From positions 1 to 37,233 of the forward strand of contig VBHO01000146.1 in NCBI GenBank assembly GCA_005882045.1: a stretch of 37,233 nucleotides of DNA, written 5' to 3'. The translations under genes and the position numbers were made by a program. The notes beneath the pieces are model-generated. The model had not been told where the DNA came from, did not search any database, and was given only the letters and a program-made list of their open reading frames with translations. This DNA is from Chloroflexota bacterium. Its GTDB lineage: Bacteria > Chloroflexota > Dormibacteria > CF-121. Of this stretch, positions 1 through 37,233 are shown piece by piece; position 1 is the first letter of the stretch, and each line of letters begins with the position of its first letter.

Positions 1-1
1 C

Positions 2-904
2 AAAATTTTCGACCTCGAGTGCATGGTGTACATGGTGCGCATCAGCTACGAGCAAAAGCCGTATCGCAAGAGCATGATGCAGGTCTGGGGCGCAACCGTC
101 GTCCCCAGCCCGTCCGAGCTGACCAATGCCGGGCGCAAGATCCGCGCCGAGCATCCCAACTCCACCGGCAGTCTCGGCATCGCGATCTCCGAGGCCGTCG
201 AAGATGCAGCGACTCGGGATGACACCAAGTACTCACTGGGAAGCGTCCTCAACCATGTGCTGATGCATCAAACCATCATCGGCGAAGAGGCGCTGGTGCA
301 GATGGAACGGGCCGGCGCGATGCCGGACCTCGTGGTCGGATGTGTCGGCGGTGGTAGCAATTTCTCGGGGCTCGCGTTCCCCTTCCTGCGCGACCGGCTG
401 CAGGGGAGGACAAAGACGCGGTTCCTTGCGGCGGAGCCGGACGCCTGTCCATCGATCACGCGGGGCAAGTACACCTACGACTTTGGCGACACCGGTGAAA
501 TGACGCCGCTGGTCAAGATGCACACGCTCGGCCACGGCTTCATCCCGGACGGGATCCACGCCGGCGGGCTGCGTTACCACGGCATGGCGCCGCTGGTCTC
601 CGCGCTGGTGGACCACGGCTTCATCGACGCGGTTGCCTATCCGCAGCGGACGGTCTTCGATGCCGCCGTGCAATTCGCGCGCACCGAGGGCACCATCCCG
701 GCGCCGGAGTCAGCCCATGCCATTCGCGCGGTGATCGACGAGGCCATCAAGGCGCGTGAGCGCGGTGAGTCGCCGGTCATCCTCTTCAACCTGAGTGGCC
801 ATGGCCTGCTCGACCTGGGGGCCTACGACGCCTACTTTGCGGGGACCCTGTCGGACGTCGCACTCTCGGAGGCGCGCATCGAGGAACTCGTCGGCGCGCT
901 CTAG
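2..904 (+). CDS. trpB2: Tryptophan synthase beta-like protein TrpB2, 5'-truncated by the window edge
   Basis: Pyridoxal-phosphate enzyme of the TrpB2 branch, which condenses indole with serine (or phosphoserine) to make tryptophan. The frame is open from base 2 and about 300 C-terminal residues are present. The PLP-binding lysine region lies upstream of the window and cannot be checked. Visible hallmarks are the phosphate-cradle loop [11 protein letters not shown], the GEEALVQME segment typical of TrpB2 insertions, and the C-terminal [10 protein letters not shown] stretch. No other trp gene is in view, as is common for stand-alone TrpB2. It ends convergently with the KGG gene at 948. TrpB2 rather than TrpB1 is inferred from the family-specific segments; a related PLP lyase is much less likely. 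Confidence 0.93.
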
Positions 905-913
905 CCGCCAATC

Positions 914-942
914 AGGGAGGAGACCCGGCCGGTTTCCTCCCT
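914..942. terminator. Hairpin between convergent genes, probable bidirectional terminator
   Basis: A 12-bp stem (914-925 with 931-942, one G-T pair) with a 5-base GC loop fills the 43-bp gap between trpB2 and the convergent KGG gene. There is no clear T run on either side, so termination is inferred from position and stem strength. Confidence 0.5.
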
Positions 943-947
943 ATCGG

Positions 948-1235
948 TCAGTGGCGCCCGCCCTCGCGGCCGATGGCGGCCATCCGGTTGCGATCCTGGC
1001 TGGAGGCTTCGCCACCCTTGCGGCCGGCGGCTCGCGCCTCCTCGGAGGAAAACTCGTGTGCCGATCCTTTTTCGTGGGCTGCCTTGCCGCCTTTGCTGCC
1101 CGCCGAGCGGGCTTCTTCCGGACTGAACTCGTGCGCTGACCCCTTTTGGTGCGCCGCCTGGCCGCCCTTGCTGGCGATCTCCCGCTGCTTTGCCTCGTCC
1201 ATAGAACCGAAGCCTCGCTTGCCGCTGCCTGGCAT
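948..1235 (-). CDS. KGG-repeat stress-induced hydrophilic protein
   Basis: A 95-residue very hydrophilic protein related to the GsiB/YciG-like KGG-repeat family, associated with general stress and desiccation. It carries repeated KGG units: ASKGGQAAHQKGSAHEFS, then SKGGKAAHEKGSAHEFS, then a final RKGGEAS. The ATG at 1235 is chosen because AAAGGAGG sits 7 bases upstream; the open frame continues to 1328 without another good ribosome site. The role is inferred from the family; no catalytic residues are expected. Confidence 0.85.
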   Translation of the reverse strand: MPGSGKRGFGSMDEAKQREIASKGGQAAHQKGSAHEFSPEEARSAGSKGGKAAHEKGSAHEFSSEEARAAGRKGGEASSQDRNRMAAIGREGGRH

Positions 1236-1433
1236 TGTTTCGCCTCCTTTCAACTGGACGACGGCACGCAGGAGATGGTCAGGCCCGCGAGCCACTGATG
1301 CTATTGCCGCTATCAATTTAGCTGACACGGTTGGCTGGCTGTCAAGAATCGCGATGCAAACGGACGCGCCACCAAACGTCGCTTCCCGGGCGAGGCCGGT
1401 TGCAGCGAAGCTGCGACGCGAGGCCTGACCCCG

Positions 1434-1994
1434 CTAGTAACCCGCGGGCTCGCGGCCGCTGAAGAAGGCGCGCACCCTCTCCCCAAAGGTCCCCTGAGCG
1501 CGGTCCGGCGCGGTGCGGCGCGGACGGTCCGGCGCATTCGTGGCGGCCACCGGCTCGCGATCCGCCGCTGTCGTCGCCCCGGCCGGCTCGCGGTCCACGC
1601 CCTCCCCGGTGGTGGCGGCGACGCCGCGGTCCACGGACCGCCCGCCTTCCCACGCCGGAGCGGGCTGATTGCCATGGAGCTCGCTGCGAACCCGCGCGTT
1701 CTCCTCGCGCAACCGCTGGTTCTCGCGACGCAGGTCGGTGATCGCCGATTCGCGGGTCGTCACCCTACGCCGCATCGAACCGACGCGTACGCCGTGCACC
1801 AGGCCCGAATAGATCATGTAGAGCAAGAACAAGCCGCCGAACACGGCCGCGGTGAGCACGACCGGGACCCAATCGGGGATCGCGGACCAGTGCCACTGCC
1901 AGAGCGTCACGTCATGCGTGCCGGCGTTCCCGCTCACCGCATAGACGGCCACGATGCCAGCGGCGGCGATCAGGAGCAGCAGGAATAGGATCAT
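1434..1994 (-). CDS. LapA-domain-like (DUF1049) membrane protein with coiled coil and disordered tail
   Basis: A 186-residue protein. The N terminus is a hydrophobic segment (about residues 1-21). A second membrane helix lies near residues 42-66 (VPVVLTAAVFGGLFLLYMIY). Between them is the short W-rich loop seen in LapA/DUF1049 proteins. A short coiled coil (LRRENQRLREENARVRSEL) follows, then a repeated D-R-E-P-A-type tail that looks disordered. The ATG at 1994 has GGAGGG 7 bases upstream; the TTG two codons earlier is too close to that site. The family link rests on topology and the coiled coil, so the function (envelope-associated) is uncertain. Confidence 0.7.
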   Translation of the reverse strand: MILFLLLLIAAAGIVAVYAVSGNAGTHDVTLWQWHWSAIPDWVPVVLTAAVFGGLFLLYMIYSGLVHGVRVGSMRRRVTTRESAITDLRRENQRLREENARVRSELHGNQPAPAWEGGRSVDRGVAATTGEGVDREPAGATTAADREPVAATNAPDRPRRTAPDRAQGTFGERVRAFFSGREPAGY

Positions 1995-2042
1995 GGGCAA
2001 TCCCTCCAGGATGTTAAGTTGGCTGCCAACAATGCAGGTATC

Positions 2043-2570
2043 ATGTTACCTGACAGCGGATCCGCGCGTCAAGGCGGCGAATTGGCTGAGCTCGTGATTC
2101 GCCGCCTGGCGGCCGCCGACTGGGCCGCCTTCCGTGCGGTCCGCCTGGCGGCCCTGCGGGACGCCCCCCAGGCCTTCGGATCGACCGCAAGCGATGCCGA
2201 GAAGCTCGATGAGGCGGAGTGGCGGCGCCGGCTCGAGCAACGGGCGGTCTTCCTGGCGGAAGTCGCAAGCCAGCCGGTGGGGCTGGCGGCCGGGGTTGAC
2301 GGCGATCGGCCAGGGGAGGCTGAGCTCATCTCGATGTGGGTGGCGCCCGCCTGGCGGGGTCAGGGCGTCGGTGATCGCCTGGTGGACGCTGTGCTCGCGT
2401 GGGCTGCGAGTGAACAATTCACGACGCTGTGCCTGTGGGTCGCGGCCGGCAACGCCCGGGCGGAGCGCCTCTATACCCGGCATGGATTCGCAGCAACCGG
2501 CCGGGTGCAGCCCATGGGAGGGGAGAGGGTCGACCGTCTCGAATTCGAGATGCGCCGCAGAATCGGCTAG
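2043..2570 (+). CDS. GNAT-family N-acetyltransferase
   Basis: Acetyl-CoA dependent acyltransferase of about 175 residues. The GNAT fold is seen as the N-terminal strand VIRRLAAADW, the motif-A region LISMWVAPAWRGQGVGDRLV with the acetyl-CoA pyrophosphate loop RGQGVG, and the motif-B region NARAERLYTRHGF. The substrate is not predictable. The start is uncertain: ATG 2043 is used, with TTG 2019 and GTG 2094 as alternatives and no strong ribosome site at any of them. The gene diverges from the LapA-like gene; a short palindrome TTGGCTGCCAA (2019-2029) lies between them. Its 3' end overlaps the next convergent gene by 4 bp. Confidence 0.85.
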   Translation: MLPDSGSARQGGELAELVIRRLAAADWAAFRAVRLAALRDAPQAFGSTASDAEKLDEAEWRRRLEQRAVFLAEVASQPVGLAAGVDGDRPGEAELISMWVAPAWRGQGVGDRLVDAVLAWAASEQFTTLCLWVAAGNARAERLYTRHGFAATGRVQPMGGERVDRLEFEMRRRIG

Positions 2571-2809
2571 CGCAGATCGCGGACGGCGGCGGTGCCGAGG
2601 AAGCCCGTGGCCAGCGCCACGGTCGCCAGCCGCATCGAATCGACAAGCCACCCGCCGGCGGCGCTGAGGCTGAGGGTGAGCGCGGCACAGATTGAGCCGC
2701 ACAGCCCAGCGATCAGCCAGAGTGGCCAACGCCGGCGTCCAGGCCATGCCAGCAGAAGGCACAATAGAAAGGCGACCAGGATGAAACCCCCCACCATCCT
2801 GGTCGCCAT
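2567..2809 (-). CDS. Small hypothetical membrane protein
   Basis: An 80-residue hydrophobic protein with two predicted membrane helices (MVGGFILVAFLLCLLLAW and LWLIAGLCGSICAALTLSL) and a short basic loop between them. I do not recognise a family. The ATG at 2809 follows a GGGGGG stretch; the frame continues to a GTG at 2842. It lies downstream of and in the same direction as the LuxR gene (142 bp gap), so co-transcription is possible. The convergent 4-bp overlap with the GNAT gene leaves little room for a spurious frame, but the call rests only on hydrophobicity and spacing. Confidence 0.5.
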   Translation of the reverse strand: MATRMVGGFILVAFLLCLLLAWPGRRRWPLWLIAGLCGSICAALTLSLSAAGGWLVDSMRLATVALATGFLGTAAVRDLR

Positions 2810-2951
2810 CGGCGTGCCCCCCAGGTCGATTGGCACCCCCACTGCTGTAAGCCTAGGGCGAGTTCGCCTTCACCGGTATCCCCCAGGGTGATGAAAGATC
2901 GGCCCGCGCGGTTCCAACCGGGGGAGGGCGAACGGGGGAGAGGGAGAGCCG

Positions 2952-3812
2952 CTAGATCAGATTCTGGCGGGAGGCGGCGGCCACGGCCTCGGCGCGATTG
3001 CGGGCATTGAGCCGGCTCAACAAGTTCTCGACGTAGGTCTTGACCGTGTTCTCGCTCAAATGCAGACGATTGGCGATCATGCCGTTGGAGAAGCCTTCCG
3101 CGACCAGCTCGAGGACCTCCTGCTCGCGCGGTGAGAGCCGGACGGCTGGAACGCTGGCGCTCGTGACGGGCGTGACCACCGCGCTGACGATGACCGGCGG
3201 CGTGGGAAGGCTCGATCCGTCCGGAGCGAGCGCTGTCCCCTGGGGCAGCACCCCGCCGATGACGATCCGATCGTAGGCCGCGAGAATCGCGCCCGCGACC
3301 ACCATGATCAGGCTCCAGAGCAATACGTCCCGGCCGTCGAATTCCAGGCCGAGAAAGGCCTTGAGCGCCGCATGTAGCGCGATCATCCCGACGACGAAGA
3401 TGCCGACAGAGAGCATCGCGCCCTCGGCGCCGTCGTAGGCCACCATCCACACGATCAGGAGGATGTAGGCGGCATAGATGCTGGTACTCGCGCCGACGCC
3501 GCCGAAGACGAAAAGCACCAGGAAGTAGCTGACCGTATCCAACAGGGTGAGGGCGCGGCCGATGCGCAGGATCGAGTCGTCGTCGGCCCTGGAGATCGCG
3601 ATCATCCCCCAGGCGTTGTAACTGGCGACCCAGATGAGGACTAGCGCCAGCCCGATCGGTGAAATCGGCTTCACCGCCAGGGAGAGGATCGCCGCAAAGA
3701 GCAGGCCCGGCCAGCGAACCACCGTTCCGAGACGGGCCAGCCGGCGGAGCGATGCCGCGTTCAGACGCGGACGCTCGGCGGCGTCGAGTCCAAGGAACGA
3801 CAGCGTCCGCAT
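2952..3812 (-). CDS. Membrane-anchored LuxR-family transcriptional regulator
   Basis: A 286-residue protein. The N-terminal about 190 residues hold five to six hydrophobic helices. A Pro/Val/Thr-rich linker and a C-terminal LuxR/FixJ-type helix-turn-helix follow (about residues 222-280). HTH signature: LSPREQEVLELVAEGFSN and the recognition helix LSENTVKTYVENLLSRL. Such one-component regulators sense a signal in the membrane domain and bind DNA directly. It lies 81 bp downstream of the selenoprotein gene on the same strand, with a candidate -10 (TAGAAT) in the gap, so it probably has its own promoter. The ligand is unknown. Confidence 0.88.
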   Translation of the reverse strand: MRTLSFLGLDAAERPRLNAASLRRLARLGTVVRWPGLLFAAILSLAVKPISPIGLALVLIWVASYNAWGMIAISRADDDSILRIGRALTLLDTVSYFLVLFVFGGVGASTSIYAAYILLIVWMVAYDGAEGAMLSVGIFVVGMIALHAALKAFLGLEFDGRDVLLWSLIMVVAGAILAAYDRIVIGGVLPQGTALAPDGSSLPTPPVIVSAVVTPVTSASVPAVRLSPREQEVLELVAEGFSNGMIANRLHLSENTVKTYVENLLSRLNARNRAEAVAAASRQNLI

Positions 3813-3876
3813 TTTCCCCGACCTCCGCCCTGCCCCCCTCAGGGTGGCCCCATTCTACCGGCGAGTTCCGAGCCCG

Positions 3877-3895
3877 TAAAGACGCGCGGCGCGTC
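3877..3895 (-). terminator. Short hairpin with TTTA tail after the thioredoxin/NHL gene
   Basis: On the minus strand GACGCG-CCG-CGCGTC is followed by TTTA, starting at the stop codon of the thioredoxin/NHL gene. It is a weak intrinsic terminator candidate separating it from the LuxR gene. Confidence 0.35.
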
Positions 3896-5369
3896 AGTCG
3901 CCGATGACGGTCCGAACCGTCCCGCTGGTCCAATCCGCGACCGCGATCCGGTGGTTGTTGGTGTCCGCTATGTAGAGGCCCTCGACGCCGGCACAGACAC
4001 CGCCGGGCTCGCGGAACGCCGCCGATGGCCCGGCTCCGTCCGCCCGTCCCGCGGCGCCGCTCCCGAGCCAGCTGGTGGCGGCGCGGCGCCCCGGGTCCAG
4101 GCGCTTGATTTTGTTGTTGTAGCTATCGGCCACATATAGGGTGGCGTCGTGGCCGGTAATCCCAAGCGGATGCTGCAGGCGCACCGCATCGCCCTCGCCG
4201 TCCTGGTCGCCAAAGACGAACAGGTCCTCGCCGACCAGGGTTGTCACACGCGCGGTATGGAGGTCGATATCGCGGACGGCGCTGACTTCGGAATCCGCCA
4301 CATACAGGTGTCCGTCGAGAATCGTGAGTCCGCTCGATTGGGCGAACCACGCCTCGCCCGCCGCTCCATCGAGCAGGCCCTCGCGACCGGTGCCGGCAAA
4401 GGGGGCAACCGCACCGCGGTCGAGGTCGAGCGTCCAGATCTGGTGGGTCCCGGCCATCGCGATGTACAGGAGGCGGTCCGCGAGTGCCAGGTCCCAGGGC
4501 GAGCTCAGCGGCGTCGACCGGCCGGGCCCGCCGGTGCCCGGTCGTAAGGCCTGCTCCCCGGTGCCCGCCAGCGTCGTGACGAGACCGGATTCGAGGTCGA
4601 TGGCCCGGATCGCGTGGTTTTCCGTATCCGCAACGTAGAGCGTCGAACCCGATCGGGCTATGCCCTGGGGTTGCTGAAACGCGGCGCGCTCGTCCGGCCC
4701 GTCAGCAAACCCGGGCTCACCCGAGCCGTAGGTCCGCCGGATCGAGCCGTCGAAGCCGGTGAAGACAATGCGGTGATGGTTGCTGTCGGCGACGAACAGC
4801 CCGTCCTTTGTCGCCAGCACCTTGCCGGGGAAGCTCAACGTTCGCGCCGGTTCGCGGATCTCCTCGAGCGCGATCGTCGAGGCAGGCGCATGAAGCAGAC
4901 CCCGCTCCTCGAACTCCTTCAGCATGCCGGCGACGAGAGGATCGAACTGCTCGAAGGGCAGTTCGCCCTCGTGCTTTCCGATGACGCGACCCTCCGGGTC
5001 GATGAACATCAGCGTCGGCCAGGCCCGGCCGCCAAAGCGCTGCCAAACGGCAAAGTCCCGGTCATTCACGACCGGATGCTCGATGCGATACCGGAGCACC
5101 GCTTCCCGCAAGTTGGCGGTCTCGCGCTCAGCCGGGAATTTGGGTGAATGGACGCCGACCACGATCACCCGGTCTCCATACTTCTGTTCGATCTTCCGCA
5201 ACTGCGGAAAGGTATGCATGCAGTTGATTCAACAGAAGGTCCAGAAATCGATGATTGCCAGCCGCCCGCGCAGGTCGGCGATGTGCAGCGGCCGGGATAC
5301 GTTGAGCCAGTCGAGCCCTTGTGGGAAGTCGGGGGCGCGAACCGTGCCGGCGTAGGTGTGAACGGCCAT
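3894..5369 (-). CDS. Selenocysteine-containing thioredoxin-like/NHL-repeat protein (NHLRC2-type); TGA at 5229-5231 read as Sec47
   Basis: Probable 491-residue selenoprotein. From ATG 5369 the N terminus (WLNVSRPLHIADLRG, then IIDFWTFC) matches the start of NHLRC2-type thioredoxin-like domains, whose redox motif is C-C-I-N-C. Here the second Cys codon is TGA (codon 47), giving C46-U47-I-N-C50, a UxxC redox pair. A hairpin fitting a bacterial SECIS follows. The thioredoxin domain covers about residues 10-150. Downstream are five to six NHL beta-propeller repeats with recurring LYVADSxNxxI motifs (for example GLFVADSNHHRIV, LYVADSYNNKIKRL, LYIADTNNHRIAV). Ordinary gene calling would start at ATG 5219 and lose the active site. 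The first ATG follows a weak TACCAT -10 by 9 bases. Alternatives: a recent nonsense mutation or a sequencing error, both less likely given the exact motif position and the hairpin. Confidence 0.85.
5193..5210 (-). promoter_or_regulatory. Candidate bacterial SECIS hairpin inside the thioredoxin/NHL gene
   Basis: On the mRNA (minus strand) UUUCCGC (5210-5204) pairs with GCGGAAG (5199-5193) around the tetraloop AGUU (5203-5200). The loop begins 25 nt after the UGA. Bacterial SECIS elements are short stem-loops directly downstream of the UGA, with a G among the first two loop bases and the loop roughly 16-37 nt away; all three hold here. SelB binding is inferred. Confidence 0.75.
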
Positions 5370-5417
5370 CCCGGGTCAATGGTACCGACGCCGTGTTCGT
5401 GGGCTTCCTACCAACGT

Positions 5418-5423
5418 TACAAT
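5418..5423 (+). promoter_or_regulatory. Candidate -10 box of the L,D-transpeptidase gene
   Basis: TACAAT lies 12 bases before the ATG at 5436, so the transcript would have only a few leader bases. No good -35 hexamer is seen 17 bp upstream. It sits in the divergent gap with the selenoprotein gene. Confidence 0.45.
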
Positions 5424-5435
5424 GTGCCTAACACT

Positions 5436-6638
5436 ATGTCTGCTAGCGGATGGTGGCGACCGCGCCCGGGCCGCCTGACGTGGCCGGCACGCCGGCCCTC
5501 CCTGCGCGCGGTGCTGATTGCCATCCTGGCCGTGGGGCTGGCGCTCAGCAGCCGGGGGGCGAGCGCGATCCTCTTGAATGGCCAACCGACCGGTAGGGCG
5601 ACGGCAGCGCTCGCGAGTACGCCGGCCGCGGCGGACGCGGCCATCCGGGCCGATTCGAACCGGCTGACCGGTGCGGTCCAGGCCGATCCGCACGCCGTGC
5701 GAGCCTCGGCGCAGGTCGCGCTTGCGGCCGGACGGAACGATGCCACGATCGCTACCTTTCTCAAGCTGCGCTGGGCGGGTCGACTGAGTGCCGCGCTCGA
5801 ACGCTACGGCGCCATGCTGACCGTTCCTGAAGCGCAACAGCTCTCGTTGGCGGCAGCCGGCATCCAGCATTACGCGGCGCAACTTCACAACGGCCTGCTG
5901 CACGATGGGCCAGGCCGGATGATCATCGTCTCGGTGCAGGCGCAGCGGCTGACCGCCTACGAGGATGGCCGAGTCGTGGTGGATACCGCAGTCACGACCG
6001 GGCGCCCGGCGCTCGCGACCGATATCGGCGCGATGCGGGTGCTGCGCAAGGACGCGCCCTGGACCATGCAGTCACCCTGGCCCAAGGGATCGCCCGAGTG
6101 GTACCCGGACACGGTCGTCCAGATGGTGGTCTGGTTCACCAAAAACGGCGAGGGGCTGCATGACGCCAGCTGGCAACCAGCGGCAACGCTTGGACCAGGA
6201 TCGCAGTTTGGTCCCTTCGCGAGCCATGGTTGCATCCACCTGCCGCTGGCCGCTGTCACGACGCTCTTCGATTGGGCGCCCATCGGGACGCCGGTCGTGG
6301 TGTACCCAGGGGACGGCTCGCCGCTCGGGAGCCAGGCGCTGCAGCAATCGGTCGACGCGATGGGCAACCCGGTCAGCGCCGTTCGCCGTCGTAGTCATCA
6401 GAGGCCTGATGAAACGTCTGCTCGTGTCGATCATCGTCACGCTGGCGATCGCCGCCTGTGGCACGGCGGCAGCAACGCCAATTCCGTCCGGAACGGGCAT
6501 TCAGGGCGTGGTGCAGTCGGGTCCCACCTGCCCTGTCGAGCGGATCAACTCACCTTGTCCGCCGCATCCTCTCGCCGCGACTATTGTGGTGGGCGACGCG
6601 GCCGGTCACGAGGTGGCGCGCACGCACTCCGCTGCTGA
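5436..6638 (+). CDS. L,D-transpeptidase (YkuD domain), with an anomalous C-terminal extension
   Basis: Cell-wall cross-linking enzyme forming 3-3 peptide bridges or attaching proteins to peptidoglycan. An N-terminal signal/anchor helix (about residues 22-45) is followed by a roughly 100-residue Ala-rich region, then the YkuD domain from IIVSVQAQRLTAYEDG to TPVVVYPG. The catalytic motif is SHGCIHLP with Cys266. The start at 5436 follows a TACAAT box; ATG 5379 is an alternative. The family normally ends soon after the domain (about residue 300), but this frame runs on to 6638 through Arg/Ser-rich, non-protein-like sequence. That extension overlaps the next gene by 230 bp in another frame. A frameshift or lost stop near 6360-6400 is likely. 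Confidence 0.85.
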   Translation: MSASGWWRPRPGRLTWPARRPSLRAVLIAILAVGLALSSRGASAILLNGQPTGRATAALASTPAAADAAIRADSNRLTGAVQADPHAVRASAQVALAAGRNDATIATFLKLRWAGRLSAALERYGAMLTVPEAQQLSLAAAGIQHYAAQLHNGLLHDGPGRMIIVSVQAQRLTAYEDGRVVVDTAVTTGRPALATDIGAMRVLRKDAPWTMQSPWPKGSPEWYPDTVVQMVVWFTKNGEGLHDASWQPAATLGPGSQFGPFASHGCIHLPLAAVTTLFDWAPIGTPVVVYPGDGSPLGSQALQQSVDAMGNPVSAVRRRSHQRPDETSARVDHRHAGDRRLWHGGSNANSVRNGHSGRGAVGSHLPCRADQLTLSAASSRRDYCGGRRGRSRGGAHALRC

Positions 6639-6795
6639 TGGACATTTCAAAGTCGATGTCGCGCCGGGAACCTATACCGTCGTGGGCCTGAACATCAACT
6701 CCAGCATGCTGCCGCGGCCGATCGCGACAACCGTGACGGTGACCTCAGGCAGCTATGCCAGCGTCATCGTCGCGTACGACAGCGGAATTCGTTAG
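6409..6795 (+). CDS. Small lipoprotein with carboxypeptidase-regulatory-like beta domain
   Basis: A 128-residue secreted lipoprotein. The signal peptide MKRLLVSIIVTLAIAAC ends in the lipobox I-A-A-C (Cys17). The mature part resembles a prealbumin-like or carboxypeptidase-regulatory-like domain (GIQGVVQSGPTCP, then GHFKVDVAPGTYTVVGLN and VTVTSGSYASVIVAYD). Such domains occur in bacterial surface proteins, often with P-C-P motifs like those here. AGAGG lies 4 bases before the ATG. The codon pattern here is coding-like, unlike the overlapping transpeptidase frame, so this is taken as the real gene between 6409 and 6638. It ends in a 4-bp convergent overlap with the pirin gene. Confidence 0.8.
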   Translation: MKRLLVSIIVTLAIAACGTAAATPIPSGTGIQGVVQSGPTCPVERINSPCPPHPLAATIVVGDAAGHEVARTHSAADGHFKVDVAPGTYTVVGLNINSSMLPRPIATTVTVTSGSYASVIVAYDSGIR

Positions 6796-7757
6796 TTGCC
6801 GATATGCGCCGCGGGAATCGTTCCCATCCGGCCGCGACGGAAGTCATCGAAGGCCTGGGCCAATTCCTCGTGCGTGTTCATCACGAACGGTCCGTACCAG
6901 GCCACCGGCTCACCAATCGGCTCACCGCCGAGGACGAGCACCTCGAGGTTCGGCGACCGGCTTTCCTGCGTGAGGTCGGCGGTCAGGCTGATCACGTCGC
7001 CCTCGCCGAAGGCCGCCAGCTGTCCGGTGCGGATGGGTGCGCGCTTGGCGCCCACTGTTCCGCGTCCGGCGAGGACGTATACCAGCCCATTGAACTCGCG
7101 CCGCCAGGGAAGACGGAGCTCAGCTCCCGGATTGACCGTGACGTGGAGCAGGCTGATCGGAGTGTGCGTCATGCCAGGGCCTTTATGGCCCGCGATCTCT
7201 CCAGCGATCACCCGCAGCAGCGCGCCACCGTCGTGTGAGGCGAGCAGCGTGACCCGGCTCGCGCCGATGTCCTGGTAACGCGGCGGCGTCCACTTCTCAT
7301 CGGCCGGCAGGTTGACCCAGAGCTGGATGCCGTGGAAGAGTCCGCCGCTGGTGATCAACGCCTCCGGCGGCCGCTCGATGTGGAGGATGCCGGCCCCAGC
7401 CGTCATCCACTGGGTGGCGCCATTGGTGATCAGGCCGCCCCCGCCGGTGGAGTCCTGGTGCTGAAAGGTGCCGTCGATCATGTAGGTCACGGTCTCGAAG
7501 CCGCGATGCGGATGCCAGGCCGTGCCCTTCGGTTCGCCCGGTCCGTACTCCACCTCACCCATCTGATCCATGTGAATGAAGGGATCCAGCAACCGCTGGT
7601 CGAGCCCGTAGAAGGCGCGGCGCACGGGGAACCCCTCGCCCTCGACGCCCTTCGGCGCCGTGGTGATGGCGAGCACCGGACGGTCGACGCTGGTCGCACC
7701 ATCAAGTTCAGGCAGACGAGGCAACGTCAGGATGTTTTCGACAGTGACTGCGGGCAT
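6792..7757 (-). CDS. Pirin family protein (bicupin, metal-binding)
   Basis: A 321-residue pirin-like protein with an N-terminal cupin carrying the iron-binding set H82, H84 (AWHPHRGFETVTYM), H126 and E128 (AGAGILHIERPP), and a less conserved C-terminal cupin. Pirins include quercetin 2,3-dioxygenases and redox-sensing cofactors; which role applies here is not determinable. The C terminus (about residues 285-321) matches the family tail YGPFVMNTHEEL with a DDFRRGRMG ending. The ATG at 7757 is preceded by TATATC at a 7-base gap, suggesting a leaderless or near-leaderless message. It is divergent from the LLM oxidoreductase gene. Confidence 0.93.
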   Translation of the reverse strand: MPAVTVENILTLPRLPELDGATSVDRPVLAITTAPKGVEGEGFPVRRAFYGLDQRLLDPFIHMDQMGEVEYGPGEPKGTAWHPHRGFETVTYMIDGTFQHQDSTGGGGLITNGATQWMTAGAGILHIERPPEALITSGGLFHGIQLWVNLPADEKWTPPRYQDIGASRVTLLASHDGGALLRVIAGEIAGHKGPGMTHTPISLLHVTVNPGAELRLPWRREFNGLVYVLAGRGTVGAKRAPIRTGQLAAFGEGDVISLTADLTQESRSPNLEVLVLGGEPIGEPVAWYGPFVMNTHEELAQAFDDFRRGRMGTIPAAHIGN

Positions 7758-7764
7758 GGCACTC

Positions 7765-7801
7765 GATATAACTCTCGCACCCGAGTTGCTATTCCGATAA
7801 C
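7765..7801. promoter_or_regulatory. Divergent -10 elements for pirin (-) and LLM oxidoreductase (+)
   Basis: In the 53-bp divergent gap, TATATC (minus, 7770-7765) lies 7 bases from the pirin ATG. GATAAC (plus, 7796-7801) lies 9 bases from the LLM GTG at 7811. No convincing -35 boxes are visible, so these are tentative. Confidence 0.35.
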
Positions 7802-7810
7802 GTCAGGGGC

Positions 7811-8761
7811 GTGAGGATCGGCGTGATGATCGAAGGTCAGGAAGGGTTGACCTGGGATCGATGGTTTCGTATCGCCGATCGGGTCGAGTCGCTGGGTCTC
7901 GACTCGCTCTGGCGCTCGGATCACTTTTTCAGCCTGATGGGCCACCCGGAGCGGCCCGCGCTCGAGTGCTGGATGTCGCTCACCGCACTGGCGCAGCGGA
8001 CGCAGCGGATCGCGTTCGGACCGCTGGTCAGCCCCATGACGTTTCGTCACCCCGCGCTGCTCGCGCGCATGGCCGCCGCCGTCGATGGGCTCTCGGCTGG
8101 CCGGCTCGTCCTCGGTGTCGGCGCCGGATGGAACGAGGCGGAGCACGAGGCCTACGGGATTTCGCTACCCCCGCTGAAAGAGCGGTTCGACCGCCTGGAA
8201 GAAGGCATCGCCGTGATCAAGGCGCTGTGGACCGGAGGCCCGGTCGATTTCAATGGTCGGTACTACCGGCTGCAGGGCGCGGCCGCGTACCCGCGGCCGG
8301 TGCAGCAACCCGCGCCGCCGCTGCTGATCGGGGGCGACGGCGAAGTCCGACTGCTCCGCATCGTGGCGCGCGAAGCCAACGAGTGGAACAGTCACGCGCC
8401 TGGGCCCGACGCTTACCGCCAGAAGCGCGGCCGGCTGGAGGAGCATTGCCGCGCCGTTGGTCGCAACCCAGACGAGATCCGGCGCTCATGGATGGGCGGC
8501 GCGCTCATCGGCCGTGACGACGCCGAGGTTCGCGAGAAGGGCCGCTGGCACCAGTCGTTTCTGGCCGCGCTGGCGAGCGCCGCGCCCGAGGCCGCGCCCG
8601 ATGAGCTCCGCCGGCGGAGCTGGATCGTTGGAACACCGGAGCAGGTCGCAAGCCAGCTGGCGGCCTTTGCCGCGCTCGGCGTCGAGCGCGTCATGTTCCA
8701 GTGGTACAACCTCGACGACCTCGACGGACTCGAGCTGCTCCCTCAGCTGAACCGGAACTAG
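7811..8761 (+). CDS. LLM-class F420-dependent (or flavin) oxidoreductase
   Basis: A 316-residue luciferase-like monooxygenase fold protein. Recognisable stretches: IADRVESLGLDSLWRSDHF near the N terminus, the LSAGRLVLGVGAGWNEAEH block, FDRLEEGIAVIKALWTGG, and the C-terminal IVGTPEQVASQLAAFAALGVERVMF. These are typical of the F420-dependent LLM subfamily of actinobacteria and Chloroflexota. The substrate is unknown. The GTG start at 7811 gives the standard MRIGVM-type beginning. It is followed after 53 bp by the convergent aldehyde dehydrogenase. Confidence 0.9.
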   Translation: MRIGVMIEGQEGLTWDRWFRIADRVESLGLDSLWRSDHFFSLMGHPERPALECWMSLTALAQRTQRIAFGPLVSPMTFRHPALLARMAAAVDGLSAGRLVLGVGAGWNEAEHEAYGISLPPLKERFDRLEEGIAVIKALWTGGPVDFNGRYYRLQGAAAYPRPVQQPAPPLLIGGDGEVRLLRIVAREANEWNSHAPGPDAYRQKRGRLEEHCRAVGRNPDEIRRSWMGGALIGRDDAEVREKGRWHQSFLAALASAAPEAAPDELRRRSWIVGTPEQVASQLAAFAALGVERVMFQWYNLDDLDGLELLPQLNRN

Positions 8762-8813
8762 CGAGGCGTCGCGCTCGCGCGGGCGGACGAAAGCGATGTC
8801 GACGGCGATCGCG

Positions 8814-10289
8814 TCAGCCGGAGCCGTAGTTGATCATGACGTTCTTGATCTGGGTGTAGCTGGCCAGCGCTTCCACACCCTGCTCGCGGCCAAAGCCGCT
8901 GCGCTTGTAGCCGCCAAAGGGCAGACCGATGCTCCCCTCGACGCTGTAGCCGTTGACGCGCACCTGGCCTGACTTGACCGCGGTGGCCACGGTCATCGCC
9001 TTGCTCAGGTCTTTGGTCCAGACCCCCGTGACCAGGCCGTAGGGCGTGCCGTTGGCGATCGCGATCGCCTCGTCGAGCGACTCGAAGGTCGTGACCGTGA
9101 GCACCGGGCCGAAGATCTCTTCCTGCTCGAGGACCGATCCGCGCTCAACGTGGTCGAGTAGGGTTGGCTCGATGAAATAGCCGGCCGCGAGCTCGGCGGC
9201 CTGCGCGCGGGCGCCTCCGGTGACCGCCGTCGCGCCGTCACGGGAACCGGCCGTGATGTAGCCGAGGACGCGATGCATCTGGCGCTCGCTGACCACCGGC
9301 CCCATATCGGGGTTGTCGAGGCCGCGCCCCAACCGGATGGCACCGATGCGTTTCGCCAGCAGCTTGACGAATCGGTCGTGGCCTGCGCCCTCGAGCAGGA
9401 GTCGCGTTGGCGCGGTACAGGTTTGCGCCGCGTTCTGCATCAGGATGCTGGCCGAGGAGGCGGCGGCCCGCTCCAGGTCGGCGTCGGCGAAGACCACGTT
9501 GGGGGACTTGCCACCGAGCTCGAGCGTCAGGGGCACGACGTTGTCCGCGGCCGCCTTCATGATCGCGATGCCGGTGGGAACCGAGCCGGTGAACGTGATG
9601 TGGTTGATGCCGGGATGCGATGCGAGCGCGGCGCCTGTCTCGCGTCCACCGGTCACGACGTTGAAGACGCCGGCCGGGATGCCCGCCTCCGCGGCCAGCT
9701 CGGCCAGGCGGACGATGCTCAATCCCGCCTCCGCCGCGGGCTTCGCCACCGCCGCGTTTCCGGCGGCGAGCGCGGGCGCAATTCCTCGGGACGCGAGCCG
9801 GAGCGGGTAGTTCCAGGGCACGATCTGGGCCGAAATGCCGAGCGGCTCTCGAAGCGTGAAGTCGACGAAGCCCTGGCCGAGCGGGATGCTCGAGCCGAAC
9901 ACCTTGTCGGCAACCCCGGCGAAAAACTCGAAGTAGCCGGCGGCGGCGGCCACGTCGTCCTCCGCCTGGCGGAGTGGCTTGCCAACGTCCAGGCTTTCCA
10001 GCTCGGCCAGCTCCTTCGCGCGCTCGCGCAGCAGTCCGGCCAAGCGGTTCAACATGCGGACGCGTCGCACCGGCGGCAGCCCGGCCCAGCCCTGCTCCAG
10101 CGCATGGCGAGCCGCAGCCACGGCGGCATCGACGTCGGATTTGTCGCCCAGGGCGACGGTCGCGAAGATCTGTCCGTTAGCCGGGTCGATGGCCTCGAAG
10201 GTCGCGCCCGATCGAGACCAGGTCCGCTGCCCATCGATAAACATTCGCCCGTCAAACGCTAGCCTGGCCGCCTTGCTCGCCTCCGCCAC
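8814..10289 (-). CDS. NAD(P)-dependent aldehyde dehydrogenase
   Basis: A 491-residue ALDH-superfamily enzyme oxidising an aldehyde to its acid. Seen: the cofactor/oxyanion motif VPWNYPL, the FTGSVPTG Rossmann turn, the catalytic-glutamate motif LELGGKSPNVVF, and the nucleophile region QNAAQTCTAPTR with catalytic Cys. The tail LPFGGYKRSGFGREQG is also present. Overall it is closest to betaine/4-guanidinobutyraldehyde-type ALDHs, but no gene symbol is justified. The GTG start at 10289 gives a full-length N terminus; ATG 10244 is an alternative. The long plus-strand open frames across this gene are antisense shadows. Confidence 0.93.
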   Translation of the reverse strand: MAEASKAARLAFDGRMFIDGQRTWSRSGATFEAIDPANGQIFATVALGDKSDVDAAVAAARHALEQGWAGLPPVRRVRMLNRLAGLLRERAKELAELESLDVGKPLRQAEDDVAAAAGYFEFFAGVADKVFGSSIPLGQGFVDFTLREPLGISAQIVPWNYPLRLASRGIAPALAAGNAAVAKPAAEAGLSIVRLAELAAEAGIPAGVFNVVTGGRETGAALASHPGINHITFTGSVPTGIAIMKAAADNVVPLTLELGGKSPNVVFADADLERAAASSASILMQNAAQTCTAPTRLLLEGAGHDRFVKLLAKRIGAIRLGRGLDNPDMGPVVSERQMHRVLGYITAGSRDGATAVTGGARAQAAELAAGYFIEPTLLDHVERGSVLEQEEIFGPVLTVTTFESLDEAIAIANGTPYGLVTGVWTKDLSKAMTVATAVKSGQVRVNGYSVEGSIGLPFGGYKRSGFGREQGVEALASYTQIKNVMINYGSG

Positions 10290-10374
10290 TCCGCTAGCCT
10301 ACTGGTGTCAGGGCGTCGTCATCTGGGTAAAACCAAGAGGTATCTGAGGGTCGGACTGCGGAGGAGCTCATCGG

Positions 10375-10965
10375 ATGCGCACCATCGCCACCTACCTGAC
10401 CGGTCGGCGGAACCTCGCCGGATCGGCCCTGGCGCTGCTGGCCGCCGCGCTGGTCGTGATCGATCCCGTCGGCCCGCAAGGCATCGTGCTCGTGATCGGT
10501 TTCTACCTGGCCGGGGTGCTCGCGGTGCGCGGAACCCCCAAAGTCCATCGCCTGGGCTTCGACCCGATGCAGGTCCAACGATCCCTCTCGTCGGAGATCG
10601 CGGCCGTCGCCGGGCGAGTTCCGCCTGAGATCTGGATCCGGATCCAGCGGATCGAATTGACCATCCGGTCCGAAATCTTGCCGCATCTCGATTGCCTTCC
10701 GCTGGGCGCGCCCGAGCTCTACCTGGTCGAGCGCACCGCGCGCGACTTCCTTCCCACGGCGGTCGAGAGCTACTTGCAATTGCCTGGCGGGTATACGTCA
10801 GCCCGCGGGGCGACGGCCTACCAGGTCCTGGTTGACGACCTCGAGCTGCTCGAGGCGCAGATGCGCCGAGTCGCCGAGGCCGTCCACCGCGCCGATATGG
10901 ATCGGCTGCTGGCGCATCACCGATTCCTCGAGGACCGGTTCAGACGCCTCGACCTATCAGGATGA
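10375..10965 (+). CDS. Hypothetical membrane protein with two N-terminal helices and cytoplasmic helical domain
   Basis: A 196-residue protein of unrecognised family. Residues about 12-50 form two hydrophobic segments ([15 protein letters not shown] and [16 protein letters not shown]). The remainder is a soluble, largely helical region rich in Arg/Glu ([38 protein letters not shown]). The ATG at 10375 has GGAGGAG about 8 bases upstream. The 3' end overlaps the convergent DUF4349 gene by 9 bp. It resembles small membrane proteins next to signalling or cell-division genes in Chloroflexota only in a general way; no function is assigned. Confidence 0.7.
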
Positions 10966-11874
10966 CGCCGGGCGACGAAGGACGGGCCGCATCGAAACCG
11001 GCAGCAACCGCCAGACGCCAAGGGCGAGCAGCAGCAGCAGGATGAAGGGCAGCACGAAGCCCACCACGACCAGCATCCCTCCGACGACGGCGACGAATGC
11101 CTGCCCCGCCGTCGCAAAGGACTGACCCAGCCCGCTGCGATCCCACAGGCTTGGCTGCACGGGTACGGCCGCGACCGTGAAGAAGTGAACCGTGATGGTC
11201 GAGAAGGAGGTCCGCTGGTCGAGGAAGCGGATGCGCCCCTCGATCTGCTCGATCTGACCGGTGACGCTCGAGAGCTGGTTCTGGACCGCGATGCTGTCCT
11301 GAATGTTCTGCGCCCGCCGCATCAGGTCGAGCAGGATCGCCTGCTGCGCCTGCTGGTTCTTGAGCCTGGACTGCAGGTCGACGTACTCGCCACTAACGTC
11401 CTGGCTGGTGACCTCCTGTTGGGTGGTCGTGCCGAGCTCGCGGAGCGCCGCGAGCGCCTCGCTGTAGCTCGAGGCCGGGACGGCCACCGTGATGGTGCCG
11501 GCGTTCGTCTCGCTGGCGGTCGCGTCACCAACTTGTGAGCTGACGAGGTACCCGTTGAATCGGGTGGCGACCGTGACGGCCTGGTTGTAGCTATCCCAGA
11601 ACGCTCCCGACTTGATCCGGATCACCTTCTGGTTGCCCTGAGCGGTCAGGACGGCATTGGTACCCGGCTGGCTGGCCGGCCCGGCGGAACCGATCGCGCT
11701 TTTGTCTGCGCTCGTATAGTCCACCGAGCCCCCGCCCTGGGCCAACCCGCCGCTGACCGAGTGGGGAGCGGGCGCGGCGCTGTTGGTGGCGCCGGAGCCG
11801 CACGCTGCCAGCAGCGCGCTGAGGCCAAGTGTTCCGACGAGTAGCGCCAGCCGGACGGACGGGATGGTTTTCAT
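10957..11874 (-). CDS. DUF4349 lipoprotein with C-terminal membrane helix
   Basis: A 305-residue envelope protein. The signal peptide ends in lipobox L-A-A-C (Cys25). The DUF4349 core follows ([39 protein letters not shown]) with a coiled coil (about residues 165-215) and a C-terminal hydrophobic helix ([20 protein letters not shown]) ending in a basic tail. This arrangement is the standard one for the family, whose role is unknown. ATG 11874 is chosen because the lipoprotein signal starts there; the frame continues upstream to 12003 over another gene. A divergent gene starts at 11935. Confidence 0.88.
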
Positions 11875-11934
11875 TTCGACCTTAGGACGCGGACCGCACG
11901 GAAAAGTTCCGGTCGGCCGAAGTAAGCTTGGAAG

Positions 11935-12249
11935 GTGAGCCAGCCCGTCGACCTGTCGCCGCTGCAGCGCGAGCTCGATAACCTCCGCCTGCAGCTGTGC
12001 CACTGCAACAACGCGGGCACCTGTTTAGGCTGCCAGGGCGTCGACATGCTCCGTCAGCAGGCGGCGATGGTCGTCTCCGCGGCTACGCAACCCGTGCTCC
12101 TGCAGGTCGCCCAGGAGAGTCAGGCAAAGGAGCTCGTCAAGCAGGTCCAGGAGATGCAGGAACGACTGCTCCGTGACCCGGAGGCCGCCAAGGCCCTCGA
12201 GGAGCTACTGAAGTATTTCCAGGGACCGACCGAAGAGACGAACCACTAG
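11935..12249 (+). CDS. Small hypothetical protein with Cys cluster and C-terminal coiled coil
   Basis: A 104-residue protein of unrecognised family. Residues 22-33 carry a C-H-C-x5-C-x2-C cluster ([12 protein letters not shown]) that could bind a metal or cofactor, followed by a helical region ([26 protein letters not shown]). The GTG start at 11935 keeps the cluster in the protein. GGAAG abuts the GTG, too close for a normal ribosome site, while TAAGCT lies 6 bases upstream, so leaderless translation is possible. The 3' end overlaps the convergent sortase gene by 4 bp. The coding call is supported by coherent composition and tight packing. Confidence 0.65.
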
Positions 12250-12860
12250 CTAGTTGCGGGCACGGCGGTCACGACCACCCGCTGGGTGTCGACCCAGTTG
12301 GGCCAGCAGGTGAAGACGGTCAGCCGGACGTCGTTGGTGGGCTGAAGGATCTGCACGGCGGTTGGGGCGACGATGGTCCGGGCCGTCACGTGATAGACGA
12401 CCGGGTCGGCGCCCGCGACGGCGACCTGCAACTCGTCCCCGATCGCCAGGTCCTTGAGCCGGGCGAAGATACTACCTTCAATGTCGTCATGGCCGTAGAG
12501 CACCGCATTGCCGCTGCCGATGGGGGAGGAGTTGGCGTAGTGCGTAACCGCGTAGCCCTTGGCGATCAGCATGTTGCCGCCGCCGTCGACGCCCCGGTCG
12601 AAAATCTGGGCGTTCTTGATACCCAGCTTTGGAATCGAGAGATAGGCGACCACCTGGCTCGGCCCAGCGCCGGTGTTGCCGGTCCCGGGCAGGAATTTCG
12701 GATGCTGATGGGGGGGCGATAGGGGTTCGCCCAGGGCCGGAATTGGTTGGACGGCGACCTCAGACGAGCCCAGGCGCACCAGGCCGAGTGCCGGCAGCGA
12801 GGTCCCCATCAGCACCAGGCCGCCGACAATCAGCAGTCCGGCTATCAGATTTCGTCTCAT
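12246..12860 (-). CDS. Sortase family cysteine transpeptidase
   Basis: A 204-residue sortase (class D/E-like) anchored by an N-terminal helix (residues 5-28). Catalytic triad: H124 in LYGHDD, C185 in LTVFTCWP, and R194 in DTQRVVV. It would link proteins with a sorting signal to the cell surface or process pilin-like substrates; no LPxTG-type substrate is evident in the window. The start at ATG 12860 lies 7 bases after TATGAT, suggesting a leaderless message; ATG 12872 is an in-frame alternative. Presence of a sortase suggests a monoderm-type or Chloroflexota-like envelope. Confidence 0.92.
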   Translation of the reverse strand: MRRNLIAGLLIVGGLVLMGTSLPALGLVRLGSSEVAVQPIPALGEPLSPPHQHPKFLPGTGNTGAGPSQVVAYLSIPKLGIKNAQIFDRGVDGGGNMLIAKGYAVTHYANSSPIGSGNAVLYGHDDIEGSIFARLKDLAIGDELQVAVAGADPVVYHVTARTIVAPTAVQILQPTNDVRLTVFTCWPNWVDTQRVVVTAVPATS

Positions 12861-12867
12861 CGCTCCC

Positions 12868-12899
12868 ATCATAGTCAGGCCAATTTGGAAGCGTGTCAA
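12868..12899 (-). promoter_or_regulatory. Sigma70-type promoter of the sortase gene
   Basis: TTGACA (12899-12894) and TATGAT (12873-12868) on the minus strand are separated by a longer-than-usual 20 bp. The ATG follows the -10 by 7 bases, so transcription would begin at or near the start codon. Confidence 0.5.
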
Positions 12900-12960
12900 G
12901 AAACGACCGGGCGTCGCCCGCGCGAGCGGCGCCAGAGGTGCCAAACGAGCGTTGAGACGT

Positions 12961-12989
12961 AAAGGGCGCCGGCTGTAAGCCCGGCGCCC
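12961..12989 (-). terminator. Intrinsic terminator of the HU-like gene
   Basis: A 9-bp GC-only stem (12964-12972 with 12981-12989) with an 8-base loop is followed on the minus strand by TTTACGT, 41 bp after the HU-like stop codon. Confidence 0.65.
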
Positions 12990-13029
12990 TGGCGAGAACG
13001 CGCCTTTCCACGCCGGGGCGCGCTATTTT

Positions 13030-13377
13030 TTACGCAGCCTTGCGGGCGGCGGTGCGGATGTAGGCCTCGCGGACGGCCTTGGGGAACGACCAGCGCGGCT
13101 TCTTGGACGCGGGCCGTGCCTTCAGCATGATCGACTCGCCGGTGAAGGGATTGGTGCCTTTCCCTGCCTTGCGGGCTTTGACGTCACGCGATGCGAGGGC
13201 GCCGATCTCGGGGAAACGCACGCGCATGCCGCGCGCGCCGGCGGCAACGGCCGCCTCAAAGGCGTCCTTGACGGCCCAGCTGAGGTCCGACTTCTTGACC
13301 TTGTGGCCCTTCTCGGTGAGGTTCTCGTGCACCAGGCTGACGAACGTCGACGCGGTCCATTTTTGCGTTTTCGGCAT
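13030..13377 (-). CDS. HU-like nucleoid-associated DNA-binding protein
   Basis: A 115-residue basic protein with the HU/IHF fold. The helical N terminus KWTASTFVSLVHENLTEKG leads into VKDAFEAAVAAGA, the beta-arm region contains RKAGKGTNPFTGESI (the conserved R-N-P-x-T-G type element), and the tail is Lys/Arg/Ala-rich. HU proteins bend and compact DNA as dimers. The ATG at 13377 has GGAGG 7 bases upstream; the upstream open frame to 13656 lies over the divergent gene and is not used. The canonical RNPxTG is changed to TNPFTG, a mild divergence. Confidence 0.85.
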   Translation of the reverse strand: MPKTQKWTASTFVSLVHENLTEKGHKVKKSDLSWAVKDAFEAAVAAGARGMRVRFPEIGALASRDVKARKAGKGTNPFTGESIMLKARPASKKPRWSFPKAVREAYIRTAARKAA

Positions 13378-13489
13378 CGTGTCCTCCGTGTTGTAATCCG
13401 ATGGGCGTAGGGCCCTGTCGTGGGATGCAAACGGGGGCGGCGCCCAAAACGTGCGTCTTTCCGGCGAAATTGCCAGAAAATGAACCCGT

Positions 13490-13945
13490 ATGCCGGAGCT
13501 GCGCTTTGAAGGCCACCTCGAGTCCGACCAGGGCGCGTGCTTCATTCGCGTGCCGCCCGAGGTGCTGACGGCGCTGGGCCAGCGCAAGCGTGCGCCGGTC
13601 AAGGTGACGATCAACGCCACCAGCTTTCGAACCACGATCGCGGTGTACGGCGGCAAGTCCTACGTCGGGGTGCGGCGCGAGATCCGGGAGGCCGCGGGCG
13701 TGACGGCCGGTGACCAACTAACCGTGGGCCTGGAATACGACCCCGAGCTGCGCACCGTCGACCTCCCCGAAACGCTGCGGGTGACGCTCGAGGGTGACAG
13801 CAAGGCCGCGGCAGCCTTCGAGAAGCTCTCCTACACCCGCAAGAAGGAATTCGTCGAGTGGCTCATGGGCGCCAAGCAGCCGGAGACGCAGCGACGGCGG
13901 CTGGCGCAGGTGATGGCGATGCTTCGCGGATCACGACGGCGCTAA
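13490..13945 (+). CDS. DUF1905/YdeI-OmpD-associated family protein
   Basis: A 151-residue protein. The N-terminal DUF1905 beta-barrel runs from MPELRFEGHLESDQGACFI to DQLTVGLEYDPE, with the central strand GKSYVGVRREIREAAGV. A C-terminal YdeI-like helical segment follows (FEKLSYTRKKEFVEWLMGAK with ETQRRRLAQVMAML). Members have been linked to bacteriocin protection, but the molecular function is unknown. Full length for the fused form. It is divergent from the HU-like gene; no clear ribosome site precedes ATG 13490, so a short leader is likely. Confidence 0.88.
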   Translation: MPELRFEGHLESDQGACFIRVPPEVLTALGQRKRAPVKVTINATSFRTTIAVYGGKSYVGVRREIREAAGVTAGDQLTVGLEYDPELRTVDLPETLRVTLEGDSKAAAAFEKLSYTRKKEFVEWLMGAKQPETQRRRLAQVMAMLRGSRRR

Positions 13946-13949
13946 CCCG

Positions 13950-14132
13950 TCAGGCAGCCTCGCGCTGCCGCAGCGAGTAGGCGATCCGATTGTCGAGCTC
14001 CCACTCTTCCTCGAGCGCCAGGATGCTCAGGAGCAGCTCTTCGTGGATGTCCTCGAGCTCGCGACGCCGCTCAATTCCTTCCGCGTCCAGCGGCTTTGGA
14101 ACGAGCGCCTCGAACTTCTCGGAGGCATCCAT
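13950..14132 (-). CDS. Small acidic hypothetical protein
   Basis: A 60-residue, Glu/Leu-rich, helix-prone protein (ERRRELEDIHEELLLSILALEE). No family is recognised. ATG 14132 is preceded at about 12 bases by AAGGA, a weak site, and by an AATACT-like -10 near 14170. It packs against the convergent DUF1905 gene with a 4-base gap. The call is supported by composition and packing only. Confidence 0.45.
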   Translation of the reverse strand: MDASEKFEALVPKPLDAEGIERRRELEDIHEELLLSILALEEEWELDNRIAYSLRQREAA

Positions 14133-14211
14133 TTCTGAGTCACATCCTTCTAGCCTCCGTTCTAGCGCGACAGTATTAAGGCCGCGTTAGCGGTCCACGC
14201 TTCCGGCGAAG

Positions 14212-14236
14212 CGGGCGCAGCACTGTGCCGCGCCCG
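14212..14236. terminator. Hairpin downstream of the acyl-CoA synthetase gene
   Basis: CGGGCGC (14212-14218) pairs with GCGCCCG (14230-14236), with inner GCAC/GTGC pairing possible. It lies 14 bp past the synthetase stop. There is no T run on the minus side, so it may act only as a 3' stabilising hairpin. Confidence 0.35.
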
Positions 14237-14249
14237 TCACCGTTTTGTC

Positions 14250-15875
14250 TTACTCAGATGGGTGCGCGGCGGCTGGTGCCTTGAGCGCCTGCTCGCGGAT
14301 CACTTTCTTATCGAATTTCCCCACACTGGTCTTGGGGATCTCATCGACGAAGCGAACTTCGTCCGGCAACCACCATTTGGCGACCAGGGGCGTGAGGAAC
14401 TCGATGATCTCTGCCTGCGTGACGGCACCTCTGAATTCCGGCTTGGCGACGACATACGCGACCGGCCGTTCCTGCCATTTCGGGTGCGGGACGCCGATGA
14501 CGGCGGCTTCGAGAACTTTCGGATGGCCCATGATGGCTGACTCCAGCTCCACGGACGAGATCCATTCACCGCCGGACTTGACCAGGTCCTTGGTCCGGTC
14601 GACGATCTGGATGTAGCCCTCCGGATCGACATTCGCGACGTCGCCGGTGCGCAGCCAGCCGTCGGCCGTAAAGCGTTCGGCGTCGACACCTCGGTAGTAG
14701 CCTGCGGTCACCCAGGTCCCACGCACCTGGATCTCACCGACACTCTTCCCGTCCCACGGGACGGGCGCGCCCGTGTCGACGTTGGCGAGGCGCAGCTCGA
14801 CGCCGGCGATCGGGAATCCTGCCTTGAGCCGTACGTGCTTGCGATCGCCCTCCGGGGTGTAGCTCTTCATGGCGGCGACGGCCGCAACGGGCGAGGTCTC
14901 GGTCATGCCCCATCCCTGGTTGGTATCGATGCCGTGCTTGGTCAGGCCATCGTAGAGTCCGGCCGACAACGCCGAACCCCCGACGAACATCCGCAGACCA
15001 TCCAGGTTGGTACCGGTTTTATCCAGGTGTTGGAGCAAGGCGATCCAGACACTCGGAACGCCGGCGGTGAAGGTGACGCCTTCCTCTCGGAAGAGATCGA
15101 TCAGGCTGACCGGGTCCAAAAAGCGGTCGGGAAAGACGAGCTTGGCGCCGAGCATGGTCGCCCCATAGGCGAGGCCCCACGCATTCGCATGGAACATGGG
15201 TACCACGGGCAGGATGCTGTCCGACTCCGCCAGGCCGATGCCCCCGCCGATGGCGATGCCAAAGGAGTGCAGGACCGAGGACCGGTGACTGTAGATGACG
15301 CCCTTCGGTTTGCCAGTCGTGCCGGACGTGTAGCACATGGCCGACGCGTCGCGCTCGTCCAGGTCGGGCCATGGATAGGCGGTTTCGCGGTTGGCGATCA
15401 GCTCCTCGTAGGAGGTCAGCGGCGTGAGCTCGCCGTTCGGGGACGGGCCATCCGTCATGACCACGAAGTGCTTGACGCCTTTGAGAGTTTTTGCGATCCG
15501 TTGCAATGCCGGGACCAGGGAGGCGTCGACGAAGATGACCTTGTCGTCGGCGTCGTTGATCACGAACTCGAGGTGCTCGGGGAACAGCCGGGGATTCAAG
15601 GTGTGGAGCACCGCGCCCGCGCAGGGCGCCGCAAAGTAGAGCTCCAGGTGCCGGTAGTTGTTCCACGCGAGGGTCCCCACCCGATCGCCGGGCCCGACAC
15701 CGAGCTCCTTCAGGGCGTGGGCCAGCTGGGCCACCCGCCGGCCGAAGTCGGCATACGTGTAGCGGTGCCGCCCGGTCTCCCGCCTGGTCACGATCTCCTT
15801 GGTGGGGAAGAGGGTGGTCGAACGCCAGAGGAAGTGCTGCAGCGTCAGGGGGAAGTCGGGCATTGTGCTCCGCAT
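14250..15875 (-). CDS. Long-chain fatty-acid/acyl-CoA synthetase (AMP-forming)
   Basis: A 541-residue ANL-superfamily enzyme that activates a carboxylic acid with ATP and CoA. Seen: AMP-binding P-loop MCYTSGTTGKPKGV, the VPMFHANAWGLAY block, GWGMTETSPV, the hinge region GWLRTGDVANVDPEGYIQIV with RTKDLVKSGGEWIS, and the catalytic lysine region KTSVGKFDKKVIRE. It is closest to medium/long-chain fatty acyl-CoA synthetases of the AlkK type. ATG 15875 has AAGGAGG about 11 bases upstream; ATG 15863 is an alternative. The long antisense frames on the plus strand are shadows. Confidence 0.94.
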   Translation of the reverse strand: MRSTMPDFPLTLQHFLWRSTTLFPTKEIVTRRETGRHRYTYADFGRRVAQLAHALKELGVGPGDRVGTLAWNNYRHLELYFAAPCAGAVLHTLNPRLFPEHLEFVINDADDKVIFVDASLVPALQRIAKTLKGVKHFVVMTDGPSPNGELTPLTSYEELIANRETAYPWPDLDERDASAMCYTSGTTGKPKGVIYSHRSSVLHSFGIAIGGGIGLAESDSILPVVPMFHANAWGLAYGATMLGAKLVFPDRFLDPVSLIDLFREEGVTFTAGVPSVWIALLQHLDKTGTNLDGLRMFVGGSALSAGLYDGLTKHGIDTNQGWGMTETSPVAAVAAMKSYTPEGDRKHVRLKAGFPIAGVELRLANVDTGAPVPWDGKSVGEIQVRGTWVTAGYYRGVDAERFTADGWLRTGDVANVDPEGYIQIVDRTKDLVKSGGEWISSVELESAIMGHPKVLEAAVIGVPHPKWQERPVAYVVAKPEFRGAVTQAEIIEFLTPLVAKWWLPDEVRFVDEIPKTSVGKFDKKVIREQALKAPAAAHPSE

Positions 15876-16035
15876 CGGGATCCGCGCCTCCTTCAGCCGG
15901 CTACCCGGCCGCCGTTTTGGCCGTCGCAATACCACCCATGATATGCTTGATTTCGGGTGCTGTCAGCCCGGTCATGGCACGCCCAGGCAACGCAAGCGGA
16001 TCGGGGATAACTTTGCGAAGGAGCTAGCGACAGAC

Positions 16036-16239
16036 GTGGCGCAGAACGGAACGATCAAGCGACTGGTGATGGACCGCGGTTTTGGATTCTTGAGCGGCGA
16101 GGACGGCAAGGAGTACTTCTTCCACCGGTCGTCCGTCGAGGGCTCTTTCGAGGGGTTGCAAGAGGGGCAGAAGGTCAGCTTCGACGTCGAAGCATCCGCT
16201 CCCAAGGGGCCGCGGGCCTCGCGGGTGCGCGTCGCCTAG
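16036..16239 (+). CDS. Cold-shock domain protein (CspA family)
   Basis: A 67-residue single cold-shock domain with the RNA-binding motifs RGFGFLSGEDGKEYFFHRS (RNP1 KGFGF-type and RNP2 FFH) and a full-length OB fold ending EASAPKGPRASRVRVA. It acts as an RNA chaperone or antiterminator. The GTG at 16036 is the start: AAGGAG lies about 12 bases upstream and it gives a normal N terminus; the frame extends upstream to 15799 only as an antisense shadow. A TATGCT box near 15949 would give a leader of roughly 75 nt, as is common for cold-shock mRNAs. It is followed by a strong terminator. Confidence 0.92.
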   Translation: MAQNGTIKRLVMDRGFGFLSGEDGKEYFFHRSSVEGSFEGLQEGQKVSFDVEASAPKGPRASRVRVA

Positions 16240-16260
16240 GACTCACTAACCCGGAATCCG

Positions 16261-16292
16261 AAAGGCCCGAGCTGTTCGCCCGGGTCTTTTTG
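16261..16292 (+). terminator. Intrinsic terminator after the cold-shock gene
   Basis: AAAGGCCCG (16261-16269) pairs with CGGGTCTTT (16281-16289), followed by further Ts to 16291. The A/T flanks make it usable in both directions, so it may also end arsM transcription. Confidence 0.75.
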
Positions 16293-16298
16293 TTTCTG

Positions 16299-17069
16299 TC
16301 AGGGTTTGGCGGCGCGGATGAAGGCGCTGGCGATCTTTCCTGATCCTTCCGGCAAGCCAGCTTCGCCCGGACCGTAGGTGTTGGTGATCTCGATCTCGAC
16401 GGCATCGAAGCCGGCCTCGACCACGGCGGCGCGGTAGGCGTCGATCGGGATGGTGCCGGCCACACAGCCGGCCCAGGCGTCGATCGCCGACTTGACGTGC
16501 GCCGGCAGCGGCTCAAGCTCGACCATGTCCGAAACGGCCAACCGTCCGCCCGGCCGCAGCACCCGGAACGCCTCTTTCAGAACGGCGCTCTTGTCGGCGG
16601 CGAGGTTGATCACGCAGTTGGAGATGACGACGTCGACCGCCGCATCGGCGAGCGGAAGCGCCTCGATGGTCCCCTTGAGGAAGGTCGCGTTTTCCACGGC
16701 CGCGCGTGCCTTGTTCTCGTTGGCGAGCATCAGCATCTCGTCCGTCATGTCCACGCCGTAGGCGTGACCCCCGGGCGCAACCCGTCGCGCCGAGAGCAGC
16801 ACGTCGAGCCCCGCGCCGCTGCCGAGATCCAGCACGACCTCACCGGCATGCAGCTGAGCCAGTGCCGTCGGGTTGCCGCAGCCGAGGCTGGCGCCGAGGG
16901 ACAGACCGAGGTCGGCGACTTCCGCTTTCGAATACTCCTCTTCGCCGATGGGACCGCTCATGGCATCCGATCCGCCGCAGCAGTTCGGGTCGCAGCAGCT
17001 TCCGCCATCACGTAACTTGATCGCGGTCTCCGCGTACTTCGCTCGGACGGAATCCCGAATGTTGTCCAT
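16299..17069 (-). CDS. arsM: Arsenite S-adenosylmethionine methyltransferase
   Basis: A 256-residue SAM-dependent enzyme that methylates As(III). Seen: the Cys-rich N terminus (GGSCCDPNCCGGSD), SAM motif I VLDLGSGAGLDVLLSA, YGVDMTDEML, and the arsenic-binding cysteines in LGCGNPTALA, VISNCVINLAADK and WAGCVAGTIP. Length and order fit ArsM. ATG 17069 has AAGGGG about 9 bases upstream. It is divergent from arsR-arsC, with a consensus-like promoter over the shared operator, so expression is predicted to be arsenite-inducible through ArsR. Confidence 0.95.
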   Translation of the reverse strand: MDNIRDSVRAKYAETAIKLRDGGSCCDPNCCGGSDAMSGPIGEEEYSKAEVADLGLSLGASLGCGNPTALAQLHAGEVVLDLGSGAGLDVLLSARRVAPGGHAYGVDMTDEMLMLANENKARAAVENATFLKGTIEALPLADAAVDVVISNCVINLAADKSAVLKEAFRVLRPGGRLAVSDMVELEPLPAHVKSAIDAWAGCVAGTIPIDAYRAAVVEAGFDAVEIEITNTYGPGEAGLPEGSGKIASAFIRAAKP

Positions 17070-17109
17070 GAAAAACCCCTTCTTGGAGAGATCGACGGCT
17101 ATCGATGGA

Positions 17110-17138
17110 ATGCTAGCAGAGCCATAGACACATGTCAA
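17110..17138 (-). promoter_or_regulatory. arsM promoter
   Basis: TTGACA (17138-17133) and TAGCAT (17115-17110) on the minus strand with exactly 17 bp between them, about 40 bp from the arsM ATG. The -35 hexamer is half of the palindromic operator. Confidence 0.75.
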
Positions 17139-17139
17139 T
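17124..17139. promoter_or_regulatory. Candidate ArsR operator
   Basis: ATAGACA-CA-TGTCAAT is an inverted repeat (6 of 7 arm positions match) centred between arsM and arsR. It covers the -35 boxes of both divergent promoters, the expected place for ArsR repression of both transcripts. Confidence 0.7.
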
Positions 17140-17153
17140 GGAACTGATATGCT
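17125..17153 (+). promoter_or_regulatory. arsR promoter
   Basis: TAGACA (17125-17130) and TATGCT (17148-17153) with a 17-bp spacer. The ATG at 17161 follows by 7 bases, so the message is predicted to be leaderless. Confidence 0.6.
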
Positions 17154-17160
17154 GCGACTG

Positions 17161-17499
17161 ATGAAGAGCTCCCTCCCGGATCGCGTCAAAGGGGTATGCT
17201 CGCCACCCGCGATGCCGATGGCGCTCGCCAAAGTGGATCAATCGGTCGAAGTTCTGAAGGCGCTCGCGGATCCGACCCGTCTACAAATGATCGGAATCCT
17301 CAAGCGCTCGGCGGAGCCGGTCTGCATCTGCGACTTCACAGCGGCTTTCGATCTGAGTCAGCCGACCATTTCGCATCACATGGCGAAGCTGCGGGAGGCC
17401 GGGCTGGTCGACGTCAGCAAGGCAGGTATCTGGGCCTACTACCGGTTGGCCAGCCGCCTGGAGCCGAAGACCCGGGCGTTGCTCGACGTCCTGGTCTGA
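17161..17499 (+). CDS. arsR: ArsR-family arsenite-responsive repressor
   Basis: A 112-residue SmtB/ArsR winged-helix repressor. Metal site: VCICDF with Cys55 and Cys57 at the start of the DNA-binding domain, as in classical ArsR. The recognition helix region is LSQPTISHHMAKLREAGLV and the wing is GIWAYYRL. A further Cys13 in the N-terminal extension might serve as a third ligand. ATG 17161 is chosen because it follows the -10 box by 7 bases; ATG 17149 would lie inside that box. It is followed after 7 bp by arsC and represses both itself and arsM by inference. Confidence 0.93.
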   Translation: MKSSLPDRVKGVCSPPAMPMALAKVDQSVEVLKALADPTRLQMIGILKRSAEPVCICDFTAAFDLSQPTISHHMAKLREAGLVDVSKAGIWAYYRLASRLEPKTRALLDVLV

Positions 17500-17506
17500 A
17501 AGGGCG

Positions 17507-17917
17507 ATGTCGAAAGTCCTCTTCGTCTGCAAGCAGAACGCCGGCCGGTCCCAGATGAGCGACGCGCTGTTTCAGCGCGCGGCCAACGGCCGGTTCGAGT
17601 CGCGCTCGGCGGGCACGCGGCCGGCGGAGCACGTGCACCCCGTGGTCGCCGATGCGATGCGCGAAATCGGTATCGATATTTCCGGCAACCGTCCTCAGAA
17701 ACTCACCGACGATCTGGCCGAGTGGGCCGATGTCGTTGTCACCATGGGGTGCGGCGATGAGTGCCCCTACATCCCGGGCAAGCGATACATCGACTGGGAT
17801 CTTACCGATCCCGCGGATCGATCGCTCGCTGAAGTCCGCGCCATCCGCGACGACATCAACGCCCGCGTGAGAAATCTTGTCGAAGAGCTCGACGCGCGCG
17901 TCGAGGTCCACAGTTAG
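17507..17917 (+). CDS. arsC: Arsenate reductase, low-molecular-weight phosphatase type
   Basis: A 136-residue thioredoxin-coupled-type ArsC with the LMW-PTP fold, reducing arsenate to arsenite. The active-site loop CKQNAGRS contains Cys8 and Arg14 (C-x5-R). Downstream are TMGCGDECPYIPGKRYIDWD with the relay cysteines and the general-acid Asp in DLTDPAD. It lies 7 bp after arsR, in one operon. With ArsM and no arsenite pump in view, the local pathway would be arsenate to arsenite to methylated arsenic; an efflux gene may lie elsewhere. Confidence 0.94.
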   Translation: MSKVLFVCKQNAGRSQMSDALFQRAANGRFESRSAGTRPAEHVHPVVADAMREIGIDISGNRPQKLTDDLAEWADVVVTMGCGDECPYIPGKRYIDWDLTDPADRSLAEVRAIRDDINARVRNLVEELDARVEVHS

Positions 17918-17928
17918 CAGAACAGCGA

Positions 17929-17963
17929 GCCCGCAAGGGCGAGCCGCGCTTTCGCGCGTTTAA
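17929..17963. terminator. Tandem hairpins after arsC
   Basis: GCCC-GCAA-GGGC (17929-17940) is followed by CGCGC-TTTC-GCGCG (17945-17958) and TTTAA. It lies in the convergent 47-bp gap between arsC and the next minus-strand gene. Confidence 0.55.
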
Positions 17964-17964
17964 G

Positions 17965-18435
17965 TTAGGGGAGCCAGATTTCGCTGGCGGACTGGACGTC
18001 GGTGATCCACCAGCGTCCGTCGATGTCGACCAGCGTGTAGTGGTAGTAGCCGAGGAAGCGATGGGTCGTTCGCCGGCCGAGGCCGACGCCTTTTTCCGCA
18101 TCTGGAACCAGCCGGTAGATCCACTCTTCTTTGGTCGTTACGTTGACGTTCTGCGGGCTCGCCTCCAGGCCGTAGGCGGAGAGCTCGACCTTGCCGATTT
18201 GCAGGTAGGCCGTGTAGGAGACGTCGAGGACCTCGCAGGTGATGTCGAGCCGGGCGGCAGGGAAGGACTCGAAGTCGCCCGAGAGGTCGTGCGCGACTTG
18301 CGAGAGCATCGGCTCCAGGTAGACCTCGCGCAACACGTCGGCGTCGCGGTTGTTGTAGGCCTGCTGGTTGAGCTTGATCGATCGCAGGACCGTGTCCTTG
18401 ATGGCCGAGACGTTGAATGCGGTCTCCCGCTGCAC
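17965..18435 (-). CDS. Hypothetical protein with NTF2/IMS-like fold
   Basis: A 156-residue soluble protein with the features of NTF2-like or ARC6-IMS-like domains: an N-terminal helix (LNQQAYNNRDADVLREVYLE), alternating beta strands, and a terminal block HYTLVDIDGRWWITDVQSAS. Such domains bind hydrophobic ligands or mediate protein contacts. The GTG start at 18435 has no strong ribosome site. It is convergent with arsC and divergent from the signalling operon. Fold assignment is by pattern only. Confidence 0.6.
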   Translation of the reverse strand: MQRETAFNVSAIKDTVLRSIKLNQQAYNNRDADVLREVYLEPMLSQVAHDLSGDFESFPAARLDITCEVLDVSYTAYLQIGKVELSAYGLEASPQNVNVTTKEEWIYRLVPDAEKGVGLGRRTTHRFLGYYHYTLVDIDGRWWITDVQSASEIWLP

Positions 18436-18639
18436 GCCTAGAGGGTATCAAAGGCCAGAACGACATCCGAATCCGGACGAACGGGTGACGGTTGCGTAAA
18501 GCCTTGTGAAACCGCCCGCCACCGGGACCCGGGGCGACATCGTAGTGCGAAGCAATGCCCCCCATCCGCGTCAAATCAATGCGCCACTATCCGCCTCCGG
18601 CGTGGAAAAGGCGGCGGTCAGTGTGCCGAAAGAGGCTTC

Positions 18640-20711
<2,072 letters not shown>

Positions 20712-20715
<4 letters not shown>

Positions 20716-23141
20716 GCGAGCAGGGCACGCCCCGTCGGATCCTGATCGCGGATGACGATCCGGAACGCCTACGGAGCAGTGTCGATCGGCTGCAGCACGA
20801 GGGCTTTACCGTGCTTTCCGCGCAGGACGGCCTGGAGGCGCTCGACCGTGCCCGCGAGGAACTGCCGGACGCGATCATCCTCAACCTGCTGTTGCGCCGC
20901 ATCGACGGGCTTCGGGTGTGCGAAATCCTGAAGAGCAACCCGGCGACGACGAACATCCCCGTCTTGCTCACGGCGGGTGTGCACGTGGATGCCGACGAGG
21001 GCCAGCGGGCGCTCGCCGCCGGAGCCGACCGTTTTCTGAGCGACCTCAGCCCACTGTCGACCGGCTCCGGCCGCGAGCTGGGGAGCCAGGACCTGGTGCA
21101 GGCGGTGCGCACCATGCTGGGCGCCGAGCCGGAGCTCGAGGAGCGTCCCATTCTGCTCGCGATCGACGACGATCCCGATAACCGCGCCTTCCTCACCAAG
21201 GCGGTCGCCAAGCAGGGCTTCGAGGTGGTGACGGCGCCGAACGCCACCCAGGCGCGCCGGCAGCTCGACTCACGCCGGCCCGCGCTGATCTTTCTCGACG
21301 TCCAGATGCCGGAGGAAAGTGGGTTGGCGCTCCTGCCGCAGATGCTGCGCGATTACCCCGAATCCGTGGTCGTCATGATGACGGCCTACGGTTCGGAACA
21401 GGTGGCTGCCGAAGCGCTGCGCGGGGGCGCCGACGACTACATCGCCAAACCGATCGACCTGCAGCGGCTGCGCGCGTTGCTGGAACGCAACCTCGAGAAG
21501 CAGCGGCTGCGTGCCGAACGGCAGAGCCTGGTGGCGCGGCTCAAGGATTCGAATCGATACCTGATGCGACAGCACGCGGCGCTGCGCCGCGCCGACGAAG
21601 AAATCCTGCAGATCAACCGGCAGCTCGAGCAGTCGAACCGATACAAGTCCGAATTCCTCGCCAACATGTCCCACGAGCTGCGCACCCCGCTCAACGCCGT
21701 CCTCGGCTTCAGCGAAATCCTGCTCGACGCCACCATGAACCTCACCAGCGGCGAGCGCACCGAATTCCTGCGCAACATTCACAGCAGCGGCCAGCATCTG
21801 CTGGGCCTGATCAACGACATCCTCGACCTGGCCAAGATCGAGGCCGGCAAGATGGAGCTGCACGCCGAAGAGATGCCGGTGGCGGAAGCGCTCCAGGAAG
21901 TCACGTCGATCCTGGAACCGATGGCCCGCCAGCAAGGGCTGCAGCTGATCATGGCCGGGCTGGCCGACGTGAGCGTCATCATGGCGGATCGCAGCAAGTT
22001 CAAGCAGGTCCTCTACAACCTGCTGTCGAACGCCGTCAAGTTCACGCCCCCGCCCGGGCAGATCACGGTCACGGTCAAGGATTCGCCCGAGCACCTCACC
22101 GTCTCGGTGCACGACACCGGCATCGGCATGAAGGAGGAGGATCTGCCCAAGCTCTTCCGCGAGTTCGAGCAGATCGACGGGTCGTACACCCGCCGCTACC
22201 AGGGCACGGGCTTAGGTCTGGCCCTCTGCCGGCGTTTCGTCGAGATGCACGGCGGCCGAATCTGGGCAGAGAGCCATTTTGGCAAGGGCTCGACCTTTAC
22301 TTTCACCATCCCCCGGGACGCACGCCTCGGGCCCGCGGCCGAGCCCTCCGTGGAAGAGGCGCAGACGGTCGAGTCCATGGAGCTGCCCCTGGTACTCGTG
22401 GTCGAGGACGACCCGGCCAGCAGTCAGCGCTTGACCGCCGAGATCCAGGGGGTGGGCTTCCGGGTGGCGCACGCGGTCGACGGCAACGAGGCGGTACGCA
22501 AGGCGATGGAGATCCTGCCCGACCTGATCGTGATCGAGACCGTGCTGCCGGTCAAAGATGGCTGGCAGGTGCTCACCGAGCTGCGGGCCCGCGCGGCCAC
22601 CGCCGATGTTCCGGTGCTGGTCTGCTCGGTGACCAAAAACCAGCGGCTGATGACCGAGTTCGGCGTCGTCGGCTACGTCGCCAAGCCGTGGGCGACCAAA
22701 ACCATGCAGGACGAGCTCCGTCGCGTCGGGCTGGGGATCAAGCGCCGCCGCGACCGGGTGCGGGTGCTGCTCGTCCATCGCGACAGGCGGGCGCTGGCGC
22801 CGCTGGCGGCCGCCCTCGTCGAGGAAGGTTTTGAGGTCTTCCGGGCGCCCGGGTTGCAGGAAGCCCTCGAAAAGGCACGGGCGGCGGCCCCCGACGTGGT
22901 GGTGCTGGCGCCCCCCGAGCCCGAATGGGTCCTGGGCCTGCGCGGGCTGCCCGGGCAACCCGCCCTGGTGGCCCTGGGTGAAGTTTCACCGAGGGTGCCA
23001 GCGACGGCGTGGAGCGCCGTTATACCTACCGGCCTCTCCGAGCCCGATGCCGTATTGCACGCCATCAAGGGCCTGGACATTGTTCAGAGGCGAAGGAGGA
23101 CAGGGCGTGACCGGCGGCAAGGTCTTGATCGTCGAAGATAA
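20712..23141 (+). CDS. Hybrid histidine kinase with four receiver-like domains, three lacking the phospho-Asp
   Basis: An 809-residue soluble protein: REC1 (about 8-135), REC2 (about 145-262), a coiled coil, DHp with H321 (NMSHELRTPLNAVLG), ATPase (NLLSNAVKF, DTGIGM, GTGLGLAL), REC3 (about 559-675) and a degenerate REC4 (about 682-790). It ends in a basic tail (TGRDRRQGLDRRR). The phospho-acceptor position is N58 in REC1, D196 in REC2, E609 in REC3 and A733 in REC4. Only REC2 can be phosphorylated in the usual way; REC3's Glu may mimic the phosphorylated state. The GTG start overlaps kinase 1, and the 3' end overlaps the next gene by 35 bp. Confidence 0.92.
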
Positions 23142-23496
23142 TCCGGTCAATCTCAGGTTGGCCCAGTTCCTCCTGGAAAAAAAGGGCTTTACCGTCCGCA
23201 AGGCGGGCAGCGGCGCCGAGTGCCTGGCGGAGATGGCCCGCGAGCTGCCGGACATCGTCCTGATGGACATCCAGCTTCCCAGCGAGGATGGGCTGGCGGT
23301 CACCCGCAAGATCCGCTCCGACCCGCGACTCAAGGGCGTGATCGTGGTCGCCCTCACGGCGCACGCCATGGCCGGCGACCGGGAACGAATCCTGGCGGCG
23401 GGCTGCGACGGGTACATTCCCAAGCCGGTTGACCCCCAGGGGCTGCCGGGCGAGGTGGCGCGGTATCTCGAGCAAGGACGGTTGAAGACGGCCTGA
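23107..23496 (+). CDS. Single-domain response regulator, DivK/CheY-like
   Basis: A 129-residue stand-alone receiver with acidic pocket E10/D11, phospho-acceptor D54 (IVLMDIQLPSEDGL), conserved Thr in ALTAHAMAGDRERI and Lys in GYIPKPVD. The sequence style matches DivK-type regulators that work by protein contacts rather than DNA binding. The GTG at 23107 is preceded by AAGGAGG, a strong ribosome site lying inside the end of the previous gene. The stop codon overlaps the next ATG (TGATG). It is a likely phosphate acceptor or shuttle for the cluster's kinases. Confidence 0.92.
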   Translation: MTGGKVLIVEDNPVNLRLAQFLLEKKGFTVRKAGSGAECLAEMARELPDIVLMDIQLPSEDGLAVTRKIRSDPRLKGVIVVALTAHAMAGDRERILAAGCDGYIPKPVDPQGLPGEVARYLEQGRLKTA

Positions 23497-23831
23497 TGCC
23501 AGAGCAGCCACCGAAACCGACCCGCTCGTACCCCGAGATCCTCCAGCTGAACCAGGAGCTGGTGCGCAGCCTTCAGGGGTTGAGCGACGAGGACGACGCC
23601 CGCAAGAAGGAGCTCGAGCAGCTCAAGTTCGCCTACGACCAGGCCAAGGCGGAGATCGCCCGGCTGCAGGAAGAGCTTCGCCGCTCGACCGAACGGGAGG
23701 CGGCCCGCCAGGAGGAGCTTCACCAGCTCGAGCAGGAACGCGTGGACCAGTTGGGGGCGATGGATGCCCACCTCAACGCCATGCGTTCGGCCGTCGAGCG
23801 CTACCTGCAGCAGGGTAGGAAGGCGGCCTGA
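23496..23831 (+). CDS. Short coiled-coil protein sharing an N-terminal motif with the next gene
   Basis: A 111-residue, Glu/Gln/Arg-rich protein predicted to be one coiled coil (about residues 30-105). Its N terminus (TRSYPEILQLNQELVRSLQ) resembles that of the following protein (ARSFADILQQNQEFIAHLQ). No family is recognised. Translational coupling (TGATG at both ends) with the regulator before and the long coiled-coil protein after suggests a defined stoichiometry. It may form mixed coiled coils with the 815-residue protein and act as an assembly or adaptor subunit. Confidence 0.85.
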   Translation: MPEQPPKPTRSYPEILQLNQELVRSLQGLSDEDDARKKELEQLKFAYDQAKAEIARLQEELRRSTEREAARQEELHQLEQERVDQLGAMDAHLNAMRSAVERYLQQGRKAA

Positions 23832-26278
23832 TGAGTCCCGAGCCTTCCAAGGCGAGGTCGTTCGCCGACATCCTCCAGCAAAACCAGGAGTTCATCGCGC
23901 ACCTCCAGACTCTGCAGGAAGACATCGGCGCCCAGCTGGAAGAGAAGGAAAGGGAATTGGCGCTGGCGAAACGCCAGCTGGCCGCGAAGCAGCAGGAGAC
24001 CGACGAGCTGCAGAATTCCCAGCTTCAGTGGGCCGTCGACCGCCAGGGCCTTCTCGATCAGCACGAAGCCCTCAAGCAGGGACACCAGGACCTGCAGCAG
24101 AGCCACGATCGCTCCCAGGTCGAGCTCGGGCGGCTCAAGGATGATGTCGCCCGCAGCAAGGCACGCGATGAGGAGCGACGCAGCCAGCTCCGACAGCTGG
24201 AGCAGGAGCGGATGCAGATCACCCAGAAATTCGAGGCTGACCAGAAGAAGATCCGGGCCGACCTCAAGTCCGCACAGGACGACCTCGACAGCCTGCAGTC
24301 GGCGCAGCTGCAATGGGCGATGGATCGAGAGACGCTGCTGAAAGATCGCGACACCGCCGTGGCGAAGCAGGCGCAGCTCGAGCAGGACTGGCAGAAGGCC
24401 CGCGCCGAGCTCACCCAGGACAAGGTCCGGCTGACGGGACTCACGACCCAACAGCAACAGCAGTTGAAGGCCGTCCAGGCCGAGCTAGATCCGCTCAAGG
24501 CGGCCCGCGAGAAGTGGCAGGCCGAGCGGCAGCGGCTGATCGCCGACGTGGCGCGGCTGGAGCAGGGGTCGCAGGAAGCCGAGGCCCAGTTCAGGGCCGA
24601 CCGCCGGCTGCTGCAGGGCCAGCTCGAGGAGGCCCGCAAGAAGGGCGCCGACCTCGACAAGGCCGAGGCTGAATTCCAGCGGCTCAGCGATGAGCGGTCG
24701 GCGCTCCTGAGCAAGCTCAAGGCGCTGGAGAAGGACTGGCAGAGTCGGGAGTCGTCCGTCGCCGAGGAGAAGGCCGCGCTCAAGAAGCAGGTCACCGACG
24801 CCACCGCCAAGCTCGCCGCCGTGCTGCATGACGCCGAGAAGCTCAAGTCGCTGCATGCTGACCTGGCGGGCGAGACCAGCCGCAAAGCCGAGGAGTGGAC
24901 AGCGCGCGAGCAGCGACTCACGTCGGAAAAGAACCAGCTCAAGGTCGACCTGGAGCGGGTGCAGGCGCAACTCTCGGACATGATGTCGCAGACCAACGAG
25001 CTGCACAGTCAACGCGCGGCGGAAGCCAAGGAACTGGACGAGGCCTGGAAACGGGAGAAGGCGTCGCTCAAAGCGCAGCTCGAGGAGGCGCGCAAGGCCG
25101 CCGGCAGTGGACCGCCAACCAGCCAGGTCCTCGCCCGTTACGAAGCCGAGAAGCGAGCCATGCAGGCGCAGCTGGACAGCCTGCGCAACGACCTGGCCGC
25201 CAGCGGTAAACACAAGGACACGGCGCCCGCGTTGCTCCAGGCGAAACGCGATTTCGAGGCCAAGTTCCGTGTCATTTACGACCAGAGCCACGACCTCAAC
25301 TCGCCGCTCAACGCGATCCTGGGCTTCAGCGAGATCCTGCTCGATGAGAAGGCCAACAAGACCACGCCCGAAGAGCGTCGGGAGTTCGTCGCCCACATCA
25401 ACGAGAGCGGCAAGCGGCTCGTCGAACACATTCGCGAGTTGATCGAGTTCGCCAAGCAGGAATCGGGTATCCAGGAGCGCCCGGTGCAGATGATGCCGCC
25501 GGTCGGCACCGGGACCAAGCCGCCCGTCATCCTGGTTGCCGACAACGACCCGGCGGTCAAGGAGCGGATCGAGCCCTTCCTAAGCCACGCTGGCTACGAG
25601 GTGGTAATCGCCGCCAGTGCCCAGGAGGCCCTGCGCAAAGCGGTCCAAATGCAACCGCTCGCGGTTCTGATCGATACTCAGCTGCCGCCCAACGGCGGAA
25701 GCGGCCTCGTCTATGACCTGCGACGCGAGTCGAAAACCAAGGACATCCCGATCGTGTTGACCTCCAAGGTCAACAAGGAATCGCTCGCCTTCGACATTGG
25801 TCAGGCCGACTTCCTGACCAAGCCAATCGACCGTCAGCAGCTGCTGCAAATGATGGTGAAGTTCGACCTGCTGGCCGACGGCAAGCGTGGCAAGAAGACG
25901 CCGTCATCCATCCTGATCGTGGACGATGACCCGCAGAACATCCGCCTGATCAAGGCGATGCTGAAGCCGTTCAACATCGAGGTGATGGTGGCCGACGGCG
26001 GCAAGGCGGGCGTCGAGATGGCCCTGAAGAAGAAGCCGGACCTCATCATCCTCGACCTGATGATGCCGGACGTCGACGGCTTCGAGGTCGTCTCCAAACT
26101 CAAAGAGGACGCGGCCGCGAGCCAGATCCCCATCCTTATCTATACGGCGAAAAACATCACAAGCGAGGACCGCGAGCGCCTCCAGGGGAACATCCAGTCG
26201 ATCATCCAGAAAGGGGATTTTGGCAAAGACCGCTTCCTCGAGATGATCAACAACCTCCATATCAGCCAGGCCGCCTAG
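23831..26278 (+). CDS. Long coiled coil fused to a kinase-less DHp domain and two receiver domains
   Basis: An 815-residue protein. Residues about 1-25 hold the motif shared with the previous gene; about 30-470 form a nearly unbroken Gln/Glu/Lys-rich coiled coil. Next comes a histidine-kinase dimerisation domain with H487 (DQSHDLNSPLNAILGFSEIL), where the usual H-E-L-R-T-P is H-D-L-N-S-P and no ATPase domain follows. Two receivers end the protein: D615 (VLIDTQLPPNGGSG) and D742 (LIILDLMMPDVDGF). It cannot autophosphorylate, so a Spo0B-like phosphotransfer or scaffold role is inferred. The organisation recalls coiled-coil/receiver scaffolds such as AglZ or FrzS, with the order reversed. Confidence 0.9.
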   Translation: MSPEPSKARSFADILQQNQEFIAHLQTLQEDIGAQLEEKERELALAKRQLAAKQQETDELQNSQLQWAVDRQGLLDQHEALKQGHQDLQQSHDRSQVELGRLKDDVARSKARDEERRSQLRQLEQERMQITQKFEADQKKIRADLKSAQDDLDSLQSAQLQWAMDRETLLKDRDTAVAKQAQLEQDWQKARAELTQDKVRLTGLTTQQQQQLKAVQAELDPLKAAREKWQAERQRLIADVARLEQGSQEAEAQFRADRRLLQGQLEEARKKGADLDKAEAEFQRLSDERSALLSKLKALEKDWQSRESSVAEEKAALKKQVTDATAKLAAVLHDAEKLKSLHADLAGETSRKAEEWTAREQRLTSEKNQLKVDLERVQAQLSDMMSQTNELHSQRAAEAKELDEAWKREKASLKAQLEEARKAAGSGPPTSQVLARYEAEKRAMQAQLDSLRNDLAASGKHKDTAPALLQAKRDFEAKFRVIYDQSHDLNSPLNAILGFSEILLDEKANKTTPEERREFVAHINESGKRLVEHIRELIEFAKQESGIQERPVQMMPPVGTGTKPPVILVADNDPAVKERIEPFLSHAGYEVVIAASAQEALRKAVQMQPLAVLIDTQLPPNGGSGLVYDLRRESKTKDIPIVLTSKVNKESLAFDIGQADFLTKPIDRQQLLQMMVKFDLLADGKRGKKTPSSILIVDDDPQNIRLIKAMLKPFNIEVMVADGGKAGVEMALKKKPDLIILDLMMPDVDGFEVVSKLKEDAAASQIPILIYTAKNITSEDRERLQGNIQSIIQKGDFGKDRFLEMINNLHISQAA

Positions 26279-26293
26279 GTCCGGAGGGCCGGC

Positions 26294-28558
<2,265 letters not shown>

Positions 28559-28565
28559 CTGCCGG

Positions 28566-29159
28566 CTAACCGAGGAACCCGGTGATCAACGCGACCGCGA
28601 CCAGCACCATGACGCCGGCGGCCGCGAACTGGAGCGGACGCTCCGGGACCCACGCGCCCAAGCGGTTCCCGAGAACCACCGCGATCGCCGAGACGGCCCA
28701 TAAGGCGAGCGTGGCCGCGGTGAAGACAATCAGCGGTTCGCGATAGCGAGCCTGGAAGGCCGCGGTCGCCAGTTGCGAAAGGTCGCCCCACTCGGCGACG
28801 AAGACCACGGTAAAGGCCGTCAGGAACGGACGGCGATGCCGCCCCTCCTCGCGTTCAACCTCCGCGGCCTCCTCGGCCTCGGCTTTCTTGAGGTTCTGCC
28901 GGATCAGCAGGCCGGCCATCACGAGAAAGAGAAGGCCGGCGCCGATCCGCACCGGCTCACGAGGCAGTAAGGCGAAGATCGAGCCGGCGATGACCGCCAC
29001 GAGGCTCTGGACCAGGAAGGCGGCGGCAGCACCAACGAATACCGGGACGGGGCGATGACGGGTGGCGAGTAACAGGGCGGCCAGCGCCGTCTTATCTGGG
29101 AGCTCGATCAGAAAGATGACGACGAAGACGGTGAGCCCAAGACTCAGCGCGTGAGTCAT
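28566..29159 (-). CDS. UPF0016/TMEM165-GDT1 family cation transporter
   Basis: A 197-residue, six-helix membrane protein with the two signature motifs E-L-P-D-K-T (residues 19-24) and E-W-G-D-L-S-Q (residues 123-129) on two homologous halves, separated by a charged loop (about 88-112). Family members export Mn2+ or exchange Ca2+/H+. The first motif has Pro in place of the usual Gly (E-x-G-D-K-T), a known variant. ATG 29159. No manganese riboswitch is visible in the 99 bp upstream; the OmpR-type regulator gene ends there on the same strand. Confidence 0.9.
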   Translation of the reverse strand: MTHALSLGLTVFVVIFLIELPDKTALAALLLATRHRPVPVFVGAAAAFLVQSLVAVIAGSIFALLPREPVRIGAGLLFLVMAGLLIRQNLKKAEAEEAAEVEREEGRHRRPFLTAFTVVFVAEWGDLSQLATAAFQARYREPLIVFTAATLALWAVSAIAVVLGNRLGAWVPERPLQFAAAGVMVLVAVALITGFLG

Positions 29160-29258
29160 CGGTCGAGTGTAGCGGCGCTAAGCCGCGATGGGATCAGTGC
29201 AGCCAGATCGGGAAGGAGAGAACGAAGATCAGCAGGCCGAGACCCAGGGTGCGCATGC

Positions 29259-30125
29259 TCATCCCGCCATCGCCAGCGGCTCTTGCCCAGCGGGGTAGTT
29301 GACCTTGGCGCTGAAGCGATAGCCGACACCACGCTTGGTTTGGATGTAGACCGGTTTGCTGGGGTTGGGCTCGATCTTGCTGCGTAGGCGCGAGATGTGC
29401 ACCCGCAGCCCCTCTTCGTAGGCTTCCTCGTCACCGGCCCATGCCTTGGCCAGCAGGGTCTCGTTGGTGACGACGCGGCCGGCGTTGCGGACGAGGAGGA
29501 AGAGCAGCTTGGACTCGGTTGGCGTCAGGGTAACCTGCTGGCCCTTGACGCGAGCCCAGTGCTGCACGAAGTTGATCTGCAGATCCTGATCGATGACGAC
29601 TTCCGGCTGCTCGACGCCGGCGGACTCGCCGTAGCGGCGCAGCACGCGCTGCACGCGGGCGACGAGCTCGTCCTTTTCAAACGGTTTGACGATGTAATCC
29701 TCGGCGTACATCTGGAGGCCCTCGACCTTGCTCACGACGGCCGCGACCGCGCTCAGGATGACGATCGGGACATCGAGGTGGCTCTTGATGCGGCGGCACA
29801 GTTCGAAGCCGTCCATCTCCGGCATCATCAGGTCGACGACGACCAGGTGCGGAATTCCCTCGTGGAGTTTGCGCAGCGCTTCGGGACCACTACCGGCGGT
29901 CATGACCTCGTAGCCGGCGTGCTCGAGGATCCGCTTGAGGATCTCGCGCGCCATCGCATCGTCGTCGACGATCAGAATCCGGTACCGGTTGACGATGTTA
30001 AACCCCTCTCTTCCGGCGGCCAGTGCACGTCGCGCTGCCGACCGGCCACCATGGATTTGGACCTGCGGCTGCTGGCTCAGGTCCGACTGGAGAGCCGGCA
30101 AAGGTATATGGCCCTCGTCATGCAT
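29259..30125 (-). CDS. OmpR/PhoB-family response regulator
   Basis: A receiver followed by a winged helix. Receiver: RILIVDDDAMARE, phospho-Asp in VVVDLMMPEMDGFE, Thr position Ser in VILSAVAAVV, Lys in YIVKPFEK. The C-terminal DNA-binding domain has LTPTESKLLFLLVRNAGRV, VHISRLRSKIEP and the wing TKRGVGYRF. From ATG 30125 it has 288 residues, but the first 43 are unlike any receiver and homology begins only at about codon 45. No ATG, GTG or TTG exists near there (TTG at 30101 at best); GAGAGGGG sits 6 bases before an ATC at 29996. The true start is therefore open. It is a plausible transcriptional output of the adjacent kinase cluster. Confidence 0.9.
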   Translation of the reverse strand: MHDEGHIPLPALQSDLSQQPQVQIHGGRSAARRALAAGREGFNIVNRYRILIVDDDAMAREILKRILEHAGYEVMTAGSGPEALRKLHEGIPHLVVVDLMMPEMDGFELCRRIKSHLDVPIVILSAVAAVVSKVEGLQMYAEDYIVKPFEKDELVARVQRVLRRYGESAGVEQPEVVIDQDLQINFVQHWARVKGQQVTLTPTESKLLFLLVRNAGRVVTNETLLAKAWAGDEEAYEEGLRVHISRLRSKIEPNPSKPVYIQTKRGVGYRFSAKVNYPAGQEPLAMAG

Positions 30126-30146
30126 TTCCTTACGATTCCTCTTTAC

Positions 30147-30180
30147 GATGTGATGACTCTTGTCGCGTCAGGGTCACATC
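30147..30180. repeat. Inverted repeat upstream of the OmpR-type regulator
   Basis: GATGTGA (30147-30153) and TCACATC (30174-30180) are perfect 7-base inverted arms 20 bp apart, 22 bp upstream of ATG 30125. It could be an operator (autoregulation) or an RNA stem in the leader. Confidence 0.45.
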
Positions 30181-30267
30181 AGAAGCGGCCTGGCCCGGAC
30201 TCGGTCTCACCTTAGAGAGGCTGGCTTACGGCGCTTGTTACAGACTCGTGCTGGGACGCGCCGGGCG

Positions 30268-30323
30268 AAAAAAAGGGCGCGAGCGGTGCCTCTCGCGCCC
30301 CCGTAGGGCAAGCCTATGGGGAG
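30268..30323 (-). terminator. Two consecutive hairpins ending in seven Ts on the minus strand
   Basis: Read on the minus strand, a first stem (CCCC..TAGG with CCTA..GGGG, about 30321-30299) is followed by a 9-bp GC stem (30300-30292 with 30283-30275), an 8-base loop and seven Ts (30274-30268). This is a strong intrinsic terminator with no minus-strand gene ending nearby, 143 bp before ATG 30125 of the regulator. Confidence 0.7.
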
Positions 30324-30373
30324 CACAGTGAACATGAATCGGTCGGTCGGCCCATCCGCGCGGTCCGAGCGAC

Positions 30374-30379
30374 TAAAAT
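30374..30379 (+). promoter_or_regulatory. -10 box of the tRNA-Leu gene
   Basis: TAAAAT lies 12 bases before the mature tRNA 5' end, placing the start of transcription near 30386. The -35 region is GC-rich and not convincing. Confidence 0.5.
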
Positions 30380-30391
30380 GCTCCTCGCCTC

Positions 30392-30475
30392 GCCCGGGTG
30401 GTGAAACTGGTAGACACGCAGCTTTGAGGGGGCTGTGAGCGCAAGCTTGTAAGGGTTCAAATCCCTTCCCGGGCA
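30392..30475 (+). tRNA. tRNA-Leu, anticodon GAG
   Basis: An 84-nt class II tRNA. The 7-bp acceptor stem GCCCGGG pairs with CCCGGGC and the discriminator is A; no CCA is encoded. D arm: GGTGAAACTGGTAGACAC. The anticodon arm CAGCT-TTGAGGG-GGCTG gives anticodon GAG (reads CUC/CUU). A long variable arm (TGTGAGCGCAAGCTTGT region) and the T arm AGGGTTCAAATCCCT complete it. The variable arm and the D arm are of leucine type. It is not a selenocysteine tRNA: the acceptor stem is 7 bp and the anticodon is not TCA. Confidence 0.96.
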
Positions 30476-30489
30476 GAGCTCTTACCCAC

Positions 30490-31002
30490 GTGAGCCTGAG
30501 CACCCTCTACCTGCGGCTGCGCTACCGGCGGCACGGTTTCGGTCCGGGCTTTGAGGGACCGTGGCGGCTCCGCATCCGCGGCCCCGGCCGGGTCACCTTT
30601 GGCCGCAACGTCCGGGTGCGCAACGGCTCCGGTCGCACCGCGCTCCTGACCTTCGCGTCGGATGCCCGGATCGACATCGGGGATCGGGTGGAAATCGACG
30701 GCGCCGGGCTGATGGCGGCCAGCGTCATCGAGGTGGGCGACGACGCCATCCTCGGGCCGTGCCTGGTGGTCGACACCGATTTTCACGCCGTCGGTCCCAC
30801 CCGACGACAGGAGGGCGCGCCTGGTACTCGACGGCCCATCCGCATCGGACCCACCGCCTGGGTCCAGGGGAAGGCCACCATCCTCAAAGGGGTATCGGTG
30901 GGGGAGGGGGCCGTCGTTCGCTGGGGTGCGCTGGTCGCCGCGGACGTCGCGCCGGGCGCGGTCGTCGTGGGGAATCCGGCAGTAGAAGTGCGCGAGCGCT
31001 AG
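30490..31002 (+). CDS. Hexapeptide-repeat acyltransferase (left-handed beta-helix)
   Basis: A 170-residue LbetaH-type acetyltransferase-like protein with imperfect hexapeptide turns: VTFGRNVRVRNG, ARIDIGDRVEIDGAG, SVIEVGDDAILGPCLVV, then PIRIGPTAWVQGKATILKGV and VSVGEGAVVRWGALVAADV, ending GAVVVGNPAVEV. The histidine in DTDFHAVG is the likely catalytic base. Such proteins acetylate sugars or surface polysaccharides. The GTG at 30490 lies 15 bases after the tRNA, so the gene may share its promoter. It ends 10 bp before the convergent Flp pilin gene. Confidence 0.87.
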   Translation: MSLSTLYLRLRYRRHGFGPGFEGPWRLRIRGPGRVTFGRNVRVRNGSGRTALLTFASDARIDIGDRVEIDGAGLMAASVIEVGDDAILGPCLVVDTDFHAVGPTRRQEGAPGTRRPIRIGPTAWVQGKATILKGVSVGEGAVVRWGALVAADVAPGAVVVGNPAVEVRER

Positions 31003-31012
31003 CGAGCGAGGC

Positions 31013-31201
31013 TCAGGCGCCGACGACGGCGCCCTGGATGTTGCAGTAGGTGTTGCGCACCTGGTTGCCCAGGACGATCAGGGTCACAAGGATGACGATG
31101 ACCACCAGGCACATGATCAGCGAGTACTCGACCAGCGCCTGGCCGCGTTCGCTCTCCCAGCCCATAAGAGCCCGGATCCGGGACGCGAGGATGGTGATCA
31201 T
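31013..31201 (-). CDS. Flp-family type IVb pilin
   Basis: A 62-residue prepilin. A basic leader (ILASRIRALMGWESERG) is followed by the processing site and hydrophobic helix G-QALVEYSLIMCLVVIVILV, with the diagnostic Glu at position 5 of the mature protein (QALVE) and Tyr next to it. The TadV-type peptidase would cleave after Gly. No tad assembly genes are in view. ATG 31201; TATAAC (31255-31250, minus) would give a leader of about 40 nt. The two microprotein genes lie upstream on the same strand. Confidence 0.9.
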   Translation of the reverse strand: MITILASRIRALMGWESERGQALVEYSLIMCLVVIVILVTLIVLGNQVRNTYCNIQGAVVGA

Positions 31202-31348
31202 TGCTTGCTCTTACTCGGCCTGGCGATCGCCGCCTTTCGAGTATGAGGGTTATAACGAGGGACCGGCCACCGAACAGACGCGTCGTGCCACGATCGTGTC
31301 GAGATTGTGACCGATGCCGGCGACTCGGTCGGAGGCCGATCGAATCGG

Positions 31349-31489
31349 CTAACGGGCGCTCGAACGTTGGACGAGGTAGGTGACGACCGCCAGGTACTCT
31401 TCCGAGTCGGCGGATCCCACCCAGCGGGTATCCTCGTTGGTGCGGCCGAAGAGGGCGAAGAGTTCGCTCAAGGTCAGCTTTTCAGACAT
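31349..31489 (-). CDS. 46-residue microprotein, paralogue of the gene at 31557
   Basis: Too short for usual gene finders. From ATG 31489 it reads MSEKLTLSELFALFGR, then EDTRWVGSADSEEYLAVV and a tail YLVQRSSAR. Over 42 aligned residues about 31 match the neighbour at 31557, including ALFGR, EDTRWV, SAD and EYLAVV. Conservation of protein sequence between two copies strongly supports translation. It is helical, without signal or membrane segment. An extended -10 (TGTTATATT) precedes it, giving a short leader. No family is recognised; association with the Flp pilin downstream (147 bp) is only positional. Confidence 0.82.
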   Translation of the reverse strand: MSEKLTLSELFALFGRTNEDTRWVGSADSEEYLAVVTYLVQRSSAR

Positions 31490-31509
31490 TTGATACCTAA
31501 CCGGTAGCT

Positions 31510-31518
31510 AATATAACA
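31510..31518 (-). promoter_or_regulatory. Extended -10 promoter of the 46-residue microprotein gene
   Basis: TGTTATATT on the minus strand (TG-n-TATATT) lies in an unusually AT-rich patch, 20 bases before the ATG at 31489. No strong -35 is needed for this promoter type. Confidence 0.55.
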
Positions 31519-31556
31519 CACATACTATCACAAGAGAGAGGCCGGGGAAAGAGGGG

Positions 31557-31706
31557 TTATCGGGCGTTGTTCCGCTGAACTAGATAAAGGACAACGGCCA
31601 GGTATTCTTGCGAATCCGCCGAGGCGACCCAACGGGTGTCCTCCGAATGGCGGCCGAATAGGGTGAAAACGTCCGACATTGTGAGTCGCTGGGGTTCGTC
31701 CAACAT
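31557..31706 (-). CDS. 49-residue microprotein, paralogue of the gene at 31349
   Basis: From ATG 31706 it reads MLDEPQRLTMSDVFTLFGR, then SEDTRWVASADSQEYLAVV and YLVQRNNAR. Alignment with its neighbour starts two residues after the ATG of that copy, which supports this start over the longer open frame (to 31811) or ATG 31679. No clear ribosome site is visible. The two genes are separated by 67 bp holding a promoter, so each copy may be regulated independently. It is divergent from the zinc metallopeptidase gene across a perfect palindrome. Function unknown. Confidence 0.8.
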   Translation of the reverse strand: MLDEPQRLTMSDVFTLFGRHSEDTRWVASADSQEYLAVVLYLVQRNNAR

Positions 31707-31762
31707 GTTTTCTGGGGCACCCGGGCCCCGATGAGGGTGAAACGACCCGCCTCGCGGGATCC

Positions 31763-31779
31763 TTTCACGCAGCGTGAAA
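31763..31779. promoter_or_regulatory. Perfect palindrome TTTCACGC-A-GCGTGAAA, candidate operator
   Basis: Two 8-base arms around one base lie in the 140-bp divergent gap between the microprotein gene and the metallopeptidase gene. A related half-site (GGTGAAAC) occurs at 31736-31743. The form is typical of a dimeric repressor site; the regulator is unknown. Confidence 0.6.
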
Positions 31780-31846
31780 AGATGGGCACGGCCCGGCAGC
31801 GGTTCATCCACGAAGCTGCGGGGTTGCCGACGGGGAGGCGGATCAG

Positions 31847-32566
31847 ATGTTCTTGTACTGGAATTGGGGCTACTTTCTGTACGTCGCGCTGCCCATCATG
31901 GTGCTGGGCTTCATTGCGAGCAGCTGGGTCAAGCGCACCTACCAGCGCTACTCCCAGGTTCGCAACGCCAACGGTCTCAGCGGTGTCGACGTCGCCCGTC
32001 GCATCCTGAGCGGCGCCGGTCTGAGCGATGTCACGATCCAGGTGATCGACGGCGAGCTGAGTGACAACTACGACCCCCGCACCAAGACCCTGAATCTCTC
32101 ACGAGACGTCGCCACCGGCACATCCGTGGCGGCGGAGGCGGTGGTCGCCCACGAGATCGGCCATGCGCTGCAAGATCACCAGGGTTTTTTCGCGATGCGG
32201 CTTCGTTCCGGGCTGGTGCCCGCCGCGAACCTGGGCTCGCAGGCCGGTCCGTTGATCGTGATCGCGGGTCTCCTCCTGTCGGTCTTCACCGGAAGCGTCT
32301 TCGGCTTCTACGTTGCCGTGGCCGGGTTGCTCCTTTTCGCGGCGGTCGTCCTCTTCCAACTGATCACAACGCCCGTCGAACTCGACGCGAGTCGCCGCGC
32401 GCTGCGCTTACTCGCCGAGAACGGCGTCATCTATCCCGAGGAACAGCAGGGGGCGCGACGGATGCTACGCGCAGCGGCCTTCACCTACTGGGTAGCACTG
32501 TTCGGCGCCGTCCTGACCTTGCTCTACTACGCCTCACTCGTTTTCGGAAATCGCCGTAGCGACTGA
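31847..32566 (+). CDS. YugP-family membrane zinc metallopeptidase
   Basis: A 239-residue membrane protease. The N-terminal helix (YFLYVALPIMVLGFIASSWV) is followed by a domain with the zinc motif VVAHEIGHALQDH (HEIGH). Two further helices (PLIVIAGLLLSVFTGSVFG, YVAVAGLLLFAAVVLFQLI) lead to the third zinc-ligand region PVELDASRRAL, and a last helix follows. This order is standard for the family. GGGGAGG lies about 7 bases before ATG 31847. It is the first of five forward genes; the rlmN reading frame is open across its 3' end. Confidence 0.92.
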   Translation: MFLYWNWGYFLYVALPIMVLGFIASSWVKRTYQRYSQVRNANGLSGVDVARRILSGAGLSDVTIQVIDGELSDNYDPRTKTLNLSRDVATGTSVAAEAVVAHEIGHALQDHQGFFAMRLRSGLVPAANLGSQAGPLIVIAGLLLSVFTGSVFGFYVAVAGLLLFAAVVLFQLITTPVELDASRRALRLLAENGVIYPEEQQGARRMLRAAAFTYWVALFGAVLTLLYYASLVFGNRRSD

Positions 32567-32690
32567 GCGCGCGGCGTTCGCCACGGCCGACCCGGCGGAG
32601 ATTCGTGCTCGGCTCGCCGGCGAAGCACCCTACCGCGTTGACCAGGCCCAGCAGTGGTTCTGGCAACGGCTGGCCCCGTCGTTCAGTGCC

Positions 32691-33635
32691 ATGCGCACCC
32701 TGTCGCCGTCGGCGCGCCGGCAGCTCGACGATTCGTTTGCCTTCAGCACGGTGACGCCCCACCTAAAACGGCAAGCCGATCACGGCCAGACTGTGAAATA
32801 CCTCTTCAAGCTGGGCGATGACCGGACCATCGAAACCGTCGTCATGCACTACGACGCGACGGCTCGTTCGCGGGCGCGAACGACCATCTGCGTCAGCTCG
32901 CAGGTGGGGTGTCCCATCGGTTGCAGCTTTTGCGCTACCGGGCAATCGGGCTTCGATCGAAACCTCAGCGAAGCCGAGATCGTCGACCAGTTCCTCGCAG
33001 CCAGCCGCGACCTCGGTGACAAACAGCGCGCGCTGACCAATGTCGTCTTCATGGGAATGGGCGAGCCGATGAACAACTACGCCGCGGTCGTTGGCGCGAT
33101 TCGCCGTTGGGCTCAAAAAGACACGCTCAACTTCAGCCCGCGACGGGTCACGGTATCGACCATCGGGCTGGTGCCCTTCATCGAGCGCCTCAGCGCCGAG
33201 GGGCTCCCGGTCAACCTGGCGGTCTCCCTGCATGCGCCCGACGACGAGCTGCGCAGCAGCATGATTCCGGTCAACCGCAAGTACCCGATCGCCGCCATCG
33301 TCGCGGCGGCGCGAGCGCACGCGGAGCGGACCGGCCGGCGCACCAGCTATGAGTACGTCTTATTGCAGGGTGTCAACGACAGCGTCGAGCAGGCTCGGCG
33401 GCTGACCAGCGTGATCGGTCACCGCCTCACGCATGTCAACCTGATTCCGATGAACCCGATCGACGGCAGCCCGCTCTCGCCACCATCGAAGGCACGCGCG
33501 CAAGCCTTCCAGTCCGTCTTGCAGGCAGCGGGTATCTCGACCACCATCCGCGCCACGCGCGGCCTGGATATCGACGCCGCGTGTGGCCAACTGCGAGCCC
33601 GGCAGCTGCAGCCGACCGCGACGTCACCCGGCTGA
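32691..33635 (+). CDS. rlmN: 23S rRNA (adenine-2503-C2)-methyltransferase RlmN; N terminus probably extends upstream
   Basis: Radical-SAM enzyme methylating A2503 of 23S rRNA (and some tRNAs). Seen: the cluster motif C-x3-C-x2-C in GCPIGCSFCATGQSGF, the first methyl-carrying Cys in ICVSSQ, VFMGMGEPMNNY, LAVSLHAP, and the second catalytic Cys in DIDAACGQL. ATG 32691 is the first ordinary start but gives 314 residues. The frame is open upstream to 32517 and encodes family-like N-terminal sequence (DPAEIRARLAGEAPYRVDQA, then QWFWQRLAPSFSAM). No ATG, GTG or TTG lies in that part (ATC at 32550 is the nearest). The true start is therefore unresolved. Confidence 0.93.
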   Translation: MRTLSPSARRQLDDSFAFSTVTPHLKRQADHGQTVKYLFKLGDDRTIETVVMHYDATARSRARTTICVSSQVGCPIGCSFCATGQSGFDRNLSEAEIVDQFLAASRDLGDKQRALTNVVFMGMGEPMNNYAAVVGAIRRWAQKDTLNFSPRRVTVSTIGLVPFIERLSAEGLPVNLAVSLHAPDDELRSSMIPVNRKYPIAAIVAAARAHAERTGRRTSYEYVLLQGVNDSVEQARRLTSVIGHRLTHVNLIPMNPIDGSPLSPPSKARAQAFQSVLQAAGISTTIRATRGLDIDAACGQLRARQLQPTATSPG

Positions 33636-34144
33636 TGCGCCGGCCGCTCGCCGGCGTCTTCTTCGACGCGGGTAACACGCTCCTGGTCGAGGAGCCGGGC
33701 AAGCATCTGTGGGAGATGGCGATGACCCCGATTCCGGATGTCTTCGAGGTGTTGACGGCACTCAAGACGCGTTACCGCCTCGGCGTCATCTCCAACACGG
33801 TGGGATCGGGTGATGCTGAGCTGGCCGACGCCCTCGAAAAGGCGGGGATCCTCGGGCTGATCGACGCCATGGTCACCTCGCGGGATTTCGGAAAGGCGAA
33901 GCCCGACCCCGCGATCTACGTCGAGGGCGCCCGGCGTTTGGGCGTTCCCCTGGACGAGACCGTGATGGTCGGCGACCGGCTTGATACCGACGTCGCAGGC
34001 GCCCTGAACGCCGGCATTGCCGGGGTCTGGCTGCGCCATCCCGGAGCCATCCCGATCCCCGGCATCGAGCCCACCCACGTCATCGACCGCCTTGGCGAGT
34101 TACCGGGGTGGCTTGACGCCACCTACGTCCCCGATCGCCAATGA
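33635..34144 (+). CDS. HAD-superfamily hydrolase
   Basis: A 169-residue haloacid-dehalogenase-like phosphatase with motif I VFFDAGNTLL, where the second Asp of DxD is replaced by Gly-Asn as in several subfamilies. Motif II is GVISNT, motif III contains the Lys in GKAKPDPAIY, and motif IV is VGDRLDTDVAGALNAG. The short cap is typical of phosphoglycolate or pyrophosphatase-like members. ATG 33635 overlaps the rlmN stop (TGATG), so the two are translationally coupled. The substrate is unknown. Confidence 0.88.
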   Translation: MRRPLAGVFFDAGNTLLVEEPGKHLWEMAMTPIPDVFEVLTALKTRYRLGVISNTVGSGDAELADALEKAGILGLIDAMVTSRDFGKAKPDPAIYVEGARRLGVPLDETVMVGDRLDTDVAGALNAGIAGVWLRHPGAIPIPGIEPTHVIDRLGELPGWLDATYVPDRQ

Positions 34145-34166
34145 AGGAACGGCGTCCGGGCGCCGA

Positions 34167-34172
34167 TATACT
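34167..34172 (+). promoter_or_regulatory. -10 box of the LppX-like lipoprotein gene
   Basis: TATACT lies 12 bases before ATG 34185, in the 40-bp gap after the HAD gene. It would give a leader of a few bases. No clear -35 is seen. Confidence 0.45.
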
Positions 34173-34184
34173 CAAAGAATCCCG

Positions 34185-35030
34185 ATGAAACGAGCCGTCG
34201 CCGCCGCCCTGTTGACCATGCTGGCGCTGGCCGCCTGCGCTTCGCCGCTGGCCAAGGCGGAAACCCCCCAGCAGGCCCTCGACGCCGCGGCGCAGCGCGC
34301 CAGCCAGCTCAAATCGGCCAAGTTCGACCTCCAGGGCAGCGTCAAGATGACGTTCCCCGCCCAGCTGGGCGCGATGCTTGGGCAGAGCGGCGCCGGCGCG
34401 GGGTCGATCTCGCTCGACATGACCGGCACCGGCGAGGCGCAGTTCCCCGACCGCTATCACGCGGTGATCAACGCCAAGATGTCCGGAATGTCCATCGCCA
34501 CCGAAGTGGTCGTCGCCAACGGCAAGGCCTATGTGAAAAATCCGCTCAGCGGCAAGTGGCAGGTCTCGGACACGAGCGGCATTACCAGCCAGTTCAGCCA
34601 GCCCGACCCGCTCTCGTACGAGCAGCTGCTCAAGAACGTGAAATCGATCAAAAACCTGGGCGACACCACGGTCGACGGCACCGCGGTGCATCACTACCAA
34701 CTGGTCCCCGACAAGGACAAACTGCTCGCCGCCATGGACAAGGCCGCCGTCAAGAACCCACAGGCGCTGGCGGCGATCAAGCAAGTACTCGACAGCGGCA
34801 CCATGACGGTCGAGGTCTGGTTCGGCAAGGACGATCACCTGGTCCGTCGCGTCTCCACCGACGCCGACTACACCATCGACCTCAACCAGCTGCTGGGCTC
34901 GCTGGGGGTGCCGTCGGCAGGCAGCAGCCAGATGCCCGCCGGATCCAGCATCCACGCGACGGCCCACGTGGTCCTCAACTACCACGACTTCGACGCGCCG
35001 GTGACGATCAGCATCCCGACCGTCTCCTAG
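34185..35030 (+). CDS. LppX/LprG-like lipoprotein
   Basis: A 281-residue lipoprotein. The signal peptide MKRAVAAALLTMLALAAC has lipobox L-A-A-C (Cys18). The mature part has the LolA/LppX-type single-sheet fold: SAKFDLQGSVKMTF, GTGEAQFPDRYHAVI, VVVANGKAYVKNP, VDGTAVHHYQLVPD, MTVEVWFGKDDHLVRRV and a final strand VVLNYHDFDAPVTISIP. Relatives carry lipids or glycolipids across the envelope or act as general lipoproteins (DUF6612 type). The stop overlaps the rpe GTG by 1 bp (TAGTG). Confidence 0.87.
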   Translation: MKRAVAAALLTMLALAACASPLAKAETPQQALDAAAQRASQLKSAKFDLQGSVKMTFPAQLGAMLGQSGAGAGSISLDMTGTGEAQFPDRYHAVINAKMSGMSIATEVVVANGKAYVKNPLSGKWQVSDTSGITSQFSQPDPLSYEQLLKNVKSIKNLGDTTVDGTAVHHYQLVPDKDKLLAAMDKAAVKNPQALAAIKQVLDSGTMTVEVWFGKDDHLVRRVSTDADYTIDLNQLLGSLGVPSAGSSQMPAGSSIHATAHVVLNYHDFDAPVTISIPTVS

Positions 35031-35671
35031 TGCTGATCGCGCCCTCGCTGCTATCGGCCGACTTCAGCCGGTTGGGAGAGGAAGTGGCCGCCCTCGAACA
35101 GGCCGGTGCCGACTGGGTGCACTTCGACGTGATGGACGGGCATTTCGTTCCGCCGATCACCATCGGGCCGCGGACGGTCGAGCACTGCCGGCGCTACGCG
35201 AAGCTGCCCTTTGACGTTCACCTGATGATCGAGAACCCGGAGCGCAGCATCGACGCCTTCCGCGACGCGGGCGCCAACACCATTTCGGTCCACGTCGAGG
35301 CGACCCGGCATATTCATCGGGCCCTGGAGAGCATTCGGAAGGCCGGAATGCGACCGGGCGTTTGCCTCAACCCCGGCAGCCCGCTGGTGCTGGTCGAGCC
35401 GGTGCTGAAAGACGCCGACCTGCTGGTCGTGATGTGCGTCAACCCCGGGTGGGGCGGCCAAAAGTACATCGAGGGCAGCCCGGAGCGCATCAAGGCGGCG
35501 CGAGCGCTACGCGACCGGCTCAACCCCAAATTGGAGATCGAGGTCGACGGTGGCGTCAACGCGGAGACCGGCCGGCAGTCGACCCAGAGTGGGGCCACGG
35601 TGCTGGTCGCCGGGAGCTTCGTCTTCGGTCACCCGCAGGGCGCCAAGGCCGCGATCGACCAGCTCCGGTAG
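35030..35671 (+). CDS. rpe: Ribulose-phosphate 3-epimerase
   Basis: A 213-residue TIM-barrel enzyme of the pentose phosphate pathway interconverting ribulose-5-P and xylulose-5-P. All metal and catalytic motifs are present: APSLLSADFSRLGEE, WVHFDVMDGHFVP with the metal-binding H and catalytic D, DVHLMIENPE, the catalytic-loop segment VMCVNPGWGGQKYI and EVDGGVN. The GTG start shares one base with the lipoprotein stop. It is near rpmB, as in many genomes. It ends 3 bp before the convergent AIM24-like gene. Confidence 0.97.
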   Translation: MLIAPSLLSADFSRLGEEVAALEQAGADWVHFDVMDGHFVPPITIGPRTVEHCRRYAKLPFDVHLMIENPERSIDAFRDAGANTISVHVEATRHIHRALESIRKAGMRPGVCLNPGSPLVLVEPVLKDADLLVVMCVNPGWGGQKYIEGSPERIKAARALRDRLNPKLEIEVDGGVNAETGRQSTQSGATVLVAGSFVFGHPQGAKAAIDQLR

Positions 35672-35674
35672 GCG

Positions 35675-36376
35675 CTACTCGCTGGTTGGCATGTGCAGGT
35701 ACATCGACTGGATGCCGACGCGGCCCGGACCGGTGAAACGGTTCCAGATCATGTTGCCGCCGCCGCCGAAGATGCCGGTCTTTAGTCCGAACATCTGCAC
35801 ATCCATGCGCACCGTCTCATCCCGGTAGACCCAGCCACCGGGCTCGATGTCGATCTGCTCGTTTTGCGCCAGCTCTTTCTCGAAGACGTTGCCGTAGCCA
35901 TGCAGCCAGAGCACGCCCTCCTGCTGTGACGCGCTGAAGCGGTCCACGAAGAAGCCGGTGGAGCCCAACAGCATGTTGCTGACGCCCTTGACCCGATTGA
36001 AGGTGTAGTCGAGGTTGCCGGTTGCCGCCAGGAATTGGTGTTCGCGAACTAACACGGCCTTGCCCGGCATCAGGTGGAGGGGGAAGAGGTGACCGGCGCC
36101 GTCGCGTGAAAAGGCGACCTCCCCCGGGCCCTGGGCTTCGGTCAAGAAGATCGGCATGCCCGCCACCATCCGTTTGAACGCGCCCTTCATCGCTCGAATG
36201 CCGATGTTGAGCTGCGGGTCTTTCCAGAGCACCACGTGATGCTCGAAGTAGATGGGCACTGTGCCGTCCAGCCAGGTATGCAGGACCGGCACCAGCTCGC
36301 CGTCGATCCGATAGCGGATTCCGGGGGCCTGGCCTTCCTCGAGCTTGGTCGGTAGGGGCTGGGGTGGCTTCTGCAT
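35675..36376 (-). CDS. AIM24 family protein
   Basis: A 233-residue beta-rich protein of the AIM24/TIGR00266-type family (trimeric TRAP-like beta-prism). Markers are LVREHQFLAATGNLDY, the GLFFDRFS-like GFFVDRFSASQQ, VLWLHGYGNVFEKEL and the ending FGGGGNMIWNRFTGPGRVGI. Members are widespread; the yeast one affects mitochondrial membrane organisation, while the bacterial role is unknown. ATG 36376 is preceded by AGGAG at 7 bases. It is divergent from the following membrane-protein gene. Confidence 0.9.
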   Translation of the reverse strand: MQKPPQPLPTKLEEGQAPGIRYRIDGELVPVLHTWLDGTVPIYFEHHVVLWKDPQLNIGIRAMKGAFKRMVAGMPIFLTEAQGPGEVAFSRDGAGHLFPLHLMPGKAVLVREHQFLAATGNLDYTFNRVKGVSNMLLGSTGFFVDRFSASQQEGVLWLHGYGNVFEKELAQNEQIDIEPGGWVYRDETVRMDVQMFGLKTGIFGGGGNMIWNRFTGPGRVGIQSMYLHMPTSE

Positions 36377-36406
36377 TTGGTTCTCCTCTTTTCGGCGGTG
36401 CCGTAA

Positions 36407-37009
36407 TTGACCGACCCGCAAGTTACACGGTTTGTGACGGCTGCGCTGCGCCGGTCCCTGCGGATCAATCGGCAGATGCTGCCCGACAACGTCCGTTTTG
36501 GCCGGGTCGTGCTCACGCTGGTGGTGAGCATCACGCTCTTCCTTTTGGCTTTACACATCCCGGCTTTCATGGCCGCAGGGGCCGACATGACCGACAGTGC
36601 GCAGCGGGACTATGCCGCCAACATCTGGCAGGAGACGCAGACCAGCCTCGCCCTGGTCGCCATCGTCTTACCCTGGCTGGTCTACGCGCTCCTCTGGCGG
36701 GGTGCCCCCTGGGGCCGGCGCATCCTGCTGGCGATCGCCACGGCGGGCGTGATCGTCACCACCTGGTTTGCCTTATTGAGCGCCCAGAGCTATGCGGCGT
36801 TACCCAAGCAGGTCGTCGGCCTCGTCGACCGCGTCCAGGGCCGCGTCATCGCATTGCGCGGCGGTGGCAGTTATTACCTGGTGCTGTCAGACCAGGAGCT
36901 GAACGCTGACCGCTCCTGGCTCCGTCCTGGGGCCAGCGTCGAGCTGTGGGTATCGCCTCGTGGCCATGCCGGTGCCGTAAGCGCCGTGACCGAGGTGGGC
37001 GGAGACTAG
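36407..37009 (+). CDS. Hypothetical three-helix membrane protein
   Basis: A 200-residue protein with three membrane helices ([53 protein letters not shown]). A C-terminal small beta domain follows ([20 protein letters not shown] with [16 protein letters not shown]), perhaps OB- or SH3-like. No family is recognised. The start is uncertain: TTG 36407 is used, GTG 36434 is an in-frame alternative. The 3' end overlaps the convergent rpmB by 4 bp. Confidence 0.7.
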
Positions 37010-37191
37010 GCCGATTTGGCCTGGGTGCGCAGGCAGCGGGTGCAAACCAGTGCCGTCTGCGACCGCCCGTCGATTAAGACCCGCGCCTTGTGCAGATTGG
37101 GCATGAAGCGACGCTTCGTGTGCACCTTCGAGTGGCTCACGTGATGCCCGTACTGGGGCCCCTTTCCGCAGATTGCGCAGCGTTGTGCCAT
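37006..37191 (-). CDS. rpmB: 50S ribosomal protein L28
   Basis: A 61-residue L28 of the zinc-ribbon (C+) form: the first pair [19 protein letters not shown] and second pair [11 protein letters not shown] give C-x2-C ... C-x2-C. The core [16 protein letters not shown] is the L28 signature. ATG 37191 leaves only 42 bases to the window end, so its promoter is not fully visible. Confidence 0.97.
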
Positions 37192-37233
37192 GGTTTTGTT
37201 TGCTCGGGCGCCTCGCGGATCATCGCGTATGAT

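Follow-up and report, generated by a model that had tools for sequence, protein, structure and literature searches.

Background

NHLRC2 is an essential protein of mammals with unknown chemistry, and its gene is mutated in FINCA disease. In thioredoxin chemistry the first active-site residue (position 47 in the protein described here) attacks and the second (here Cys50) resolves, and selenocysteine (Sec) is with few exceptions confined to catalytic redox positions. The cis-Pro of NHLRC2 has been described and its active-site motif sits in a cleft facing the beta-propeller (PMC6107167). Of its relatives, Arabidopsis SOQ1 is a membrane-bound protein with a HAD domain in the thylakoid lumen, while the C-terminal domain of DipZ (PDB 2hyx) is a related thioredoxin domain with an SCINC motif (PMC6107167). 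The known thioredoxin-fold selenoproteins with a UxxC motif are Trx, Trx-like 1, Prx-like, the redoxin family and the thiol-disulfide isomerase-like proteins (PMC13188914, PMC2398784).

Reading frame and gene features

The window, i.e. the whole stretch of DNA that was analysed (37,233 nucleotides), comes from a soil bacterium of the phylum Chloroflexota, and dozens of relatives across the phylum encode the same predicted Sec form of an NHLRC2/SOQ1-type gene (Table 1). The read-through product begins with MAVHTYAGTVRAPDFPQGLDWLNVSRPLHIADLRGRLAIIDFWTFC-U-INCMHTFPQLRK... at ATG 5369 and presents the family motif C-C-(I/V)-N-C as C-U-I-N-C, in the context DFWTFC-U-INC, with the TGA being the only one inside the frame. 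The first-pass annotation had followed the frame past ATG 5219 through this single TGA (5231-5229) to ATG 5369, which was confirmed to the base, and had read the additional codons as the start of an NHLRC2-type thioredoxin domain, which is borne out by matches to NHLRC2/SOQ1 from end to end and to Pfam Thioredoxin_8. Its label of a thioredoxin-like/NHL-repeat protein was correct as to the domains and is refined here to the NHLRC2/SOQ1 family. The active site is indeed lost in standard annotation, as it had warned, with the default ORF call starting at ATG 5219, the codon of Met51 (3894..5219, 441 aa).

Table 1. Positions of the gene, its codons, domains and RNA hairpin in the window, with supporting observations
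Feature	Position	Strand	Observation
Predicted Sec-containing NHLRC2/SOQ1-type gene	3894..5369	-	491 aa with UGA read as Sec; stop TGA 3896-3894
In-frame TGA, codon 47, inferred Sec (U47) of C-U-I-N-C	5229..5231	-	TGA in the same column in 29/80 best homologues
TGC, Cys50, resolving Cys of UxxC	5220..5222	-	Invariant in alignment A2
False start, Met51 ATG	5217..5219	-	Chosen by ORF finder; not conserved
Upstream in-frame TGA closing the frame	5376..5378	-	Three codons upstream of ATG 5369
Bacterial SECIS-type hairpin, UUUCCGC-AGUU-GCGGAAG	5193..5210	-	Begins 18 nt, and its loop 25 nt, downstream of UGA
Covarying stems in other Sec genes			CUGCCGC/GCGGCGG (L160); CUGGCGC/GCGCCGG (L162); GUAG-CGC/GCG-U-CUAC (L074); CUCUCCC/GGGGGAG (L169)
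Thioredoxin-like domain, about residues 10-160	4890..5342	-	Pfam Thioredoxin_8 3.2e-9, AhpC-TSA 1.7e-6; AlphaFold model
NHL-repeat six-bladed beta-propeller, about residues 177-486	3912..4841	-	Pfam NHL 2.1e-27; structure matches 6gc1, 7djk
Pro118 of invariant W-P, thioredoxin cis-Pro equivalent	5016..5018	-	Alignment; NHLRC2 cis-Pro in PMC6107167

The genomic neighbours encode a LuxR-type regulator, a YkuD protein and a pirin, among which no functional clue was found. Elsewhere in the window, an arsenite methyltransferase gene, arsM, lies at 16299-17231 on the minus strand (NF008823, 297.8 bits). Sec forms are known in this family, and the motif residue is Cys here (GGSCCDPNCCGG). In six marine Dehalococcoidia (L067, L068, L071, L075, L077, and L095) the gene adjoining the Sec gene downstream encodes an LQHKxNPVDWYPWGxEA...GYSxC protein, which we take to resemble the DUF255/YyaL thioredoxin-domain family and which is a possible redox partner of the Sec protein.

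Comparison with NHLRC2, SOQ1 and other homologues

As judged from sequence comparison and the AlphaFold model (mean pLDDT 94.3), the predicted read-through protein is homologous over its full length to the NHLRC2/SOQ1 family. Human NHLRC2 (PDB 6gc1) is matched over residues 10-482 (phmmer 2.4e-111) and shares both domains and the way they are arranged (Foldseek TM 0.94, rmsd 1.6-1.7 Å, 41% identity), and U47-I-N-C50 aligns with Cys90-I-N-Cys93 of its CCINC site. The expectation that the TGA replaces the N-terminal redox Cys was borne out, with the Sec corresponding to Cys-90 of the human protein, which is the second Cys in CCINC and the first in CxxC. Unlike the Chloroflexota protein, the human one is eukaryotic, has Cys at this place and carries a C-terminal beta domain. 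Most members of the Sec clade likewise lack this domain (25 of 29 are 486-501 aa long), and it was not taken as family-defining, because it has been called non-conserved (PMC6107167).

The lumenal region of SOQ1 (PDB 7djj, 7djk) was matched at 6.5e-114 by phmmer, with its CCINC aligned to C-U-I-N-C and a TM of 0.94 for the superposition of the model on 7djk, while SOQ1 differs in the membrane anchoring, HAD domain and location given above and in having Cys instead of Sec. The DipZ domain likewise has Cys instead of Sec and lacks an NHL propeller. Bacterial Cys-type homologues from Planctomycetota, Acidobacteriota, Zixiibacteriota, and others share 46-54% identity and the same two domains, but have TGC or TGT at the site, no SECIS hairpin and, in most cases, a C-terminal extension (618-682 aa). 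Across the 34 homologues of alignment A2, position 47 (C/U), N49, C50, H52, W117, and P118 were invariant. At residue 46 some relatives have Gly or Ala in place of the first Cys of the motif, and as it is Gly in several homologues, the working pair would be 47/50, not 46.

Occurrence of TGA and Cys at codon 47

Homologues were drawn from the 80 best matches in GTDB genomes and from a survey of 400 Chloroflexota genomes. The TGA-bearing genes among the best homologues had no other in-frame stop, and the remaining 51 of the 80 carried TGC or TGT. In the survey 78 genomes carried the gene; exactly one in-frame TGA was present in 57 of them, none in 21 (including a fragment without its N-terminus, G273), and any other stop in 0. 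For 55 of these 57 the TGA was located by direct reading, and it always lay in the codon-47 column. It had been proposed to look for TGA/Cys pairs in relatives, and these fall exactly in that column, while random stops elsewhere in the domain, named beforehand as grounds for refutation, were never seen among the homologues. The TGA forms span Dehalococcoidia to Thermomicrobia and Ktedonobacterales, all belonging to Chloroflexota in the broad sense, with the search outside the phylum not being exhaustive.

The default ORF call would suit a TGA that is a real stop, with a restart at ATG 5219 or a decaying pseudogene and a plain NHL-repeat protein as the product. Against seven close relatives, however, the 46 codons 5' of the TGA showed dN/dS values of 0.07-0.22 and amino-acid identities of 76-85%, a level of purifying selection which indicates that the upstream part is truly coding. 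The ATG of Met51 was replaced by CTG, CTT, TTG, CTA, or AAC in 7 of 30 Sec genes, and this lack of conservation, together with the low dN/dS before the TGA, is evidence against a downstream restart. A start at 5219 would also halve the thioredoxin fold, and a stop or pseudogene does not fit a TGA at a single column in dozens of species without a second stop, leaving this explanation scarcely credible. Because the window comes from a draft metagenome, one could suspect that TGC or TGT was misread or misassembled as TGA. This concern is negligible, since TGA and hairpin recur together in assemblies that are independent of each other and of varied origin, among them the complete Ca. Lucifugimonas marina genome.

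The SECIS-type hairpin

Of the hairpin described in the first-pass annotation, the position, the AGUU loop and both distances from the UGA stand, while the stem amounts to 6-7 bp rather than a firm 7 bp because the terminal U-G pair is weak. The bacterial SECIS model asks for a loop of 3-9 nt, a stem of 4-16 bp, a G in the first two loop positions, a UGA-to-loop distance of 16-37 nt, and a minimum free energy of at most -7.5 kcal/mol (PMC13188914). With its 4-nt loop and -8.8 kcal/mol, the hairpin satisfies these published constraints and also covaries, in agreement with the claim that it fits bacterial SECIS rules. As a single sequence it is unremarkable (z = -1.0 for the 45-nt fold against shuffles) and becomes compelling only through comparison across genes.

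In 38 distinct Sec genes, 96.6% of hairpin cells were paired, and a slide by one column cut the pairing to about 50%. Compensatory changes occurred in 14 cells in the same genes versus 3.7 in shuffles (0 of 500 shuffles). Over the hairpin codons, 54-60, eight related genes did not differ by a single synonymous change, which is the minimum among 393 windows. The sequence CAGTTG at the loop was found in 30 of 30 Sec genes versus 3 of 51 Cys genes, with all three of the latter being Ktedonobacterales nested within the Sec clade. The Cys genes otherwise retained 1-4 of the 7 hairpin pairs, except four Ktedonobacterales genes with 6 and one further gene (L086) with 5. In one genus group (L193, L195, L196, and L198) the hairpin has moved by one base, its stem having 8 bp and its loop only the 3 nt GUU, possibly a lineage-specific SECIS variant.

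Selenocysteine machinery

A search for selA, selB, selC (tRNA-Sec) and selD had been proposed as a check, and all but the tRNA gene were found in the organism's own genome. The adjoining selA (C136:6168-7250, E 3.9e-138) and selB (C136:7328-9187, 352 bits) were accompanied by selD on another contig (C125:21808-22734, L016, 399 bits), which has its own Sec in SHGAGUACKIG (GAGUACK), bringing the selenoprotein genes of the organism to at least two. When the draft genome was searched for tRNA-Sec with Rfam, the tRNAs recovered were all for Ser, Leu, Phe, Cys, or Arg; Rfam and ARAGORN likewise found no tRNA-Sec in the 20 kb around selA-selB and the 15 kb around selD. A DNA search of the genome with the tRNA-Sec of a sister species returned chance matches only. 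In a sister genome (L123) the tRNA-Sec starts 14 nt after trxA, while the contig with the organism's own trxA (C37:6709-6999) ends at 6999 inside the gene, at about codon 98 and ~33 nt short of its end (C37:5500-6999, L152). The missing tRNA-Sec would be explained by an assembly gap at this contig end, which seems to fall just before the place where sisters carry the gene, although its true absence is not disproved.

Among the 29 TGA-bearing genomes, SelB exceeded the cut-off in 25 and an ARAGORN-confirmed tRNA-Sec was present in 25, with one or both found in 29 of 29. In Ca. Lucifugimonas marina (L077), whose genome is complete, the TGA gene occurs together with SelB and tRNA-Sec. In the survey of 400 genomes, SelA occurred in 56 of 57 TGA carriers versus 262 of 343 other genomes. 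This association is real, though partly due to shared descent because SelA is common in the phylum (318 of 400 genomes). SelA was missing from one TGA carrier only (G389, 77% complete), apparently a duplicate of assembly G020, in which tRNA-Sec is present. A 9 Mb Anaerolineales MAG (L074, genome G026) contains the TGA gene, SelA, and tRNA-Sec, with SelB scores that are only EF-Tu-like and below the family cut-off; either its SelB is divergent or the genome is incomplete. Matches to RF01852 in two Dehalococcoidia (L127 and L130) were not counted as tRNA-Sec. They are tRNA-Ser (GCU) genes above the gathering score, which means that RF01852 matches in Chloroflexota need checking.

Instead of Sec, near-cognate read-through or a reassigned genetic code could place a standard amino acid (Cys or Trp) at UGA 47, and Cys would work, as relatives have it at the aligned position. 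This is highly unlikely, given that the gene itself terminates with TGA, that internal TGAs were found only here and in selD, and that selA, selB, selD, and tRNA-Sec are carried by the genomes; plain read-through would, moreover, leave the conservation and covariation of the hairpin unexplained. With the coding frame, its conservation, the hairpin and the Sec machinery all shown computationally, the insertion of Sec at codon 47 is inferred as very likely in the absence of protein-level data. We assign a probability of roughly 0.94 to a true selenoprotein gene in which UGA 47 is decoded as Sec.

Evolutionary history

In trees of 106 and 104 proteins the Sec genes formed one Chloroflexota clade (SH-aLRT 99), requiring 3 and 5 changes of state between Sec and Cys versus 23-36 in shuffles. 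The simplest reading of these sequence trees would be one gain of Sec followed by several reversions to Cys (Ktedonobacterales, L166, and L205). The trees were quick and contain long branches, one of them leading to L205, and the count of reversions is not firm.

Most Ktedonobacterales Cys genes retain CAGTTG or 6 of the 7 hairpin pairs, the latter being found without UGA in L057, L058, L063, L064, L190, L191, L194, and L197. Two genes of the same family as these Cys genes (L187 and L188) have the TGA and the full hairpin. The hairpins of the Ktedonobacterales Cys genes look like decayed SECIS remnants after reversion from Sec to Cys. In a wider reading, which we favour without regarding it as secure, NHLRC2/SOQ1 proteins including the human one would be redox enzymes with the second Cys of CCINC as the nucleophile. 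The ancestor of the Chloroflexota branch would have gained Sec, which was kept phylum-wide, while Ktedonobacterales and others reverted and were left with decayed, still-coding SECIS hairpins.

Proposed mechanism

In the proposed mechanism, SelB and tRNA-Sec would read UGA codon 47 as Sec, directed by the adjacent downstream hairpin, with Sec47 substituting the attacking Cys of CxxC to give U-I-N-C. The protein would be a cytosolic oxidoreductase, as its N-terminus, inspected by eye, is without a hydrophobic stretch. Held in the interdomain cleft, an oxidised substrate or a disulfide may be attacked by Sec47, after which Cys50 would resolve the selenenylsulfide. The propeller may select the partner, an idea which rests on the position of the NHLRC2 motif in the cleft against it. 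Disulfide exchange combined with such partner selection is an inference that we consider moderately probable.

Alternatively, the protein could be a selenoprotein whose Sec serves peroxide reduction, metal chemistry or the formation of covalent adducts on a propeller-held partner. Human NHLRC2 was inactive in an insulin assay, from which its authors doubted disulfide exchange, and DTT did not undo the modification that plastid lipocalin receives in a SOQ1-dependent manner (PMC6107167). By analogy, the negative assay of the human homologue may be taken to weaken a simple thioredoxin-like role. On the other side, the Sec lies in a UxxC whose Cys50 is invariant, as is the W-P loop, which is how sites of disulfide exchange are usually built, and we regard these other chemistries as possible but the less likely option. 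Sec at position 47 throughout the phylum argues that this residue is the redox nucleophile and does not indicate the substrate.

Novelty and implications

The 2026 catalogue, which lists 119 families of selenoproteins from prokaryotes, has no NHL or NHLRC2-like entry. No matching selenoprotein model was found in NCBIfam and no NHL-repeat or NHLRC2 selenoprotein in the literature, and on these grounds the gene represents a new selenoprotein family. The known UxxC thioredoxin-fold selenoproteins share the UxxC and the use of Sec for the attacking Cys, but none is catalogued with NHL repeats or as NHLRC2-like. Marine fragments of the family may have been lumped under "Trx-like 1" or "thiol-disulfide isomerase-like", two broad entries for which no sequence comparison was made.

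Gene finders that cut this selenoprotein family at Met51 remove its active site. The homologues form a natural series, from Sec with SECIS through reverted Cys with a SECIS remnant to Cys without SECIS. For the substrate search, the Sec form offers a sensitive handle through 75Se, its low pKa and the trapping of partners with C50 mutated. As Sec is nearly confined to catalytic redox positions, its phylum-wide presence points to Cys-90 of NHLRC2 as the nucleophile and gives good grounds for ascribing redox chemistry to a family that is still poorly understood.

Follow-up and report, generated by a model that had tools for sequence, protein, structure and literature searches.

The window, meaning the whole stretch of 37,233 nucleotides that was analysed, carries on its minus strand two adjacent small genes, referred to here as copy A and copy B (Table 1). 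Their products are identical at 31 of 42 residues. When the 42 residues of copy B were shuffled 20,000 times, no shuffle reached 31 identities and the maximum was 12. The coordinates, the lengths and the 31-of-42 count given in the initial annotation all proved exact on recheck, and its description of the genes as paralogous microproteins was borne out by these shared residues and by the copies present family-wide. As read from the sequence, acidic residues outnumber basic ones in copy A, and a signal or membrane stretch is absent from both proteins. Copy B contains an inner in-frame ATG at position 31679, which would give a 40-aa form. Because the relative G015 has CTG at the position of this ATG, we take the outer start to be the conserved one.

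The A/B pair occupies a fixed chromosomal place. B and a Zn_peptidase_2 gene (PF04298, E 9.8e-76) are divergently oriented, and a small pilin-like gene lies downstream of A on the same strand, about 150 bases away. In the window, a gene for an OmpR-type response regulator is found at 29259-30125, 1.2 kb from A. Among the relatives (window not counted), RlmN and a hexapeptide gene are beside the pair in 16/16, the pilin-like gene in 15/16 (no match at E 1e-5 in G015) and the zinc peptidase in 14/16 (not in G002 and G013). The metallopeptidase named as a neighbour in the initial annotation is confirmed by these data. Its 'Flp' pilin label rests on the look of the sequence, since the pilin-like gene matches only the Class_IIIsignal model and falls below that model's cut-off (E 0.0092).

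Table 1. Coordinates of the microprotein genes and associated elements (positions in the window, or in the named locus where one is given)
Feature	Position	Strand	Basis
Copy A, 46-aa microprotein gene, stop included	31349..31489	-	ORF, orthologues, codon-position pattern, dN/dS
Copy B, 49-aa microprotein gene, stop included	31557..31706	-	ORF within 31557-31811, orthologues, codon-position pattern
B-A gap: conserved promoter-like stretch TTGTGATAGTAT and GGTATCA motif near A start	31490..31556	-	alignment of 16 genomes
GTGAAAGG-N16-CGTTTCA element upstream of B	31738..31768	-	genome match, genus matches, alignment
Palindrome TTTCACGCTGCGTGAAA, overlaps left part of B upstream element	31763..31779	-	sequence reading and alignment
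Second-type (CTG) paralogue	L071:3998-4144, L072:3998-4147, L073:3998-4147, L074:426-575, L075:3998-4153		

In order to evaluate the coding status of both genes, mismatches were compared by codon position in 17 genomes. The mismatch shares at positions 1/2/3 were 0.040/0.024/0.386 for A and 0.054/0.023/0.330 for B, and the median dN/dS was 0.029 for A (132 of 136 pairs usable; highest pair 0.239) and 0.049 for B (129 of 136 pairs usable; highest pair 0.955). The set for B takes in a damaged copy from G003, and in our opinion the misaligned start of this copy explains the 0.955 pair. The third-position excess together with the low dN/dS indicates that A and B are proteins under purifying selection. 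This agrees with the initial annotation, which had argued for selection at the protein level: in both copies the variation at third positions is 6-16 times that at first or second ones. The refuting outcome it had named, with third positions conserved equally or better, was not observed, and strong purifying selection was found instead. Between A and B themselves, 9, 7 and 26 differences fall at codon positions 1, 2 and 3, and the 31 common residues are specified by the same codon in 12 cases and by a different one in 19. Orthologues of copy A in 16 other genomes have identities of 74-98%. For the genus and for genera g3 and g4, identity to the window copy is 87-98% for A and 75-92% for the adjoining RlmN; in the most distant genus (G015) the order is reversed, with about 77% for A and 81% for RlmN. 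Frames are kept across four genera.

In copy B, the third positions of the codons GAT TCG CAA GAA are unchanged in 14/14 genus genomes, unlike those of most other B codons, and a second signal in DNA or RNA may be hidden there. Across the family there is weak covariation between the third bases of the Asp and Glu codons (Fisher p 0.008, over 49 rows that are related to one another).

A search of the window's own genome detected four copies, namely A and B and one each on contigs C100 and C175. When 61 genomes (this one and 60 relatives) were searched, 19 matched. They include every genome of the window's family, f1, 18 in number; the nineteenth, G043, gave a weak match to a stretch with a stop inside, which was treated as chance. 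A profile search likewise matched 18/18 family genomes, each with at least one copy, and copy number ranges from 1 to 5 per genome through scattered paralogues. Intact-frame homologues, which the initial annotation had asked for, are present: A is found in 17/18 family genomes, and B was read in the same 17. Copy A is absent from G009, which is 82% complete and has another paralogue. Copy B lacks its first codons in G003 and has its stop displaced by one codon in G007. At L116 (G003:C295:9300-10300) a deletion, either in the real genome or by assembly, has removed the start of B together with the end of its upstream element. Neither the two additional copies in the own genome nor the wider multi-copy family and its restriction to one family had been noted at first.

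Similar searches were performed outside the family. Three weak matches, all judged to be chance, were obtained from 92 other genomes of the class. Of 400 genomes of the phylum, 8 in-family ones matched, and the 392 outside the family gave only two weak matches. The matches in G049 and G053 fall in the same NmrA-like gene (E 0.002 and 0.026), that in G103 is a 44-codon frame at a contig edge and that in G295 lies inside a 1091-codon frame; all were treated as chance. The NmrA-like oxidoreductase of two sister-family genomes (L082:536-610 and L083:1501-1575) contains FGRGxNPINWVSAADVAEFV, which resembles the microprotein core, probably by chance. A scan of the named genome collection with short conserved patterns, which finds near relatives only, returned 82 stretches, from which 25 relatives were confirmed in 24 loci, all titled 'Chloroflexi bacterium isolate CF_...'. 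Grassland soil is a source of Chloroflexi genomes of this kind (PMC6784897). The viral contigs gave 46 pattern stretches and no relative, and the plasmids gave no match. On these comparative grounds we consider it almost certain, for both statements jointly, that A and B are protein-coding genes under very strong purifying selection and that their family is confined, as far as searched, to one family of uncultured soil Chloroflexota.

The initial annotation had assigned A and B to an unknown family, and nothing convincing emerged for either copy from Pfam, NCBIfam, PHROGs or PADLOC. With 23 members as queries, Pfam returned only SpecificRecomb (4 members, E 0.11) and DUF1949 (1 member, E 0.13), neither convincing, NCBIfam returned nothing, and PHROGs and PADLOC gave no convincing family. 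The A/B proteins represent a new lineage-restricted microprotein family, and such families are common in large catalogues. The FESNov families are described in PMC10849945 as novel, clade-specific gene families of uncultivated taxa, and the features listed there are shared by the microproteins: several species, dN/dS below 0.5, no known domain, one uncultivated clade and conserved context. In our data these correspond to occurrence in 18/18 family genomes, median dN/dS of 0.029 and 0.049, and no convincing relative in the 92 other class genomes; the microprotein family differs in having several paralogues per genome. The small-protein families of GMSC, as outlined in PMC11364881, are under 100 aa, mostly without a domain and in more than half of the cases limited to one genus. 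The microproteins are also under 100 aa and without a domain, but they span four genera.

What sets this family above the ordinary is its level of conservation, its multi-copy layout and a branch with a putative CTG start. Genes of such a size are easily lost in annotation, and yet A is better conserved than the adjoining rRNA methyltransferase gene in most relatives. Since all genomes of this uncultured soil lineage carry the family and it was not found elsewhere, it is a good marker of the distinctness of that lineage.

In a tree of 49 rows, the A rows all fall on one side of a branch, as do the B rows (support 94/76), so that the A/B duplication is most likely older than the genera. The copy B of G003 was left out of this tree, which rests on few columns; 18 of its 37 inner branches are open and its finer points are unsafe.

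Conserved blocks precede both A and B in an alignment of 16 genomes from which G003 and G009 were left out. The gap from the B stop to the A start is 67 bases in the window and 54-75 bases across 17 genomes, which upholds the earlier claim of a separate upstream region for each gene. The TTGTGATAGTAT stretch before A is a putative promoter. In the element upstream of B, GTGAAAGG and CGTTTCA are separated by 15-16 bases, or by 17 in a few genomes. A near-strict pattern of this element has a single match in the window genome, before B, and the strict pattern is found before B in 12/15 genus genomes. In the three others it is altered (G004), deleted (G003) or the locus was not found (G009), and G015, of the most distant genus, does not retain it in this form. 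The element resembles an ECF-type promoter with its -35/-10 pair or, alternatively, an operator with inverted half-sites, three TTTCAC/GTGAAA. The palindrome TTTCACGCTGCGTGAAA is imperfect in many relatives. A sigma-70 scan of positions 31000-31900 found no consensus promoter. Since the elements upstream of A and B differ, the two genes are probably under different control.

The strict pattern has two further matches elsewhere in genus genomes. In G008, a second strict TGAAAGG-N-CGTTTCA match (L103:1501, G008:C135:17693-17722) lies just before a lipoprotein-like frame. An ECF regulon was considered and rejected: a looser pattern occurs at 25 places in 15 genomes, 12 of them at B, and no regulon shows. 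The 13 other matches are nearly all inside long open frames, and two are, by eye, beside tRNA-like sequence. The control for the looser pattern gave counts of 0; it reads the pattern backwards and is weak.

Most other paralogues adjoin unrelated genes (moaA/rpiB, a kinase, an SPW protein, topoisomerase IB and others). The paralogue called type C, found in G010, G012 and G009, starts about 60 bases after a gene for a PAS-GAF-HisKA_3-HATPase kinase, which itself follows a NarL-type response regulator gene in all three genomes; the Pfam domains were determined on the G010 genes only. When this kinase was used as a query against 15 genus genomes, it was found in the same three, which are related to each other, along with two more distant kinases. 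The nearest paralogues of type C, G000:C100 and G006:C301, have other neighbours and no such kinase. A kinase partner as a general rule was therefore rejected, the cognate kinase being present in only these 3 of 15 genus genomes.

AlphaFold models were built for both proteins. In A (34-sequence alignment, mean pLDDT 69.8) helices are predicted at residues 7-13, 18-25 and 29-45, and in B (29-sequence alignment, mean pLDDT 70.3) at residues 10-16, 24-29 and 32-48; with pTM of 0.38 and 0.43, respectively, the confidence is middling. Foldseek matched no solved structure (best E 5.5 and 9.6), VIA-align, run with the A model only, gave no match with Z of 2 or more, and the family profile had no match among PDB sequences at E up to 10. 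Nine positions are invariant in the 34-sequence alignment (L5, F14, A27, D28, E31, Y32, L33, Y38 and V40). They are spread around most of the long helix, suggesting that several of its sides make contacts.

From their size, their conservation and the one kinase-linked paralogue type, we tentatively propose, as possible rather than probable, that A and B are regulators acting through a binding partner. The two genes would be transcribed from separate elements, as the conservation of these suggests, and would be made under different conditions because the elements differ; codon-level selection is what indicates that they are translated. In the predicted fold, of middling confidence, one or two short helices would be packed on the long C-terminal helix, with a block around ADSxEYLAxVxYLVxR. 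Nearly every face of this helix is conserved, and the protein would for this reason probably exist as a dimer or on a partner. A and B would then be small adaptors that bind and tune a larger regulator, either a sensor kinase, a response regulator or a transcription factor, in the way Sda acts on KinA, and they may compete for, or report to, related partners. That the partner is a histidine kinase is quite doubtful. Still more speculative, and improbable as a whole, is a private layer of signalling control made of tiny helical adaptors expanded by duplication, in which each copy would have a dedicated promoter and partner (in one case a histidine kinase operon) and one branch would be made from a conserved CTG start with almost no leader.

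Pfam holds a model for Sda, the KinA inhibitor of Bacillus subtilis, and the microproteins match no Pfam or NCBIfam model, neither an Sda-type profile nor that of another small regulator. They resemble Sda in length, in their all-helical build, in having a dedicated upstream region and in that one paralogue type adjoins a kinase gene. Sda is described in PMC7430163 as a helical hairpin of 46 aa that binds and inhibits a kinase. Its hairpin has two helices, and three are predicted for A and B (mean pLDDT near 70). The lineage is different, the microproteins are multi-copy and there is no kinase beside A or B themselves. For the identification of a binding partner, the multi-copy layout offers internal comparisons.

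Other explanations were weighed against partner binding. A and B might be mini DNA-binding proteins, in which the short helices and the SAD turn form a reduced helix-turn-helix that acts on the conserved upstream elements (TTTCAC/GTGAAA half-sites, TGATA/TATCA) and regulates the genes themselves or their neighbours. The three-helix pattern of the models, the conserved palindromic elements adjoining the genes and the weak Foldseek rows, mainly to sigma factor, TetR-type regulators and Lac repressor, are consistent with this, and 'LTVSELLAMFGRTPDETRWV' recalls helices of MerR/Xis type in an unsupported comparison by eye. However, every Foldseek match has an E above 5, VIA-align gave none at Z of 2 or more, and none of the 23 members matched an HTH model at E up to 10 or showed a significant MerR, Xis, TetR or sigma region 4 profile or fold. 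The long helix opens with the conserved acidic residues D28 and E31, and copy A has more acidic than basic residues. We thus regard DNA binding as unlikely. A role as accessory factors of the neighbouring small pilin or surface system, as an assembly chaperone or pilin partner, would fit with the same-strand pilin-like gene that follows A and is beside the pair in 15/16 relatives. It is made improbable by the unrelated neighbours of the other paralogues, by the lack of a signal or membrane stretch in A and B, by the upstream element that each gene has of its own and by the roughly 150 bases from A to the pilin gene.

The two genes are small and adjacent and occur together wherever both could be seen, and A and B might accordingly be the partners of a toxin-antitoxin module or another self-interacting pair. 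But A and B are homologous to each other, their place is fixed and their inheritance vertical, the other paralogues stand alone, and no match was obtained in viral contigs, plasmids or PADLOC, all of which makes such a pair very improbable. We give next to no credence to a non-coding DNA or RNA element, recently duplicated or conserved, in which the open frame would be due to chance. The synonymous codons GAT TCG CAA GAA of B, invariant in 14/14 genus genomes, point in that direction, whereas the folding of A with its leader was no better than that of shuffles (z 0.03) and is of no help to this reading. Non-coding duplication was ruled out by the 6-16 fold third-position excess, by dN/dS near 0.03-0.05 and by the different codons used for 19 of the 31 residues identical between A and B, and frames are kept in four genera.

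A second type of paralogue occurs in five genomes, G014, G001, G011, G007 and G017. Its flanking genes in the four that belong to the genus are moaA and rpiB, assigned by Pfam on the G014 genes and by like sequence in the others; its neighbours in G017 differ. The mismatches at codon positions 1/2/3 (0.050, 0.010 and 0.182) show a third-position excess, so that this type is coding as well. No in-frame ATG, GTG or TTG was found ahead of its conserved part in the five genomes, and in G017 a stop and a CTG are separated by only four codons. This CTG is the only start codon of translation table 11, which includes CTG, that is kept in 5/5 genomes. A -10-like TACACT or TAGAAT ends 9 bases before it, again in 5/5 genomes. 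In mycobacteria, CTG failed as a leaderless start in the experiments described in PMC4633059; the second type would therefore either start at CTG behind a very short leader or represent something new. If real, this branch provides a clean natural test of how Chloroflexota can initiate translation in an unusual way.

At the same loci (L071-L074), a TAGAAT resembling a leaderless promoter lies shortly before the GTG start of rpiB, and this lineage may commonly use leaderless starts. A frame-broken further copy was observed in G007 (L115:595-639, contig C160), with its ADS part and its DEYLTLVTYLVRR part in different frames.
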